A stretch of DNA of 64,000 bases from Tissierellales bacterium (GTDB taxonomy: Bacteria > Bacillota > Clostridia > Tissierellales > Tissierellaceae): assembly GCA_014360205.1 (NCBI GenBank), contig JACIXZ010000006.1:62001-126000 (forward strand), written 5' to 3'. The translations under genes and the position numbers were made by a program. Positions 1 through 64,000 of this stretch are shown here, piece by piece (the stretch's first letter is position 1; every line of letters begins with the position of its first letter). Below the pieces are notes generated by a model. It was not told where the DNA came from, did not search any database, and saw nothing but the letters and a program-made list of their open reading frames with translations.

Positions 1-1
1 T

Positions 2-244
2 AACGATAGGGCCTATCATCTATATCAAAAGGTAGGTTTTGAAAAGATAGCATACTATTTAGATGTATTTCCAAATCAAAACATAGATATAAGAAATCCA
101 TACTTTGTTCAAAAAAGAGATTCTTTTGTAATAGAAGATGGTATAATATATCAGCAGATATATAGGATGAAATTGACAAAAAATAGATTTTTTAGTCTAT
201 TTAAGGATGGGGATAAAAATGGATTTTACACTCGAAACAACTGA
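2..244 (+). CDS. GNAT-family N-acetyltransferase, C-terminal fragment
   Basis: The window opens inside a gene. The frame starting at base 2 reads without interruption for 80 codons to a TGA at 242-244. Its first residues (NDRAYHLYQKVGFEK) match the last conserved block of GNAT acetyltransferases, where an Asn, a Tyr and a 'xGF' motif line the acetyl-CoA pocket. The N-terminal part lies outside the window, so the substrate cannot be guessed. The end overlaps the start of the downstream DnaD-like gene by about 26 bases, which suggests cotranscription. Confidence 0.65.
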   Translation, partial: NDRAYHLYQKVGFEKIAYYLDVFPNQNIDIRNPYFVQKRDSFVIEDGIIYQQIYRMKLTKNRFFSLFKDGDKNGFYTRNN

Positions 245-1298
245 TATGGATTTAGGGGATACCCCTATTGAGAATATATTTTTAAATGATTTTATGCCGA
301 TGGCTAATGGAACTTATGTTAAAGTTTATTTACTAGGATATAAATATGCCCATGATAAGGACTTAAATATCGAGGTGAACAATCAGACAATAGCCAAACA
401 TTTAGATATACCTCTAGAGGATGTTCTTAGAGCGTGGGATTTTTGGGAAAGCAAAGGAATAGTTAAAAAAGAAGGAGAAGGCGTAAACTACAAGGTTACT
501 TTCTTGAATTTAAAACAGCTTTATATAAAAAATAATTTCAATAAAAATGAAAATGACAATGACAAAAAAACAAATAAAAATACTTTAGAAAAAGAGGTAA
601 TTGAAGCAAATCAAATACCTTCTATAAACAATATGTTCACAAATATTGATTACCTGATGCGAAGGAATATCCAACCTAATGAAAAAATGGAGATTATAAG
701 GTGGATAAAAGAGTATAATATGAATCCTGATGTAATTGAGAAAGCTTTTAATTACTCATGTGAAATCAAGGGGAAAAGAAGCATTAAGTATGTCGAAGGC
801 ATCATAAGAAATTGGTATGACCTTGGATTAACTAATATAGATTCAGTAATCGACTATTTCAAAACTGAAGATGAGAAGTACTTTAGATATCAAAAGGTAA
901 TGAAAGCCTTGGGACTTTCTCATAAGGGAGTTAATGTAGGTGATTTTAAAATAGTAAATAAATGGTTTGAAGAATATGGCTATTCACTAGATATTGTTTT
1001 AAAAGGATGCGAGAAGGCTAGCAATGTGATGTATCCTACTGTAAAATACATAGATGGAGTGATTAGCGACTGGTACAAAAAAGGTTTTAAAACTCTAGAT
1101 GATATTGAAAGCTTAGACCAAAAGGTAGTTAAAGAAAAAGTTGTTACTAACACTCAAAGCAAGAAAAAGACAACTAATAATAGATTCCACAATTTTGAGC
1201 AGAGGAGTAAAAATTATTCAAATGAAGAACTAGAAGAAATTTTCAAAAAGAAAAGAGAGATTTACAAAAAAAACACTAAAGGTGATGTAGATGGCTAA
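219..1298 (+). CDS. DnaD-domain replication initiation protein
   Basis: A 359-residue DnaD/DnaB-type primosome protein. Residues about 15-100 look like the N-terminal winged-helix domain. Two DnaD (DnaB_2) modules follow, at about 140-210 and 225-300, each ending in the family's YxxGIIxxW signature (YVEGIIRNWYDLG and YIDGVISDWYKKG). These proteins remodel DNA at the origin or at restart sites and help load the replicative helicase. The C-terminal 60 residues are lysine-rich and look disordered. I chose the ATG at 219 because AAGGATGGGG lies just upstream; an ATG at 207 falls inside that ribosome binding site. The helicase-loader gene follows with an 8-base overlap, the usual clostridial arrangement. 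Confidence 0.85.
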   Translation: MDFTLETTDMDLGDTPIENIFLNDFMPMANGTYVKVYLLGYKYAHDKDLNIEVNNQTIAKHLDIPLEDVLRAWDFWESKGIVKKEGEGVNYKVTFLNLKQLYIKNNFNKNENDNDKKTNKNTLEKEVIEANQIPSINNMFTNIDYLMRRNIQPNEKMEIIRWIKEYNMNPDVIEKAFNYSCEIKGKRSIKYVEGIIRNWYDLGLTNIDSVIDYFKTEDEKYFRYQKVMKALGLSHKGVNVGDFKIVNKWFEEYGYSLDIVLKGCEKASNVMYPTVKYIDGVISDWYKKGFKTLDDIESLDQKVVKEKVVTNTQSKKKTTNNRFHNFEQRSKNYSNEELEEIFKKKREIYKKNTKGDVDG

Positions 1299-2271
1299 TC
1301 CCCTGTTTAAAGAAATAGAAGAGGAATTTGAAAAAAAACGCGACAAAAATAGAAGACTGCAGATAAGTAGACAAAACAAGGTTTACAAGATGATACCAAA
1401 GGTTAGAGAAATAGATGAAGAAATAAGGATTGTTTCTTTGAAAATGGCAAAAGAGATCTTGCTTAATCCAGATGAAAACGAGAGAATAATAAATAAAACT
1501 AAAAAAGAAATAGACCGTTTAAAAATGGAGAAAGCATATTATTTAAGTGAAGCAAATATCCCGATAGATTATTTAGAATTAACTTATGACTGTTATAAAT
1601 GTAAGGATACTGGATATTTAGAAGACGGCAGTAAATGCAATTGTCTGATTCAAGCACTTATCAACAAAGCCTATAAAATGTCGAATTTAGAAAACATACT
1701 TGAAAAAGAAAATTTTAAGAACTTTGATATTAACATATTCAGCGATGAACCATTTGAAAATGAGAAATTAACACCTAGGGAGAATATGTTAGACATATTG
1801 AGCATAGCCGAAAGCTTTGTTTCAGAATTTGATAAACCTAACAATCCAAACCTATTGTTTTATGGAACGACGGGATTGGGAAAAACTTATTTATGCAGCT
1901 GTATTGCAAAAGCGCTGTTAGATAAAAATAAAATAGTAATATATCAGACAGCATTTACCATATTGGAATTGCTAAGCAACAGGCGATTCAGAGCTGAAAC
2001 GAGTGAAATGAGCGACTATGAATATAATCTGCTATTTGAGTGCGACCTCTTGATAATAGATGACTTAGGGACTGAAATAACAAACACTTTTACTAATGCT
2101 GAGATTTTCAACATAGTAAATACAAGAATATTGAAGAATAAAAAGACAATAATATCAACAAATTTAACTCCTAATGAATTATCTAGAGTGTATACGGATA
2201 GAGTTTTTTCAAGAATTTCAGATAAATTTTTACCTCTTAAATTTTACGGAAAAGATTTAAGATGGGAATAA
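1291..2271 (+). CDS. DnaC/DnaI-like helicase loader ATPase
   Basis: A 326-residue AAA+ ATPase of the DnaC/DnaI/IstB group that loads the replicative helicase. The N-terminal about 95 residues are charged and helical. A Cys cluster follows (CYKC at about 101, then CNC at about 116), the zinc-binding segment seen in DnaI. The ATPase core has Walker A GTTGLGKT (about 192), Walker B LLIIDDLGTE (about 250) and sensor I STNLTP. The ATG at 1291 sits behind AAAGGTGATG within the end of the DnaD-like gene, so translation is probably coupled. It is not an IS-encoded IstB, because there is no istA and its partner is DnaD. Confidence 0.87.
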   Translation: MANPLFKEIEEEFEKKRDKNRRLQISRQNKVYKMIPKVREIDEEIRIVSLKMAKEILLNPDENERIINKTKKEIDRLKMEKAYYLSEANIPIDYLELTYDCYKCKDTGYLEDGSKCNCLIQALINKAYKMSNLENILEKENFKNFDINIFSDEPFENEKLTPRENMLDILSIAESFVSEFDKPNNPNLLFYGTTGLGKTYLCSCIAKALLDKNKIVIYQTAFTILELLSNRRFRAETSEMSDYEYNLLFECDLLIIDDLGTEITNTFTNAEIFNIVNTRILKNKKTIISTNLTPNELSRVYTDRVFSRISDKFLPLKFYGKDLRWE

Positions 2272-2288
2272 ACTACAGGGGGAAAGGA

Positions 2289-3308
2289 ATGGCTAAAAAA
2301 GGTTCTTCTATACAAAATTATTTTGTGAAAATATTGAATGGAATGGCTCAAGGGCTCTTCGCATCACTTTTAATAGGTCTCATAATAAAGCAAATTGGAA
2401 CATATGCAAATATACCTCAACTTATTATATTTGGAAATATTGCTCAAAAACTAATGGGGCCAGCTATTGGTGTGGGAGTAGCATATAGCGTAGGCGCACC
2501 TGCGCTTGGAGTGTTCGCATCTGCTGTAACTGGTGCTATTGGAGCTAATTCTATAATATTTGATGGAGCTGCTGCAATTATTCAAACAGGAGAACCTGTA
2601 GGAGCATTTGTTGCAGCATTAGTAGGAGCAGAAATATCTAAATTAGTAGGTGGAAAGACAAAATTCGACATAATTTTAATACCACTTACTGCAATACTTT
2701 TTGGCGGAATGACTGGACACTATATTAGCCCGTATATAGCCAACATGATGAATGGATTGGGAGAATTTATAAATATGCTAACTGAACTTCATCCGATTCC
2801 AATGGGGATAACAATATCAGTAGTCATGGGTATGATACTAACACTTCCGATAAGTTCAGCTGCGCTTGCTATATCTTTAAATCTATCGGGATTAGCAGCT
2901 GGAGCTGCAACTGTTGGGTGTGCCGCAAATATGATTGGATTTGCAGTAGCATCATATAGAGAAAACAAAATGGGAGGACTAATTGCACAAGGCTTAGGAA
3001 CATCAATGCTGCAAATTCCTAATATAATTAGAAATCCCCGTATTTGGATACCAGCAATAGTGGCATCAGCTATACTTGGACCTATTTCAACGGCTGTATT
3101 GAAACTTGAAAGCAGTGCAATAGGGGCAGGCATGGGTACAAGTGGCTTGGTTGGCCAAATTGCTATGATAGAAACTATGGGAGTCTCTTCTTATGTGATA
3201 ACTTCAATAATTCTAATGCATTTTATACTGCCAGGTATTATTGCCTTTTTAGTATCTGAATGGATGAGGAAAAAAGGATGGATAAGAAGAGGAGACATGC
3301 AACTTTAG
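2289..3308 (+). CDS. PTS sugar transporter subunit IIC-like membrane protein
   Basis: A 339-residue, very hydrophobic protein with about nine or ten membrane segments rich in small residues (for example AIGVGVAYSVGAPALGV). It resembles the PTS_EIIC_2 family, once called putative toxin regulators. No IIA or IIB domain is fused and none is encoded next to it, so sugar phosphorylation is unproven and the substrate is unknown. The ATG at 2289 follows AGGGGGAAAGG; an in-frame ATG at 2262 lies inside the upstream gene and lacks a good site. murI follows 12 bases downstream. Confidence 0.72.
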   Translation: MAKKGSSIQNYFVKILNGMAQGLFASLLIGLIIKQIGTYANIPQLIIFGNIAQKLMGPAIGVGVAYSVGAPALGVFASAVTGAIGANSIIFDGAAAIIQTGEPVGAFVAALVGAEISKLVGGKTKFDIILIPLTAILFGGMTGHYISPYIANMMNGLGEFINMLTELHPIPMGITISVVMGMILTLPISSAALAISLNLSGLAAGAATVGCAANMIGFAVASYRENKMGGLIAQGLGTSMLQIPNIIRNPRIWIPAIVASAILGPISTAVLKLESSAIGAGMGTSGLVGQIAMIETMGVSSYVITSIILMHFILPGIIAFLVSEWMRKKGWIRRGDMQL

Positions 3309-3320
3309 AGGAGGAAAAAT

Positions 3321-4109
3321 ATGGACAAAAGACCTATTGGGGTAATTGACTCTGGGATAGGAGGATTGACAGTAGTTGATTCCATACAAAAAATACTGCC
3401 AAATGAAGATATAATTTACTTTGGAGACAATATAAACGTACCTTATGGAAATAGAGATGAAAAGGAAATCTATGATCTAACAATGAAGATGCTGAAATTT
3501 TTGGAGAAGAAGGATGTAAAATTAGTAGCTATTGCTTGCAACACTATTTCAGCCATATCAAAAGAATTTGAAGGGAATTTGAGTTACCCCATAATAGACA
3601 TAGTAGAACCTACGATTGAACATATAATAAAGAGTGGCATTGGGAAAATAGCCATATTTGGAACAGAATTCACAATAAATAAAAAAGTTTATGAAAAAAA
3701 ACTCAAAGAGAGATCTGAAAACATAGACATTGTAAGTGTAAAGAGCAGAGAATTAGCTAAACTAATAGATGAGGGGAAATTTGATTCCGATGAAACCTTT
3801 GAGTGCTTGAAAGAGAGAATTGATGCAATTAAAGAACTTGGCGATATTTATAATGTTGTTTTAGCATGCACACATTATCCAATAGTAGAGGACCTTTTCT
3901 ATAAAGCAGATTCCAACCTAAATTATATCAACCCTGCAATACATGAAGCGGTTGCTATAAAACATTACTTAAAAGACAATGATATGCTTAACACTGAAGG
4001 AAAAGGCAACATAAGCATATACACAACTGGAGATGTAGAAATATATAAAAAAGTATTTAAGAAGCTAAATCTAAAGAAAACCAAGAAGATGAAAAAGGTG
4101 GAATTGTAA
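3321..4109 (+). CDS. murI: glutamate racemase
   Basis: A 262-residue glutamate racemase that makes D-glutamate for peptidoglycan in the cytoplasm. It has the N-terminal IGVIDSGIGGLTVV motif, the first catalytic cysteine in AIACNT (about residue 75) and the second in ACTHYP (about 186). Length matches the family. The ATG follows AGAGGAGG by 7 bases. It is the last gene of the run that starts at the window edge; a promoter and T-box for serS follow. Confidence 0.95.
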   Translation: MDKRPIGVIDSGIGGLTVVDSIQKILPNEDIIYFGDNINVPYGNRDEKEIYDLTMKMLKFLEKKDVKLVAIACNTISAISKEFEGNLSYPIIDIVEPTIEHIIKSGIGKIAIFGTEFTINKKVYEKKLKERSENIDIVSVKSRELAKLIDEGKFDSDETFECLKERIDAIKELGDIYNVVLACTHYPIVEDLFYKADSNLNYINPAIHEAVAIKHYLKDNDMLNTEGKGNISIYTTGDVEIYKKVFKKLNLKKTKKMKKVEL

Positions 4110-4133
4110 TCTGCGAGATTTCTAATATTCACC

Positions 4134-4161
4134 TTGACAATGATATTTTCTATGATATAAT
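4134..4161 (+). promoter_or_regulatory. sigma-A promoter of the serS T-box leader
   Basis: TTGACA at 4134-4139 and TATAAT at 4156-4161 are separated by 16 bases. Both are perfect consensus hexamers, just upstream of the T-box leader. Confidence 0.8.
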
Positions 4162-4167
4162 TAAATT

Positions 4168-5674
<1,507 letters not shown>

Positions 5675-5843
5675 TATCCTCATGAAATAAGGTTTTGCAA
5701 ATTAAAAGATCAATGAATTTATATATTAATATTATTGCATTTATCGAAATAGTAAGAAAAAAAGATGGCATAATTGATGGATATATTATATAATATTATC
5801 AATCAATTGCAAGCTGAACAAAAGCCTAACGAGGAGGGATAAA

Positions 5844-6839
5844 ATGAAAAAGAATTTTTCTTTATTGCTAGCAATGATATTGATATTGAGTTTAGTTGCT
5901 GGATGTACTTCAGGTGGAGACAATACAAACAATGATACTGGAACAAAACCGGGCAATGTATTCATATCAATTGCAACAGGAGGAACTGGTGGGACATATT
6001 ATCCTCTAGGTGGAGCGATGGCTAAGATATTCAATGAGAACATAGAAGGTGTTACAGCAAATGCTCAATCTACAGGTGCTTCCGTTGAAAATATCAATTT
6101 AGTTTCCCAAGGAGAAGCCGAAGTTGGATTTGTGCAAAATGATGTTGCTTACTATGCTTGGACTGGAACTGAAACTTTCCAAGACAAAGAAAAAGTAACA
6201 AACATAAGAGGAATGGCAATGCTTTATCCAGAAGTAATTCAAATAATTGCTACTAAAGATTCAGGTATACAATCTGTAGAGGACTTAAGAGGGAAGAAAG
6301 TCGCTGTTGGTGCACCTGGTTCAGGAACAGAAGTTAATGCTAGACAAATTTTAGCTGAGTATGGAATTACTTACAATGATTTAGCTAAAGCGGATTATCT
6401 ATCTTTCAATGAAGCTGCAGATCAATTGAAAAACAAACAGATAGATGCAGCATTTGTAACAGCAGCTGTTCCAACATCAGCAGTAACTGAAGTAACTCAA
6501 ACTGCAGACATAGTTGTAGTATCTTTGGATTCTGGAAAAATTGCATCATTGCAATCCAAATATCCTTTCTATACTGAAGTAGTCATACCAAAAGACAGCT
6601 ATAAAAACCAAACAGAAGATGTAATAGCTGCAGCTGTAATGGCTATGCTAATAGTTCCTGAAGATTTAGACGAAGATTTAGTTTACAATATGACAAAATC
6701 GATTTTTGAAAATCGTCAAGTCATTATAGACACTCATGACAGAGGAAATGACATAAAACTTGAAACAGCACTTGAAGGTATGCCAATTGATTTGCATCCA
6801 GGTGCAGAAAGATATTATGTTGAACAAGGACTCAAATAA
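5844..6839 (+). CDS. TAXI-family TRAP transporter substrate-binding lipoprotein
   Basis: A 331-residue extracytoplasmic solute receptor. It has a lipoprotein signal (lysines, hydrophobic stretch, lipobox LVAGC with Cys about 21), then an acidic Asn/Thr-rich linker and the TAXI-type binding domain opening with SIATGGTGGTYYPLGG. TAXI receptors deliver dicarboxylates or amino acids to a fused TRAP permease. The permease is two genes downstream, with a DUF1850 gene between. The ATG follows CGAGGAGGG. The substrate cannot be read from the sequence. Confidence 0.92.
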   Translation: MKKNFSLLLAMILILSLVAGCTSGGDNTNNDTGTKPGNVFISIATGGTGGTYYPLGGAMAKIFNENIEGVTANAQSTGASVENINLVSQGEAEVGFVQNDVAYYAWTGTETFQDKEKVTNIRGMAMLYPEVIQIIATKDSGIQSVEDLRGKKVAVGAPGSGTEVNARQILAEYGITYNDLAKADYLSFNEAADQLKNKQIDAAFVTAAVPTSAVTEVTQTADIVVVSLDSGKIASLQSKYPFYTEVVIPKDSYKNQTEDVIAAAVMAMLIVPEDLDEDLVYNMTKSIFENRQVIIDTHDRGNDIKLETALEGMPIDLHPGAERYYVEQGLK

Positions 6840-7347
6840 TAAGGAAAATAAGGAAGACTCTTCAAAAAGAGGGGTCTTCCTTAAAGCAATTATTTCATTT
6901 ATTTTAATATTGATGTTAATTTATCCTTTAAATGTATTAGTAGCAAGTGATTATAAAAGTGGAGAAATCTTAAAAATTTGGATTTTAACAGAAGATAATT
7001 TTAAAATTTCTTATATTCACTCTGTAGAGCTTACTGAGGTAGAGGAATATTATGAGATAAAAGGAAAATATATAATCCTAAAGGAGACGACTTTCAGATC
7101 ATATGGAGCTGGGCTTCCATCAACAACTGAATATGATTTTGAGCAAACTAAAGATGGATTTAGAATTTATAATATTGACAAGAAACTTGAAGAGCTGGTA
7201 TATAGGACAGGTGCTGTTAGGGCAAATCACAAATTGATAATAAACAATAAGCAATATTATTTTTTAGACTTTTCAGATCCTATGGAGGCGATCAAATTCA
7301 GTCCCGATAGAGTCAGCTTTTTAAGATATTTGACGAGGAGGTTATGA
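6817..7347 (+). CDS. DUF1850 protein of the TAXI-TRAP operon
   Basis: About 176 residues with one N-terminal membrane segment (AIISFILILMLIYPLNVLV) and an extracytoplasmic domain carrying the DUF1850 signatures ISYIHSVELTEVEEYYE and SYGAGLPS. DUF1850 genes are typically found between TAXI receptors and fused TRAP permeases. Their role is unknown but probably ties to transport. The start is uncertain. I chose the ATG at 6817, which overlaps the receptor gene by 23 bases; the TTG at 6820 is also possible. The stop overlaps the permease start by 4 bases. Confidence 0.82.
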   Translation: MLNKDSNNKENKEDSSKRGVFLKAIISFILILMLIYPLNVLVASDYKSGEILKIWILTEDNFKISYIHSVELTEVEEYYEIKGKYIILKETTFRSYGAGLPSTTEYDFEQTKDGFRIYNIDKKLEELVYRTGAVRANHKLIINNKQYYFLDFSDPMEAIKFSPDRVSFLRYLTRRL

Positions 7348-9338
7348 AATTGAGCGAAAAAGATGGTTCTAACATTGATCAAAATGTAGATGTAGATGAG
7401 TTACTTGAGTCTTACGATAAAGAGACTGCTAAGCTTAGAAAATTAAAGGGAAATGTCATAATGATAGCTAGGATAATTGCTATAGCCATGTCGTTATTTC
7501 ATTTGTATACTGCAGGATTTGGAACACTCCTATCGTTTAAACAAAGATCGCTTCATATAATGTTTGCGTTCGTACTTGGTTTTTTGTTCTATCCTTTTGG
7601 GAAAAAATCAAACAAAGAAAAACCATCAATACTAGATTATATTCTTATTGCACTAACTATAATAGTATTTGGATACATATTTGTATTTTCTGATACTATT
7701 TCAGCAAAAGGAGGAAGTGCGACAAATCTAGATTTAGTTTTAGGATTATTAGCAATACTTATAACCTTAGAGGTTACTAGAAGGGCAGTAGGGCCAGAAC
7801 TTCCAATAGTTGCAATTCTTTTTTTGCTTTATGCTTATTTTGGGCCATATATGCCAGGATTACTTGCTCATAGGGGCTTTTCTATACAGAGGATAATTTC
7901 TCATATGTATCTAGGATTAGAAGGAATTATGGGGATACCTCTTGGGGTCTCGGCTACTTTTGTGTTTATGTTTATACTGTTTGGTTCAATTCTTGACAAA
8001 ACAGGAGTAGGTAAATTTTTTATAGATTTAGCCTACGGATTAACTGGCAGTTTCAAAAGTGGGCCGGCAATGACTGCGGTAGTTGCAAGTGGATTTATGG
8101 GTTCAATTTCAGGTAGTTCTGTAGCTAACACTGTAACTACTGGAGCTTTTACCATCCCATTAATGAAAAGAACTGGATACAAACCATATTTTGCTGGAGC
8201 TGTAGAGGCAGCATCTTCAACAGGTGGACAGATCATGCCACCGGTCATGGGAGCTGCTGCATTTATAATGGCAGAGTTTACTGGAATCCCATATTCAAGG
8301 ATAATCATAGCAGCTGCTATACCTGCAATATTATACTATTTTGCAGTAGGAACTATGGTACACCTTGAAGCTTCAAGACTTGGATTAAAGGGATTGCCAA
8401 GAGAAGAACTTCCTAGTGTTTTAAAACTGTTATTGAGTAGAGGCTATCTACTGATACCATTGATATCCATAATAGTGTTTTTGATATCTGGAAATACACC
8501 TACTTTAGCAGCTTTTAAAGCTATTATAATAAGCTTAGTTTTAGCTGTAATTGTATCGTTTATTAAGAAAGATAAATCATTTACTTTCAAGGATTTTTTA
8601 GATGCACTTGAAGCAGGTGCAAAGGGCGCTGTAACTGTAGCATGTGCATGCGCATGTGCTGGTATGATAGTTGGAGTAGTAACTTTAACTGGATTGGGTT
8701 TAAGAATTGCAGAAATCATAGTTACATTAGCAAATGGGAATTTGCTACTCACTTTATTTTTTACAATGATAGCATCTATAATTTTGGGAATGGGGCTACC
8801 TACAACAGCTAAATACATTGTTTTAGCTACTATGGCAGTACCAGCTTTGATAACATTAGATGTAAATTTAATAGCCGCTCATCTATTCATACTATATTTT
8901 GGAGTAGTAGCTGACATAACACCACCAGTAGCATTAGCAGCTTATGCAGGAGCGGGTATAGCAGGAGCAAATTCTATGAAAACGGGGGTACAAGCAGTGA
9001 AGTTGGCATTAGCCGCCTTTATAGTACCATATATATTTGCTATCGACCCACATTTAATACTTGTAGACAATGTAGTAGGTGCAGAAGTTCAATTTATATC
9101 ATTGTTCCAAGCTTTGCCTGTAATATTGAGTGCAATAATAGGGATTGTATGTTTGGCAGCAGGAGTTGAGGGATATTTGCTTAAAAAAACAAATATTTTT
9201 GAGAGAATACTTTTATTAGGAGCTGCTCTATTGCTGCTACGACCAGGCATTTTTACAGATTCATTTGGGATAGTAGTATTAGTCGCAACCTATTTATTGC
9301 AAAGAAATAAATCGAAAAATCCCCCTGCTTTTGAATAA
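7344..9338 (+). CDS. TRAP transporter fused permease (4TM-12TM type)
   Basis: A 664-residue membrane protein that fuses the small (DctQ-like) and large (DctM-like) TRAP subunits, as usual in TAXI systems. The N-terminal about 50 residues are cytosolic and charged. Helices then run to the end, with typical DctM motifs such as GSISGSSVANTVTTG and the repeated GMGLPTTAKYI. It drives ion-coupled import of the solute captured by the lipoprotein receptor. The start has GACGAGGAGG immediately upstream. A strong terminator follows. Confidence 0.93.
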   Translation: MKLSEKDGSNIDQNVDVDELLESYDKETAKLRKLKGNVIMIARIIAIAMSLFHLYTAGFGTLLSFKQRSLHIMFAFVLGFLFYPFGKKSNKEKPSILDYILIALTIIVFGYIFVFSDTISAKGGSATNLDLVLGLLAILITLEVTRRAVGPELPIVAILFLLYAYFGPYMPGLLAHRGFSIQRIISHMYLGLEGIMGIPLGVSATFVFMFILFGSILDKTGVGKFFIDLAYGLTGSFKSGPAMTAVVASGFMGSISGSSVANTVTTGAFTIPLMKRTGYKPYFAGAVEAASSTGGQIMPPVMGAAAFIMAEFTGIPYSRIIIAAAIPAILYYFAVGTMVHLEASRLGLKGLPREELPSVLKLLLSRGYLLIPLISIIVFLISGNTPTLAAFKAIIISLVLAVIVSFIKKDKSFTFKDFLDALEAGAKGAVTVACACACAGMIVGVVTLTGLGLRIAEIIVTLANGNLLLTLFFTMIASIILGMGLPTTAKYIVLATMAVPALITLDVNLIAAHLFILYFGVVADITPPVALAAYAGAGIAGANSMKTGVQAVKLALAAFIVPYIFAIDPHLILVDNVVGAEVQFISLFQALPVILSAIIGIVCLAAGVEGYLLKKTNIFERILLLGAALLLLRPGIFTDSFGIVVLVATYLLQRNKSKNPPAFE

Positions 9339-9365
9339 AGACTGTGGCTTGCCACAGTCTTTTTA
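9337..9365. terminator. bidirectional terminator between the TRAP operon and the GH13 gene
   Basis: Perfect 12-bp stem: AAAGACTGTGGC at 9337-9348 pairs with 9351-9362 across a 2-base loop, with T runs on both strands. It can end both converging transcripts. Confidence 0.9.
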
Positions 9366-10685
9366 TCATACTCTAAATAATATTGGATTGTGTGAAAGTT
9401 CAATTGATTGGTCTTTAACAACAACCTTTGAACCGTCATATAGATTTTCATATTCACCATTTGCTATATCTGGTATATCGAAATATCCTTCAGAATGTGA
9501 AGAAAGTTTAAGTTTCCCAGTTTTTCCTTCTACATTGAAGATACCAAATAACCATTCATCATTTAATACATATGTTCCAAATATAACACCTTTTTTATCA
9601 ATATTGTGCAGTTTATATCTTCCGTTAGCAAAAATAGGTGATTTCTTTATTTCGGCAAATTTTTTAAGCTTTAGATGAAAATCTGAGCTTAATCCACTCC
9701 AATCAATAGGATCTTTATCAAACAAAGATGGCAGTTTTTTATCCATTGCTTCTTGACCAGCGTAGATTAGAGGTGTACCTTTTTCAAAGAACAAAAATGC
9801 ACTCCACTGTAAAAGCAAATCTTCTGGAACCATGGAAGCAATTCTTGGTCTATCGTGATTTTCAAGATATCTTAGTTTGACATAATTATCTGGATAAATA
9901 TATTCTTGCATTCTTTTCTTTTCTAAATAATCTTCAAGTGTAGCCTCTCCATTTAAATATTTCAAGAATTCTCCATGGGTGTCATAATCGTAGCATATGT
10001 CAAAAGCTTGATACACTTCACAATCAGATGCAGCATATATACCTTGATTTCTAACATATTCTAAAAATGAGCCTTCAATAGTTTCTGCAAGCATTATTAT
10101 ATCAGGATTTATTTTTTTCAACTCTTCTCTTGCCTCAAGCCAAAACTCTAATGGCACCATGCTGGCAACATCACATCTAAATCCATCAACCCCAAGGTGA
10201 GCCCAATATTTTAAAGCATCAATCTGTTTATCCCAAAGGAGTCTATTGTTATAATCTAAGTCTATGATATCTGACCAATCAGCAACTTTATTTCCCAGTG
10301 AGCCATCGCTTTTTCTATAATAAAAGTCTGGATTTTCTGTTAAATATACTGAATCGTGAGAAGTGTGATTATAGACGACATCTATCATGACTTTTAAATT
10401 CAACTGATGAGCTCTATTTAGTAAGTTGGTAAAATCATCTAATGTGCCATAATCTTCATTTATCTGCATATAGTCATAAATAGAGTAAGGAGAACCTAAA
10501 CTTCCCTTTCTATTTATTTTGCCAACTGGATGTATTGGCATAAGCCAAACAATGTCTACCCCTAAACTTTTTATTCTTTCTAAATCATTAGTTACAGAAT
10601 TAAAGTCACCTTTTTCAGAATGATTTCTTACATATACTTCATAAATTATCTTATTGCGAAGAGTGATATCCGTATCTTTTGCCAT
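9366..10685 (-). CDS. alpha-amylase family (GH13) glycoside hydrolase
   Basis: A 439-residue cytoplasmic GH13 enzyme with no signal peptide. The conserved regions are in order: DVVYNH (about 102-107), GFRCDVAS with the nucleophile Asp172, MLAETIEG with the acid/base Glu201, and LENHDRP with Asp278. A short beta domain closes the protein. It should act on alpha-glucosidic bonds in imported or stored glucans; bond specificity is not clear. The start is behind AAAGGGG. The neighbouring divergent gene is a sugar-type acetyltransferase, so the pair may serve carbohydrate metabolism, though this is weak evidence. Confidence 0.9.
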   Translation of the reverse strand: MAKDTDITLRNKIIYEVYVRNHSEKGDFNSVTNDLERIKSLGVDIVWLMPIHPVGKINRKGSLGSPYSIYDYMQINEDYGTLDDFTNLLNRAHQLNLKVMIDVVYNHTSHDSVYLTENPDFYYRKSDGSLGNKVADWSDIIDLDYNNRLLWDKQIDALKYWAHLGVDGFRCDVASMVPLEFWLEAREELKKINPDIIMLAETIEGSFLEYVRNQGIYAASDCEVYQAFDICYDYDTHGEFLKYLNGEATLEDYLEKKRMQEYIYPDNYVKLRYLENHDRPRIASMVPEDLLLQWSAFLFFEKGTPLIYAGQEAMDKKLPSLFDKDPIDWSGLSSDFHLKLKKFAEIKKSPIFANGRYKLHNIDKKGVIFGTYVLNDEWLFGIFNVEGKTGKLKLSSHSEGYFDIPDIANGEYENLYDGSKVVVKDQSIELSHNPILFRV

Positions 10686-10784
10686 AGCTAAACCCCTTTC
10701 ATATAATACTTTTATTAATTAATAATTATAGCATAAACAACCTGAATATTATATGATAAGAGTAATAAATTAAGAGGTGATTAA

Positions 10785-11393
10785 ATGGATCAAAAAGAAA
10801 GAATGCTAAAACAACTCCCATATAAGTCAAGCTTAGATGGACTATTGGAGGATAGGCTAAAAAACAAAAGAAAAATTTATGATTATAACCATACATACCC
10901 TGATGATTTAGAAAAACTTAAAGAGATGATTAAAGATATAGTAGTTGCAAATGGGAATATACATATTGAGCCTCCATTTTACTGCGATTATGGATACAAC
11001 ATAGAGGTAGGCGATGGATTTTACTCAAATCACAACTTAGTCATACTCGATGTAGGGAAAGTAACCATAGGCAAGAACTGTTTATTTGCAACCAATGTCT
11101 CGATACTCACAGCAGGACATCCAATCCACCCAGACTCAAGAAATTCAGGATACGAATATGGTATCCCTATAAAAATTGGTGACAATGTATGGCTAGGCGG
11201 TTCAGTAGTTGTTTTGCCAGGAGTAACGATAGGAAATAATGTAGTAGTTGGAGCAGGAAGTGTAGTAACAAAAGACATTCCTGATGATGTGATAGCGGTA
11301 GGAAACCCATGCAAAGTCATTAGAAAGATAACAGAAGAGGACAGAAAATACTACTTCAAAGACCGAATATTCGATATAGAGGATTATAAGTAA
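10785..11393 (+). CDS. maltose/galactoside-type O-acetyltransferase
   Basis: A 202-residue left-handed beta-helix acetyltransferase. The N-terminal MAC-type helical segment (about 1-60) precedes hexapeptide repeats such as IGNNVVVGAGSVVTKDIP. The catalytic His lies in ILTAGHPIHP (about 113). Such enzymes transfer acetyl from acetyl-CoA to sugars and possibly clear non-metabolisable sugars. The ATG follows AAGAGGTGA. The gene ends 1 base before the promoter of the tRNA-Arg/tadA cluster. Confidence 0.9.
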   Translation: MDQKERMLKQLPYKSSLDGLLEDRLKNKRKIYDYNHTYPDDLEKLKEMIKDIVVANGNIHIEPPFYCDYGYNIEVGDGFYSNHNLVILDVGKVTIGKNCLFATNVSILTAGHPIHPDSRNSGYEYGIPIKIGDNVWLGGSVVVLPGVTIGNNVVVGAGSVVTKDIPDDVIAVGNPCKVIRKITEEDRKYYFKDRIFDIEDYK

Positions 11394-11422
11394 TTGACAA
11401 AGGCCTTAAATTAATGTAGAAT
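11394..11422 (+). promoter_or_regulatory. promoter of the tRNA-Arg / tadA / tRNA-Ser cluster
   Basis: TTGACA at 11394-11399 and TAGAAT at 11417-11422 with a 17-base spacer, 14 bases upstream of the mature tRNA-Arg 5' end. Confidence 0.75.
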
Positions 11423-11435
11423 ATTATGGTAGTAA

Positions 11436-11511
11436 GCACCCGTAGCTCAGTAGGATAGAGCGGTGCCCTCCTAAGGCATGTGCAGGGGTTCGATTCCTCT
11501 CGGGTGCACCA
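11436..11511 (+). tRNA. tRNA-Arg (anticodon CCT)
   Basis: A 76-base cloverleaf. The acceptor arm GCACCCG pairs with CGGGTGC, discriminator A, encoded CCA at 11509-11511. The anticodon loop is CTCCTAA, giving CCT, which reads AGG. The T loop is TTCGATT. tadA starts 12 bases later, so tRNA and mRNA are probably on one transcript. Confidence 0.95.
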
Positions 11512-11522
11512 TAGGTGATTTT

Positions 11523-11972
11523 ATGGATGAATTTTTCATGCGAAGAGCTATTGAACTAGCAAAACTAAGCACCTGCGATGTACCTGTAGGTGCTGTTATT
11601 GTGCATGAAGAAAGAATAATAGCAGAAGGATACAACATGAAAGAAATCACGAAAGACCCAACAGACCACGCAGAAATAATAGCTATAAAAAAAGCATCAC
11701 AGGTTTTGGGTGGTTGGAGGTTATTAAACTGCACAATGTATGTAACTTTAGAGCCTTGTGCTATGTGTGCAGGAGCTTTAGTAAATGCAAGAATCAATAG
11801 ACTTGTAATTGGAACAATGGATGAAAAAAGAGGATTTTGTGGCTCGGTTGAAGATTTGACAGCTCACCCTAATTTAAATCATAAAATAGAATTAACCAAA
11901 GGAATATTAGAAGACGAATGCAGGCAATTGCTTGTTGACTTTTTTAAAGACTTGCGAAAAAACAAAAAATAA
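11523..11972 (+). CDS. tadA: tRNA-specific adenosine deaminase
   Basis: A 149-residue cytidine-deaminase-fold enzyme that converts A34 to inosine in tRNA-Arg(ACG). The zinc/catalytic motif is HAEIIAI (His-Ala-Glu) and the paired cysteines are in PCAMCAGAL. The chosen ATG at 11523 follows AGGTGA. It lies between tRNA-Arg(CCT) and tRNA-Ser(CGA); neither is its substrate, so the link is positional. Confidence 0.95.
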   Translation: MDEFFMRRAIELAKLSTCDVPVGAVIVHEERIIAEGYNMKEITKDPTDHAEIIAIKKASQVLGGWRLLNCTMYVTLEPCAMCAGALVNARINRLVIGTMDEKRGFCGSVEDLTAHPNLNHKIELTKGILEDECRQLLVDFFKDLRKNKK

Positions 11973-11975
11973 TAT

Positions 11976-12064
11976 GGAGAAGTATCGAAGTGGTCATAAC
12001 GAGCCTGACTCGAAATCAGGTTGCCTTCACGGGCACGTGGGTTCGAATCCCACCTTCTCCGCCA
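11976..12064 (+). tRNA. tRNA-Ser (anticodon CGA)
   Basis: An 89-base class II tRNA with a long variable arm. The acceptor GGAGAAG pairs with CTTCTCC (12054-12060), discriminator G, encoded CCA. The anticodon loop CTCGAAA gives CGA, which reads UCG. It starts 3 bases after the tadA stop. Its GCCA end matches the TGGC bulge of the serS T-box. Confidence 0.95.
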
Positions 12065-12088
12065 ATAAATTAAATATTGATACAATAG

Positions 12089-12120
12089 AAACTCCTTGAA
12101 ATCAAGGAGTTTTGTTGTTT
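12089..12120 (+). terminator. terminator after the tRNA-Ser gene
   Basis: Stem AAACTCCTTG / CAAGGAGTTT with a short AAAT loop, followed by TGTTGTTTTT. Confidence 0.85.
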
Positions 12121-12409
12121 TTGGTAGAAAGCAACAAGAAAATAAGGTCAGAAAAGATACTATAGATACCTCTACGGATATAGATTAGACAGTTATAGAA
12201 TATTATAATAATATAATATTTTTCTTTAGAGATGAAGCAGAAATAGGAATATAAAGATTTAGAACCCACTGGTTTAAAGGTTATAAAACTTTAGACTAGC
12301 TGGTTATTTTTTGTTTTGAATAAAGCTAAGTAGAAATTAGTTAATTTATTTGATAGAATATATGGAAAATCAAGGATATATGATTAAAATAATTATTGTA
12401 CATATGTAA
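12121..12409. other. gene-free AT-rich stretch
   Basis: I find no plausible coding frame. There is a weak imperfect hairpin around 12260-12315 (AACCCACTGG ... CTAGCTGGTT followed by a T run) that might be a terminator remnant. Confidence 0.4.
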
Positions 12410-12430
12410 TGAGCGTAGCGAAGAATCTTA
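12410..12430 (+). repeat. left inverted repeat of the GIY-YIG unit
   Basis: A 21-bp element beginning TGAGCGTAGCGAAGAATC. Its exact reverse complement is at 12727-12747. The two bracket the GIY-YIG gene, and the right copy contains the gene's stop codon. Confidence 0.9.
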
Positions 12431-12438
12431 AAGGGGTG

Positions 12439-12729
12439 ATGAATTTGTACTATGTATATATGTTAACAAATTGGAACAACAAAGTTTTATATACAGGTGT
12501 TACAAATGATTTAGAGCGAAGAATATATGAGCATAAAAATAAGTTAGTAAAAGGTTTTACGGAAAAATATAATGTAAATAAATTAGTATATTTTGAATAT
12601 ACTTCAGATGTAAATTCAGCTATAGCAAGGGAAAAAGAAATTAAAGGTTGGACAAGGCAGAAGAAAAATCAATTAGTAGAGGCTGCAAATCCATCATGGA
12701 AAGATTTAGCGGAGGAGTTTATAAGATAA
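12439..12729 (+). CDS. small GIY-YIG nuclease-domain protein
   Basis: A 96-residue stand-alone GIY-YIG domain of the UvrC/COG2827-like type. The signatures are YVYML and LYTGVTNDLERR, then YEH and a later EREKEIKGW-type helix with the metal-binding Glu. The ATG at 12439 is close to the AAAGGGG site (2-base gap); the TTG two codons later has better spacing and would give the typical YYVYML start. The gene is enclosed by perfect 21-bp inverted repeats, so gene plus repeats may move or spread as a unit. No DNA target is known. Confidence 0.85.
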   Translation: MNLYYVYMLTNWNNKVLYTGVTNDLERRIYEHKNKLVKGFTEKYNVNKLVYFEYTSDVNSAIAREKEIKGWTRQKKNQLVEAANPSWKDLAEEFIR

Positions 12730-12815
12730 GATTCTTCGCTACGCTCAGAATGACAGGATTCTGTAATATACTTAAAATTTTGGGCTTGTCATCCTGAACA
12801 AAGTGAAGGATCTTA
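12727..12815. repeat. REP-like imperfect palindrome at the right end of the GIY-YIG unit
   Basis: Bases 12727-12756 (TAAGATTCTTCGCTACGCTC..., with AGAATGACAGG) pair with 12786-12815 (TTGTCATCCTGAACAAAG..., ending GGATCTTA). The two arms are diverged inverted copies separated by about 30 AT-rich bases. It looks like a small palindromic repetitive element; its left arm is the right inverted repeat of the GIY-YIG unit. Confidence 0.75.
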
Positions 12816-13098
12816 TTATACATTATTAATGGAATATGCAGTTTTCCTCAACTATTTGGTGGAATCTTTAGAAGATACTATGAATAATATGGAAGCTAGC
12901 AAGAAAATTAATCCAGCTTTGCGTGATAGAAATTGATGGTAAACTTGCAAAAGATTACTTTATCAATGCTATATCCAGATCCAGTAATTTTCTTAGTGCA
13001 AAATAATTGTTCAAAGAAATATATAAAAGATGTGGGAAATGATCCTTCATTTGATATAATGAAGTAAACGCAACTATAAAAATGAGAGGATGTTATAT
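12816..13098. other. degenerate stretch without an intact gene
   Basis: Short broken frames only (for example a 28-codon run reading VESLEDTMNNMEASKKINPA near 12840-12935). I recognise no family. It reads like an eroded coding sequence. The end supplies the GAGAGG ribosome binding site for the next small gene. Confidence 0.4.
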
Positions 13099-13320
13099 AT
13101 GGATGATTATAAACAGTTAATATCAGAAAAAGTAAAGGCTGAGATTGAAAATAGTATAGCAAAAGTTCTCGAAGGTGAAGGAAGCCTAGAGAGCATTATA
13201 GATTCAGTTGCGGAAATTGTAAATGAGATTGGTATCAAAACTTTTCAAGAAATAACAAGTCAATTAAATGAAAACATTGAACAAGCACCTGAAAAAAATG
13301 ATATTCAAAAAGAAAAGTAG
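13099..13320 (+). CDS. 73-residue helical protein, possibly a transposase N-terminal remnant
   Basis: A small acidic, helical protein opening MDDYKQLISEKVKAEIE, with an ATG 9 bases after GAGAGG. It resembles the N-terminal segment of UPF0236/ISLre2-type transposases in its repeated amphipathic helices and length before the core, but I cannot confirm this. A related, stop-containing copy is at 16174-16374 on the other strand (MGDYELL-IEKVKAEIEN). The two copies face each other across an eroded 3-kb region. It may not be functional. Confidence 0.45.
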   Translation: MDDYKQLISEKVKAEIENSIAKVLEGEGSLESIIDSVAEIVNEIGIKTFQEITSQLNENIEQAPEKNDIQKEK

Positions 13321-13393
13321 AAATAACATTAATCAATAGATTTGTACAACTGGAATTTGAAGAGTATATTTTAGAGATTTATTTTGAGAAGCC

Positions 13394-13658
13394 ATGGGAT
13401 CAAAGTATTCTACTGATGAAAAAACAATAAATCCACTATTTTCATGGACTGTAAACTGGACAAATGTGTGGAGTAATCGCAGGACTGAGCACATGCTCGT
13501 TTTAGTGAACAACGCAACTTGATTTACAGTAGCTATTTACCAAGTCAAACGCAATGATCTAAAAAGCGCTGAAGAAATCATGAAGAATGCTATTTCGAAC
13601 ACATTTCTTTACATGAATATAAACACTGAAATAGTGAGTGTATATATGCATGACTAAA
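13394..13658 (+). pseudogene. broken small protein gene resembling DUF6933-type proteins
   Basis: The frame reads NPLFSWTVNWTNVWSNRRTE then MLVLVNNAT, hits a TGA at about 13520, and resumes as FTVAIYQVKRNDLKSAEEIM. This is like small 'LFSWHANL...VLVND' proteins annotated as DUF6933. A second stop lies near 13656. The reading frame after that shifts. The family match is from memory and tentative; the decay is plain in the sequence. Confidence 0.4.
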
Positions 13659-14076
13659 ACATTGAACAGCTTTAGAAAATTGGGAAGCCAATTACTTAAG
13701 AGGAGTATATTTAGTAGTAAATTCGGTAACTCAAATTATATTAGAAAATGGAGCCATTTGGATCTGGCTCACATCAAACATTTAGTATTCCAGTATCGGG
13801 AACTTCTTTAATTTAAAAATATTATATAACTATGAACAAGTTCTAGGAATGACAACGCATAGATTTACTCAGGATATAGGGTCTATGAGTTCGACTGGTT
13901 TTACTCTGGGACTAGACATAAGATATTTCTTGTTTATCTGCAATATCATTTTGTGGAAGTAGTATTATGACAAAACGTAAATGTACAATTGATTATTTCA
14001 TTGTAGATGGTTCACTAAAGGTTTGGTCAGATGATTTTGAAATGCAGCATATTGTTTCATAACAAGTGTAGTTTAT
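13659..14076. other. eroded sequence upstream of the peptide gene
   Basis: No intact frame. Fragments such as PFGSGSHQTFSIPVSG occur in one frame and MTTHRFTQDIGS in another, so this was probably coding once. I cannot assign a family. Confidence 0.35.
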
Positions 14077-14135
14077 ATGTTAGATAAAATATTATTTTAT
14101 ATACTACTATTATGTAATTGGGGAGGATAATTTAG

Positions 14136-14243
14136 ATGTTAGATAAAATATTATTTTATATGCCTATTATTAATGCTATTGGGCTGATATTAATTTTATT
14201 TTTTTTAGTAAATTGGTTTATTAAAAAAAATAGAAATAATTAA
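14136..14243 (+). CDS. 35-residue single-helix membrane peptide (copy A)
   Basis: The ORF has a strong GGGGAGGA site 8 bases before its ATG. It encodes a short polar N-terminus (MLDKILFY), one hydrophobic helix (about residues 9-28), and a basic tail KKNRNN. A clear homologue of 34 residues lies at 19007-19111, sharing the pattern KILFYxPIIN, ILI-FFLV-W and a C-terminal RNN. The first 26 bases of the gene (14136-14161) are also present as an exact partial copy at 14077-14102. No family is recognised. Holin-like or Fst-type toxins and secreted peptides share this architecture. Confidence 0.6.
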   Translation: MLDKILFYMPIINAIGLILILFFLVNWFIKKNRNN

Positions 14244-14401
14244 GACCTATTTTTTAATCCCGTAGAGTAAGTTGCCTATTTATTCGCTAAAGGGATGCGG
14301 TCAAAATATATATTATTAGAATTAGTTATTGTTACTTTTTTAATTTTTGTTCTATAGATCTTACAAGTATTTACTTTAAATCCTAGATCAATCGAAAAGT
14401 C

Positions 14402-15211
14402 TTAAAGGGATAAATCTCTTTTTCTATATATTTTATATGAAGCAAAAGAGCAGATAATAATTGTAGACACTCCAATCAGCCATTCTATAGTATATATACC
14501 TTCTGTCATTAATTTTTGTGTTTTGATCCAGTCCATCGGGGAGAAATAGGATAGGAAACTTAATTCATCAATTATCACACCCATGACTCCTAAAATGAAA
14601 GATCCAAAAACAATCGCAATAACGATACCAGAAGATCCTTTATTGTTTTTTAACAAAGAGGATACAAGTATTCCTAAACTCATAAAAATAAGACCTACAT
14701 AGAAAATAGAACTATATAATTTTCCTACCTCTTCAACACTTTCCAAGAAATTATACTCACTAAAGGAGATATACCCGATTAATGTTATAATACTAAGAGC
14801 TACTATCAGAAAAAGAAATGAAAGAATATTTGCTAGCATTTTTTGTATAAATATTTCGTCTCGTGAGATTGGCTTGCTATATAAAAATTCAATAGTCCCA
14901 TCGGTTTCTTCTTTAACAAGAGAAGTTACAGCCACTTGAGTAACAAAGATTATGATAGCCAGTGTTATATATTCAAGCACATATCCAAAGAAATTCGTTA
15001 TCACTGTAAAATCTATAAGAGTGCTTAATCCCAGTACTTCCAATAATACAGGATCTATTCCTTCAATCTTTGCACCGGTAAGTTCTTTCATAGACTCGGT
15101 TTGCATTGAAGGGAAAAGGGCTAGAAGCATAAAGGTAACACTACAAACAATTATCGTCCATTTTAAAGTGCTTTTCCAAGTATTTTTTAATTCTATTCGA
15201 AAAACATTCAT
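14402..15211 (-). CDS. ABC-2 type transporter permease
   Basis: A 269-residue membrane protein with six predicted helices. It has the first helix near the N-terminus (WTIIVCSVTFMLLALF), a long extracytoplasmic loop, and the ABC-2 hallmark VKEETDGTIEFLYSKPISRDE after helix 2. It resembles permeases of BcrAB-like peptide or antibiotic exporters. Its start overlaps the end of the ATPase gene by 4 bases (ATGA). Because the ATPase gene carries two frameshifts, this permease may lack a partner. Confidence 0.82.
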   Translation of the reverse strand: MNVFRIELKNTWKSTLKWTIIVCSVTFMLLALFPSMQTESMKELTGAKIEGIDPVLLEVLGLSTLIDFTVITNFFGYVLEYITLAIIIFVTQVAVTSLVKEETDGTIEFLYSKPISRDEIFIQKMLANILSFLFLIVALSIITLIGYISFSEYNFLESVEEVGKLYSSIFYVGLIFMSLGILVSSLLKNNKGSSGIVIAIVFGSFILGVMGVIIDELSFLSYFSPMDWIKTQKLMTEGIYTIEWLIGVSTIIICSFASYKIYRKRDLSL

Positions 15212-16078
15212 TGCTGTACCTCCGTTTCATAAAGATTCAGAAAACGTTCTTCCAAGCTCTCATTATTAACAGTGAAATCATCCGGATTAGCTTCTTGTAA
15301 CAATTTCAGCAAAAGAGCACTATCACCATTATAGCGAAAGGTTCGTTTCATCTCATCTTGTTCCAATATTTGAACTGAAGTGTGAATTATTTCTTTTCCA
15401 CCAACGGTTGTTATTATTTTCTGATGACGAAGCATTTTATTTAAATCTGTTATTGCAAGGACCTTTCCCTCTTTAATAAAAGCAACCCTATCGCAATATT
15501 CCTCTACTTCGCCAAGATTATGACTAGACAAAAGGATAGAAACACCATTTGCAGAGCGTTTCTTTAGCTCAGCAAATAATCGTTTCTGCATCATGGGATC
15601 AAGCCCATTAGTCGGCTCATCTAATATCAAAACTCTCGGGCTTGAGGCTAAAGCACATACAATTGCTGCTTTTTTCTTGTTTCCCATAGATAGTTCAAAA
15701 AACTTCTTAGAAATATTAAGTTCAAAAATATTGCATAACCGTTCTACTTCTTTATCATGAGAACCCTCGTAGAAATCGTTACTTATCTTAATAATTCCTT
15801 TACTGTCATGTTCCCATAAAATCTTACATCACTAGGAACATATCCTGTAAATTTTTTTATTTCATGGCTTTCCTTTACAACATCTTTACCATAAATTGTA
15901 GCATTACCACTATTGGGGAAAATAAAATTAAGGAGTATACGTAATGTAGTTGATTTTCCTGCACCATTTGGGCCAACAAATCCCAATATTTCACCTTCCT
16001 TAACCGAAAATGATACATTTTCTATCCCAAGATTTTTCCATAATATTTTTTCAAGTTGTTCACTTGAATAATGTCCAT
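15208..16078 (-). pseudogene. ABC transporter ATPase, disrupted by two frameshifts
   Basis: Joined across frames this would be a normal about 290-residue ATPase. It starts MDIIQVNNLKKYYGK, then Walker A GPNGAGKSTT, a signature region reading ELSMGNKKKAAIV, Walker B VLILDEPTNGLD and SSHNLGEVEE. Frame is lost near 16035-16045, in a run of A residues (one base missing), and again near 15783-15790 after VKELLR. The AGGTAAGG site and ATG at 16078 are intact. Sequencing error in homopolymers is possible for the first shift. The surrounding DNA is visibly decayed, which favours a true pseudogene. Confidence 0.8.
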
Positions 16079-16173
16079 TACCTTACCTCCTTAACGAAAT
16101 CTCATTATTTTACTCTAAAACAATTTAGGCTATAATTAATTCTATTGTTGGTAAATAACCTTAAAGAATCTTT

Positions 16174-16374
16174 CTAATTTTTAGGGACTTATTTAATAGT
16201 ATTATTTAATTTTATTATTATTGCTTGTATAGTTTTGAACTTAATATATTTTGCCATTTCTGCAAGTGAATCAAAAATTCTGTCAAAGTTATCTTAATCA
16301 TGGAAAATTTTTGCTAAGTTATTTTCAATTTCAGCCTTAACCTTTTCTATTATTAATAATTCATAATCACCCAT
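16174..16374 (-). pseudogene. decayed relative of the 13099-13320 protein
   Basis: Reads MGDYELLIIEKVKAEIENNL then stops at TAA (codon 27), continues FDRIFDSLAEMAKYI and ends after another stop. The spacing and residues follow the 13099-13320 protein (EKVKAEIEN, then SLAEM/SVAEI). It is the same family in inverted orientation and clearly non-functional. Confidence 0.65.
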
Positions 16375-16790
16375 AGATAATAGCTTCCTTTTTAGATTTA
16401 ATTTACTTGATTATATCAAATGGAAAATAAATATATATATTTTTAATGCTTTGTTAAAATATTTATTGGCACACTTAATTATAAAATTAAACTAGACTAA
16501 ATATTAGAAAGGGGTCTAATTTAGTTTTACAATTAATCTTAAATATATGCTATATAAAATACTACACACCATAATGCTAAATAATGCACATGGATGTACA
16601 TTTTTTTATGATTAGTACTTGTAGTCTTAAGAAGTTAACACAGCAACAGCTGTTGACCATATAGAATCCTATAAAGAAGTTTAAGTTTTTAATTAGAGAT
16701 GGAGAAAAAATATCGTATAAATGGTTTGTGAGATTTACTAGAAACTAAAATACAAAACATGGGAGTTAGGCTTATTTTTATTTAAAATTC
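16375..16790. other. AT-rich intergenic region
   Basis: No coding frame found. A short imperfect inverted repeat (AACTAGACTAAATATTAG with CTAATTTAGTT) is at about 16489-16526. Nothing else stands out. Confidence 0.4.
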
Positions 16791-16855
16791 TTGAAAATCA
16801 AATAATTAAATGATATAATTGCATCAAAATACCCGCATTGCTAATCGTAATGCGG
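16791..16855 (+). promoter_or_regulatory. abiEi promoter with a downstream inverted repeat
   Basis: TTGAAA at 16791-16796, a 17-base spacer, and TATAAT at 16814-16819. Downstream is a 7-bp inverted repeat, CCGCATT (16833-16839) and AATGCGG (16849-16855). AbiEi-family antitoxins are known to bind inverted repeats in their own promoters, so this is a likely autoregulatory operator; that link is inference. Confidence 0.65.
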
Positions 16856-16871
16856 ACAATGGAGTGCAATT

Positions 16872-17480
16872 ATGATTGAAAAAAGTGTTATTTATGAAGA
16901 ATTTAAAAATCACGGTGGAGTACTAAGAACATCAGAACTTAATGCATTGGGGCTTTCAAGTCGGCAAATAAAGAAACTTGTAGAGAGTGGAGATATTACT
17001 AGAATTAAACGTGGCTATTATGAAATATCTGATAATATATATCCGCAAGAAGCTGTAATAGCAAGGTTATTTCCAGATGCAGTAATCTTTCTTGAAAGTG
17101 CACTGATGCATTATGGATATACAGATAGAATACCTCAAGCGTGGCAAATAGCTGTTGATAGAGATAGTGAAAAAAGTCAGTATAAAATTGATTATCCATT
17201 AATAGAAGTTTTTTATATCGAACCAAAACTACTAGAAATCGGTTTGGATGTAATTAAAGTAGAAGAGGTTGAGGTGAGAATATTTAATCGGGATCGTACT
17301 ATATGTGATGTACTCCGTTATGAGAATAAGTTGGAGAGAGAAGTATTTACTAATGCCATAAAGCGCTATATAAGAGATCCAAAGAAAAATGTGAGGAACT
17401 TGTTTGAATATGCTAAAGTTTTTAACATTAACTTTCGAGAAATTATTATGATCCTGAACATTCGAGATACAAGGAAATGA
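16872..17480 (+). CDS. AbiEi-type antitoxin (type IV toxin-antitoxin), orphan
   Basis: A 202-residue protein with the AbiEi winged-helix head (GVLRTSELNALGLSSRQIKKL, about 16-36; GDITRIKRGYYEI) and the C-terminal antitoxin domain (SALMHYGYTD, FNRDRTICDVLRYENKL). AbiEi normally represses its operon and counters the nucleotidyltransferase toxin AbiEii. No AbiEii gene follows. Instead, about 30 codons of a foreign-looking frame and a 29-bp tandem repeat occur. The last residues (ILNIRDTRK) may be post-junction sequence. The start has weak spacing after AATGGAG. Confidence 0.8.
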   Translation: MIEKSVIYEEFKNHGGVLRTSELNALGLSSRQIKKLVESGDITRIKRGYYEISDNIYPQEAVIARLFPDAVIFLESALMHYGYTDRIPQAWQIAVDRDSEKSQYKIDYPLIEVFYIEPKLLEIGLDVIKVEEVEVRIFNRDRTICDVLRYENKLEREVFTNAIKRYIRDPKKNVRNLFEYAKVFNINFREIIMILNIRDTRK

Positions 17481-17510
17481 ATGAGTGGGCGAGATTTTGG
17501 ACACCGGAGC

Positions 17511-17568
17511 TTTATGACAGGAAAAAAGGCCAAGGGTAATTTATGACAGGAAAAAAGGCCAAGGGTAA
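17511..17568 (+). repeat. 29-bp tandem repeat, two full units
   Basis: The unit begins TTTATGACAGGAAAAAAGG and is present at 17511-17539 and 17540-17568, with a partial third start (TTTATG). The first unit contains the C-terminus of a frame reading KEMNEWARFWTPELYDRKK that enters from within the end of abiEi. The duplication marks a rearrangement point downstream of the antitoxin. Confidence 0.85.
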
Positions 17569-17670
17569 TTTATGTTTGAATGATCTAAGAGAATGTCTTT
17601 AATTTGGCTATATATTTTTTTATCGTCATCACCATAACCAGATAATGTAAGATAATCTCAATTTATTCAA

Positions 17671-17722
17671 TGATAGTATAAGGGTTTAAATAAAAAAAGA
17701 GGTGTGTCTTATTGACACTACC
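17671..17722 (+). repeat. shared leader element, copy 1
   Basis: About 50 bases upstream of the 17746 gene closely match 18934-18983 upstream of the 34-residue peptide gene. The shared parts include TATAAGG, a TTTAAATAAAAAA run, AGAGG, and TTATTGACACTAC. It may be a promoter and 5' leader common to both, or the remains of a duplicated gene start. Confidence 0.7.
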
Positions 17723-17745
17723 TAACAGGTTAGGGGAGATAAATT

Positions 17746-18192
17746 ATGAGATTGAAAAACAGTATACTTTTAATATTTTTAATTCTTGTATTAATATTTT
17801 TTGCAGTATTTAACAATCGGGAAAATATTTCAGAAGACCAGATAGAAAAAATTACATTAGAGTATTTAGAATCGCTTAAATATCACGATATAGAAATGCA
17901 TAATAGTATAGTTGGTGAGAATTTCAAAATTGATGTAGAAAAAGATGATCCCAAATATCAAACATATTATGCTAAAATTATTGATTGTCGGTTAGAAGAT
18001 ATAGATTTTTCTAATAAAAAGAGTGAAAATGATTTATTAATTGTACCAATTACTTATATATTGGAGTTTAGTGAAGATTTTATTCCAATAGGAACACTTG
18101 AACCAGGTGTTAATAAAATTACAGAGTTATTTACTTTTGAAAAAGATGCTGATGACAATATTAGGATAGTAAACCGAGAATTATTTTATTAA
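17746..18192 (+). CDS. membrane-anchored or exported protein of unknown function
   Basis: A 148-residue protein with an N-terminal hydrophobic segment (SILLIFLILVLIFFAVF) and an acidic extracytoplasmic domain. The pattern of a helical start (ITLEYLESLKYHDIEMHN) followed by strands suggests an NTF2-like fold of the DUF4829 type, but I cannot confirm it. The ATG follows GGGGAG by 8 bases. A hairpin terminator follows the gene, so it is probably monocistronic. Confidence 0.65.
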   Translation: MRLKNSILLIFLILVLIFFAVFNNRENISEDQIEKITLEYLESLKYHDIEMHNSIVGENFKIDVEKDDPKYQTYYAKIIDCRLEDIDFSNKKSENDLLIVPITYILEFSEDFIPIGTLEPGVNKITELFTFEKDADDNIRIVNRELFY

Positions 18193-18209
18193 ATTTAGAT
18201 TTATATAAG

Positions 18210-18236
18210 GAGTAGCCTAAAGGGGTTGCTCTTTTT
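18210..18236 (+). terminator. terminator after the 17746 gene
   Basis: Stem GAGTAGCC / GGTTGCTC (with G-U pairs) around a short loop, followed by TTTTT. Confidence 0.65.
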
Positions 18237-18391
18237 AGGTTCTCTTACAGAAATATTAATAGAATAGAAATCAGCAATTAATTGTAAACAAGTAAAGCAT
18301 ATGATAGAATCAAGTAAATATGTATTATCTGATAAATATATGTATTTCCTATATTTATCTAAAAACAATACGAATATTTTGGGAGGGTGCC

Positions 18392-18841
18392 ATGAAAGAC
18401 ATAGTTAGGCTTAGTTTAGAGGATTTAGATTGTTTTTTGGAATCACTAAGGATTTATTTTCCAGAAGATAAGATCAATCGAGAAGTATGGATCGAATTGT
18501 TTGAAGATGAGAGAACCTTTGCTTATGCTATAAAAGAAAATGAGGTCATTAAATCTTGTATTGCTATTTATAACTGGAAAGGGGAAAATGATTATATTAA
18601 GATCATGACCATTGGAACGGATCCTGAATTTAGGAATAAAGGATATGCTCATATATTGATGCAGCATATTATAGATGAATCTTTAAAAGATGATATGCAT
18701 ATATTTAAAGCTGAAACGAGAGAATCAAATATAAAAATGCAAAGGGTATTTGAAGATTTTGGATACAGTGTTACAAATAAGGTAGAAGGGTATTTTGAAG
18801 ATCCAGTTGAAACGGCATATAAATATTCTTTAGAGGTATAA
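18392..18841 (+). CDS. GNAT-family N-acetyltransferase
   Basis: A 149-residue GNAT protein. The acetyl-CoA loop is GTDPEFRNKGYAHILMQH (about 70-87), an R/Q-x-x-G-x-G/A variant, and the C-terminal ESNIKMQRVFEDFGY block is also typical. The ATG at 18392 follows GGGAGGG. The substrate is unknown. It stands alone between the exported protein and the small peptide gene. Confidence 0.87.
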   Translation: MKDIVRLSLEDLDCFLESLRIYFPEDKINREVWIELFEDERTFAYAIKENEVIKSCIAIYNWKGENDYIKIMTIGTDPEFRNKGYAHILMQHIIDESLKDDMHIFKAETRESNIKMQRVFEDFGYSVTNKVEGYFEDPVETAYKYSLEV

Positions 18842-18933
18842 GGATATAATTTGAGGCATAACAATGACCAACTTTCTTTAGAATTTGTTGCGGTAACTCA
18901 AATAATATTTGAAATATTTAAACTCTGTAACCC

Positions 18934-18983
18934 TTGATAATATAAGGTTTTAAATAAAAAAGAGGAGTGCTTTATTGACACTA
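18934..18983 (+). repeat. shared leader element, copy 2
   Basis: Second copy of the element at 17671-17722, here 23 bases upstream of the 34-residue peptide gene. An AGAGGAG site is followed by TTGACACTACTTGCGTAA, which could be read as a five-codon ORF (MTLLA). That resembles the start of the 27-residue peptides at 36338 and 37878 (ATGACATTAATTGC, MTLIA). Confidence 0.65.
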
Positions 18984-19006
18984 CTTGCGTAATATAGAGG
19001 TGAATA

Positions 19007-19111
19007 ATGAGAAAAATACTTTTTTATACACCCATTATTAATATTTTTGCTTTGATATTAATTATATTTTTTCTAGTACGTTGGCTTATAAAAAGGCATA
19101 GAAATAATTGA
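19007..19111 (+). CDS. 34-residue single-helix membrane peptide (copy B)
   Basis: Homologue of the 14136-14243 peptide. It opens MRKILFYTPIIN, has one hydrophobic helix (about 9-27), and ends in a basic tail, KRHRNN. The ATG lies 6 bases after GAGGTG. Conservation between the two copies at the protein level, despite base changes, supports both being real genes. An ABC exporter-like gene starts about 210 bases downstream on the same strand. Function unknown: candidates are a secreted peptide, a small transporter partner, or a type I toxin-like peptide. Confidence 0.62.
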   Translation: MRKILFYTPIINIFALILIIFFLVRWLIKRHRNN

Positions 19112-19319
19112 AACATAATAATTCGCGAATAGATTTTTTAATATTTATTTTTATTTGCTATAAAACAAAAAACCATCAACTAATTCGTCAAATGTCAAGA
19201 GCTCCTATTTTGGCCGTGTTTTAAGGTTGTTGACTTTCCATTTATTTTTCATACAATGGTGTTTTATTTATTCGCTAAAAGCATAGATTCTATTGATGAT
19301 TTGATTGAGGAGTATAATA

Positions 19320-20786
19320 ATGTTCAAATTCATAAGATTTGTTTCTAAAAAGACACTAAATACATACATATTTATTAAAGCTGTATTGAAAGTTTACTAT
19401 TTAATTGCTCCATTGATTACAATGAAGTTTATTGACAGTGTTATGCAAAAGGATCTTGAACAACTAAAGTTTTTTGCTTTGTTAAACATATCTATTTTTT
19501 TAGTGGGGCAATATTTAGATTATTTATTAGATGTTTTTATGGGAAAAGCTTATAGTGAAAGCTACATCAATATTTTTAAAGAAATAAATTATAATCTTGA
19601 GAATTACAATTTAATAACTGAAAAATTAGATGAAGAAAAAATCAATCAAGAAATAGGACAAAATTTTGAACTGATCAAGCCTTTTATCTTTGAATATCCA
19701 ATAAATATAGTATTTTCTGTAATTACCATAATTTTGATTTTTTTAATTTCATTCCAATTGTCTCCTTTAATTGCAGTGTTGATGATAATAGTAGTTCCAG
19801 TGTCTGCTTACATATCGTATAAATATGGACGAATCATTTCAAATTATGCATCAGATCATCTAGAAGATATGGAAGAGGTTAAAGGGTACATGGTTGATCA
19901 ATATAAGCTTACAAAAGAAGAGCGGTTCTTAAATGTTAAGCAACTGACACCTTTGGATAAATTTTTCAATAGATTTTCAAATAATTTATTAAAAAAAACG
20001 AAGGCGGAAGCCTTTGTAAATAATATATTGATTTATGGGATGCTAAACGCTGCAATATTGGCAACAGGAATCTTATCTGGTTGGCTTGTATTCATTGATA
20101 AAATAACTATTGGAGTGTTTACTGCTTTTCAAATTTACATTTCTCAGTTTTGGACTCCCATCGAATTTCTATTTGAGGCTAGAAGTAATTATTTATCCGT
20201 AAAACCTGCCATAAATAATTTTCAAGAGTTTTTAAATCTATCTAAAATTGAACTATTCGACGAAAAAATTAACAATATAAAATTATTTAATTACGTTGGC
20301 TTGGATGAAAATGGAGTTGAACTTCATAATCCATTAACATTAAATTTGGAGCGCAATACTTTAAATGTGATAATGGGCGATAATGGTGTAGGGAAAACTA
20401 CATTAATAGAAGGAATACTAAATATAACGGATAGATATGAAGGCAAAATTTTAATAAATGATAAATCACCTGAAAAATTATCAAATGATATAGTATACAT
20501 ACCTGGCAATTCTTATATAAGTAAATATGGAATACTCAAAAATAGATATAATGGATCTTTGGGACAGAAAAAATTAGCACAAATAGAGTTAGCACTAAAA
20601 ACAGACAAATCGGTTTATATTTTTGATGAACCTACAAATTATTTAGATGTTAACAACAAAATCATAGTTTTAAATAAAATCAAGGATTTATTATCAATGA
20701 ATAAAATTGTCATTATTGTCACTCACGATGAATTAATAACTAAAAATGATAATATTAATTTAATAAAAATAGGTGCAAAGAGATAG
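19320..20786 (+). CDS. ABC exporter-like protein with a shortened ATPase domain
   Basis: A 488-residue fusion of a six-helix ABC exporter domain (about 10-290) and an ATPase domain. Walker A is GDNGVGKTT (about 353-361) and Walker B is YIFDEPTNYLD, with a Thr-His-Asp switch. The signature is degenerate (NGSLGQKK), and only about 53 residues separate it from the Walker lysine, against about 97 in the exporter at 38223. No Q-loop glutamine is evident, so the helical subdomain is largely missing. The ATG at 19320 follows TGAGGAG. It lies downstream of the 34-residue peptide gene. Confidence 0.78.
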   Translation: MFKFIRFVSKKTLNTYIFIKAVLKVYYLIAPLITMKFIDSVMQKDLEQLKFFALLNISIFLVGQYLDYLLDVFMGKAYSESYINIFKEINYNLENYNLITEKLDEEKINQEIGQNFELIKPFIFEYPINIVFSVITIILIFLISFQLSPLIAVLMIIVVPVSAYISYKYGRIISNYASDHLEDMEEVKGYMVDQYKLTKEERFLNVKQLTPLDKFFNRFSNNLLKKTKAEAFVNNILIYGMLNAAILATGILSGWLVFIDKITIGVFTAFQIYISQFWTPIEFLFEARSNYLSVKPAINNFQEFLNLSKIELFDEKINNIKLFNYVGLDENGVELHNPLTLNLERNTLNVIMGDNGVGKTTLIEGILNITDRYEGKILINDKSPEKLSNDIVYIPGNSYISKYGILKNRYNGSLGQKKLAQIELALKTDKSVYIFDEPTNYLDVNNKIIVLNKIKDLLSMNKIVIIVTHDELITKNDNINLIKIGAKR

Positions 20787-20962
20787 ATTTCAATCATGAA
20801 GCTGTATATTGAACACAGGTTGTATAAAAGAATTAACTTGCTCAATAGACAATTTACAATCATTAGGCGATACAAAAATAGCGTGACAATCTCAAATTAA
20901 TTGAATAATCTCTTTTGTTTTGGTATCATTATATTGCTTAAATCTAACTATAGGAGAGGGAT

Positions 20963-21592
20963 ATGGATATAATTAAAACTAAAGACTTAGTTTTTGAAGA
21001 TTTTATAAGATACCCAGATATTTATATCAAGAAAGGGAAAGTAGTTTTTCTAGTTGGAAGTTCAGGTAGCGGTAAAAGTACATTGTTAAAGTTATTCAAT
21101 GCGACTTTATCACCTAGTTCGGGTGCTATTTTTTACGAGGGGAAAAATATAGATGAAATAGACACGTTAAAACTCAGGCAAGAAGTACTATTAGTGGGGC
21201 AGTCGGTATATTTGTTTGATGGAAGTATAAAAGATAACTTCAACAGATTTTATTCATATAGAGAAATGAATATGCCAAACGAAGAAGAGATTAAATATTT
21301 TCTTTCAATATGCCAGCTTGATTTTCCACTTGAAACTCAGACTAGTATTCTTTCTGGTGGAGAAGCTCAAAGGCTTTATACTGCTATATTTTTGTCGTTT
21401 TTACCTAAGGTGATTATGCTTGATGAGCCAACTAGTGCATTGGATACGCAAAACGCAAAATCTTTATTGAGAGATATCATAAAACTTGCTAAAACCAAAG
21501 AGATGACTGTAATTGTGGTAAGTCACGATAAAAATCTTTCTGATGAGTTTGCAGAAGATATAATAGATATCGAAGGGAGTAAGACAATATGA
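20963..21592 (+). CDS. fetA: ABC transporter ATPase, FetA-like
   Basis: A 209-residue ATPase with Walker A GSSGSGKST, Q-loop LVGQ, signature LSGGEAQR, Walker B VIMLDEPTSALD and switch His in VVSHD. The next gene is a FetB/UPF0014 permease that overlaps by 4 bases, so this is the YbbL/FetA partner. In E. coli FetAB is linked to iron export and oxidative stress resistance. Start after GGAGAGGG. Confidence 0.87.
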   Translation: MDIIKTKDLVFEDFIRYPDIYIKKGKVVFLVGSSGSGKSTLLKLFNATLSPSSGAIFYEGKNIDEIDTLKLRQEVLLVGQSVYLFDGSIKDNFNRFYSYREMNMPNEEEIKYFLSICQLDFPLETQTSILSGGEAQRLYTAIFLSFLPKVIMLDEPTSALDTQNAKSLLRDIIKLAKTKEMTVIVVSHDKNLSDEFAEDIIDIEGSKTI

Positions 21593-22380
21593 CAAATGCT
21601 GGTATAGTTCAATTAAGTATTTTTCAGTTTTCACTGATATATCTATTGCTGATAGTGGTTTTAGCGATCATGAAGAAAGCAAATGTAAATCAAACAAAGC
21701 TTCTAATTGTCGCAAGTGTAAGAATGACTGTGCAATTGACACTAGCGGGTTTTGTTTTAACTTATATATTTGAAAATCCAAGCCCGTTGTTTACTAGTCT
21801 TTATTTGCTGACCATGACATTGTTTGCAATACACAGAGCATTATCGAAGAATAAATGGCTTAATAAGTCTTTTAAATGGGCAGTAGCTTTATCATTGGCT
21901 GGCTCAGGCTTAATCATCTTAGCATTTTTTGTGATAGTGGTTGTGAGAGTTGACTTTTTCAATCCTCAGTATACAATTCCTCTATCTGGGATGATAATGG
22001 GAAATGCTATGACTGGTGTAAATTTAGGGTTAAAGAGTTTTAAGGACAATTTCAGTTCTCAGAGAAAGCGAGTTGAAACTCTATTAAATTTAGGAGTAAA
22101 GCCTAAAAAGATACTCTTGCCATTTTCACAAAATGCTTTAGAAACAGCTCTACTTCCAACTTTAAACAATATGGTTGGAATGGGTATAATTTCACTTCCG
22201 GGGATGATGACAGGTCAAATTTTATCAGGTACAGCACCTACCACTGCGATTCTTTACCAAATAGCAATCATGATTGCCATAGCTACAGTAGTCTGTTTAG
22301 CTACTTTTTCCACACTCAATCTAGGAATTAGAACTCTTTATAATGATAGAAATCAAATTGAATTTTTACATGAGAATTAA
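21589..22380 (+). CDS. fetB: FetB-like (UPF0014) ABC permease
   Basis: A 263-residue integral membrane protein with about seven helices and the UPF0014 hallmarks SGMIMGNAMTGVNLGL and SLPGMMTGQILSG. It pairs with the upstream ATPase, to which it is translationally coupled (ATGA). A terminator shared with the convergent TldE-like gene follows. Confidence 0.9.
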   Translation: MTNAGIVQLSIFQFSLIYLLLIVVLAIMKKANVNQTKLLIVASVRMTVQLTLAGFVLTYIFENPSPLFTSLYLLTMTLFAIHRALSKNKWLNKSFKWAVALSLAGSGLIILAFFVIVVVRVDFFNPQYTIPLSGMIMGNAMTGVNLGLKSFKDNFSSQRKRVETLLNLGVKPKKILLPFSQNALETALLPTLNNMVGMGIISLPGMMTGQILSGTAPTTAILYQIAIMIAIATVVCLATFSTLNLGIRTLYNDRNQIEFLHEN

Positions 22381-22391
22381 AATAAATAATA

Positions 22392-22421
22392 AAAATCTCA
22401 GAGTGCTCTCTGAGATTTTTA
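22392..22421. terminator. bidirectional terminator between fetB and the TldE-like gene
   Basis: Perfect 13-bp stem AAAAATCTCAGAG / CTCTGAGATTTTT with a TGCT loop, with A/T runs on both sides. Confidence 0.9.
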
Positions 22422-22428
22422 TTGGTGA

Positions 22429-23661
22429 CTACAGCTTATCTACTTTCATATCCATTATCATATATTTGTCATTTGATAGTGCGCTACAATTGTCTTTGCT
22501 AACCCCTCTAAAAGAATTGCCAAACATATCAAATAAATGTGAAGAGATGTTTAATTCAGGGAGTCTGCCAATGAACTTCTCTCCATCGAATAGTAAAGCT
22601 AATTGAACTGGTGCTGCAAAATTTCCTTCAGGTGTAAAATCTCCACCAGATGTCATTAATACGAATACACCCATTTCTCCACCTAAAAGCTCTTTAGCAG
22701 TTTTTTCAGATTCTTTAACTTTAAACGCTGGTGTACCTAAAGTTGGGACACTGTCATATTCGCAAGTAGCTGACCCAGTCAATGGGAGATTATATTTTTG
22801 GGATACCCTCTTGTTTGTATACGGTGATATAACAACACCGTTTTCTATCAAAGAGTATCTATAGTTCTCGTTGACAACTCCTTCTGCATCAAAGAAAGGC
22901 ACAGGGAGATCTTTTGGATTGTTATTTTGATAAAGTGTAAAATTATCATTGAATACTTTCATTCCCATTTTCTGACTCAATAGTGAGCTTCCACTACCAA
23001 AATTATTACCGTCTAGAGCTTGCATGAATTTTAGAAATGGAACTTCCTCACTTGTTACAAATACAACTGGCAGAGTTTTTTTATTCGGGAGATCTACTTT
23101 GTTTTTATATGCATCTAAAATATGAAACATATCATTTAACGCTAAAGTGCGATCATATTTTCTTCCCTCAAAGCCAACAAAACCATCCATTATATTTAAT
23201 GAAGTCTTCTCTTTAAATATCAACCCAAGAGAGATAAATCTGTCTTTATGATATAGATCAAGGCCTTTTTCATTGATTAATTTTACACTGTAATCAGATA
23301 GATTGAATTTATGAGAGAAATAAAAGTCAGAATATTTTTCTCTTAAGACACTTAATATAGCTTCTAATTCATCTACCATCTTAGTTTCATCAAGTGTATT
23401 TGATGAATAATCTTCATATATTTTCTTATTAGTTTCGATTTCAAAATCATATGGTATTTTATTTTCCAGAGTTGATATCGCTTTATTTAATAAATCTGAT
23501 TCCTCAAAATTTCCTATTGCTCCTGCATATCCAATATATCCGTTATCATAAAGTCTTAGACCAGTTCTAGTTATATTTTTATTTCGAACTGAGTCAATTC
23601 TACTTTGGCTTACATTTAAAGATATTTCTTTTACATTAGTTATATATTTTTCCTTTATCAT
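22429..23661 (-). CDS. TldD/PmbA-family protein (TldE-like partner)
   Basis: A 410-residue member of the TldD/PmbA metalloprotease group. It lacks the HExxxH zinc motif and has the C-terminal PmbA features (VFVLMTSGGDFTPEGNF, GEKFIGRLPELN), so it is the non-catalytic TldE half. The TldD-like gene is directly upstream. In E. coli the heterodimer trims unfolded peptides and matures RiPPs. The ATG at 23661 has AGGTGG a few bases upstream; the GTG at 23673 is an alternative. Confidence 0.87.
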   Translation of the reverse strand: MIKEKYITNVKEISLNVSQSRIDSVRNKNITRTGLRLYDNGYIGYAGAIGNFEESDLLNKAISTLENKIPYDFEIETNKKIYEDYSSNTLDETKMVDELEAILSVLREKYSDFYFSHKFNLSDYSVKLINEKGLDLYHKDRFISLGLIFKEKTSLNIMDGFVGFEGRKYDRTLALNDMFHILDAYKNKVDLPNKKTLPVVFVTSEEVPFLKFMQALDGNNFGSGSSLLSQKMGMKVFNDNFTLYQNNNPKDLPVPFFDAEGVVNENYRYSLIENGVVISPYTNKRVSQKYNLPLTGSATCEYDSVPTLGTPAFKVKESEKTAKELLGGEMGVFVLMTSGGDFTPEGNFAAPVQLALLFDGEKFIGRLPELNISSHLFDMFGNSFRGVSKDNCSALSNDKYMIMDMKVDKL

Positions 23662-23673
23662 CTTTTTCACCAC

Positions 23674-25011
23674 CTATTGAATATTTAAAGACTTTACTCT
23701 TACAAAAGGACCACCAAAGCCAACAGGCAGAGGAAATTGCTCCATTTTTCCACATCCACCTAATATAAAGCTCATGATTTCAACTTCATTTGAAAGACCA
23801 TCTATTTCGTTTAGAGTTTTCATAACATTGCCAGTCACGACTGATATATTCACTGGTTCTGCAATTTTTCCATCTCTTATATAATATGCGAGCGATGGTG
23901 CAATCGTAAATGTGGACATTCCCGAACCATGTTTTATATCATCTATAAATATGCCATTTTTTACTTCACTAAACAATTCTTCTTTTGTCATATTTCCTTG
24001 TTCTATATAAGTGGTAGTCATTCTTACAATTGGCTCAAATTCAAAATTTACAGCTCTAGCATTTCCAGTTAAATCTTCATCAAGATAATATGCAGTATTT
24101 GTACTGTGAAGACGTCCACTTAGGAGCCCATTTTTTATGAGATAAGTTTTTTCAGCTCTTGTGCCTTCATCGTCATATGGCACATATCCGCTACCATCTA
24201 AATTGCCATCGTCGACTATATTTAAAAATTCTTTTCCTACAGTTTTTCCTATTGCCCACTCTTTTTTCATAGTTTCATCACCTATCATAAAGTCCGATTC
24301 ACTTTTATGTCCAAAACTCTCATGAGCAAACACACCTGCAGCAATAGGTGACAAAATGACAGTGTATTTTCCAGGTTCTACTGGTTTAGAGTTTATTAAG
24401 AAATCATGGCATTTTGATATAAATGACTTACATTCTTCTGTTTTTCCTCTTAGATCATTTATGTAATTTGAAGCTTTTTGAAAAGTTTCTGATAATAGTT
24501 TATCTCCTTTTACAAACTGCATTTTAATAGCTAAACCAGCTGTTTGGTTATCAAATTTAACTGATGAACCTTTGCTTGAGTAGAATTCCTTATATATTTT
24601 TCTATCTACATAATAAGCTTTCCAATGTTTTATAAATTCGTATTCTTTTAATACAGGAAAATATTCTTTGAGAAGATTTTGCTTTTCTTTTATACTGATT
24701 TTTTTTATATCGTTATGTTCAAATTTTAATAATTCGTCTTTATTCACTTGAAATTTTTTAACGACAGGATTTTCTTCAATTTGTTCATTTGGTTTTGCAT
24801 ATTGAGAGAGTAGATCAATTTCAGCTTGAATATCTTCGGCATTTGAAATAGAATTATAGTACCATTTCTCTCCATCAAATATCCTTATGAAAGCAGCTCT
24901 GTGAGTTCTTTCTTTTGATTCTTCAATTTCACCCATTGAGTAAATTATTTTAGTTTCGTAAACATCTTCAATCCGTACATCTGTGTATAAACCTTTGGGA
25001 AATTTAAACAT
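23674..25011 (-). CDS. TldD-family metalloprotease
   Basis: A 445-residue TldD. The catalytic zinc site is FAHESFGHKSESD (about 237-249). Other family blocks are VPYDDEGTRAEKTYLIKNG and GGCGKMEQFPLPVGFG. It forms a two-gene operon with the TldE-like partner, whose start lies within 13 bases of this stop. Its substrate is unknown; no RiPP precursor is adjacent. Confidence 0.9.
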   Translation of the reverse strand: MFKFPKGLYTDVRIEDVYETKIIYSMGEIEESKERTHRAAFIRIFDGEKWYYNSISNAEDIQAEIDLLSQYAKPNEQIEENPVVKKFQVNKDELLKFEHNDIKKISIKEKQNLLKEYFPVLKEYEFIKHWKAYYVDRKIYKEFYSSKGSSVKFDNQTAGLAIKMQFVKGDKLLSETFQKASNYINDLRGKTEECKSFISKCHDFLINSKPVEPGKYTVILSPIAAGVFAHESFGHKSESDFMIGDETMKKEWAIGKTVGKEFLNIVDDGNLDGSGYVPYDDEGTRAEKTYLIKNGLLSGRLHSTNTAYYLDEDLTGNARAVNFEFEPIVRMTTTYIEQGNMTKEELFSEVKNGIFIDDIKHGSGMSTFTIAPSLAYYIRDGKIAEPVNISVVTGNVMKTLNEIDGLSNEVEIMSFILGGCGKMEQFPLPVGFGGPFVRVKSLNIQ

Positions 25012-25160
25012 AAAAAAGCCCCCTTGCTCTTATTTTCAAATTAATTATATCACATTTGATTTTCTATATTGGTTAATACTTTAACTATTTTTAAAAATGT
25101 AATATAATTAAATCAACTTATGGGTCTATTGAATGCCCTACAACAGTTAGGAGGATTTAT

Positions 25161-25433
25161 ATGAAAGTAAAAGTGTGCATGGGATCAAATTGTACTTTGT
25201 TAGGAGCAATGAATCTATTAGATCAAATTGAGAGTTTAAGGGAATTGATTGAGGAAAACAAAGAATACAAAGATGAAGAGCTCGAAATCGAATCTATTAA
25301 GTGCTTGGGATATTGCAAAGAAACAGATGAAGATATTGCGCCTGTTGTCATAGTAGATGAAGATGTTATATTTAAAGCTACAGGACAAATTGTAATGGAA
25401 AAAATAATGGATAAGATGAGAATAAAATCATAA
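25161..25433 (+). CDS. thioredoxin-like [2Fe-2S] ferredoxin
   Basis: A 90-residue protein with the NuoE-like [2Fe-2S] cysteine pattern: CMGSNC near the start (Cys6 and Cys11) and CLGYC (about 52-56). Such small proteins pass electrons to or from hydrogenases and NADH-linked partners. The hydrogenase-like gene begins 26 bases downstream in the same direction. ATG after TTAGGAGG. Confidence 0.85.
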   Translation: MKVKVCMGSNCTLLGAMNLLDQIESLRELIEENKEYKDEELEIESIKCLGYCKETDEDIAPVVIVDEDVIFKATGQIVMEKIMDKMRIKS

Positions 25434-25459
25434 ATTTAATTGCGGAGGAATAGAAATAA

Positions 25460-26962
25460 ATGAAAGAAAGTTATGTTGACCTTATAAATATACGAAGAAA
25501 GGTCTTTGTAGAAATTGCAAAAATGGCATATGAGGACACAGATCTTAATGAATTAGAGAAAGCGGCTTACAACATTATACCTGGAGAAGTTGCAAAATAC
25601 AGGGAAAATATATTTAGAGAAAGAGCTGTAGTTGAAGAAAGGCTAAGACTTACTATGGGACTTAACGTAAGAAGTATGAGCGAGTTTACTAGAGTAACAG
25701 AGGGAATTGATGAGGTAAATGTCGATGAGACCAAGTTTATTCCTGATTTAGTGAATGTAATAACTTTTGCTTGTGAAGCATGTCCGACTAGAGCTCTTAA
25801 AGTCACGGATAATTGCAGAAAATGTCTTGCTCATCCTTGCACAAATGTTTGTCCTGTAAATGCAGTATCAATTGGGAAAGACAGGGCTATAATCGATCAA
25901 GACAAGTGCATAAAATGTGGTAGATGTAAAGAAGCTTGTCCATATAGCGCTATAGTCGAATATCAAAGACCTTGTGCCGCTGTTTGTGGAGTAAATGCTA
26001 TAGAGAGCGATCATTTAGGCAGGGCAAAGATTAATCAAGAAAAATGTGTATCCTGTGGGAGATGTATCATACAGTGTCCTTTTGGAGCAATAGCAGATAA
26101 ATCTCAAATCTATCAACTGGTAAAAGCTCTTAAGAAGAAGGGGAATATGTATGCTATGATAGCACCTTCATTTATTGGACAATTTGGTGCTTTGACTACA
26201 CCAGAGCAGATCGTAGAGGGCATAAAGAGGTTAGGATTTAAAGATGTGGTAGAAGTAAGTTTAGGCGCGGATATAACTACTTTACACGAGGCTAAGGAAT
26301 TTCTTCAAAAAGTTCCTAATGAAATACCTTTTATGGGGACTAGTTGCTGTAATTCATGGGCACTAATGGTAAAAAATAAATTTCCAGAGCAATATAAATA
26401 TATTTCAGATTCAGCTTCGCCGATGGTTGAAACTGCGAAGTACATAAAGAAAAATAACCCAGATGCGATTATAACATTCATAGGACCTTGCATATCAAAA
26501 AAATTGGAAGCACTGAGAGAAGAAGTAAAAGACTATGTCCATTTTGTAATTACATTTGAAGAATTAATGGGAATGTTTGTAGCTAAAAATATAGAGTTAT
26601 CTGAGATTGAAATATCTAAAGAAATACAGGATGCTTCAACGCTTGGAAGAGGGTATTCTGTAGCAGGAGGAGTTGCTGAGGCTGTTAAAAAAACAGCTCA
26701 AACTTTAGATCCATCGAGAGAAATAAATGTAGAATCAGCATCAAATCTAGCAGACTGTGTAAAGCTTATGTATCAAGCAAAAGCAGGTAAGAAAAATGGG
26801 TACTTATTGGAAGGAATGGCTTGCCCAGGTGGTTGTATAGCTGGACCGGGCACAATAGCATCAACTACTAGAGTTAGGAAAGCAGTTGAAGAATTTAAAA
26901 ATAAAGCTCATTACAAGACACCACTTGACAACGAATTAATTGATGAGGAATTAAAAAAATAA
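25460..26962 (+). CDS. [FeFe] hydrogenase, group B-like
   Basis: A 500-residue iron-sulfur protein. Residues about 105-206 hold several ferredoxin-type Cys clusters (CRKCLAHPCTNVCP, CIKCGRCKEACP, CVSCGRCIIQCP). The H-cluster domain follows, with TSCCNSW (Cys296/297), GPCISKKLE (Cys344) and EGMACPGGCIAG (Cys455/459). All four ligand cysteines and the proton-relay cysteine are present. Asn replaces the Pro that usually follows TSCC, and MACPGGC fits group B rather than the well-studied group A. It is likely an H2-evolving or ferredoxin-linked enzyme acting with the [2Fe-2S] protein upstream. Activity is not proven. Confidence 0.85.
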   Translation: MKESYVDLINIRRKVFVEIAKMAYEDTDLNELEKAAYNIIPGEVAKYRENIFRERAVVEERLRLTMGLNVRSMSEFTRVTEGIDEVNVDETKFIPDLVNVITFACEACPTRALKVTDNCRKCLAHPCTNVCPVNAVSIGKDRAIIDQDKCIKCGRCKEACPYSAIVEYQRPCAAVCGVNAIESDHLGRAKINQEKCVSCGRCIIQCPFGAIADKSQIYQLVKALKKKGNMYAMIAPSFIGQFGALTTPEQIVEGIKRLGFKDVVEVSLGADITTLHEAKEFLQKVPNEIPFMGTSCCNSWALMVKNKFPEQYKYISDSASPMVETAKYIKKNNPDAIITFIGPCISKKLEALREEVKDYVHFVITFEELMGMFVAKNIELSEIEISKEIQDASTLGRGYSVAGGVAEAVKKTAQTLDPSREINVESASNLADCVKLMYQAKAGKKNGYLLEGMACPGGCIAGPGTIASTTRVRKAVEEFKNKAHYKTPLDNELIDEELKK

Positions 26963-26976
26963 AACATGAAATTTAT

Positions 26977-27032
26977 GAATACCTTCAAGTAAATAGTCTA
27001 GTTGAATTTAGATTATATACTTGAAGGTATTC
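26977..27032 (+). terminator. large hairpin after the hydrogenase gene
   Basis: Perfect 15-bp arms, GAATACCTTCAAGTA at 26977-26991 and its complement at 27018-27032, around a 26-base loop, then TTTAATATATAATTTTTTT. Probably a terminator, though the loop is long. Confidence 0.65.
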
Positions 27033-27040
27033 TTTAATAT

Positions 27041-27973
27041 ATAATTTTTTTAATGAGCATTTTCCCTTGAAAATAATAATAGTATTAAATCAGTCTATGT
27101 GTTTATTTTGTGATCATGTATTTTTATTTTTTCATGAGTGTAAGTCCGTCATATAAAAGAAATTGCCTTAATTCTATTCAGGATAGGATACAATTATTTC
27201 AAGATTAGATTTTGCATCTTCTATAATTGAAGGATCGTCTATTCCACACTCTTTAAAGGATTTTTCAATTATTGAATCAATATTAGCTTCATAATCTTTA
27301 TCTACTAATATATATTTCCTAATCGTTCTAAATATTTTAAATATTTCTTCATCACTATAATCATCAGTTAAAAAGTCATAATTACCAATTGAAAGACCAG
27401 AAATATTATTCACTTGTTTTTTAAATAACATCCATTTATTATCAAGTAAGACCACAATATCATCTTCATACTGTGCATACTTAGCACCCTTAATTTCAAA
27501 ATTTGCTTGCCCATTCTCAGTTGGAACTCTATCTCCCTCCACAGTTGATTCAACCTTTCCCAAGATGTCACTCTTATCAATTTCGATTGGAACTTCATAT
27601 CCCATATACACGTATATATCATCATTTACCATAATCAAACCATCGAAATTTTCATCCGGCGGTTCCGTTTGAATATTACTGCAACCTGTCATAAATATTA
27701 CTATGTAGATAAAAAATATAGCAAATAAATTAAGCTTTTTCATAATATCACTCCTACTATTTTTAATCTCAATCACTGTAAATTTCAAAACTTACCTGTG
27801 CCTAGATTTAATAAATTGGGTGTTCTTCTTTACCAAAATAACTCTTCTCTACCAATGGTTTATGATGGTATTTGTAAAGAAAATATAATTAATTGATTAA
27901 TCGCAAAATCTATTAATTTTTAATTTTAGCTATAAATAACTCTAAATAACTTTTTTAATGAGCATTTTCCCTT
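27041..27973 (-). repeat. duplicated lipoprotein cassette, locus A
   Basis: Contains the lipoprotein gene, its downstream tail, and a short transposase remnant (about 27785-27862), all also present at 35110-36000 in the opposite orientation. It is bounded by a 23-bp direct repeat: bases 27951-27973, at the 3' end of the HD-domain gene, are repeated exactly at 27046-27068. The HD gene tail is therefore duplicated on the far side of the cassette. Confidence 0.8.
27174..27743 (-). CDS. putative lipoprotein, copy A of a duplicated pair
   Basis: A 189-residue secreted lipoprotein: short basic start, hydrophobic helix, lipobox-like FMTGC (Cys about 21), then an acidic domain. Its copy at 35130-35699 differs at only three residues that I can see (D/N, V/I, A/S). 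No family is recognised. The chosen ATG has AGTAGGAG upstream; a longer frame exists but lacks conservation with copy B. It sits between the HD gene and the hydrogenase terminator in the locus A cassette. Confidence 0.75.
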   Translation of the reverse strand: MKKLNLFAIFFIYIVIFMTGCSNIQTEPPDENFDGLIMVNDDIYVYMGYEVPIEIDKSDILGKVESTVEGDRVPTENGQANFEIKGAKYAQYEDDIVVLLDNKWMLFKKQVNNISGLSIGNYDFLTDDYSDEEIFKIFRTIRKYILVDKDYEANIDSIIEKSFKECGIDDPSIIEDAKSNLEIIVSYPE

Positions 27974-28613
27974 TATAAGTTTCTTCTAGTTCTTCTATTA
28001 GACTATCATAATATAACTGAGCAATTTTCATTCTCTTTGAAGCAATTTCTTTAGCTTTTTTAGTGTATAGTTTTTCAGCTACCTTTTCTATCTTATATTT
28101 ATATTCATGCAAAAAAGAATTATTTTTATCGTCTTCTCCATGAATTAAATTACCTTCTTCATCTAAATTATATAAATTAGAATGGGTTTGGGTCTGATAC
28201 ATTATAGTCCTGGCTATCCCAATCGCCCCTAAGACATCTAATTTATCTGCATCAAATAATATTTTCTCTTCAAGAGTTATAGGAGGATTACCAGATCGAA
28301 AGCTGTGCTTTTTTATACAGTTTGAAACTTTCTTAGCAAATTCTTCGCTATAATCATTATCTAATAAAAACTTTTTCGCCATTTTAGCACCTTTTTTAGC
28401 ATGATCTATATTTTTGTTTTTTAATTGAGCTTTTCTGCCAATATCATGAAGGATGCTTGCAGCTATCAGTACATCCATATCTACATTTTCTTCATCGTTG
28501 GCTATTTCAATTGCTAAATATAAAACTCTAAATATATGATCTATATCATGTACTTGGTCAGAATTATGCTTTCTCATATATTTTACAATGCGGTTAAATT
28601 CTTTTTCGTTCAA
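27942..28613 (-). CDS. HD-domain phosphohydrolase of the polyphosphate operon
   Basis: A 223-residue HD-superfamily protein, with the metal-binding residues in HDIDHIFRV (about 22-30), SILHDIGRK (about 53-61), and FDADKLD (about 116-122). It resembles YfbR/YedJ-like metal-dependent phosphohydrolases for nucleotides. The start overlaps ppk1's end by 4 bases, placing it in the polyphosphate operon. Its last codons are repeated about 900 bases downstream, beyond the inserted lipoprotein cassette. Confidence 0.87.
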   Translation of the reverse strand: MNEKEFNRIVKYMRKHNSDQVHDIDHIFRVLYLAIEIANDEENVDMDVLIAASILHDIGRKAQLKNKNIDHAKKGAKMAKKFLLDNDYSEEFAKKVSNCIKKHSFRSGNPPITLEEKILFDADKLDVLGAIGIARTIMYQTQTHSNLYNLDEEGNLIHGEDDKNNSFLHEYKYKIEKVAEKLYTKKAKEIASKRMKIAQLYYDSLIEELEETYKGKMLIKKVI

Positions 28614-30748
28614 TCTACATCTCCACCTTTAAATAATTTAAAGAAAAAATGAAATCTACTTTTTAAAGGACGATTTTCATTTTGGCTTAGAGCTAAGTCA
28701 AGTAGATATTCTTGACTATTTAATTTTTCATTTTGTACTTCTTTTTTTACATAATCTCCACTGCTAGTCATTATTCTTGATTTTTGATTATCTTTTAAAT
28801 TTAGATCTAAAAATTTTTTGATTTTTTCTTTTATAGCATTGTCATAAACTGGGGCTGCTATTTCTACTCTTCTATTTAAGTTTCTAGTCATTAAGTCAGC
28901 TGAAGATATATATATACTACATTTATCTCCTTCACCAAACAAATAAATTCTGGAGTGTTCTAAAAATCTACCGACGATATTGGTAACAGTTATATTTTCA
29001 GTTTTGCCTTGGATATTTGGTAAAATACAACATATCCCTCTTATGATTAAATCAATTTTTACACCAGCACATGAAGCTTCCATCAGTTTATCGATTAAAT
29101 CTCTTTCAGTGATAGAATTTGCTTTGATGATTATTCTTGAAGGATTATCGTGTTTTGCATTTTCAATTTGCTTATCAATTTCAAATATCAATCTATTTTT
29201 AAGTGAAAATGGGGCAACAGCTAAATTTTTATAATCTCCATCTAAGTAACTTATTGCCATATTTTTAAAAAATTCCAATGCATCTAATCCAATTTCTTTA
29301 TTTCCGGTAATTAAAGATAGGTCAGAGTATAATTTAGCGGTTTTTTCGTTATAATTACCCGTTCCAATTTGAGTTATATAGCTGATTCTATCTTTTTCCA
29401 CACAAGTGATTAAACAGATTTTTGAATGTACTTTATAGTCTTCAATACCATATATAACATTGCAGCCAGCTTCTTCAAGTTTTTCTGCCCATTCTATGTT
29501 GTTTTCTTCATCAAATCTTGCTCTGAGCTCTATTAATACCGTAACATCTTTTCCGTTTTCCCTAGCTTCACACAAATATTCAACTATTTTTGATTTGTTT
29601 GCTAATCTATATAATGAGATTTTTATTGATTTAACTTTTTTAGATTGAGAAGCCTCTTTTAATAAATCAAGAAATACTTTAATATCTTCGTAAGGATATA
29701 TAGTCAATATATCTCTTTTTTGAATTTGTGAAATAATGCTTTTCCCTGGATTTATTTCCGGTGGATAAAGGGAATAAAAGTGATGATAAGTTAATTTTGC
29801 TTTTAACATTGGGCTTAGTTTGTCTTCAAGTGCTAATACATAGTCTAGTATAATTGGACTTTGGGTTTTAAAAATCTGGTTTTGAGATATATTTAATTTT
29901 TGAATGAGATAATTTTTTAAGTCTTTATCTAATTCTTCATATATTTCTAAGCGAACTGGTGCAAGTCTTGATCTTTTTTTTAATATCTGTTTCATGTGGA
30001 TCTTAAAGTCTTCTTCATCAAAGTCAAAAGCTTCATCTTTTGGATTTATATCAGCATTTCTTGTTACAGACACTATCGACTTTGTTGAAACTTTATAATA
30101 ACTAAAAACAGTATTAAAGAAATGAAGGACTATTTTTTCTATCAAAATATATCTTAAATTGTCATTGCCTAAATACAAGACTCTAGGAATCGATTTTGGA
30201 ATCTCGATTATGCCAATTAGATTGGTTTTTTCTTTTGAACCTAGAGAACCTATTACATATAGATTTTTATTCCAAAGATGAGGGAAAGGATGATGTGAAT
30301 CAATTATTTGGGGAGATAATAATGGCATTATATTTTTTTTAAAATAATCTTCTACATAGCGGAATTCACTATCCGTAAGTTCATTCACATCAAGATTATA
30401 AATATCATATCCTCTAAGTAGATTTTCAACTTTAAAAAACAAATCATCCTTTTTCTTATATAATGGTTTCACGTTTTCAAAGACTTTGTCAAGTTGAGCC
30501 TGTGGTGTTAAACCGGTTTTATTATCTATGGGTGGATTTTTAAGTCTTGATAAATCTAATAGACTACCAACTCTTATCATAAAGAACTCATCGAGATTAC
30601 TTGAAAAAATAGATATGAATTTTAGCCTTTCAAAAACTGGTACATTTTCATCTAATGCTTCTTCCAAGACTCTTTCATTAAATTTGAGCCAAGATAATTC
30701 CCTATTTTGAGTGTAGCTAGTATCATATGAAAGTTGAGTTTCTGCCAT
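28610..30748 (-). CDS. ppk1: polyphosphate kinase 1
   Basis: A 712-residue Ppk1 that reversibly polymerises phosphate from ATP. The N-terminal NRELSWLKFNERVLEEA and the phospholipase D-like core are clear. The catalytic histidine block reads IEDYKVHSKICL (about 432-443), with a second conserved His in FLEHSRIYLFG (about 590). A 25-residue tail follows the core. Only 6 bases separate it from ppx upstream, and it overlaps the HD gene downstream. Confidence 0.95.
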   Translation of the reverse strand: MAETQLSYDTSYTQNRELSWLKFNERVLEEALDENVPVFERLKFISIFSSNLDEFFMIRVGSLLDLSRLKNPPIDNKTGLTPQAQLDKVFENVKPLYKKKDDLFFKVENLLRGYDIYNLDVNELTDSEFRYVEDYFKKNIMPLLSPQIIDSHHPFPHLWNKNLYVIGSLGSKEKTNLIGIIEIPKSIPRVLYLGNDNLRYILIEKIVLHFFNTVFSYYKVSTKSIVSVTRNADINPKDEAFDFDEEDFKIHMKQILKKRSRLAPVRLEIYEELDKDLKNYLIQKLNISQNQIFKTQSPIILDYVLALEDKLSPMLKAKLTYHHFYSLYPPEINPGKSIISQIQKRDILTIYPYEDIKVFLDLLKEASQSKKVKSIKISLYRLANKSKIVEYLCEARENGKDVTVLIELRARFDEENNIEWAEKLEEAGCNVIYGIEDYKVHSKICLITCVEKDRISYITQIGTGNYNEKTAKLYSDLSLITGNKEIGLDALEFFKNMAISYLDGDYKNLAVAPFSLKNRLIFEIDKQIENAKHDNPSRIIIKANSITERDLIDKLMEASCAGVKIDLIIRGICCILPNIQGKTENITVTNIVGRFLEHSRIYLFGEGDKCSIYISSADLMTRNLNRRVEIAAPVYDNAIKEKIKKFLDLNLKDNQKSRIMTSSGDYVKKEVQNEKLNSQEYLLDLALSQNENRPLKSRFHFFFKLFKGGDVD

Positions 30749-30754
30749 ATTATC

Positions 30755-31654
30755 TTACTCCTTCAGAACTTTATCAAATAAATAGCCTTCTCTTACACCA
30801 TAATCACTGACGATAATTTCTTCTGAATTATATTTTTTAACTATTTCATTTAATATGATCATACCTGGCAAAATTGTATGAATTCTATCAGGAGATACTT
30901 GTAAAATAGTATCTATAGCCTCTTTTGAACCCTTACTTAAAAATTTGACCATAGATTTTAGATTTTTCGAAGAAATTATATTGTTATCAGATGGAGTCTC
31001 ATAAATCCAGTTGTTTAGCTTTCTTGTAGCTCTTATACTACCTCCAACACCACATAAGACTTTGTAATTTCCTTCTTCTATTTCAGAAAGACCGCTCAAC
31101 TCTTTTGCTAAATGATTTTTTATTTCCTTAATTTCTTTTTTATTTGGTAAAATCTCTTTTACATACATTTTATAGCTGTTTAATGAACCTAAGGGAAAGC
31201 TTATTGCGTTAATTATATTTTGATTTTTAAAAGTTACTATTTCTGTACTTCCTCCGCCGATATCAACTAAAATTCCCTCTTTTAAATCAAGGAGTTTTGT
31301 GGCACCAATGAAGTCTAATCTCGCCTCTTGCTCACCAGATATTACGTCTATATCTAACCCTGTTTTATTTTCTATTTCAGATACTGCTGATTCACTGTTG
31401 TAGATATTTCTAAGAGCGGCAGTTGCAAAGACATGCATTTTATCTACTTCAAAGTGATTTACAATCTCTAGGAAACTTCTCAAAGCATCTGTAGCCTTTT
31501 TTATACCTTTTTTTGACATAATCCCGTTTTCTACATAACCTGCTAAACCTGCTGATTGTTTTGATGTAAACAATAAACTAATATCTTTATTTTCACACTT
31601 GTAAATGTTCATTCTCATTGTATTTGATCCAATATCTACTACTGCATAAATCAT
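30755..31654 (-). CDS. ppx: exopolyphosphatase/GppA-family phosphatase
   Basis: A 299-residue ASKHA-fold phosphatase that cuts polyphosphate or pppGpp. Motifs are AVVDIGSNTMRMNIY at the start, EQEARLDFIGA (catalytic Glu about 113), and ILVDIGGGSTEI. It has only the core domain, the length of short Ppx/GppA types. AAAGGGAGG precedes the ATG. It sits between the CHAD gene and ppk1. Confidence 0.93.
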   Translation of the reverse strand: MIYAVVDIGSNTMRMNIYKCENKDISLLFTSKQSAGLAGYVENGIMSKKGIKKATDALRSFLEIVNHFEVDKMHVFATAALRNIYNSESAVSEIENKTGLDIDVISGEQEARLDFIGATKLLDLKEGILVDIGGGSTEIVTFKNQNIINAISFPLGSLNSYKMYVKEILPNKKEIKEIKNHLAKELSGLSEIEEGNYKVLCGVGGSIRATRKLNNWIYETPSDNNIISSKNLKSMVKFLSKGSKEAIDTILQVSPDRIHTILPGMIILNEIVKKYNSEEIIVSDYGVREGYLFDKVLKE

Positions 31655-31667
31655 AATTATCCTCCCT

Positions 31668-32495
31668 TTATAAATTATTCGTATTTAAATCACCAATGGC
31701 TGCCTTCATATTTTCTAAAATTTCTTTTGATGTAGCTAATTCATTATACAAATATCCCTCAAATAATCCTCTGCTATAACTCTTGTGATAAGCATCAAAA
31801 ACATCTGGATAGGCTGACAAGATATTTAGAATTGAGTACTTATCAAGTAGGAAGCCTAACAAGTCAGAATATTCATTAGTTAAATCTTCTGGTAAAAGTG
31901 TGTAATCTTTGATATAATCAGGCAAATATTTAATAGCATATTTTAATTTTTTAAGTTCAATTCTCAAATCGTGAATTTCTCCTATATCATTAAATTCAAT
32001 TTCATTTATTTTTTTTGAAATTTTTTTAGACATAGTTTTTATTCTCTTTTTCGAAAATGATTTCAAATTCTCATCAGAATCTAATCGCTTGACCAGTGAA
32101 TAAAGTGTCATTTTGTTGTCTTCAAGTTCTTTTTGAGGGATTAAATTTCTCTTTAAGTCAGACACTATGGCTTCTTCGATGGTAATTAAAATTTCTGAGA
32201 ATTCATTTGGATAGGAGATATCTTTTTTTACACAATAATCATGATAAACCTCTTTTCCTATTTGAATTTCCCTGAGTTTAGAAAACTGACCACTTAAATT
32301 TTTTAGAAAGTCATTAAAAGAGTTGTAGTTTTTCTGTTTTAGTATTGGCTTATAAAAATAGAGTAAAGACCTCAGTTCTCTTATGTTTACTCTAAACTTA
32401 TGGATAAATTCTTCATCATATAGCATATTTTCTATATCAACATAACTTTCTAAAATGCTTTTATATTTAGATTTTATCAATTTTGAAGCTTTCAT
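31668..32495 (-). CDS. CHAD-domain protein, polyphosphate-associated
   Basis: A 275-residue helical protein with the CHAD signatures IHKFRVNIRELRSLL and EIHDLRIELKKLKYAI, where conserved His and basic residues bind polyphosphate. CHAD proteins localise to polyphosphate granules. As first gene of the CHAD-ppx-ppk1-HD operon it may tether or organise the polymer. The ATG at 32495 follows GGGAGGTG. No CYTH triphosphatase domain is fused. Confidence 0.88.
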   Translation of the reverse strand: MKASKLIKSKYKSILESYVDIENMLYDEEFIHKFRVNIRELRSLLYFYKPILKQKNYNSFNDFLKNLSGQFSKLREIQIGKEVYHDYCVKKDISYPNEFSEILITIEEAIVSDLKRNLIPQKELEDNKMTLYSLVKRLDSDENLKSFSKKRIKTMSKKISKKINEIEFNDIGEIHDLRIELKKLKYAIKYLPDYIKDYTLLPEDLTNEYSDLLGFLLDKYSILNILSAYPDVFDAYHKSYSRGLFEGYLYNELATSKEILENMKAAIGDLNTNNL

Positions 32496-32626
32496 AATAG
32501 ACACCTCCCAATATATTATATAGATACCTTTTTTTATTTGCATAAAACAAATTTAGTCATAATTAAATCATATTTATATTCTACAATAACAATGTAAAAT
32601 AAATTAAATGAAAAGGAGAAGATAAT

Positions 32627-33289
32627 ATGAAAAATTTATTTAAGAAAACATCAGTAGCAATGGCATTGGTATCTATGTTAAGCATTGGAATGGGGGCAGC
32701 TAATTTTAGTTATGCAGAAAATCCTTTGATTGGGGCACAAGCAGCATTAAACGACAAAAGCTATACTCAAGAGGAAATGATTACCTATGCATTACAAGAT
32801 GAATATTTAGCTAAGGCAGAATATGAAGAAATTATCAGCACATTCAACATCACTAGACCTTTTAGCAATATTTTACGAGCAGAAGAAACTCATATTGATC
32901 TAATAGAACCATTATTAGACGAATATGATATTGAATTTACAGTACCAGATGTTGAGAATTATGTAGTAACGCCAACTGATTTACTTGAAGCTTACAATGC
33001 AGGGATAGAAGCAGAAAAGTTAAATATTCAAATGTATGAAAATTTCCTAAAAGAAGATCTAGATGAAGACGTCAAATTAGTATTTGAAAGACTTCTAAAT
33101 GCTTCTAAAAATCATCTACAAGCATTTGAAAGACAAGTAGATAGATACAATGGAGAATATACAAATCTAGGATTCCAAGGGAATGGCAGAACAAATAAAA
33201 ATGCAAACAACGCTAATCAAAGAGTAAATGCTGCTAATCAAAGAGCAAGTAGATTATATAGAGATGGCAGCTGTTTGTTAGGTAATTAA
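32627..33289 (+). CDS. DUF2202 ferritin-like exported protein
   Basis: A 220-residue protein with a Sec signal peptide (cleavage near SYAEN, about residue 30) and a DUF2202 four-helix ferritin-like domain. Glu/His ligands appear in YALQDEYLAKAEYEE and RAEETHIDLIEP. The C-terminus (about 180-220) is Asn-rich, with imperfect NAANQR repeats. Such proteins may bind or oxidise metal outside the cell. ATG after AAAAGGAG; divergent from the polyphosphate operon. Confidence 0.87.
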   Translation: MKNLFKKTSVAMALVSMLSIGMGAANFSYAENPLIGAQAALNDKSYTQEEMITYALQDEYLAKAEYEEIISTFNITRPFSNILRAEETHIDLIEPLLDEYDIEFTVPDVENYVVTPTDLLEAYNAGIEAEKLNIQMYENFLKEDLDEDVKLVFERLLNASKNHLQAFERQVDRYNGEYTNLGFQGNGRTNKNANNANQRVNAANQRASRLYRDGSCLLGN

Positions 33290-33382
33290 TAATTAGATGA
33301 TTAATTGTTTAAATGTTAAATAATCGATGAATAAGTGTTTAGGACTTAGAAGAAAAGTCATAACAATACAAATCATACATTT

Positions 33383-33418
33383 AGCCCGGTTGTAATTATA
33401 CAGCCGGGCTTTCTGTTT
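33383..33418 (+). terminator. terminator after the DUF2202 gene
   Basis: Stem AGCCCGG (33383-33389) / CCGGGCT (33404-33410), extended by TGTA/TACA inside, followed by TTCTGTTTTCTTT. Confidence 0.85.
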
Positions 33419-33429
33419 TCTTTAAAAAA

Positions 33430-34041
33430 TTACTTTTCAATATCAATTATTGATGTATCAAAGTCATATGATAAATCTTCTGATTTAAACCAAAGATCAG
33501 ATTCCTGCATAGGCATGGACATCCTTAACCAGTCTTCTTTTCGCTCTAATATTGTTCCTACTCCATCTTGTAAACCTTTTTCATTTCCATCAATTTCATC
33601 ATAGCTCATTGCATTTTTTACAACGGCTTGGTTAGCATTATTAGCAAAAAGTGACTCATCATAACTGAGATTACTTTTATCAATTGTTCCTCGAATACGC
33701 GGAATATCCCCAAATGCTTGAACAACTCTGCATTCATTACCATTTTCCTCAATTACTATTACCATATCATTTTTATTTAATTGAAATTCTTCATTTTCTA
33801 ATGTTTGATAAACATTATTATCGTTAGTATCTACTGTAATTACATATGGGTCTTCTAAAACTACATCTTCAGTGATTATAGCTACCTTACCTTCATATTG
33901 AACTAGTTGATCATCAGATAATATTTGTTGCTCTGTATCTTCTGGTAATTCTGTATTTTCATCAGGAGGATTTTGATTAGTACAGCCTACTACAAGAAAA
34001 CATGTTAATACTACTACAATACTTAAAATAAAGTTTTTCAC
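33430..34041 (-). CDS. putative lipoprotein of unknown function
   Basis: A 203-residue lipoprotein with a GTG start after AGAGGTGA. It has a hydrophobic signal and lipobox LVVGC (Cys about 20), an acidic linker (TELPEDTEQQ), and a beta-rich domain that could be SH3-like (about 45-125). The family is not recognised. It converges with the DUF2202 gene and is not related to the duplicated lipoprotein pair. Confidence 0.7.
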   Translation of the reverse strand: MKNFILSIVVVLTCFLVVGCTNQNPPDENTELPEDTEQQILSDDQLVQYEGKVAIITEDVVLEDPYVITVDTNDNNVYQTLENEEFQLNKNDMVIVIEENGNECRVVQAFGDIPRIRGTIDKSNLSYDESLFANNANQAVVKNAMSYDEIDGNEKGLQDGVGTILERKEDWLRMSMPMQESDLWFKSEDLSYDFDTSIIDIEK

Positions 34042-34251
34042 AATATCACCTCTTCGTAATTTATTATATTACTTAAAACATTAAGAAAGTCATTTCTCTT
34101 TGATATTAAGAGATAGGCTTAGTTATTAACTATGTAGTTTATGTTAATTATATAACTATGAATAGAATTAATCAAATATCTTAATAATTCATACTGATTT
34201 ATAAGTACCTTTTCCAACACTTTTTCTTTGTTATTTTGTACAAATCATTGT

Positions 34252-34515
34252 TTTGAGTTATACACATTTTGACATTTTATATATAACCAAAATGTTGTAA
34301 TATAGCTATTTTCGTATTTTTCATTTGATTAGTTTTATTAATTATGTTTTTTACACCTCGAAAACAATGATATAATAACCTAAAGGTTTATTAGAAAAAA
34401 TAATTAATAAAAATTTTAATATTATTAGTAATGGTAACGATTATTAGCAATTTTTTAAAGCGACAGTATTATTCAGAGATATCTTTCAGAGGATTGTATC
34501 TCATATGTTTGACTT
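34252..34515 (+). repeat. R repeat, copy 1 (decayed)
   Basis: A diverged copy of the R element at 36191-36541 and 37731-38083. The promoter-like start (TTTTGAGTTATA) and the 3' half are recognisable: ACACCTCGAAAACAATGA, the AT-rich middle, and TTCAGAGATATCTTTCAG. The peptide ORF is destroyed; its ATG is followed by TTG TAA, with a deletion of about 6 bases. Confidence 0.75.
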
Positions 34516-34729
34516 TTCTAGATTGTTGTTGCATAGGAGATAATAACAAAGGATTATAAAGAGACTATAATATTTGTAATTTATGATAATACATTAATTA
34601 AAAATGTAGCGAATATTATTTATATAAAAAGGTAAATAATAGATGACATTAAAAATAAATTTATTTTAATCGTAATTTATTGAAATAAATCTATTTTTTC
34701 ATAGAGTTTACTAAAGAACCATAGCTAAA
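34516..34729. other. AT-rich intergenic region
   Basis: No convincing gene. A nine-codon ORF opens ATGACATTAAAAATA at about 34643, but I see no good ribosome binding site. Nothing else is evident. Confidence 0.35.
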
Positions 34730-35004
34730 TTAAAGTTCTGAAAAATCAAGAGAATATTTATCCTTTATTAAATCGACCATATAATTATAATGTTTCATAT
34801 TACCTTCTATTTTTAAAATATATAGGCATTTTTTAAAAGAATCTAAGTAAGTTTCATTACCAAGATTTAACTTAGCGACTGCCTCTCTTAAAAATAGGAA
34901 ATGAAGCATATCTATGTGTCCTTTATTTAATGACAATTCAATACCTTTTTTAGCATATTTAAGTGCTTCTAAGTGATTATCCAGTCGTCATAAGATTCAA
35001 ACAT
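34730..35004 (-). pseudogene. C-terminal TPR remnant of an RRNPP/XRE-type regulator
   Basis: The readable part (KYAKKGIELSLNKGHI then FLFLREAVAKLNLGNETYLD, KYSLDF at the end) looks like the C-terminal TPR helices of peptide-binding XRE regulators. The ATG at 35004 has AAGGAG upstream, but that frame stops after 11 codons (MFESYDDW), and a shift of one base joins it to the TPR part. There is no DNA-binding domain. It is a truncated, frameshifted relic. Confidence 0.6.
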
Positions 35005-35022
35005 TGTAACTCCTTCTTACCC

Positions 35023-35052
35023 CCCGATTTCAATCGGGTATTTTATTTTCTC
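35023..35052 (+). terminator. hairpin with T-rich tail
   Basis: CCCGATT / AATCGGG with a 2-base loop, followed on the plus strand by TATTTTATTTTCT. It may be a terminator, or a structure before the relic gene's ribosome binding site on the minus strand. Confidence 0.5.
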
Positions 35053-35129
35053 TAAATAGTATAACATAAAAATATACAATCTAATATTTAATGAATATAG
35101 GTATAACAATGGTTATTAGGAGGGATATT

Positions 35130-35699
35130 ATGAAAAAGCTTAATTTATTTGCTATATTTTTTATCTACATAGTAATATTTATGACAGGTTGCAGTAATAT
35201 TCAAACGGAACCACCGGATGAAAATTTCGATGGTTTGATTATGGTAAATGATAATATATACGTGTATATGGGATATGAAGTTCCAATCGAAATTGATAAG
35301 AGTGACATCTTGGGAAAGGTTGAATCAACTGTGGAGGGAGATAGAATTCCAACTGAGAATGGGCAAGCAAATTTTGAAATTAAGGGTGCTAAATATGCAC
35401 AGTATGAAGATGATATCGTGGTCTTACTTGATAATAAATGGATGTTATTTAAAAAACAAGTGAATAACATTTCTGGTCTTTCAATTGGTAATTATGACTT
35501 TTTAACTGATGATTATAGTGATGAAGAAATATTTAAAATATTTAGAACGATTAGGAAATATATATTAGTAGATAAAGATTATGAATCTAATATTGATTCA
35601 ATAATTGAAAAATCCTTTAAAGAATGTGGAATAGACGATCCTTCAATTATAGAAGATGCAAAATCTAATCTTGAAATAATTGTATCCTATCCTGAATAG
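35130..35699 (+). CDS. putative lipoprotein, copy B of a duplicated pair
   Basis: Nearly identical to the 27174-27743 protein (three visible residue changes across 189). Same lipoprotein signal and stop. The ATG follows TTAGGAGGG. Downstream it carries the same tail, then a 23-base stretch matching the HD gene's 3' end at 35805-35827 (one mismatch) and the same spacer. So locus B contains pieces that at locus A belong to the polyphosphate operon. Confidence 0.78.
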   Translation: MKKLNLFAIFFIYIVIFMTGCSNIQTEPPDENFDGLIMVNDNIYVYMGYEVPIEIDKSDILGKVESTVEGDRIPTENGQANFEIKGAKYAQYEDDIVVLLDNKWMLFKKQVNNISGLSIGNYDFLTDDYSDEEIFKIFRTIRKYILVDKDYESNIDSIIEKSFKECGIDDPSIIEDAKSNLEIIVSYPE

Positions 35700-35881
35700 A
35701 ATTAAGGCAATTTCTTTTATATGATGGACTTATACTCATGAAAAAATAAAAATACATGATCACAAAATAAACACATAGACTGATTTAATAATATTATTAT
35801 TTTCAAGGGTAAATGCTCATTAAAAAAATTATATAGAGTTATTTATAGCTAAAATTAAATATTAATAGATTTTGTGATTAA

Positions 35882-36178
35882 TCAATTAATTATATTTTTC
35901 TCTACAAATACCATCATAAACCATTGGTAAAAAAGAGTTATTTGGGTATTTGGGCAAAGAAGAAGACCCAATTTATTAAATCTAGGCTCAGGTAAACCTT
36001 GAGTATTACGAGGATTAAAATTAATAATAGGCATGATATCTTTCTTGTAAAAGTAAGCATAATTATTATCAGCATCAAAAGAATTCTTCGCATCATAAAA
36101 CCTTAAATCTTCATAAAGATTGTTATCAAAATCATTAGAAATATCACAAAGATTTAATTGCTTAGCTGAAACTGGCAT
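35882..36178 (-). pseudogene. transposase-like fragment (T2)
   Basis: A 98-codon fragment with a good AAAGGAG site and ATG at 36178. It reads FYDAKNSFDADNNYAYF and IMPIINFNPRNTQGLPEP, resembling the middle of DDE transposases (Asp-Ala-xxx...INFNPRN). There is no full catalytic core. Related pieces are at 37522-37725 (with stops) and in locus A near 27785-27862. Identity with a known IS family is not established. Confidence 0.5.
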
Positions 36179-36196
36179 AAGCTTCTCCTTTCTGTT

Positions 36197-36225
36197 TTGA
36201 GTTATAAACAATTTTATATTATAAA
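36197..36225 (+). promoter_or_regulatory. promoter of the 27-residue peptide gene, copy 2
   Basis: TTGAGT at 36197-36202, a 17-base spacer, TATAAA at 36220-36225. The same arrangement is at 37737-37765 in copy 3. Confidence 0.65.
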
Positions 36226-36279
36226 CATACTAAAAATGGGGAGAATCCAGCCATTTCAATATATAGAAAGGCAGTAAAT

Positions 36280-36324
36280 ATGCGAGCTATAGAATTCTGC
36301 AACGAACTAATATTAAGAATTTAA
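36280..36324 (+). CDS. 14-codon upstream ORF
   Basis: ATG at 36280 after AAAGG, reading MRAIEFCNELILRI and stopping 13 bases before the next ATG. The same ORF is exactly conserved in the copy at 37819-37863. It could be a leader peptide or chance; its stop overlaps the AAAGGAG site of the next peptide, so coupling is possible. Confidence 0.35.
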   Translation: MRAIEFCNELILRI

Positions 36325-36337
36325 AGGAGATTTGTAT

Positions 36338-36421
36338 ATGACATTAATTGCTATAGCTACTGTTGTATTCTTCATTGGGATTGTTGTATTAATTATGTTT
36401 CTCACACATCGAAAACAATGA
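36338..36421 (+). CDS. 27-residue single-helix membrane peptide (copy 2)
   Basis: AAAGGAG lies 7 bases before the ATG. The peptide opens MTLIAIAT, has one hydrophobic helix to about residue 22, and ends THRKQ. The copy at 37878 differs by one residue (V/L at position 10). The architecture is like the 34-35-residue peptides at 14136 and 19007, though they do not align. Each copy lies upstream of accessory genes, one of them just before an ABC exporter. The family is unknown. Confidence 0.55.
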   Translation: MTLIAIATVVFFIGIVVLIMFLTHRKQ

Positions 36422-36545
36422 AATAATAATCTAAGGGTTTATTTGAGAAAATAATAAATAATAAATTTTTAATTTTATTAGTAATGTTAATGATTATTAG
36501 TAAATTTTTAAAACATAGCATTATTCAGAGATATCTTTCAGAGGG

Positions 36546-36896
36546 TTGTATCTCATATGTTTGACTTCTTTAGAGAAATCTGAACAAATATATGACTTAG
36601 AAATTAACTTTTTAAAATTAATTTCCGAGCTAAATATAATGAACAATGATGAAATTACTAAAGAATACAAAAGCATATCGGGATCTGTAGATGTATCATA
36701 TAATTTAGTAGATTTAGAGGAACAATTGAATATACAATCATATTTATTACAGGATACATTGTCAAAAAAAATTAAACTATCTAACAAATGCCTAATCCAA
36801 GATAATACCGGTGTTATGTACATAGCAATCATTTATTCTGATATTAGGTCCACACAATCTGAAATAAAAGGAGAGAAATTTAATGAGAAAACGTAA
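36546..36896 (+). CDS. unknown protein, start uncertain
   Basis: A frame of up to 116 residues, opening with a TTG at the end of the R repeat, so its natural 5' end may have been replaced. The body is helical and acidic (YDLEINFLKLISELNIMNND, DLEEQLNIQSYLLQ) and the end is basic. I recognise no family. It overlaps the next small gene by 14 bases, which supports real coupled translation. No signal peptide or membrane segment. Confidence 0.45.
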   Translation: MYLICLTSLEKSEQIYDLEINFLKLISELNIMNNDEITKEYKSISGSVDVSYNLVDLEEQLNIQSYLLQDTLSKKIKLSNKCLIQDNTGVMYIAIIYSDIRSTQSEIKGEKFNEKT

Positions 36897-37134
36897 GGTT
36901 GGTCCAGTTATTTCAGTTGGAGGATTTTTTGCATCTGCTAGAGATGCGGATTTAGCTAGAAAAATAAGAGATCAAACAGATAAGGGATATAATGTGGAGT
37001 GGAGCGCTACAAAAAATCAATATGGTACTTTTTATGCAGCTGATTATTGGAATGGAAGTACTATTGATTTAAGTGTAATTAATTCTGATATTACTACAGA
37101 AGAAATAACCTCTATAGCTTATAGAAAAAAATAG
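36883..37134 (+). CDS. 83-residue basic protein of unknown function
   Basis: Opens MRKRKVGPVISVGGFF and contains GYNVEWSATKNQYGTFYAAD. The ATG follows AAAGGAG. It has no membrane helix and no cysteine. The ISVGG segment recalls a double-glycine site, but the acidic leader expected in bacteriocin precursors is missing. It lies between an unknown ORF and a zinc-ribbon protein, upstream of an ABC exporter. A secreted-peptide role is only a guess. Confidence 0.6.
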   Translation: MRKRKVGPVISVGGFFASARDADLARKIRDQTDKGYNVEWSATKNQYGTFYAADYWNGSTIDLSVINSDITTEEITSIAYRKK

Positions 37135-37154
37135 ATAATAAGGAGATTAATTAA

Positions 37155-37355
37155 ATGATATGTCCATATTGTGGAGAAAAAATGGAAAAAGGGATAATTC
37201 ATGGAGATAGATATAAATTGAAATGGATTGCAGATGAGAAAGATAAGGGGCCATTCTTACAAATGTTTATAAAAGGTATAGAATTAGAAAAAGAAGGAAG
37301 TGGAGTAGAAGCATATTATTGTGAAACAGATGGAATAATTCTAATAAAAATATAA
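37155..37355 (+). CDS. small zinc-ribbon protein (DUF6487-like)
   Basis: A 66-residue protein with MICPYCGEKMEKGIIHGD at the start and a further Cys in EAYYCETDG. The CPYCG...MEKG.I.GDR pattern matches small DUF6487-type proteins. Only three of the four expected metal ligands are visible as Cys; a His may serve. ATG after AAGGAG. Last gene of the three-ORF group before the second direct repeat. Confidence 0.7.
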   Translation: MICPYCGEKMEKGIIHGDRYKLKWIADEKDKGPFLQMFIKGIELEKEGSGVEAYYCETDGIILIKI

Positions 37356-37521
37356 ATAGCCTCAAGAACCAAGGTTTCAATATCTTTAGAATAAAAAATT
37401 TTAGAGAGTGGTTTTATCTACTACAATTTGATTTAGAAATCAACTTAATTAAAGTTTTAATAGCTAGTGATTTGTATGAATTCCGTTCTAAAGATTAATA
37501 ACAAGAGAAATCAATGGATAA

Positions 37522-37725
37522 ATAGGCTTAGATAAACCTTGAGTATTACGAGGATTAAAATTAATAATAGGAATGATATCTTACTTGTGAAGGTAAGCAT
37601 AATTATCATCAGCATCAAAAGAATTATTCACATCCTAAAGCCTTAAATCTTCATAAAGATTGTAATCAGAAACATTAGAAATATTACATAAATTTAATTG
37701 CTTAGCAGAAACTGGCATAAGATTC
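37522..37725 (-). pseudogene. transposase-like fragment (T3), decayed
   Basis: Closely related to the T2 fragment but interrupted by in-frame stops. Together with R copy 3 it makes the second about 560-base direct repeat (37522-38083). Confidence 0.65.
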
Positions 37726-37730
37726 TTCTT

Positions 37731-38083
37731 TCTGTTTTGAGTTATAAACAACTTTATATTATAAACATACTCAAAATGGGGAGAATCCAGCCATTTCAAT
37801 ATATAAAAAGGCAGTAAATATGCGAGCTATAGAATTCTGCAACGAACTAATATTAAGAATTTAAAGGAGATTTGTATATGACATTAATTGCTATAGCTAC
37901 TGTTTTATTCTTCATTGGGATTGTTGTATTAATTATGTTTCTCACACATCGAAAACAATGAAATAATAATCTAAGGGTCTATTTGAAAAAATAATAAATA
38001 ATAAATTTTTAATTTTATTAGTAATGTTAATGATTATTAGTAAATTTTTAAAACATAGCATTATTCAGAGATATCTTTCAGAG
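37731..38083 (+). repeat. R repeat, copy 3
   Basis: Near-identical to copy 2 through the peptide gene and the AT-rich tail. After TTCAGAGG the sequences part (GTATATGGCACATATG against GTTGTATCTCATATG), which marks the repeat end. The promoter is TTGAGT at 37737-37742 and TATAAA at 37760-37765. Confidence 0.92.
37878..37961 (+). CDS. 27-residue single-helix membrane peptide (copy 3)
   Basis: Same gene as at 36338 with one residue changed. It has its own promoter, upstream 14-codon ORF and AAAGGAG site. The ABC exporter gene starts about 260 bases downstream with no clear terminator between, so they could be cotranscribed. Confidence 0.55.
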   Translation: MTLIAIATVLFFIGIVVLIMFLTHRKQ

Positions 38084-38222
38084 GTATATGGCACATATGT
38101 TTGTTTCTGGATAATTAAAACAATCATAAATAAAACATCTATTCTTTCGCTATTTAATAATGATATAATAGTTAAAAATTACATTTTAATTTGGAGAAAT
38201 ATATTCAAAGGAGTTACTATGG

Positions 38223-39938
38223 ATGAAAAAACATATTTTAAATCATAAGTTTTTATTGTTTTTGAGTATTACAGCAGTGATTATAATATCCCTTGTTGAG
38301 GCTTATCAAGCTATTTTGTTTCAGACTGTCATTGATACAGCTACAGGGACTCTCCAATTGGAATTTTCAAATTTGTTTTTATATGTGATGCTCTTCTTAT
38401 TAGCGGTGTTTATATCTGAAACATTTTCAAAAACAAGTAATGCTGCTTTAAATGCTTCAGTTATGAAGGATTATAAACAATCAATTATAAATAGTTTCTT
38501 GGGCAACAATAATCAGTCAAGATTAACCAGTTCAGAGTTAATATCTACATTAGATAATGATGTTAAAATAATAGAGAATAATTATCTTAATAGTTTGATT
38601 AGCATGACTAAGGATATATTTTTGTTTATAATATCCTTGTTTCTCTTATTTAGAATAAATGTAACACTTACTTTATCAATACTAGTTTTAGGGTGGATAC
38701 CTGTTGTTGTTCCACAGCTATTTATTAAAAAGAATCAATTATTGAAGGAAAGGTATTTAGGGAAAGTCGAAGTATTTGTAAACCAAGTCAAAGAAATTGC
38801 ACAAGGATTTGAAGTAATCAAAGGATTTAACATAGAAAATAAGATTTTAAATAAATTTTCGAATATAAATGAAGAAGCTGAACAATCAAAATTTAAGTCA
38901 GATGCTTTTACAGGTTTTCAAGGTGCAATATCTATTTCATCTGGATTTTTAATGTTTTTTATTAATTTATTAGTTGCAGCTTATTTTGTTATACAAGGAG
39001 ACATAACTCTTGGACAAATGATTGCTGCAGTACAATTAATGAATTATATCGTTAATCCACTTATTTCAATTTCCAAATATTTAACAAACATTAGATCAGT
39101 TACCAGAATTATTTCAACTATCAATGAAAAAGTATTAGATAATAAGGGTGAATCAAGCCGCGAAACAAAAGAATTTACTTTTGATAGAAATCTTAGAATA
39201 AATGAGTTGAGCTATTCCTATAATAATCGGGATAAGGTAATTTCAAATATAAATTATATTTTTGAAAAAGGTAAAAAGTACGCTATTGTAGGAGAAAGTG
39301 GCTGTGGGAAAAGTACTTTATTAAAAATATTGATGAAGCAGATAAATGATTATCAAGGGCAAATTAGTATAGATGATATCAATATAAAATCATTTGATGC
39401 AAAATCATATTATAGTAAAGTGGCATTAATACATCAAAACGTATTTGTGTTTAAAGACACTTTTAAAAACAATATATGTTTATACAATGAGTTTTCTGAT
39501 GAAAAAATTAAAAATACAATCATACAGTCTGGACTTACTAAAACTATGAACATACATAATGCAGGCTTAGACACATTAGTTGGTGAAGGACACGTTGAAT
39601 TATCAGGTGGGGAATTAAATAGACTTTCTATTGCAAGAGCCTTGATAAAAGATGTGGAAATATTATTAGTAGATGAGGCCACATCAGCCTTAGATAAAGT
39701 CATGGCATATGATATTGAAAAAACAATATTGGGATTAGATTCAACTATCATAGCCATAACACATCGAATAGATGATAACATTTTGAAGAATTATGATGAA
39801 ATTATAGTTATGAAAGATGGGGAAATAGTAGAATCTGGGAAATTACAAAAATTAATTACTAATAAAGGTTATTTTTATGATATGTATTCTAATGCGCTGC
39901 TTTCGCTGGGGGAAAAAGAACTTGTTGGAGGAGTTTAA
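38223..39938 (+). CDS. ABC exporter (fused membrane and ATPase domains)
   Basis: A 571-residue exporter. Six helices span about 10-290, and the ATPase domain about 325-565, with Walker A GESGCGKST (357-365), Q-loop IHQN, signature LSGGELNRLSIARAL (460-474), Walker B LLVDEATSALD and switch His514. It resembles peptide/bacteriocin exporters but has no C39 leader peptidase. A GGAG site serves this ATG or one 4 bases earlier (nine codons only). The next two genes are a separate ABC-2 type pair, an arrangement like export plus self-protection modules. Confidence 0.87.
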   Translation: MKKHILNHKFLLFLSITAVIIISLVEAYQAILFQTVIDTATGTLQLEFSNLFLYVMLFLLAVFISETFSKTSNAALNASVMKDYKQSIINSFLGNNNQSRLTSSELISTLDNDVKIIENNYLNSLISMTKDIFLFIISLFLLFRINVTLTLSILVLGWIPVVVPQLFIKKNQLLKERYLGKVEVFVNQVKEIAQGFEVIKGFNIENKILNKFSNINEEAEQSKFKSDAFTGFQGAISISSGFLMFFINLLVAAYFVIQGDITLGQMIAAVQLMNYIVNPLISISKYLTNIRSVTRIISTINEKVLDNKGESSRETKEFTFDRNLRINELSYSYNNRDKVISNINYIFEKGKKYAIVGESGCGKSTLLKILMKQINDYQGQISIDDINIKSFDAKSYYSKVALIHQNVFVFKDTFKNNICLYNEFSDEKIKNTIIQSGLTKTMNIHNAGLDTLVGEGHVELSGGELNRLSIARALIKDVEILLVDEATSALDKVMAYDIEKTILGLDSTIIAITHRIDDNILKNYDEIIVMKDGEIVESGKLQKLITNKGYFYDMYSNALLSLGEKELVGGV

Positions 39939-39940
39939 GT

Positions 39941-40906
39941 ATGAGTTTAAGTATTATGGAAATTCAAAATTTACATAAAACATTTGGGAATAAAAGAAAT
40001 AAAACTACTGTTTTAAATAATGTTTCATTCAATGTAGAACAAGGAACTATACATGGATTATTGGGCAATAATGGGGCAGGAAAAACGACATTAATAAAAT
40101 GTATAGTAGGTTTATTGGAACCAGATTCTGGTGATATTTATTATGAAAATGTTGACATATTAAAAGACAAAGATATCAGAACAGATAATATTTCGGTACT
40201 TTTAGATGGTGGACGTAATTTGTATTTATACATGACAGTAAAGGAGAATATAAAATATTTTACAATGCTTCATGGTATAACTAATTACCAAAATACAGAT
40301 AGATTTAAAATGATAGTAGAATATCTAGATATTTACAATATATTAAATACAAAAGTTAGTAATCTATCATTTGGAATGAGACAAAGGGCTTCTCTTGCTG
40401 TAGCACTAGCTTGTGATTTTAAACTAATAATTTTAGATGAGCCAACAACAGGATTAGATATACATTATCAAGAAGAATTAACTAAACTCTTATTTAAACT
40501 CAGAAAAGATTTTAATATTACTATTATAGTAAGTTCTCATGACATGAATTTTATTAGTCACATATGCGATTATTGCACATTATTAGATAGTGGCAATGTA
40601 GTAAAGAGCGGATCAGTTAGTGAGTTTGTAAATATATTTGGCAATAGTCATTATATTTTATTTTACGATGGAGAACTGAATTCAGAAAATATTTTAGCAA
40701 TAAAGAGGGATTTAAAACATGTAAATATAAATGAAACTAATAAGGTGATAGAAGTTTTATGGCCTAATGAAGAAAGTTTAACCTATATGATGAATTATCT
40801 CCATAACCAAAATATTTTTATTAAAGAAATAAAAAAAGAAAATAATTTGAAGAGTTCGATTATAAATTTATTAAATAATAATGAAAATATGGGTGGTGTA
40901 AAATAA
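39941..40906 (+). CDS. ABC transporter ATPase (ABC-2 type)
   Basis: A 321-residue ATPase. Walker A is GNNGAGKTT (about 41-49), signature LSFGMRQRASLA, Walker B LIILDEPTTGLD, switch His in VSSHD. The C-terminal 90 residues are typical of CcmA/BcrA-like drug or lantibiotic immunity ATPases. The ATG follows TTGGAGGAG and is 2 bases after the exporter stop; the permease ATG overlaps its stop. Confidence 0.88.
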   Translation: MSLSIMEIQNLHKTFGNKRNKTTVLNNVSFNVEQGTIHGLLGNNGAGKTTLIKCIVGLLEPDSGDIYYENVDILKDKDIRTDNISVLLDGGRNLYLYMTVKENIKYFTMLHGITNYQNTDRFKMIVEYLDIYNILNTKVSNLSFGMRQRASLAVALACDFKLIILDEPTTGLDIHYQEELTKLLFKLRKDFNITIIVSSHDMNFISHICDYCTLLDSGNVVKSGSVSEFVNIFGNSHYILFYDGELNSENILAIKRDLKHVNINETNKVIEVLWPNEESLTYMMNYLHNQNIFIKEIKKENNLKSSIINLLNNNENMGGVK

Positions 40907-41691
40907 TGGTTTATTTGTATACAGCTTTTGCATCAGCATATAAAGAACTTATTTATAAAAAACGCTATTTTTTTAACACATTGTTTTCAATGATAATGTT
41001 TTATATAATTTTTTTCTTGATTTTTAGTGGGTATTCACTAATAGCAAATAGAAGTCAATTGTCACCACTTAACTTAGGAACATCTTTATCAGGAATTGTT
41101 GTTTCATATTATGCTTGGACCATGATTTTATCAATATATACATCTACAGCATATATAGTTCAACAAAATCAACAGTTTGGAACATTAGAAAACATAATGG
41201 TACATTCAAAGAATCTTTCTTTTTTATTGGTATCAGAAAACCTTGTAAATATGTTGTTTTATTTTGTTTTCTCATGGATAAATATATTTGTGTTTTCAAA
41301 AATCTCTAATATAAGTCTCTATATAAATTTTTTTACAGTCATGTACATAATAGTAATAGGCTTAATTTCAGTATTAGGAATAAGCCTTGTAATGGCAGGA
41401 ATATCTTTAATATACAAACAAATCAATAACTTCATGAATATAATGCAATTTTTATTGCTAGGGATACTATTTTTAAAAGATACTATAATATCTAGGCTGT
41501 TTCTGCCTTTTTATCAAGCAAATAAATTACTTCAAGATTCTTTTATAAAAAATCTGACATTTAAAAATTTTACAATTCATGATCATTTATTGTTGAATTT
41601 GAATGCTATAATTTTTTTAACAATAGGTTTAATTGTTTTTAAAAAGTGTTTAAATAAGGCAAAAATTAAAGGAACATTAAATTTCTATTAG
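40906..41691 (+). CDS. ABC-2 type transporter permease
   Basis: A 261-residue membrane protein with about six helices, opening YTAFASAYKELIYKKRYFF as in ABC-2 permeases of daunorubicin or bacteriocin-immunity type. It overlaps the ATPase stop by one base. It probably forms a separate transporter with the preceding ATPase, in an operon with the exporter. Substrate unknown. Confidence 0.83.
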   Translation: MVYLYTAFASAYKELIYKKRYFFNTLFSMIMFYIIFFLIFSGYSLIANRSQLSPLNLGTSLSGIVVSYYAWTMILSIYTSTAYIVQQNQQFGTLENIMVHSKNLSFLLVSENLVNMLFYFVFSWINIFVFSKISNISLYINFFTVMYIIVIGLISVLGISLVMAGISLIYKQINNFMNIMQFLLLGILFLKDTIISRLFLPFYQANKLLQDSFIKNLTFKNFTIHDHLLLNLNAIIFLTIGLIVFKKCLNKAKIKGTLNFY

Positions 41692-41797
41692 GTATTTAAT
41701 GAGATTAGCTATATTTTGAGCAGTTGAGGACATAAAATAAATGATACTGTTTGTTGTCTCCATGACTTTATGTTAAAAACTTCTCTAAATTTAGTAG

Positions 41798-41826
41798 TTG
41801 TATCATATAATAATATGTACTATAAT
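41798..41826 (+). promoter_or_regulatory. promoter of the trpP T-box leader
   Basis: TTGTAT at 41798-41803, 17-base spacer, TATAAT at 41821-41826. Confidence 0.7.
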
Positions 41827-41839
41827 ACTATTTAATAAT

Positions 41840-42112
41840 CCAATGATTAGAAATAGTAACTAAAGAATAAGTTATAGAGAGTTGAGGATGGTGGAAACTC
41901 AACACTGATTTCTTTTGTGAATGGATCTAATAGGAGCAAGCCGAAATCAAAGTATTCTTTGAGAGTAGTTCTTGACGGGAGCTGCCCGTTATAGCGGATA
42001 GGATATGAATGTATCTGAAAATGAGATATACTTATGTATTTGTAATAAGTATAAATTAGGTGGCAACGCGAATCTAACTTCGCCCTATTGTTTTAGGGCG
42101 GAGTTTTTTTAT
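41840..42112 (+). promoter_or_regulatory. T-box leader, tryptophan-specific
   Basis: Stem I distal elements (AGAGAGTTGAGGATGGTGGAA, split over 41876-41896), specifier GAATGGATC with TGG at 41922-41924, stem II/III hairpins (ACGGGAGCTGCCCGT), antiterminator core AGGTGGCAACGCG (42058-42070), and terminator arms at 42078-42088 and 42094-42104 followed by T7. The TGG specifier and the TrpP-like gene downstream agree on tryptophan, and the TGGC bulge fits a G discriminator. Confidence 0.92.
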
Positions 42113-42189
42113 TTAGGTGGTGATTTAAATGTTGTGAAAGCATGTGATAAATCAAAACAGAATAATATAAAATTAAGGAGAGGATTTTT

Positions 42190-42702
42190 GTGAATTTAAA
42201 AAAGATGATTTTGACATCCATATTTCTAGCTATTGGGCTCATACTCCACCAAGCTATGCCATCGATATTGTTTGGAATGAAACCTGATCTTATGCTTTGC
42301 ATGATGTTTATAGTTTTATATTTAAATAGGAAAGACTATAAAATGGCACTTTTGATAGGGATTATCGCAGGGCTGTTTTCAGCATTTACTACTACTTTTC
42401 CATTTGGGCAGATTCCAAATATCGTAGATAAGATAATTACAGCAAATATAATATTTTTGCTTTTTAAGGTAATGGATTCAAAAGTGAAAGAGCAAATTCA
42501 AATAATTATAGCATCAATCATTGGAACCTTTGTGAGTGGAATCGTATTTTTAAGCACTGCACTTTTTTTAGCAGGATTACCTGGGCCATTTAGTGCATTA
42601 GTCATCGGGGTGGTTTTACCGGCGGTATTGTTAAACACATTGATGTGCGTATTTTTATACAATATAGTTAAAGTGTCCCTAAAAAGATCAAGTATAGCAT
42701 GA
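42190..42702 (+). CDS. trpP: tryptophan transporter TrpP
   Basis: A 170-residue membrane protein of the TrpP/ECF-S-like type, with about five or six helices (SIFLAIGLILHQAMPSILFG, PFGQIPNIVDKI). The tryptophan T-box leader upstream supports the substrate call. Expression should rise when uncharged tRNA-Trp builds up. The GTG start at 42190 lies behind GGAGAGG. A terminator follows. Confidence 0.9.
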   Translation: MNLKKMILTSIFLAIGLILHQAMPSILFGMKPDLMLCMMFIVLYLNRKDYKMALLIGIIAGLFSAFTTTFPFGQIPNIVDKIITANIIFLLFKVMDSKVKEQIQIIIASIIGTFVSGIVFLSTALFLAGLPGPFSALVIGVVLPAVLLNTLMCVFLYNIVKVSLKRSSIA

Positions 42703-42777
42703 ATTTAGATAATACATTTGTTATTAAGAAATGAATAGTGTTAGAAGTTTTCTTGAATTCAAAATAGATATATAAAA

Positions 42778-42806
42778 AATGCACTAGATAGTAGTGCATT
42801 TTTTAT
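42778..42806 (+). terminator. terminator after trpP
   Basis: AATGCACTA (42778-42786) / TAGTGCATT (42792-42800) followed by TTTTT. Confidence 0.88.
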
Positions 42807-42861
42807 GCTTGCAATCAATTATTAAATATAATAACATAAGGTTGACGAAAGGAGAGATAAG

Positions 42862-43482
42862 ATGAAATATAAGCATATTGTATTTGATGTAGATGGAACT
42901 CTTATAGATAGTGAATATTCAATACTAGCTGCATTAGTAGATACTTTAAAAGAAATAAATGGGAAGGATTATACAATAGATGAATTGAGATATGTGCTAG
43001 GCATTCCTGGAGCAGAAACTCTGAAACTATTTGAAGTAAAAGACATTGAAAATGCTCTTTCTTTGTGGTTAAAGAACATGGATAAATATAAAGATACTAT
43101 AAAGATTTTTGATGGAGTAATTGAAGTGTTAGATTTACTGAATTCTAAAGGCTATAAACTGGGGATAGTTACGTCGAAGCTTAGAGAAGAATTTGACCAT
43201 GATTTCAATAGATTTGACATTAAGAAATACTTTTCAACAATTGTATGTGCTGATGATACCACTTTACACAAACCTTATCCTGAACCATTGCTAAAGTATA
43301 TGGAATTAAATGATATCAAAAATAAAGACCTCATTTATATAGGGGATACAGGATATGATTATGAGTGCGCAAAAGGTGCTAATGTAGACTTTGCTCTAGC
43401 TTTGTGGACTGAAAACTCCCATGATGAGTTAGATGCAGAAATTAAGTTATACAAACCGATGGATATATTTAAATATGTATAA
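42862..43482 (+). CDS. HAD-superfamily hydrolase (phosphoglycolate phosphatase-like)
   Basis: A 206-residue HAD phosphatase. Motif I is FDVDGTLIDSE (nucleophile Asp9), motif II VTSKL, motif III HKPYP and motif IV YIGDTGYDYE. A helical C1 cap (about 15-80) sits between motifs I and II, as in Gph/PpaX-type enzymes. Substrate unknown. ATG after GAAAGGAGAG. Confidence 0.9.
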   Translation: MKYKHIVFDVDGTLIDSEYSILAALVDTLKEINGKDYTIDELRYVLGIPGAETLKLFEVKDIENALSLWLKNMDKYKDTIKIFDGVIEVLDLLNSKGYKLGIVTSKLREEFDHDFNRFDIKKYFSTIVCADDTTLHKPYPEPLLKYMELNDIKNKDLIYIGDTGYDYECAKGANVDFALALWTENSHDELDAEIKLYKPMDIFKYV

Positions 43483-43531
43483 GAAAAGAAAAAACTAAAA
43501 GAAAGAAAAATAAGCAATAGGAGGTTCTAAT

Positions 43532-43774
43532 ATGAATTTTGGTGCAATTGCAGCTATTTTAACTACCCTTTCATTTGTACCTCAAGCTATAAAAGTTATA
43601 AAAACAAAAGACACATCTGGCATATCACTTCTAATGTATTCAATGTTTGTAGCTGGAGTATTCTTGTGGGTGATTCACGGGATTAACATCAAAGACTATC
43701 CATTGATTTTTGCAAACATAATAACTTTTTGTTTTGCAGTAATCATTCTTAGCTACAAAATAAAGTATAAATAA
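43532..43774 (+). CDS. SemiSWEET-type small sugar transporter
   Basis: An 80-residue protein with three helices and the PQ-loop motif (LSFVPQAIKVIKTKDTSG). SemiSWEETs work as dimers and transport sugars by facilitated diffusion. ATG after AGGAGG, about 50 bases after the HAD gene. Confidence 0.9.
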   Translation: MNFGAIAAILTTLSFVPQAIKVIKTKDTSGISLLMYSMFVAGVFLWVIHGINIKDYPLIFANIITFCFAVIILSYKIKYK

Positions 43775-43897
43775 TTTTATTTTTGGAATTGGTGAAAGAT
43801 TAAGTTTTCCCAGCATATTCATCGCTATGTAAGTTTGAGTTAGAAAAAAATTTTTGGGTATAATAACAGTATAATAAAATAGAAGGAAGTGATGAAT

Positions 43898-44365
43898 ATG
43901 TTTAAAGACTACTTTGAAAACAAAAAAAGAGAGGTTGCTAAAAAAGAGAGAGCAAAAAAAGTTAAGCATATAGCTACAGGAACTGCTATAGGTGGATTAT
44001 TAGGAGCAGGCGCAGGGCTATTATTTGCACCAAAATCAGGGAAAGAAACTAGAGAAGACATCAAAAACAAAACAGTTGAAACAAAAGAGGAAATCAAAGA
44101 AAAGGTAAACGAAACAGTAGATAAGACTAAAGAAGGCTACGATAAGATCAAAGTTAAAGTTACAAGTAAAATTGAAAAAACCAAAGAAGAGCTAGAAGAG
44201 AAAAAGGAAGAGCTAGATGAAAAGAAAGAAGACATCAAAGAAGATGCCGAAGAAGTAAAAGAAAAAGCTAAGAAAACCAAAGCTGAGGTAGAAGAAGGGA
44301 AAGAAGAAATTAAAGAAGTATTGAAGGATGCGAAAGAAGATATCAAAAAGACCGTAAAAGAGTAA
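43898..44365 (+). CDS. YtxH-domain envelope/stress protein
   Basis: About 155 residues. A basic start, one glycine-rich helix GTAIGGLLGAGAGLLFAPKSG (split at about 29-49), then a long Lys/Glu-rich helical region (about 55-155), as in YtxH proteins. It is highly charged and probably coiled coil. AAGGAAG fits the ATG at 43898 best; the ATG at 43892 is possible. Confidence 0.82.
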   Translation: MFKDYFENKKREVAKKERAKKVKHIATGTAIGGLLGAGAGLLFAPKSGKETREDIKNKTVETKEEIKEKVNETVDKTKEGYDKIKVKVTSKIEKTKEELEEKKEELDEKKEDIKEDAEEVKEKAKKTKAEVEEGKEEIKEVLKDAKEDIKKTVKE

Positions 44366-44416
44366 ATTTGACATATATAAATACATCATCCCTATTTATA
44401 AAGATGATTAAACAAT

Positions 44417-44450
44417 AAACCACACTATATTTAATAGTGTGGTTTTTCAT
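44417..44450 (+). terminator. terminator after the YtxH gene
   Basis: Perfect 12-bp stem AAACCACACTAT / ATAGTGTGGTTT with a 5-base loop and a T-rich tail. Confidence 0.9.
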
Positions 44451-44525
44451 TGACTTGGACTTCCTTTAAATATATAATATTGACATTGATGAATATATAC
44501 CCAATAATCTTTAGGAGGCCATTTT

Positions 44526-44951
44526 ATGTTATTTGAACACATATTGGAAATCGCAGTACCCTACATAACCTCTTTTCTTGAGCTCATCGGAGTTTCAATA
44601 ATAGTAGTTGCTGCAACAAGAAGCGTTTTTCATTTTTTCAAAAATGGATTTAATTTTGGGGATGATGAAGTAGGGTTTGCTTTTGCAAAAGCCATGTCTT
44701 TGAGTTTAGAGTTTAAATTAGCTGCTGAGATAATCAAGACTGTGCTTATTAGAAATATTGATGAATTTATAATACTTGCAGCAGTAGCAATCCTTAGAGT
44801 AATCCTTACATTTGTTCTTCACTGGGAATTAACCATAAGTGGGAAGGAAATTGAGAACAAAAACGTAAATAAAATCAATAAATTATTAAATAAACAAGAA
44901 GATATTTTAAATAAACAAGAGGACATATTAAACAAACAAGATGATTATTAA
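44526..44951 (+). CDS. DUF1622 membrane protein
   Basis: A 141-residue protein with three helices and the DUF1622 pattern (ELIGVSIIVVAATRSVFHFF, SLSLEFKLAAEIIKT). The C-terminal cytosolic tail has three near-exact seven-residue repeats of the NKQEDIL type, coded by 21-base repeats at about 44885-44945, which make a short coiled coil. Function unknown. ATG after TTTAGGAGG. Confidence 0.85.
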   Translation: MLFEHILEIAVPYITSFLELIGVSIIVVAATRSVFHFFKNGFNFGDDEVGFAFAKAMSLSLEFKLAAEIIKTVLIRNIDEFIILAAVAILRVILTFVLHWELTISGKEIENKNVNKINKLLNKQEDILNKQEDILNKQDDY

Positions 44952-45008
44952 GCTTTTTTAGATAAATTATGATATATTGTTATTAGATTACATGAAAGGA
45001 TGGTAGGT

Positions 45009-46793
45009 ATGAAAAAGCTAATGACAGGAAATGAAGCAATAGCAAGAGGAGCTTACGAAGCAGGAGTTCTTGTTGCTTGTGCTTATCCGGGAACACCTAG
45101 TACTGAGATATTGGAAAACGTTTCCGCGTATGATGAAATTTATTCCGAATGGTCTACTAATGAAAAAGTAGCACTGGAAGTTGCCTTCGGTGCAAGCGTA
45201 GCAGGTGCAAGAGCTATGGCTAGTATGAAACATGTTGGCTTAAACGTAGCTGCAGATCCATTTTTTACAATAGCATATGAAGGAGTAAATGGAGGTTTAG
45301 TAGTGATTACAGCAGATGAGCCGGGTATGCATAGTTCTCAAAACGAACAAGACAATAGACTCTATGCTCCTCATGCAAAAGTTGCTTTGATCGAACCATC
45401 AGATAGCCAAGAGTGCAAAGACTATCTAAAACGAGCTTTTGAAATATCAGAACAATTTGACACAGCGGTTCTATTTAGAGTCACAACAAGAGTCTGCCAC
45501 ACGAAAGGGATAGTAGAATTAGGGGAAAGAGAAGAGGTAGGCATAAAAGAATACATAAAAAATCCTAAAAAATACATAATGGTTCCTGCCAATGCTAAGG
45601 AAAAACACATAGAAATGGAAAGAGATAGACTCCCTAAGTTACATGAATTTTCTAATACCACCGACTTAAACAGGATAGAATTAAACGATTCAAAAATAGG
45701 AGTAGTCACTTCTGGTGCTTGTTACATGAATGCTAAAGAAGCACTCGGAGATAAAGTTTCCTATCTGAAGATAGGATTCAGTTACCCACTTCCAGACGAG
45801 AAATTTAAAGAGTTCGCTGAGAAGGTAGAAAAGATATATGTAATAGAAGAAAATGAACCATACATGGAAAACTTTATCAAAGCTTTGGGTATTGATTGCA
45901 TAGGAAAGGAAGAATTTCCATTATGTGGTGAAATCACACCTCAAATAATAAAAAAAGTTGTATTAGGGGAAAAAACACCTTCCACATATAAATTAGATAT
46001 ATTACCTCCAAATAGACCGCCAGCACTTTGCGCAGGATGCCCTCACAGAGGAATATTTTATGAGATGAGTAAATATAAAAACAAAATAAATGTCACATCA
46101 GATATAGGTTGTTATAGTCTTGGTGCATCAGCACCACTTTCCGTAGGAGATACAGTTGTTTGCATGGGAGCAGGTTTTTCTGCTGGAATAGGTTTTGACA
46201 GAGTAAATAAAATGGCTCAAAGAGGGAAAAAAGTGTTTGGAGTATTAGGGGATTCAACATTTTTTCATTCAGGCATGACTGGCTTAGTAGATGCAGTATA
46301 TAACAAATCTGACTTAGTAATGGTGATCCTTGACAATAGGATAACTGCTATGACAGGGCATCAAGAAAATCCTGGTACTGGAAAAAATATAATGGGAGAA
46401 GAAGCTCCTATGATAGATATAGTTTCTATTGTTAAAGCTTGTGGAGTCAAAGAAGAAAACATAAGAGTGATCAACCCTTATATTATGAGTCAAAATAAAG
46501 AAGCAATAAAATCTGCTCTTGAAGCAAAAGGACCATTTGTAATAGTAACTAAACAGCCATGTGCATTGATAAAAGAAGTTCAAAAGAAAAGAGCTAATCT
46601 TTACTCAGAAGTTGATAATGAAAAATGCACTAAATGTAAGGCTTGTTTAAGAATAGGTTGCCCTGCAATATCCATGGTAGATGGTAGGGTTTTAATAGAT
46701 AAAGTTCAGTGTAACGGTTGCACTGTATGCGTGCAAACATGCCCATACAAAGCCATTAAGGTTCATCAAGAAAGAGGTGGAGAAAATGAATAA
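45009..46793 (+). CDS. iorA: indolepyruvate ferredoxin oxidoreductase, alpha subunit
   Basis: A 594-residue TPP-dependent enzyme subunit that oxidises aryl pyruvates from aromatic amino acid breakdown to aryl-acetyl-CoA, reducing ferredoxin. The N-terminal pyrimidine-binding half (GNEAIARGAYEAG, YPGTPSTE) and the TPP/Mg half (GDSTFFHSGMTGLVDA, LDN) are clear. Two [4Fe-4S] clusters are at the C-terminus (CTKCKACLRIGCP and CNGCTVCVQTCP). The ATG at 45009 is preferred to the one at 45000, which abuts AAAGG. Overlaps iorB by 8 bases. Confidence 0.95.
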   Translation: MKKLMTGNEAIARGAYEAGVLVACAYPGTPSTEILENVSAYDEIYSEWSTNEKVALEVAFGASVAGARAMASMKHVGLNVAADPFFTIAYEGVNGGLVVITADEPGMHSSQNEQDNRLYAPHAKVALIEPSDSQECKDYLKRAFEISEQFDTAVLFRVTTRVCHTKGIVELGEREEVGIKEYIKNPKKYIMVPANAKEKHIEMERDRLPKLHEFSNTTDLNRIELNDSKIGVVTSGACYMNAKEALGDKVSYLKIGFSYPLPDEKFKEFAEKVEKIYVIEENEPYMENFIKALGIDCIGKEEFPLCGEITPQIIKKVVLGEKTPSTYKLDILPPNRPPALCAGCPHRGIFYEMSKYKNKINVTSDIGCYSLGASAPLSVGDTVVCMGAGFSAGIGFDRVNKMAQRGKKVFGVLGDSTFFHSGMTGLVDAVYNKSDLVMVILDNRITAMTGHQENPGTGKNIMGEEAPMIDIVSIVKACGVKEENIRVINPYIMSQNKEAIKSALEAKGPFVIVTKQPCALIKEVQKKRANLYSEVDNEKCTKCKACLRIGCPAISMVDGRVLIDKVQCNGCTVCVQTCPYKAIKVHQERGGENE

Positions 46794-47358
46794 GAGTTTA
46801 CTTTTAGCTGGAGTTGGAGGGCAAGGAATAATCTTGGTTTCAAAGATTCTATCAGAGGGCTTGATGGAAGAGGGCTACGATGTAAAAATGAGCGAAATTC
46901 ATGGGATGAGTCAAAGAGGAGGAAGTGTCACCACTCAGATTAAGTTTGGAGAAAAGGTGTATTCGCCAATCATAAATGCAGGAGAAGCTGACGTTTTAGT
47001 AGCTTTCGAGAAAATAGAAGCGTTGAGATATATCGAAAATTTAAAAAGCGGAGGAACGCTAATAGTAAATGAGGAGGAAATCTTTCCCCTTCCAGTACTT
47101 GCTGGACTAGAAGAATATCCAGATGGAGTAATAGAGGAATTAAAAAATAAAGTTGATCATGTTATAAATATTGATGCTAGAAAAGTAGCTCTAGATTTAG
47201 GCGAAGCAAAAAGCTCAAACATTGTCATGCTTGGAGTGACAGTAAAAGCATTGGGTCTAGAGGACATAGATTGGGAAGGAAAGATTAAAAAATACCTTCC
47301 AGCTAAAACACATGAAAAAAATATACTAGCTTTTAGAAAAGGATTAGAAACATTATAA
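46786..47358 (+). CDS. iorB: indolepyruvate ferredoxin oxidoreductase, beta subunit
   Basis: A 190-residue gamma/beta-type 2-oxoacid oxidoreductase domain, with LLAGVGGQGIILVSKIL at the start and SEIHGMSQRGGSVTTQIKFG. Completes the IorAB complex. Translation starts within the end of iorA, behind AGAGGTGG. A terminator follows. Confidence 0.94.
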   Translation: MNKSLLLAGVGGQGIILVSKILSEGLMEEGYDVKMSEIHGMSQRGGSVTTQIKFGEKVYSPIINAGEADVLVAFEKIEALRYIENLKSGGTLIVNEEEIFPLPVLAGLEEYPDGVIEELKNKVDHVINIDARKVALDLGEAKSSNIVMLGVTVKALGLEDIDWEGKIKKYLPAKTHEKNILAFRKGLETL

Positions 47359-47361
47359 AAT

Positions 47362-47390
47362 AGCCACCCACCGAGGTGGCTTTATTTATT
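47362..47390 (+). terminator. terminator after iorAB
   Basis: AGCCACC (47362-47368) / GGTGGCT (47375-47381) and a T-rich tail. Confidence 0.85.
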
Positions 47391-47520
47391 AAATTTTTGT
47401 AATAATTTTATAAATTTGAGATATTAGGAAATATTGAGATATAATAAGATATAGATAAAGGTCTATGCTTAAATTTCTCCATTTTCCTTATTTTTTATGT
47501 TTTTATAGTATAATTGGGTA

Positions 47521-47548
47521 TTGCATAAATAAATTGAAAGAGTATAAT
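47521..47548 (+). promoter_or_regulatory. likely promoter of the V/A-ATPase operon
   Basis: TTGCAT at 47521-47526, 16-base spacer, TATAAT at 47543-47548, 22 bases before the first ATG. A second TATAAT is at 47509-47514 without a clear -35. Confidence 0.55.
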
Positions 47549-47570
47549 AGATTAGTCAAGGGGTGATGAA

Positions 47571-47897
47571 ATGGATCAAATAGTTCAAGACATCCTTAAT
47601 CTAGACAATGAAACGAAAAAGCTTAAGGATAGATATGAGGAAATACTAAAAAAGGAAAAATTTGAAGGTCTTGCCAAAGTACAAAAACTTGAAGAAGAAC
47701 TAATGGCTGCTTATGAGAAAGAAGCACAAAAAGCATACGAGAATTATATTGAAGAAAAGTCAAAGGTAATTCCACAAATTGCTCAGCAGGAATATTTAAA
47801 ATATGGAAGTTCTACAAATTTGAATGAAAAATACCTTAAATTAAAGACTAAATTATTAGATGATATTTGGGAAAGTATCCTGACTATCGAGGAATAG
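47571..47897 (+). CDS. ntpF: V/A-ATPase peripheral-stalk subunit (G/H-like, NtpF)
   Basis: A 108-residue, mostly coiled-coil protein (DNETKKLKDRYEEILKKEK ...). By length, composition and position at the head of the operon it is the G/H stalk subunit that pairs with subunit E. These subunits have weak sequence conservation, so position carries weight. ATG after GGGGTGATG. The next gene begins 10 bases downstream. Confidence 0.75.
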   Translation: MDQIVQDILNLDNETKKLKDRYEEILKKEKFEGLAKVQKLEEELMAAYEKEAQKAYENYIEEKSKVIPQIAQQEYLKYGSSTNLNEKYLKLKTKLLDDIWESILTIEE

Positions 47898-47907
47898 AGG
47901 GATATAA

Positions 47908-48960
47908 ATGAGTAATGCAAGAAGATTTTCAGCAATTAACACAAAGTTAAGAGTCATGCACTCTCATTTTTTGACAGATGACGATTATCTTAATTTGATG
48001 GAATCAAAGACTGTAGATGATACAATCGCATATTTGGAAAATAACACTATATATGGAAAATTCATCACAAACGATCCACATCTTACAAGAATTGAAGAAG
48101 TAGACATTGCAATGGATAGATACTTGGTGCATCAATTTGGTAAAATATTAAATTATTTCTCCGATAAGTACAAAGAGTTTTATAGATCTCTTATGCTTAG
48201 ATATGAAGTGGAAGACTTGAAACTTTTTATCAGAGCAGTTGCTAGAGGGGAGAGCTTGGAAGAAACCAAGAATTTAAGCTTAATCAGAGAAAAATACTAC
48301 AGCTTTTCTTATGATAAGATAAAGAACGCAAAGAACATCAATGAATTGATTGAAATGTTAAATGACACACCTTTTTATGACATAATTAAAAGATATAAAG
48401 ATGAAGATCCAGAGAGATTGATTTTTTATATCGAAATGAGTCTTGATAAATTTTATTTTCAGACAGTAAGCGAGAAAGCAAAAGAACTTTCAAGGGAAGA
48501 CAGAAAATTCGCAGAAAAACTAGTCGGTACAAATGTGGATTTATTAAATATTGAATGGATTTATAGAGGTCTTAAGTTTTACAATACAATACCTGAAGAG
48601 CTCATAAACTACGCATTAAGTGGAGGGCTTGAGTTTAAATACGAAGATTTAAAGAAATTATGTTATTCAGATGTAGACTATTTAATTAAAACTGTTAGAA
48701 ACACTCCCTACAAAGATCTATTTAACCCAGATAAAGATATAGATACTTTCTTGAAATTAAGAATTCAAAGGTATCTATATAATATGTTTAAAGATGTTTT
48801 CAAAAAAGCTAAAATGGATATTTCAGTGTCGATAGGATTTTTGCATTTATTAGAATTTGAGACAAGAGATATCATGACTATATTGGAATCAAAGAGGTAT
48901 CAAATTTCAAGCATAGACATAAAAGAATACCTCATTCGAGACTTAAAAGGAAGTGAGTAA
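47908..48960 (+). CDS. ntpC: V/A-ATPase subunit C (central stalk/rotor cap)
   Basis: A 350-residue helical protein of the AhaC/NtpC (subunit d-like) family, with YEVEDLKLFIRAVARGE and NVDLLNIEWIYRGLKFY matching its repeated motifs. It caps the proteolipid ring and joins it to the central stalk. It sits unusually far forward in the operon, before subunit I. ATG after AGAGGGATA. Confidence 0.92.
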   Translation: MSNARRFSAINTKLRVMHSHFLTDDDYLNLMESKTVDDTIAYLENNTIYGKFITNDPHLTRIEEVDIAMDRYLVHQFGKILNYFSDKYKEFYRSLMLRYEVEDLKLFIRAVARGESLEETKNLSLIREKYYSFSYDKIKNAKNINELIEMLNDTPFYDIIKRYKDEDPERLIFYIEMSLDKFYFQTVSEKAKELSREDRKFAEKLVGTNVDLLNIEWIYRGLKFYNTIPEELINYALSGGLEFKYEDLKKLCYSDVDYLIKTVRNTPYKDLFNPDKDIDTFLKLRIQRYLYNMFKDVFKKAKMDISVSIGFLHLLEFETRDIMTILESKRYQISSIDIKEYLIRDLKGSE

Positions 48961-48962
48961 TC

Positions 48963-49997
48963 ATGGGAGCTAACAAAATGGAGCTGCTTAATGTGGTTGG
49001 CAAAATAGAACATGCTGATGCAGTATTAAGAGATTTAGTTTTAAACTATGACATTGAACTATTAGATGCTTTGAATAGAATCGAAACAGGTCATTTTAAA
49101 ATAAATGTAAGAGATGAGAACCTAGATAAAATAGTTGATATGAATTATGTAATGCCTTATATAAGCGACAATAAAGTTACTGATTTAGAAACTAAGAAAA
49201 AGCAGATAATGTCGGCATTTGATTTAAGCAATGACAGTATAAAAATTTCGAAAGAAAAACCTTCTATAAATGACGATGAAATCAATGATTTTTTTAACGT
49301 GCTTGAAAACATAAATTCATTAAATGGAGATTTAATGAATTTAAAAAATGAGTTGAGCAAATTAGAAAGCTATTATAACAATATTTTTAGAGAACTGGAC
49401 GACTTTCCAATAAGTATTGGAGATTTGAGAAATATGGAGTATTTTGACTTTAAACTAGGAGTATTGAGCAATTCTGGAAGGTTGAAGTTAAAATCAAGCT
49501 ATGAAAATATACCGGCTATAATCGTTCATACTGGCAAGATAGAACAAGGAGAAGTATATTTTATAATTTACCCCAAAAAAGTGGCTGTTGATATAGAGAG
49601 AGCATTAAAGACTTTGGAATTTCGCGAGCTAGTGTTGCCAGAAGAGTATAATTCTACTCCAAAGGAAATAAGTGCAATGCTTACACTAAAAAGAAATGAA
49701 ATTTTAGCAAAAATTGCATTGAAGGAGAAGGAATTGGATGAGTTAAAGTCAAAAAACTTGGATAAAGCAACTAATCTACTCAACCAGTTGAAAATCATGA
49801 TTGAAATTGAAAAAGTAAAAGAAAAACTAGCTTTTTCAAGAAAGTATTTCTATCTAGCCGCTTGGGTATTGTGTTCCGATAAAGAAAACATACAAAATAC
49901 TTTAAGCAAATATGAGGATATTTATGTAGCATTTGATGAAGAAGTTGTCCATTCTACAAAACTAAAAAACAGTTTATTACTAAGGGTGTTAGCATAA
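48963..49997 (+). CDS. stand-alone cytosolic domain of V/A-ATPase subunit I
   Basis: A 344-residue protein that aligns with the first about 345 residues of the full subunit I encoded next (shared: LLNVVGK/LLNIVGK, DLRNMEYFDFKLGVLS, PEEYNSTPKEIS, FSRKYFYLAAW), but it ends before any membrane helix. The stop is genuine; the next 40 bases hold a ribosome binding site for the full-length gene. It could bind the peripheral stalk as a second arm, or act in assembly. AGGAAGTGA precedes the ATG. Confidence 0.87.
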   Translation: MGANKMELLNVVGKIEHADAVLRDLVLNYDIELLDALNRIETGHFKINVRDENLDKIVDMNYVMPYISDNKVTDLETKKKQIMSAFDLSNDSIKISKEKPSINDDEINDFFNVLENINSLNGDLMNLKNELSKLESYYNNIFRELDDFPISIGDLRNMEYFDFKLGVLSNSGRLKLKSSYENIPAIIVHTGKIEQGEVYFIIYPKKVAVDIERALKTLEFRELVLPEEYNSTPKEISAMLTLKRNEILAKIALKEKELDELKSKNLDKATNLLNQLKIMIEIEKVKEKLAFSRKYFYLAAWVLCSDKENIQNTLSKYEDIYVAFDEEVVHSTKLKNSLLLRVLA

Positions 49998-50041
49998 TGA
50001 TAAAGCCTAGCATCACGATGAGAAGAAGGAAGTGATAATAA

Positions 50042-51985
50042 GTGTCGGTTGAAAAAATGACTTTGTTAAATATCGTTGGGAAGGCGCAAGATGCAGAAAA
50101 TGTCCTAAAGGATGTAGTCACAAACGTTGAAGTGGATTTAATTCCTGCAATTCATCAAATTGAGTCTAATAATTTCACATTTGATGTCACAAACGAGAAT
50201 ATAGATAAGATTATCGATATGAACTATGCAAGGAGCTATAAGAAAGACTCTCTTGTCGACGAATTGAGTAAAAAATCAGATACAATCAAAGAAATATTTG
50301 ATGTAAAAGACAATGAATTAAATATGAGAATTGATACTTTGCTGCCAAAAGAGAATATTCTCGAGGAATTCGACACTATAATTGATGAAATCCATGACAC
50401 AAATGAGAGAATAAATGTTCTAAAAAAAGAAATTGAACACTTAGAGGGGTATTATTCTAATATATTTAAAGAGTTAAAGAATTTTTCAATACCATTGTCT
50501 GACTTGAGGAGCATGGAGTATTTTGATTTTAAAGTTGGGATACTTTCTAAAGAAGGCAGACAAAAGGTTAAGAAAAACTATGAAAATATTTTGGGTATTT
50601 TCTTGCACACTGGTTCAAGCCAAGAAGGAGAAGTATATATAGTCATGTACCCAAAAGAAATGATTATTGAAATGACTAGAATACTCAGGTCTTTAGGATT
50701 TAAAGAAATTCCAATTCCTGAGGAGTACACTGGCACTCCTAAAGAAATCAGCGAACAGATAGACATTAAGAGAAATACAATTTTAGCGGAGATTGCTGAG
50801 AATGAGAAAATTGAAGAAAAAATAAAATCAAAATATGGCGAAAGGGTCAAGGAGCTATTAGCACACGCTAAGTTGATCTTGAAGATGGAAGATATTAAAG
50901 AAAACCTTGCTTTCTCAAAGAAGTATTTCTATTTTTCAGCTTGGATTGCCGATTCAGACAAGGACAAAGTAACGAATTTATTGAAGAAATACAATGGCAT
51001 TGTAGCTGTGTTCAAGAAAGACGAGATTTCAAATGCACCTACAAAATTGAAGAACAATTGGCTATTTAAACCATTTGAGATGCTCGTGAAGATGTATGGA
51101 ACTCCATCATACAACGAATTAGACCCTACTCCTTTTTTAAGTTTGTCATACATGTTTTTATTTGGAATGATGTTCGGAGATTTGGGTCAAGGATTTGTCA
51201 TCTTGCTTGCAGGATTATTAGTAGGCAAGAAGAGCAAGACTTTTGGAGGGTTATTGACTAGACTAGGAGCAAGTTCAATGGTCTTTGGCACTCTTTACGG
51301 CGCTGTGTTTGGATTTGAAACGATCATACCAGCACTATTGATTAGACCTTTTGAAAACATCAATACTATGCTTATGATAGCAATTGGCGTAGGTGTCACA
51401 CTACTTATAATTGCATATATTCATGGCATTATAAATGCTTTCAAGAGAAAAGACATCGAAGAAGCTGTGTTTGGAAATAAAGGAATTGCAGGATTTGTGC
51501 TTTTTATAGACTTACTTCTTTTAGTTGGCGGTATGATGCTAGGTTTAAACATAATGCCAGTATCTATTGGAATTATACTAGCAGTGTTATGCTTATTGTC
51601 CATCATATTCAAGATGCCACTTGCTAATCTAGTTGAAAAGAAGAGACCTCTACATCACGAAGATATCACAGGATATTACATCGAAGGTGTATTCTCATTG
51701 CTTGAGACTTTCTTGAGCATGTTGAGTGGTACAGTATCATTTATAAGAGTTGGAGCGTTTGCGCTGACTCACGTGGGATTATTTATTGCATTTGAAACCA
51801 TAGGCGAAATGATAGGCTCTGCTGCAGGAAATGCAGTGGTGTTAATCATAGGAAACCTACTGATATTAGGGCTTGAAGGGCTTATAGTATTTATTCAAGG
51901 CTTAAGACTTCAATATTACGAACTATTCAGTAGATATTATAAAGGCGATGGAAAGGCTTTTGAGCCTGTAAAATTAGAATATTAG
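50042..51985 (+). CDS. ntpI: V/A-ATPase subunit I (subunit a), full length
   Basis: A 647-residue subunit. Residues about 1-350 are the cytosolic arm that holds the peripheral stalks. The C-terminal half has about seven or eight helices. The conserved arginine-bearing helix region TVSFIRVGAFALTHVGLF carries the essential Arg for ion translocation. The GTG start follows AAGGAAGTGA. It is the paralogue of the truncated gene just upstream. Confidence 0.93.
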   Translation: MSVEKMTLLNIVGKAQDAENVLKDVVTNVEVDLIPAIHQIESNNFTFDVTNENIDKIIDMNYARSYKKDSLVDELSKKSDTIKEIFDVKDNELNMRIDTLLPKENILEEFDTIIDEIHDTNERINVLKKEIEHLEGYYSNIFKELKNFSIPLSDLRSMEYFDFKVGILSKEGRQKVKKNYENILGIFLHTGSSQEGEVYIVMYPKEMIIEMTRILRSLGFKEIPIPEEYTGTPKEISEQIDIKRNTILAEIAENEKIEEKIKSKYGERVKELLAHAKLILKMEDIKENLAFSKKYFYFSAWIADSDKDKVTNLLKKYNGIVAVFKKDEISNAPTKLKNNWLFKPFEMLVKMYGTPSYNELDPTPFLSLSYMFLFGMMFGDLGQGFVILLAGLLVGKKSKTFGGLLTRLGASSMVFGTLYGAVFGFETIIPALLIRPFENINTMLMIAIGVGVTLLIIAYIHGIINAFKRKDIEEAVFGNKGIAGFVLFIDLLLLVGGMMLGLNIMPVSIGIILAVLCLLSIIFKMPLANLVEKKRPLHHEDITGYYIEGVFSLLETFLSMLSGTVSFIRVGAFALTHVGLFIAFETIGEMIGSAAGNAVVLIIGNLLILGLEGLIVFIQGLRLQYYELFSRYYKGDGKAFEPVKLEY

Positions 51986-52010
51986 AATTTAGAATTTAGG
52001 AGGAGATATT

Positions 52011-52445
52011 ATGTCATTTATATTAACAACAACTACCATTATGGTATTATTGACAATTGCTACAGGAGTATATTTTATTTACAGCGATATGGAAGGCGAC
52101 AGAAAGAAATTGAAAAAGATTTTGAGAGCTAACTTGTTTGTGTTTGTTCCACTTTTGATGGCAGCAGTAATAATCATGGTACCAGGAGCAATAAACGCAG
52201 CTGAAGAAGCAACAGCAACAGGTGTAACATCATCTCAAGGTTTAGGATTTATATCGGCAGCTCTAGCAACAGGATTAGCAACACTTGGCGCAGGTTATGC
52301 AGTAGCAGTAGTTGGTTCAGCAGCTTTAGGCGCAGTATCAGAAGATAAATCATTATTAGGACAAACACTTATATTTGTAGGTTTGGCAGAAGGTATTGCT
52401 ATTTATGGTCTTATAGTTTCAATTCTTATTTTGGGAAGGTTATAA
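52011..52445 (+). CDS. ntpK: V/A-ATPase proteolipid subunit K (c ring)
   Basis: A 144-residue proteolipid. The C-terminal hairpin has the usual glycine-rich helix (LGFISAALATGLATLGAGYA) and the ion-binding Glu in FVGLAEGIAIYGL. The N-terminal hairpin has a basic loop (DMEGDRKKLKKIL) and no carboxylate. This layout is common in clostridial homologues. Without a Gln/Ser sodium signature that I can score with confidence, the coupling ion is undecided. ATG after AGGAGG. Confidence 0.9.
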   Translation: MSFILTTTTIMVLLTIATGVYFIYSDMEGDRKKLKKILRANLFVFVPLLMAAVIIMVPGAINAAEEATATGVTSSQGLGFISAALATGLATLGAGYAVAVVGSAALGAVSEDKSLLGQTLIFVGLAEGIAIYGLIVSILILGRL

Positions 52446-52447
52446 AA

Positions 52448-52753
52448 ATGAAATCCATTCTAATCAGCGACCACAAGGACACTTTAGTGGGAATGAGATT
52501 AGCAAGCATAGAAGGAATGTATGTAAAAGATTTAGATGATATAAGAAAAGCGTTTGATGAAGCTGTCGAAAATGATGAGATTGGAATAATCATAATCACA
52601 GAATCTATCCTAGAAAAAATGAAAGATAGAGTGCTTCAAGTAAAAAAGAGCAATAGCAAGAAGCTAATTGTAACTGTACCAGATAGGACAGGCCTAAAGG
52701 ACAAAGACTTTATTATGAGATACATCAAAGAGTCCGTCGGCATCAAAATATAG
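52448..52753 (+). CDS. ntpG: V/A-ATPase subunit F (central stalk)
   Basis: A 101-residue alpha/beta protein with the SubF pattern (GMRLASIEGMYVKD, IGIIIITESILEKM). It binds subunit D in the rotor. Starts 2 bases after the K stop. Confidence 0.88.
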   Translation: MKSILISDHKDTLVGMRLASIEGMYVKDLDDIRKAFDEAVENDEIGIIIITESILEKMKDRVLQVKKSNSKKLIVTVPDRTGLKDKDFIMRYIKESVGIKI

Positions 52754-52764
52754 GTGGTGAAGTC

Positions 52765-53394
52765 ATGATAACTGTAGAAGATAAATTGGATATATTTCGC
52801 AAAGTTGTCTACAAAGAAGAAGAAAAGAAATTCCAAAAAGCATTGGAAGAATTAAAAAAAGAGAATGAAAATCTCCTAGAACAGAAGAAGAAAGAGCTAG
52901 AAGCTCAAAGAGATGAGATCATCAAAAGAAAATTGGCAATAGCAGAAAGAGAGATCAACGAAAAGATTTCTGAAGAAAAGACAAAAGTCAAAGAAAAAGT
53001 TTTAAAAATGAGGGCAGAAATCCTACAAGACTTTATACAAAGCCTATATGAAAAAGCTTCAGAATTCACTAAGACTAGTGAATACAAACAATATCTCTTT
53101 GGCAAACTGGACAAAGCTATTTTAGAGCTTGGAGATTTGAATTTCAATATTTATGTTAAAGAAAGCGACAAAGATATGGTAGAAGAGCACTTAGAAAAGA
53201 ATTACGCAGAACGAATTCATAAATTTAACATTGAAACATTGCCATCAAATCTATTAGGCGGATTTTTAATCGAAGATCAAGAGAAGACATTTTTAATTGA
53301 TTATTCATTAAAGACCTTGATTGATGACAATGAGTATGAGATAGGAAACAAGTTATTTGCGCTTTTAGAGAAAGCAGGTGACATAAATGAGTGA
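52765..53394 (+). CDS. ntpE: V/A-ATPase subunit E (peripheral stalk)
   Basis: A 209-residue protein with a long N-terminal coiled coil (about 1-110, Lys/Glu-rich) and a globular end that holds subunit B (NIETLPSNLLGGFLIEDQEK, split at about 155-180). Overlaps subunit A by 8 bases. Confidence 0.88.
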   Translation: MITVEDKLDIFRKVVYKEEEKKFQKALEELKKENENLLEQKKKELEAQRDEIIKRKLAIAEREINEKISEEKTKVKEKVLKMRAEILQDFIQSLYEKASEFTKTSEYKQYLFGKLDKAILELGDLNFNIYVKESDKDMVEEHLEKNYAERIHKFNIETLPSNLLGGFLIEDQEKTFLIDYSLKTLIDDNEYEIGNKLFALLEKAGDINE

Positions 53395-55159
53395 TTTAAC
53401 TGGTAAGATTAAATCCATCAACGGTCCTGTAATTATCGGAGAAAACATGACTGGATTTAAAATGAGAGAGATGGTTGTAGTAGGGCCAAAAAAGTTGATA
53501 GGCGAAGTTATTTCCATTGATGGAGATACTGGTATTGTTCAGGTCTATGAAGAAACAGAAGGCTTAAAAAAAGGTGATGAAGTAGTTTCAACTGGAAAAC
53601 CACTTTCTCTAAAACTAGGACCTGGCATGCTTGGAAATATGTTTGATGGCATTCAAAGGCCATTGAAGAAGATTAGAGATGACCATGGTGACTTTATCCC
53701 TGAAGGAATTGGCCTTATTTCGATAGATGAAGAAACAGAGTGGGAGTTTAAACTGCTAGTAAGCGTAGGCGATAATCTAACAGGGGGACAGATATTTGCA
53801 GAAGTGCAAGAAACTCAGCTTATTGTTCACAAGCTCATGGTTCCTATCGAGATCTCAGGCAAAGTAATATGGGTTAATGAAACAAACAAGGGAACTATAA
53901 ACGACACAATTATTAAAATAGAAGATAAAAATGGAGACATTCACGAGATCAAGATGTATCAAGAATGGCCAGTAAGAAATCCTCGACCTGTAGAAGAAAG
54001 ACTTGAAATAAGCAAACTTCTTGTAACAGGCCAAAGAATCCTAGATGTATTTTTCCCAATAGCAAAAGGAGGAACTACAGCTATTCCTGGCGGTTTTGGA
54101 ACTGGCAAGACAATGCTCCAACATCAACTTGCAAAATGGTCTGATGCAGACATCATCATATATGTTGGTTGTGGAGAAAGAGGAAACGAAATGACTGAAG
54201 TTCTGGAGGATTTCCCTAAATTAGTCGACCCTAAGACCAATAGGCCTATCATGGAAAGAACTGTTTTAATAGCCAACACATCAAATATGCCAGTTGCCGC
54301 AAGGGAAGCCTCAATTTACACAGGCATTACAATGGCTGAGTACTTCAGAGATATGGGTTATGATGTAGCTGTCATGGCGGATTCAACATCAAGATGGGCT
54401 GAAGCATTGAGAGAAATATCTGGTAGACTTGAAGAAATGCCTGCAGAAGAAGGATACCCTGCATATTTACCTACTAGATTAGCTCAATTCTATGAAAGAG
54501 CTGGATATGTTAAGACACTCTCAGGCAAAGAAGCCTCAGTAACACTGATTGGCGCGGTATCACCAGCTGGTGGAGATTTCTCTGAGCCAGTAACTGAAAA
54601 CACAAAGAGATTCGTAAATGTATTTTTAGGACTTGATAGAGAACTAGCATATTCAAGACACTATCCTGCAATTAACTGGATGGACAGTTATAGCGGGTAT
54701 ACTCATATGATCAAAGATTTCTACGAGAAAGAGTTAAATGTGGATATTGAAAATTTAAGAGAAAAAATGCTTGGAATACTGTTTGAAGAAAACAAGCTCC
54801 AAGAAATAGTTCTCTTAGTTGGCGAAGATGTTTTGCCAGATGACCAGAGATTGATATTAGAGGTAGCTAGAGTTTTAAAAATTGGATTTTTACAACAAAA
54901 TGCATTCCATAAAGATGACGCTTTTGTGCCACTTAAAAAACAATATGAAATGCTAAAAACCATGGAATTATTATATGATAGAGGGCTTTCTGCAGTAAAG
55001 AAAGGAATACCAATCTCCAGAGTAAGAAATGGAGAAATATACGAAGAAGTCATAAAATTAAAATATACTATACCTAATGATGATATTTCAAAGATCAAAG
55101 AAGTCAACAAGATGATCAATGATTTCTATGATAAATTAGAGTCAGAGTATAGCAAATAG
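53387..55159 (+). CDS. ntpA: V/A-ATPase catalytic subunit A
   Basis: A 590-residue catalytic subunit. P-loop [10 protein letters not shown] (about 234), catalytic Glu in GCGERGNEM (about 261), and the A-specific non-homologous region (about 110-200). Walker B is [18 protein letters not shown] overlaps ntpE. Confidence 0.97.
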
Positions 55160-55172
55160 TGGGTGAAGACGA

Positions 55173-56546
55173 ATGAAGAGAAAATATTTAAAATTAGATA
55201 AAGTTGAAGGTAGTATAGTTGAACTTTCTAACACTCATTCTATAGGGTATAGTGAAATAGCAGAAATCGAAGACCAATTTGGCAACAAAATGGTTGGAAG
55301 AGTAATTAAAATAGATGGCGATAGTGTTGTAGTTCAAGTTTTCGGAAGTACTATGGGCATTGCTGTAGATAATACTAAAGTAACATTTAAAGGGAAACCA
55401 TTTGAAATACCACTATCAAAAGAGATTTTAGGAAGAACATTTGATGGAATAGGAAGACCTATTGATGGCGGAGGAGAGATTTACTCTGAAAAAACTTACA
55501 ATGTGAATGGCAGGCCAATTAATCCAGTATCAAGAGAGTATCCAAGAAATTACATTCAAACAGGTATTTCATCTATTGATGGTCTTGCTACTTTAATTAG
55601 GGGACAAAAGTTGCCCATATTTTCAGGGGCAGGCTTGCCACATAATCAGTTGGCAGCACAAATAGTAAGGCAAGCAAAGATAAAAAGCGAATCAGGAGAA
55701 GATAATTTCTCTATTATATTTGCCGCAATAGGTGTAAAACACGATGAAGCTTTTTATTTCCAAGAGACCTTTAGAAAAGCAGGAGTACTAGATAGGGTAG
55801 TAATGTATATAAATTATGCTGATGATCCTATCATGGAGAGAATCATAACTCCAAGGTGTGCACTTACTGCTGCTGAGTATCTTGCATATGAAGAAAATCA
55901 ACATGTATTGGTAATAATGACTGATATAACAAGCTATGGCGAAGCTCTTCGTGAAGTTTCTTCATTAAGAGAAGAAGTACCAAGTAGAAGAGGTTACCCT
56001 GGGTATCTTTATTCAGATCTTGCTGAACTTTATGAAAGAGCTGGAATGATAAAAGATAAAAATGGCTCTGTAACGCTTATACCAATACTCACGATGCCAA
56101 ATGATGATATCACGCATCCAATACCTGACCTTACAGGCTATATAACTGAAGGGCAATTAGTATTATCAAGAGATTTGTATTTGAAAGGCATATATCCACC
56201 AATAAATGTATTGCCATCACTTTCTCGTCTGATGAAAGATGGTATTGGCGAAGGTTTCACTAGAGAAGATCATCCAGAGGTAGCAAATCAATTGTTCTCG
56301 GCATATTCTAAAGTTCAAGATGTAAGAGCATTAGCGCAAATCATTGGTGAGGACGATTTATCAGAAAGAGATCAGAAATATCTAAAATTCGGAGAAGAAT
56401 TTGAGAAGAGATTTGTATCTCAAAGTTTCACTGAAAATAGAGAAATGATAGAAACTCTAGACATAGCATGGGATTTGTTAAAACTGTTGCCAAAAGAAGA
56501 ATTAGATAGGCTGGATCAAAAACTGATTGAAAAGTATATGAAATAA
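55173..56546 (+). CDS. ntpB: V/A-ATPase regulatory subunit B
   Basis: A 457-residue non-catalytic subunit. The P-loop is absent and replaced by [15 protein letters not shown]; the arginine-finger region [22 protein letters not shown] is present. Follows ntpA by 13 bases with a GGGTGAAG site. Confidence 0.97.
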
Positions 56547-56555
56547 GGTGAGGCA

Positions 56556-57182
56556 ATGGCTGTTTACAAGATAACACCTACCAAAGCAAATTTAATAAAA
56601 TCTAAAAACTCTCTTTCTTTTGCAAAAAAAGGATTTGAACTTTTAGATAAAAAAAGAACTGTTTTAATTAGAGAGATGATGAATTTAATTGAATCTGCAA
56701 CAAAATTGCAGGCAGAAGTCGACGAAGCTTTCCAAGAAGCATACAGAAATTTGGAGATAGCTAACATACTGATGGGACCAGAAACCGTAAAAGAGATAGC
56801 TGAATCTATTGAAACCGAAAAAGACTTTAACATATTATATAAGTCTGTAATGGGTGTTGAAGTTCCTATTATAAAAAGACAAAGTAGCACATTAAAGGCT
56901 GAATATGGTTTTTATAGAACATCTCCTGCTTTTGACAAGACAGTTCTAAGCTTTATGAAAGTAAGAGATTTAATATATGAACTAGCAGAGATAGAAAACT
57001 CTGTATATAAATTAGCTATGGAGATTAAAAAGACACAAAAAAGAGCAAATGCTCTAGAAAAGATTCAAATCCCTAAATATGAATCTACTATCAAATATAT
57101 CGACAGTGTACTTCAAGAAAAGGAAAGAGAAGATTTCTTTAGGCTAAAAAGAGTTAAAGGAAAAAGTAAAAAGAATAAATAA
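56556..57182 (+). CDS. ntpD: V/A-ATPase subunit D (rotor shaft)
   Basis: A 208-residue coiled-coil protein with the V-type D pattern (PTKANLIKSKNSLSFAKKG near the start, RRVNALE-like KRANALEKIQIPKYE near 160). Last gene of the operon; a strong terminator follows. The C-terminus is lysine-rich. Confidence 0.93.
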   Translation: MAVYKITPTKANLIKSKNSLSFAKKGFELLDKKRTVLIREMMNLIESATKLQAEVDEAFQEAYRNLEIANILMGPETVKEIAESIETEKDFNILYKSVMGVEVPIIKRQSSTLKAEYGFYRTSPAFDKTVLSFMKVRDLIYELAEIENSVYKLAMEIKKTQKRANALEKIQIPKYESTIKYIDSVLQEKEREDFFRLKRVKGKSKKNK

Positions 57183-57184
57183 AA

Positions 57185-57213
57185 AAATAACTTGCCAATT
57201 TGGCAAGTTATTT
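57185..57213. terminator. bidirectional terminator between ntpD and pncB
   Basis: Perfect 14-bp stem AAATAACTTGCCAA / TTGGCAAGTTATTT with a 1-base loop. The right arm overlaps the last codons of pncB on the minus strand. Confidence 0.88.
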
Positions 57214-58662
57214 ATGTTTTTTGAGAAGTTCGTCTTTAACTTTCCAAAGTGCTTCGGAAAGGTCAACAAAGTATTCGTGAGGTCTTTCAAATCTCTTAAC
57301 CTCATCCCATAGAGTATTTAATTGGTCAAAGCAATATTTCCTAATATCATGTATGTTTGGGCTATCATATATGCATTGACCTTTATCATAGATTTGCACT
57401 AATAAAGGCCTTACATAAAAGTCGGTTAATGTCTTTCTTTTCCATGTAAATAAAGGATGAAATATCTCATATGGCTCATCTTCAGAGATTTTTTCATCGT
57501 GCAGTGTGATTACATCAGCCATAGCTTTATTGTTTTTCTTGCTATAAAATCTATAAACTTGCTTAAAACCTGGAGTAGTTATTTTGTTTACATTGTTGCT
57601 TATTTTAATTTTTGGTGCTATCTTTCCATTTTCTTCAACAGCTACCAATTTATACACACCACCAAATATAGGTTCAGATTGTGCTGTGATTAATCTTTCT
57701 CCTACTCCAAACATATCTATCTTTGCACCTTGATTTAACAAATCCCTTATGACAAATTCATCTAAACTAGATGATGCCATTATCTTTACATCGCTAAAAC
57801 CAGCTTCATCTAGCATTCTTCTAGCTTCTTTAGATAGATATGCAATATCGCCGCTATCTATTCTTATTCCCTTTGGCCTAAAACCTCTAGGCAAAACTTC
57901 TTCATTGAATGTTCTTATTGCATTTGGAATTCCCTGAGAAAGAGTATCATAAGTATCAACCAAAAGTGTACAGTTATTAGGATAAACTCTTGCATAAGCC
58001 TTAAAAGCATCTAGTTCTGTTGGAAAGAGTTGAACCCAACTGTGAGCCATAGTTCCTAATGCAGGTATATTAAAATCCCTATCTACGATTGTATTTGCTG
58101 TACCTATACATCCACCTATATAGGCAGCTCTTGCTCCTAATATCGCACCACCATATCCTTGAGCTCTCCTAGAGCCAAATTCTATTACAGGTTTTCCATT
58201 AGCAGCTCTTACGATTCTATTTGCTTTTGTTGCAATTAATGATTGATGATTTATAGTTAAAAGAACCATAGTCTCAATAAGCTGTGCTTGCACAACAGGG
58301 CCTCTAACAGTTACTATCGGTTCATTAGGGAATATGGGAGTACCTTCAGGTATAGCCCATACATCGCAAGTGAATTTGAAATTTTTCAAGTAATTGATAA
58401 ATTTCTCTCCGAAAATTCCTGTGCTTTTAAAATAGCTTATATCCTCATCGCTAAACTTTAAGTTTTTTAGATAATCTAAAAGCTGTTCAACACCAGCCAT
58501 TATAGCAAAGCCACCATCATCTGGAATGCTTCTAAAAAACATATCAAAATAAGCTATTTTGTCTTCCATATTGTTTTCTAGATATCCGTTAGCCATGGTA
58601 AATTCATAAAAATCCGCAAGCATGGTAAGGTTTTCTTTTACCAGCCAATCTACTTTTTCCAT
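57208..58662 (-). CDS. pncB: nicotinate phosphoribosyltransferase
   Basis: A 484-residue enzyme that makes nicotinate mononucleotide from nicotinate and PRPP in NAD salvage. Family blocks are LTMLADFYEFTMANGYL, VIEFGSRRAQGYGGA, the phosphohistidine region TMAHSWVQLF, and RIDSGDIAYLSKEAR. The ATG is behind AAGGAG. Confidence 0.95.
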   Translation of the reverse strand: MEKVDWLVKENLTMLADFYEFTMANGYLENNMEDKIAYFDMFFRSIPDDGGFAIMAGVEQLLDYLKNLKFSDEDISYFKSTGIFGEKFINYLKNFKFTCDVWAIPEGTPIFPNEPIVTVRGPVVQAQLIETMVLLTINHQSLIATKANRIVRAANGKPVIEFGSRRAQGYGGAILGARAAYIGGCIGTANTIVDRDFNIPALGTMAHSWVQLFPTELDAFKAYARVYPNNCTLLVDTYDTLSQGIPNAIRTFNEEVLPRGFRPKGIRIDSGDIAYLSKEARRMLDEAGFSDVKIMASSSLDEFVIRDLLNQGAKIDMFGVGERLITAQSEPIFGGVYKLVAVEENGKIAPKIKISNNVNKITTPGFKQVYRFYSKKNNKAMADVITLHDEKISEDEPYEIFHPLFTWKRKTLTDFYVRPLLVQIYDKGQCIYDSPNIHDIRKYCFDQLNTLWDEVKRFERPHEYFVDLSEALWKVKDELLKKHK

Positions 58663-59264
58663 AATGCATCTCCTTTATATATATTAACTATATTATAGTA
58701 TCCAGGCTAGTAAAATACAACTTTAAAAAATAAACAAAAAAATAAGAAGGACTATTCTAATTTTCATCTTAGAAAAGCCCCTCAATTTAAATAAGACTTT
58801 GAACAACTGCTCCAACGTTCTGTTTTTGGTTCTATCACATTTTCTTTAATTTTTACAAGCACTCCTTAATTTAAGTTAAAGCGGATTAAACTCTAATCTT
58901 TTAACTTAATAAGTTATTAAATTTTCTTTCCTTACTTACTTAATCCTCGTAATCTAGGTTTTAATTAGGTTACAAAGTTAACTACAAAATTTACTTCCTT
59001 TTACACTTCTTTAGATCAACATCAATTTTAAATCATTTAAACTTAAAATACTCTTAACCAATCATCAGTGTAACTTTTTTAAAAAGCAACTAATTTTAAT
59101 TAAATTAACTAAACTAGAAACTTAATACTTTGTTGGATACAGTTGTCAAAGTCCTATTAACCATTATATAAATCATTACTTTAATTTAGTAACGATTTAT
59201 TGTATAATGATTTGTCTATATTATACCCAGAAAAAATATTTTAAACACAAAAAATAAAAATATT
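58663..59264. other. about 600-base gene-free region, very poor in G on the plus strand
   Basis: No plausible gene on either strand. The plus strand is strikingly low in G and rich in TTAA and CTTAA words. At the right end, AAATCATTAC, GTAACGATTT and AATGATTT (59174-59214) can form alternative hairpins. On the minus strand a 26-codon frame reading ENVIEPKTERWSSCSKSYLN follows AAGGAG, but no start codon is well placed. It may be a decayed gene, an untranslated leader for pncB, or an RNA. Confidence 0.4.
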
Positions 59265-59525
59265 TTATAATTTTTTTAAATAAAATTTTCCCTTCTCTGA
59301 TAGACTAAAAGTCATAAAACTATTAGTTGGACAATTGGATAAATTGCAACCAAAACATTTGCCACCACATGAAAATTCACTTCCATCTTTTTTTAGATAA
59401 TCCATTTGTTTAAGCTGCTCTATGAATTGATTAGCTTCCATTTCGCTAATATTTAATTTATTAGCAATATCTTTAGTTGATTTAACAGACCCTTCTGAAA
59501 TTAATTTTAAACATTCTTTTAACAT
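59265..59525 (-). CDS. FeoC-like winged-helix protein
   Basis: An 86-residue protein with a winged-helix fold (EGSVKSTKDIANKLNISEME) and a Cys cluster CGGKCFGCNLSNC (about 52-64) typical of FeoC-like Fe-S sensors. It is the last gene of the feo operon, 12 bases after feoB. The ATG at 59525 follows GGAGG; a TTG at 59537 lies inside that site. Confidence 0.82.
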   Translation of the reverse strand: MLKECLKLISEGSVKSTKDIANKLNISEMEANQFIEQLKQMDYLKKDGSEFSCGGKCFGCNLSNCPTNSFMTFSLSEKGKFYLKKL

Positions 59526-59537
59526 GTCTTCCTCCAA

Positions 59538-61505
59538 TTAAATAAATAGGCTACCTATTTGATAAACCAATACTGCCATGATATATCCCAATAAAAATGT
59601 ATACACTGCCATAAACAATGCCCATCCATTTGAATTTGTCTCTCTCTTTACTGTGGCTATTGTAGCAGCGCAAGGGGTATATAAAAGTACCATAACCATA
59701 TAAGAAACAGCAGAAAGAGTTGAGAAGTTCATTCTCAAAGCCTCAGTAAGATCCATAGGAGAATAAAGCATACCTAATGTACCAACTATAGCTTCTTTTG
59801 CAGCTATTCCTGCAAAAAGACTTACAGATGCTTGCCAATTTCCAAATCCAGCTGGAGTAAACATTGGGGCAAAGAAAGATCCTATTCGGCCTAATAGACT
59901 TTCTTTTGAATAAGGCTCAACACCAGCAGGCAGCATAGAAAGAACCCAAAGAATTGTAACTACTAAAAATATAACAGTTCCAGCTCTTTTTAAGAATCCC
60001 CATACTTTTTCCCACATATCTCTAAATACACTATTCATTGAAGGCAATCTATAAGGAGGAAGTTCCATAATAAAGTGGGTTTCTTCTCCCTTAAATAATG
60101 TCTTGCTAAATAATTTAGCCATTATAAATGCTATAGCTATCCCTAAAGCATAGATTGAAAACAAGACTAAACCACCATATCTAGGGAAAAATGCGGCTAT
60201 AAAAACCATATAAACTGGTAGTCTTGCACCACAGGACATAAATGGATTTATTAATATAGCAATCATTCTATCTTTTTTATTATCTAAAGTTCTAGTACTC
60301 ATAATTCCCGGAACATTACATCCAAAGCCAACTATCATAGATATAAATGATTTACCCTGAAGACCAACTTTTCTCATCAATGAGTCCATTACATAAGCAG
60401 CTCTAGCCATATATCCTGTATCTTCTAATATAGCTAAAAAGAAATATAGAACTACTATCAATGGAACAAATACTAAAACTGCACCAACACCACCAAAGAA
60501 CCCTTCTGAGATAAAGGATATCAACAATTCATTAGCGTTTATGCTGATGAGTAAACTTTCAATAAATCCTGCTATGAATTCAATGAACGATTCAACATAG
60601 CCACCTAAAAAATCTTGACCAATTTTAAATGTCAGCTGAAACACTATGATCATTATCAATGCAAATATTGGTAAGCCGAATATATAATTGGTAAGGATTT
60701 TATCTATTTTATCTGTGGTAGTTAGTACATTTTCTGGTTCTTCAATTAAATCTTTAGTTATTGTTTTTATGTAGTCATATCTTTTATCGACAATATCCAA
60801 TTCATAAATCTTATTCTCTTTTATTAAATTATCAATATATTCTTTTATCTCACTATCGCTTGAAACAAGAGAAATAATATCTCTATCATTTTCTAGTATT
60901 TTTATAGCCATCCATCTCTTAGGATAAAGAAAATCTTTATTTTCAAGCAATTTAATTATCTTTGTTATCTCTTCGTCGATATCTTTACCATAAGATATTT
61001 CAAGAGGGCTAACATTTCTTCCTATGTTTTCGACCGTAACTTTCAACAATTCATCCACGCCGATTTTTTTAGCAGCGCTAGTCTCAACTATAGGCACATT
61101 TAATCTTTCTGATAGTCTTTTTTTATCTATGTTTATTTTTTTCGTGTTAGCTTCATCTATCATATTTAAAGCCAGCACGACATTTGCGCCCATCTCCAAA
61201 AGCTGGATTGTTAAATATAAATTTCTTTTGATATTTGTTGCATCTATTACATTTATTACAACATCTGGATTACCTTTTAATACAAAATCTCTGGCAACAA
61301 TTTCATCTTCAGAAAAAGCCCCCAGAGTATATGCACCGGGTAAGTCTACCAATGTATATTTTTCTTTGTTATATGTAAAGAAACCCTCTTTTTTTTCAAC
61401 AGTAACACCAGGCCAATTTCCTACATGTTGGTTAGAACCTGTGATTGCGTTAAACAATGTAGTTTTACCACTGTTTGGATTTCCAACAAGTGCTATTGTG
61501 TGCAT
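59538..61505 (-). CDS. feoB: ferrous iron transporter FeoB
   Basis: A 655-residue ferrous iron importer. The N-terminal G domain has GNPNSGKTT (G1), DLPGAY (G3), NMID (G4) and SAAKK (G5). A linker to about 270 precedes the membrane domain, with Gate repeats around GFGCNVPGIMSTR and a later GIAAKEAIVG. It acts with FeoA and the FeoC-like protein. Confidence 0.96.
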   Translation of the reverse strand: MHTIALVGNPNSGKTTLFNAITGSNQHVGNWPGVTVEKKEGFFTYNKEKYTLVDLPGAYTLGAFSEDEIVARDFVLKGNPDVVINVIDATNIKRNLYLTIQLLEMGANVVLALNMIDEANTKKINIDKKRLSERLNVPIVETSAAKKIGVDELLKVTVENIGRNVSPLEISYGKDIDEEITKIIKLLENKDFLYPKRWMAIKILENDRDIISLVSSDSEIKEYIDNLIKENKIYELDIVDKRYDYIKTITKDLIEEPENVLTTTDKIDKILTNYIFGLPIFALIMIIVFQLTFKIGQDFLGGYVESFIEFIAGFIESLLISINANELLISFISEGFFGGVGAVLVFVPLIVVLYFFLAILEDTGYMARAAYVMDSLMRKVGLQGKSFISMIVGFGCNVPGIMSTRTLDNKKDRMIAILINPFMSCGARLPVYMVFIAAFFPRYGGLVLFSIYALGIAIAFIMAKLFSKTLFKGEETHFIMELPPYRLPSMNSVFRDMWEKVWGFLKRAGTVIFLVVTILWVLSMLPAGVEPYSKESLLGRIGSFFAPMFTPAGFGNWQASVSLFAGIAAKEAIVGTLGMLYSPMDLTEALRMNFSTLSAVSYMVMVLLYTPCAATIATVKRETNSNGWALFMAVYTFLLGYIMAVLVYQIGSLFI

Positions 61506-61521
61506 ATTATTATAGTCTCCT

Positions 61522-61746
61522 TTAGTTATTTACTTCTTCTACTTCAATTTGTTCAGCTAGGCTCCTGCCTAAAGCTAATTTATTTCCATAAACTCTTAAA
61601 ATTATAGGACCAAAATCATTTTTCTCAACTTTCACCTCTGCTCCAGTATTTAAACCTAGCTCATATAATCTTTTAGTAGCCATTTGGCCTTTGGTTATAT
61701 TTTTAATTTTGCATTTGTTATTTTGTTTTACTTCAGCTAGAACCAA
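61522..61746 (-). CDS. feoA: FeoA ferrous iron transport protein
   Basis: A 74-residue SH3-like protein (KRLYELGLNTGAEVKVEK, then LGRSLAEQIEVEE). I chose the TTG at 61746, because AGGGGG lies 6 bases upstream and the protein then has the usual FeoA length. A longer in-frame start at 61782 would be translated from within the Fur box. Starts the feoA-feoB-feoC-like operon. Confidence 0.88.
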   Translation of the reverse strand: MVLAEVKQNNKCKIKNITKGQMATKRLYELGLNTGAEVKVEKNDFGPIILRVYGNKLALGRSLAEQIEVEEVNN

Positions 61747-61766
61747 ATTAAATCCCCCTATCGATT

Positions 61767-61781
61767 TGATAATGATTATCA
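61767..61781. promoter_or_regulatory. Fur box (7-1-7)
   Basis: TGATAATGATTATCA is a perfect 7-1-7 inverted repeat matching the Fur consensus. It lies between the feo promoter and the feoA start, so iron-bound Fur should repress the operon. Confidence 0.88.
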
Positions 61782-61792
61782 TTTACTTTAAT

Positions 61793-61821
61793 ATGATAAT
61801 ATATATAACTGAAAAAATCAA
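61793..61821 (-). promoter_or_regulatory. feo operon promoter
   Basis: On the minus strand TTGATT (61821-61816), 17-base spacer, TATCAT (61798-61793). The Fur box covers the predicted start region. Confidence 0.55.
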
Positions 61822-61853
61822 GTGAAATGTTAATTAAATGACGAAAAATATAG

Positions 61854-61882
61854 TTGACTGTTTTACTGGGAAATGATATATT
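61854..61882 (+). promoter_or_regulatory. copA promoter
   Basis: TTGACT at 61854-61859, 17-base spacer, TATATT at 61877-61882. Confidence 0.7.
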
Positions 61883-61893
61883 AAATACACCAA

Positions 61894-61907
61894 TACCCGG
61901 TGGGGGA
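61894..61907 (+). promoter_or_regulatory. CsoR-like copper operator candidate
   Basis: TACCCGGTGGGGGA fits the TACCC...GGGGG(T)A pseudo-palindrome bound by CsoR-type copper repressors. It lies just after the -10 box and before copA. No csoR gene is in the window, so the regulator is inferred. Confidence 0.55.
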
Positions 61908-61925
61908 GATAAGGAGAGTGATAAA

Positions 61926-64000
61926 GTGGCAGAAAACATAAATAATATTCAAAAAAAGACTCTTTTAATAGAGGGTATGACCTGTGCTGCTTGCTCTAAC
62001 AGAGTAGAGAAGGCTTTAAATAAATTAGAAGGAGTAGAAAAAGCAAGTGTAAATTTATCATCAAACAAAGCATTAGTTTTTTATAATCCCAAAGTAGTGA
62101 ATGAACAAATTCTTGTACAAGCAGTGGAGAAAGCTGGGTATAAAGCTGAAATTTTGTCAGAGGAAGACAAAGAAAAAGCGAAATTATTAAGAGAGAAAGA
62201 AATAAAATCATTGAGGAGATCTTTTATAATTTCAGCGATACTGTCATTGCCGCTATTGATTGCAATGTTTTTTCACATGGCAGGAAGAATGAACATACTG
62301 ACAAATGGATATTTTCAAATGCTTTTAGCAACACCAGTCCAGTTTATAATAGGTTCAAGATTTTATAAAGGGGCATATCATTCCTTAAGAGGGAAAGCTG
62401 CAAATATGGATGTGCTAATTTCTTTAGGAACATCAGCAGCGTACTTTTACAGTGTGTACAATTTAATAAATGGGGTGCACGAATATTACTTTGAAGCTTC
62501 TGCTGTTATCATAACATTGATACTCTTAGGAAAACTGTTTGAAGCTATAGCAAAAGGCAAAACTTCTGATGCAATTAAGAAGCTTATGGAGTTGAGGCCA
62601 AAGACAGCAAGAGTATATAGAGATGGAAAAGAAATAGAAATTTCAATAGACGATATCGATGTAGGAGATGTTATTGTCGTAAGGCCGGGTGAGAGCTTGC
62701 CTGTTGATGGAATAGTAATGGAAGGAGCATCTGCAGTTGATGAATCAATGCTAACTGGAGAAAGCATTCCTGTAGAGAAGAAAGAGGGAGACGTTGTAAT
62801 AGGAGCGACAATCAATAAAACCGGAAGCTTCAAATACAAAGCTACTAAAGTTGGAAAAGATACTATGCTTTCTCAAATCATAAGCATGGTTGAAGACGCT
62901 CAAGGCTCTAAAGCTCCAGTACAGAGATTAGCAGATAAGATATCAGGCATATTTGTGCCAGTGGTTTTGGGAATTGCATTAATAACATTTATTGTGTTTT
63001 CGAGATTGGATAGCTTTAATACAGGACTTATTAATGCAGTAAGCGTTTTGGTCATAGCTTGTCCTTGTGCACTTGGTTTAGCAACACCAACTGCAATAAT
63101 GGTAGGCACAGGCAAAGGTGCAGAGCATGGAATACTGATAAAATCAGGAGAACATCTTGAACTTGCTCATAAATTGACTACAATAGTCTTAGATAAGACA
63201 GGGACAATCACAAAGGGTTCACCTGAGGTGGTATATGTAGAGAAGTTAACAGATATTGATGAAAACAAGTTGATTGAAATTACTGCTGCTGTTGAAAACA
63301 CATCAGAACATCCTTTGGGAGAGGCAGTGGTAAAATATGCAAGATCAAAGGGGATTGAATTCTATGAAACAAAAGAATTCAATGCGATTCCCGGCAAAGG
63401 TATAAAAGCAATCTATGATGGAAAGAAAGTTGCTATTGGAAATAGAGCTTTGATAAAAGAAAATTTGATAGAAATAGATGACAATATAGAAGAAAAGATA
63501 GCAGAACTTGAGAATAAAGGTCAAACTGTGATTATAGTTTCAATAGATAATGAAATAAACGGCATCATAGGAATTGCAGACAAAATTAAAGAAAGCTCTT
63601 ATGAAGCGATTAAGAAAATGAAAGAAATGGGCTTAGAGCTTTATATGATCACAGGCGACAACGAAAGGACAGCTAAAGCCATAGCCAGAGAAGTGTCGAT
63701 TGAAAATGTAATTGCTGAAGTATTGCCGGAAAACAAAGAAAAGATAGTAAGTAGCTTAAAAAAAGAAGGGAAAATAGTCGGCATGGTAGGAGATGGAATA
63801 AACGATGCTCCAGCTTTAGCAAGTGCAGATGTAGGTTTTGCTATAGGCACAGGGACAGACATTGCAATCGAAGCATCAGATATCACTTTAATAAAAGGAG
63901 ATTTAAATGGAGTAGTTACAGCTATTAGACTTAGCCACAAAACTATGAGGACTATCAAGCAAAACTTGTTTTGGGCATTTTTCTATAACACAATAGGCAT
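61926..64000 (+). CDS. copA: copper-translocating P-type ATPase, 3' end outside the window
   Basis: At least 691 residues of a P1B copper exporter, open at the window end. It starts at GTG 61926 after AAGGAGAGTGA. One heavy-metal-binding domain has GMTCAAC (about 17-23). Membrane helices follow, then TGES (actuator), the CPC ion site (VIACPCALG), phosphorylation motif DKTGTIT, and hinge GDGINDAP. Divergent from the feo operon. The CsoR-like site suggests copper induction. Confidence 0.95.

Follow-up and report, generated by a model that had tools for sequence, protein, structure and literature searches.

A probable composite of gene debris and an intact ABC transporter operon in the genome of a Tissierellales bacterium

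Results and Discussion

We analyzed a 64,000-nucleotide stretch of contig JACIXZ010000006.1 (assembly GCA_014360205.1; referred to here as the window) from a Tissierellales bacterium, in which short ORFs and ABC transporter genes at positions 36280-41691 had been proposed by an initial annotation to form an undescribed peptide system. This region is probably a composite: on the left it appears to hold debris of genes and insertion sequences, and on the right an intact transporter operon that would serve peptide export, with its cargo encoded elsewhere or lost. The case shows how gene tails juxtaposed among insertion-sequence remnants can mimic an "unknown peptide operon". The stretch is mostly ordinary, and the intact secreted-protein locus of the sister genome, Soehngenia longivitae, is a worthwhile lead.

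Gene remnants upstream of the transporters

Every ORF named in the initial annotation is present at its position in the window (Table 1). Three of them had been called unfamiliar; these ORFs do exist, but the products at 36546 and 36883 are gene fragments and that at 37155 belongs to the Pfam family DUF6487 (E = 1.1e-13, 51.8 bits against a cut-off of 24). Most of the 36546 ORF corresponds to the last ~105 residues of a lipoprotein (528 aa) encoded in another genome of the genus (G001, gene maps L112/L143), with 65% protein identity over 105 residues, and the DNA alignment with the lipoprotein locus reaches the start of the following gene. The TTG start of this ORF falls within a repeat that is also found at 34453 and 38045. 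The 83-aa ORF is a chimera, in which 3-4 initial codons of one gene are joined to part of a secreted protein of 239 aa (residues ~154-232).

The same locus was found in S. longivitae (L001), where the 239-aa secreted protein is unbroken. Since the remnant differs from that intact gene by 1 nucleotide in 237, and the DUF6487 gene by none, decay since the truncation is not evident. Judging by these alignments, the 116-aa and 83-aa products are probably leftovers of other genes. The left half of the region (36.3-38.1 kb) is assembled from parts of two unrelated units, the lipoprotein-gene tail and the secreted-protein tail with its DUF6487 partner, together with two repeats carrying a 27-aa ORF, and is scarred by IS1182-like remnants. 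The near identity of the remnant to the intact gene and the ribosome-binding site of the 83-aa ORF were counted against the debris reading; this ORF could still be translated.

Table 1. Features of the analyzed region and of the repeats adjoining it (positions in the window)
Feature	Position	Strand	Description or basis
Oldest copy of the IS-end/27-aa-peptide repeat (pseudo-copy)	34249-34522	+	Direct repeats D2-D5, alignment, translations
IS1182-like remnant, internally deleted (approximate ends)	35882-36330	-	Transposase fragment ORF 35882-36211
27-aa ORF, copy A	36338-36421	+	Hydrophobic single helix, basic tail; ribosome-binding site upstream
Peptide-repeat tail, shared between copies	36422-36574	+	Direct-repeat comparison
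36546 ORF	36546-36896	+	116 aa, TTG start
Lipoprotein-gene remnant	36575-36890	+	3' end of the 528-aa lipoprotein gene and initial codons of the next gene in G001
83-aa ORF	36883-37134	+	
Secreted-protein remnant	36894-37134	+	C-terminal ~79 residues of the 239-aa secreted protein; with preceding codons, the 83-aa ORF
DUF6487 (PF20097) small protein, intact	37155-37355	+	66 aa, Pfam match
Second repeat copy (IS remnant and peptide)	37523-38103	+	94% identity over 581 bp
27-aa ORF, copy B	37878-37961	+	Inside the second repeat copy
ABC exporter, membrane domain and ATPase in a single chain	38223-39938	+	571 aa; ABC_membrane E = 1.8e-26, ABC_tran E = 1.3e-27
ABC-2 type ATPase	39941-40906	+	321 aa; ABC_tran E = 7.6e-32; starts 2 bp past the exporter stop
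ABC-2 type permease	40906-41691	+	261 aa; its start codon shares one base with the stop codon of the ATPase gene

The transporter operon

An exporter followed by a separate ABC-2 ATPase and permease had also been described, and these genes indeed form an intact, tightly packed three-gene operon. All three products are >99% identical in S. longivitae (exporter, 99.3%); 23 codons differ between the two genomes, 17 of them synonymously (P = 1.2e-6, assuming that 75% of changes are amino-acid-changing), and this codon comparison indicates that the operon is under purifying selection. The exporter is a single-chain ABC exporter, scoring 93.9 bits against PF00664 (cut-off 28) and 97.5 bits against PF00005 (cut-off 25). 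In agreement with the initial annotation, the exporter's Pfam list at E ≤ 1 (24 families) includes no C39 peptidase, and no modification enzyme was recognized in 36280-41691.

More specific family models were not reached. The exporter lacks the C39 domain of the peptidase-containing bacteriocin exporters and scores below their model (TIGR01193, 208.5 bits against 523.85), and the score for the lipid A exporter MsbA is also under its cut-off (TIGR02203, 236.4 against 602). Among the best 25 of 190 and of 198 NCBIfam matches of the transporters, all were under cut-off, and the permease matched no Pfam or NCBIfam family and no PDB entry. The locus does not qualify as a RiPP cluster, since no maturase or precursor was recognized beside the exporter. 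Inspection by eye of small window ORFs with a ribosome-binding site revealed no recognizable precursor, and the CxxxCxxC motif occurs only in the ORF at 59265 among the listed non-overlapping ORFs of ≥90 aa.

Two kinds of known systems resemble this arrangement in part. In chain length and layout, the window exporter is similar to single-chain ABC exporters adjoining radical-SAM genes, which are typical of modified-peptide clusters; unlike such clusters, the window has no recognized maturase or precursor. The LanFEG-type ABC-2 protection pairs of lantibiotic and bacteriocin loci likewise combine a separate ATPase and small permease adjoining an exporter. The window differs from them in its single permease, in the lack of recognized lanthionine genes, and in an ATPase that scores 142.8 bits against the model of lantibiotic protection ATPases (TIGR03740, cut-off 309.75).

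Our best guess for the operon is peptide export with self-protection, because related exporters often adjoin radical-SAM peptide maturases. It would export a small peptide or peptide-like compound, the ABC-2 pair may protect the cell by expelling the exported compound from the membrane, and the cargo gene would have been lost or be located elsewhere. The failure to identify a cargo in the window and the want of a curated-model name for the transporters were counted against peptide export.

Neighborhoods of related transporters

We compared 21 exporter loci, excluding the window and S. longivitae; these are the best-scoring loci and not a random sample, with at most 5 or 9 first-look candidates scored per genome. 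Several of these loci stop at contig ends (L159 and L162 within the exporter), and L156 and L157 are covered in part. Radical-SAM genes, confirmed by Pfam scans of the genes suspected by eye, lie near the exporter in at least six of the 21 loci (L156, L160, L161, L163, L165, and L199), and a condensation-domain gene lies nearby in another (L166). In G974 the exporter abuts a radical-SAM gene and clusters with the window clade in the exporter tree, where both G974 and G472 sit on long branches and their placement is unsure. The three genes recur in this order in G041, a distant relative (37/31/25% identity), where a gene for a LytTR regulator lies upstream of them. The closest exporters are encoded on contig C67 of the same genome (68%) and in G081 (65%), and no ABC-2 permease relative or radical-SAM gene was recognized in the 15 kb examined at either locus, which was also counted against peptide export.

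Relatives of the ABC-2 pair were found in 29 of 150 genomes. Of 18 neighborhoods of permease relatives, 17 also contain an adjoining ATPase relative and the remaining one is truncated by a contig end; in the nine of these 18 that were inspected by eye, the neighbors look mostly like housekeeping or unrelated genes. This wide occurrence among unrelated genes supports a tentative alternative, distinctly less probable than the composite reading, that the operon is a common drug or lipid efflux set unconnected with peptides. The same alternative is favored by the best curated matches, which are MsbA-like, other general exporter models, and DrrA (all under cut-off), and by the top PDB matches, the yeast a-factor exporter and P-glycoprotein-type pumps; the radical-SAM genes near related exporters, including the long-branched G974 locus that groups with the window clade, argue against it.

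The initial annotation had treated the small ORFs and the transporters as one system, which these comparisons do not support; its own condition for rejection, a lack of co-occurrence in other genomes, was largely borne out. Their co-occurrence was not found outside two Soehngenia genomes, and neither the secreted protein nor this DUF6487 was seen near the exporter in any of the 21 loci, within the stretches examined.

The secreted protein and DUF6487 in relatives

The S. longivitae 239-aa protein has a signal-peptide-like N-terminus and a hydrophobic segment at residues 142-169, as judged by eye and hydropathy. With such an apparent Sec signal peptide, the intact protein should not need the exporter of the operon for its secretion. 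The DUF6487 gene follows the secreted-protein gene in all four close-family loci seen. In two of these (G014 and G798) no such exporter lies within the 15-16 kb examined; in G798 an ABC-2-type pair is found ~3 kb from the secreted-protein locus, with an ATPase 31% identical to that of the window and a permease unmatched to the window permease. Since the secreted-protein/DUF6487 pair is found in loci lacking the exporter, and the closest exporters lie in loci lacking the pair, the two modules appear at most loosely linked.

These observations bear on an unlikely reading, in which the S. longivitae locus with all its parts is a working antibacterial-protein system and a rearrangement removed the toxin from the window strain, leaving only the protection. 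It is consistent with the truncation of the secreted-protein gene beside transporters under selection, with the signal-peptide-like start and hydrophobic segment of the intact protein, and with a locus common to both genomes. It is opposed by the separate occurrence of the modules in G014 and G798 on the one hand and in C67 and G081 on the other, and by the IS/peptide repeat that separates them. A little more doubtful still is the fuller proposal of a new putative system in S. longivitae, composed of the secreted ~240-aa protein, DUF6487, and the exporter with ABC-2 self-protection, with the window strain as an "immune non-producer" created by IS-remnant rearrangement; if true, the two strains would offer a clean natural producer/cheater pair at one locus.

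The 239-aa protein reached no Pfam or NCBIfam cut-off, searches of plasmids, phages, and viral contigs revealed no relatives, a PDB profile search with its family gave a best E of 0.54, and AlphaFold from the single sequence gave a mean pLDDT of 37.5, so that the model was set aside. An order-wide profile search gave weak matches (E 2e-4 to 0.006) in five genomes, within open frames of 422-776 aa, and these were dismissed as chance. The S. longivitae protein resembles the geobacillin-26 class III bacteriocins (PMC13176240) in architecture only: ~240 aa, a Sec-type signal, and a single hydrophobic stretch within its C-terminal half. Three intact relatives of the 83-aa ORF had no match to the geobacillin-26 family model (NF035925) at E ≤ 10, while the positive control, alicyclobacillin 24, scored 123.6 bits (E = 8.5e-36, cut-off 40); no meaningful alignment was obtained between the S. 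longivitae-type protein and that family, and membership in it was rejected. A literature search in a limited collection found nothing on DUF6487, nothing under the geobacillin 26 family, nothing combining bacteriocin, ABC-2, immunity, exporter, and Clostridia, and, by title, nothing on bacteriocins of Soehngenia. Closticin 574, a C-terminal bacteriocin cleaved from a larger precursor, offers an analogy by description. The secreted-protein/DUF6487 pair is rare, and its intact form in S. longivitae is a candidate for antibacterial testing.

Repeats, insertion-sequence remnants, and the 27-aa peptide

A longer element in G000:C34, which encodes a 489-aa transposase, aligns with two parts of the remnant region (35895-36080 and 36123-36343). 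The transposase remnants flanking the small ORFs are reminiscent of IS1182-family insertion sequences; the window copies differ in being internally deleted, and the transposase of the full-length relative scores under the model cut-off (E = 2.2e-23, 82.9 bits against 270), so that the element appears to be at best a divergent relative of that family. In the oldest repeat copy the frame of the peptide no longer has its start codon and is interrupted by one TGA stop inside the match.

In the least probable reading the 27-aa peptides are the true product, small peptides acting on membranes, as signals, or as a type I toxin, with the transporters exporting or buffering them: the ribosome-binding site, the strong helix, the intact copies (two in the window, one in S. 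longivitae), and the position of copy B as the closest ORF with a ribosome-binding site upstream of the exporter, save a 9-aa one, speak for it, whereas the peptide moves together with the IS1182-like remnants, was not found ahead of the exporter genes in C67 and G081, is broken in older repeat copies, and has neither an RNA fold beyond chance (36300-36574, z = 0.40) nor an Rfam match. Among 60 genomes, matches at E ≤ 0.01 were confined to two, its own and the sister genome, and elsewhere the best E was ≥0.28, with matches lying within frames of 48-853 aa. The remnant stretch itself has 14 matches in its own genome, seven of them at contig ends.

Composition of the stretch

The initial annotation took this stretch as a whole for a candidate peptide secretion system with self-protection. 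Its ORF positions agree with the ORF map of the window, which covers 62001-126000 of contig C56 in the own genome, G000; the stretch itself is a composite and largely ordinary, in which an intact run of three transporter genes, under selection, adjoins gene debris. From the junction described below rightward, it is 98% identical to the corresponding locus of the sister genome, Soehngenia longivitae (NZ_SRIB01000005).

The product of the 83-aa ORF (36883) matches approximately 79 residues (154-232) of a 239-aa S. longivitae protein with a signal-peptide-like N-terminus. DNA alignment located a junction, to the left of which the window carries the tail of a 528-aa lipoprotein gene and then the opening codons of the following gene, arranged as in contig C122 of G001, the third genome of the genus; to the right lies the secreted-protein gene. 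Therefore, ORFs 36546 and 36883, previously regarded as unfamiliar ORFs of one system, are pieces of two different genes. With the truncation the signal peptide is lost and the hydrophobic segment is cut short, its hydropathy peak dropping from 1.75 to 0.84. Since the remnant differs from the S. longivitae gene at 1 of 237 bases, the truncation is recent, without visible further decay. The G001 locus is the intact form of the source of the 36546 fragment. Its gene row comprises an HTH regulator and an ImmA/IrrE-like protein (both by eye), followed by a 230-aa secreted protein, the 528-aa lipoprotein and a 203-aa membrane protein, none of the last three exceeding a Pfam cut-off.

Coordinates of features in the window and in related loci
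Feature	Sequence	Coordinates	Strand
Inverted repeat, first arm	window	27038-27759	-
Lipoprotein gene in first arm	window	27174-27788	
Inverted repeat, second arm	window	35114-35835	+
Lipoprotein gene in second arm	window	35091-35699	
Junction of gene pieces	window	36890-36894	
98% identity to S. longivitae	window	36894-42000	
T-box leader and membrane protein gene	window	41834-42702	
Secreted-protein paralogue (L037)	G002:C9 (S. longivitae)	2956-3735	
Features near exporter relative (L149)	G081:C44	1681-2458	-
Features near exporter relative (L149)	G081:C44	5501-8631	-
Gene row with exporter (L199)	G974:C12	1684-7741	
Gene row with exporter (L160)	G861:C1	475-8194	

The secreted-protein family and DUF6487

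The secreted-protein family is rare. Counting the own and sister genomes each time, it was found in 3 of 100 relatives, 2 of 391 genomes from the class and 3 of 398 from the phylum; across the order, 8 of 248 genomes gave hits at E ≤ 0.01, three of which were accepted. ORF 37155, also listed as unfamiliar, encodes DUF6487 and is identical in S. longivitae. DUF6487 follows the secreted protein in all four close-family loci (window, S. longivitae, G014 and G798), and the G798 copy of the secreted-protein gene is likewise broken. DUF6487 on its own is commoner (over the cut-off in 10 of 40 relatives) and has varied neighbours at eight inspected loci, so the pairing is one-way. No match to the 83-aa ORF, DUF6487 or the permease was found in G001. 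S. longivitae also carries a distant 260-aa paralogue, followed by a 65-aa hydrophobic ORF in place of DUF6487, which might be its immunity partner. Membership of the intact secreted protein in the geobacillin-26 family was ruled out by a model scan with a positive control.

The transporter operon and its possible cargo

The exporter and ATPase genes are separated by 2 bp, and the ATPase and permease genes overlap by one base. Between the window and S. longivitae, 23 codons of the three genes differ, 17 of them synonymously (P=1.2e-6 against an expectation of 75% replacement). In agreement with the initial annotation, a Pfam scan of the exporter showed no C39 domain, and among the best 25 NCBIfam matches shown, no model exceeded its cut-off for the exporter or ATPase.

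A search of 249 genomes of the order detected exporters at ≥65% identity only in S. longivitae, G081 and the own genome, which has a lone paralogue on C67 besides the window copy. A tree of 22 exporters placed the window clade together with those of G472 and G974 (support 100/99, although the position of these two long rows is uncertain). The G472 exporter is preceded by an HTH regulator gene, and that of G974 abuts a radical-SAM gene. In the comparison of 22 exporter loci (S. longivitae, 20 further loci and L199 of G974), a permease relative lay near the exporter only in S. longivitae and G041; the latter has the gene order of the window's three genes, with a LytTR regulator upstream.

Radical-SAM genes occur at no fewer than 6 of 21 related exporter loci, and it is from these companions, not from a cargo, that we infer a peptide-like substrate: the exporter would carry such a compound outward and the ABC-2 pair would clear it from the membrane. 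We consider the overall reading, gene debris beside a peptide-exporting operon, moderately probable, with confidence slightly reduced because the G974 branch is flagged as unsure and the secreted-protein remnant is without decay. The main rival to peptide export is a general drug or lipid pump. Permease relatives occur in 29 of 150 genomes, and none of nine inspected neighbourhoods was linked to a recognisable bacteriocin-like gene; at one (L072), exporter-type genes lie approximately 2 kb off. The S. longivitae locus, with its intact secreted-protein gene, is worth a test.

In L199, small secreted proteins in tandem, all sharing one signal peptide, are followed by a membrane protein (by eye), the radical-SAM gene and the exporter; it is possibly a modified-peptide or bacteriocin cluster. 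L160, in G861, looks like a modified-peptide cluster: two repeated 84-aa ORFs lie upstream of a related exporter, with a radical-SAM/SPASM gene after the second ORF and a piece of such a gene after the first.

The 27-aa peptides and other features

The 27-aa ORF lies immediately past the end of an IS1182-like remnant. This unit is duplicated in the window (94% over 581 bp) and single in S. longivitae; two older copies are broken. The nearest full-length transposase (489 aa) resembles the IS1182 model with a score under the cut-off. Matches to the 741-bp stretch that spans remnant, peptide and tail number 14 in the own genome, 14 in G001 and 19 in S. longivitae. Outside the own and sister genomes, the best peptide match among 60 genomes had E=0.288.

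Close to the 65% exporter relative in G081, another 27-aa hydrophobic ORF with a basic tail, unlike the window peptide in sequence and with no recognised ribosome site, lies directly upstream of a broken secreted-protein gene. A VanZ-like gene flanks this exporter, as does part of a second copy.

Elsewhere in the window, the arms of a 722-bp inverted repeat (98% identical) carry two lipoprotein genes alike at 189 of 193 residues. The segment between them, with genes resembling ppk and ppx (by eye), could be able to invert. Separate from the ABC operon, a T-box leader (Rfam, 115 bits) precedes the gene of a small membrane protein with a ThiW/TrpP-type transporter look (by eye).
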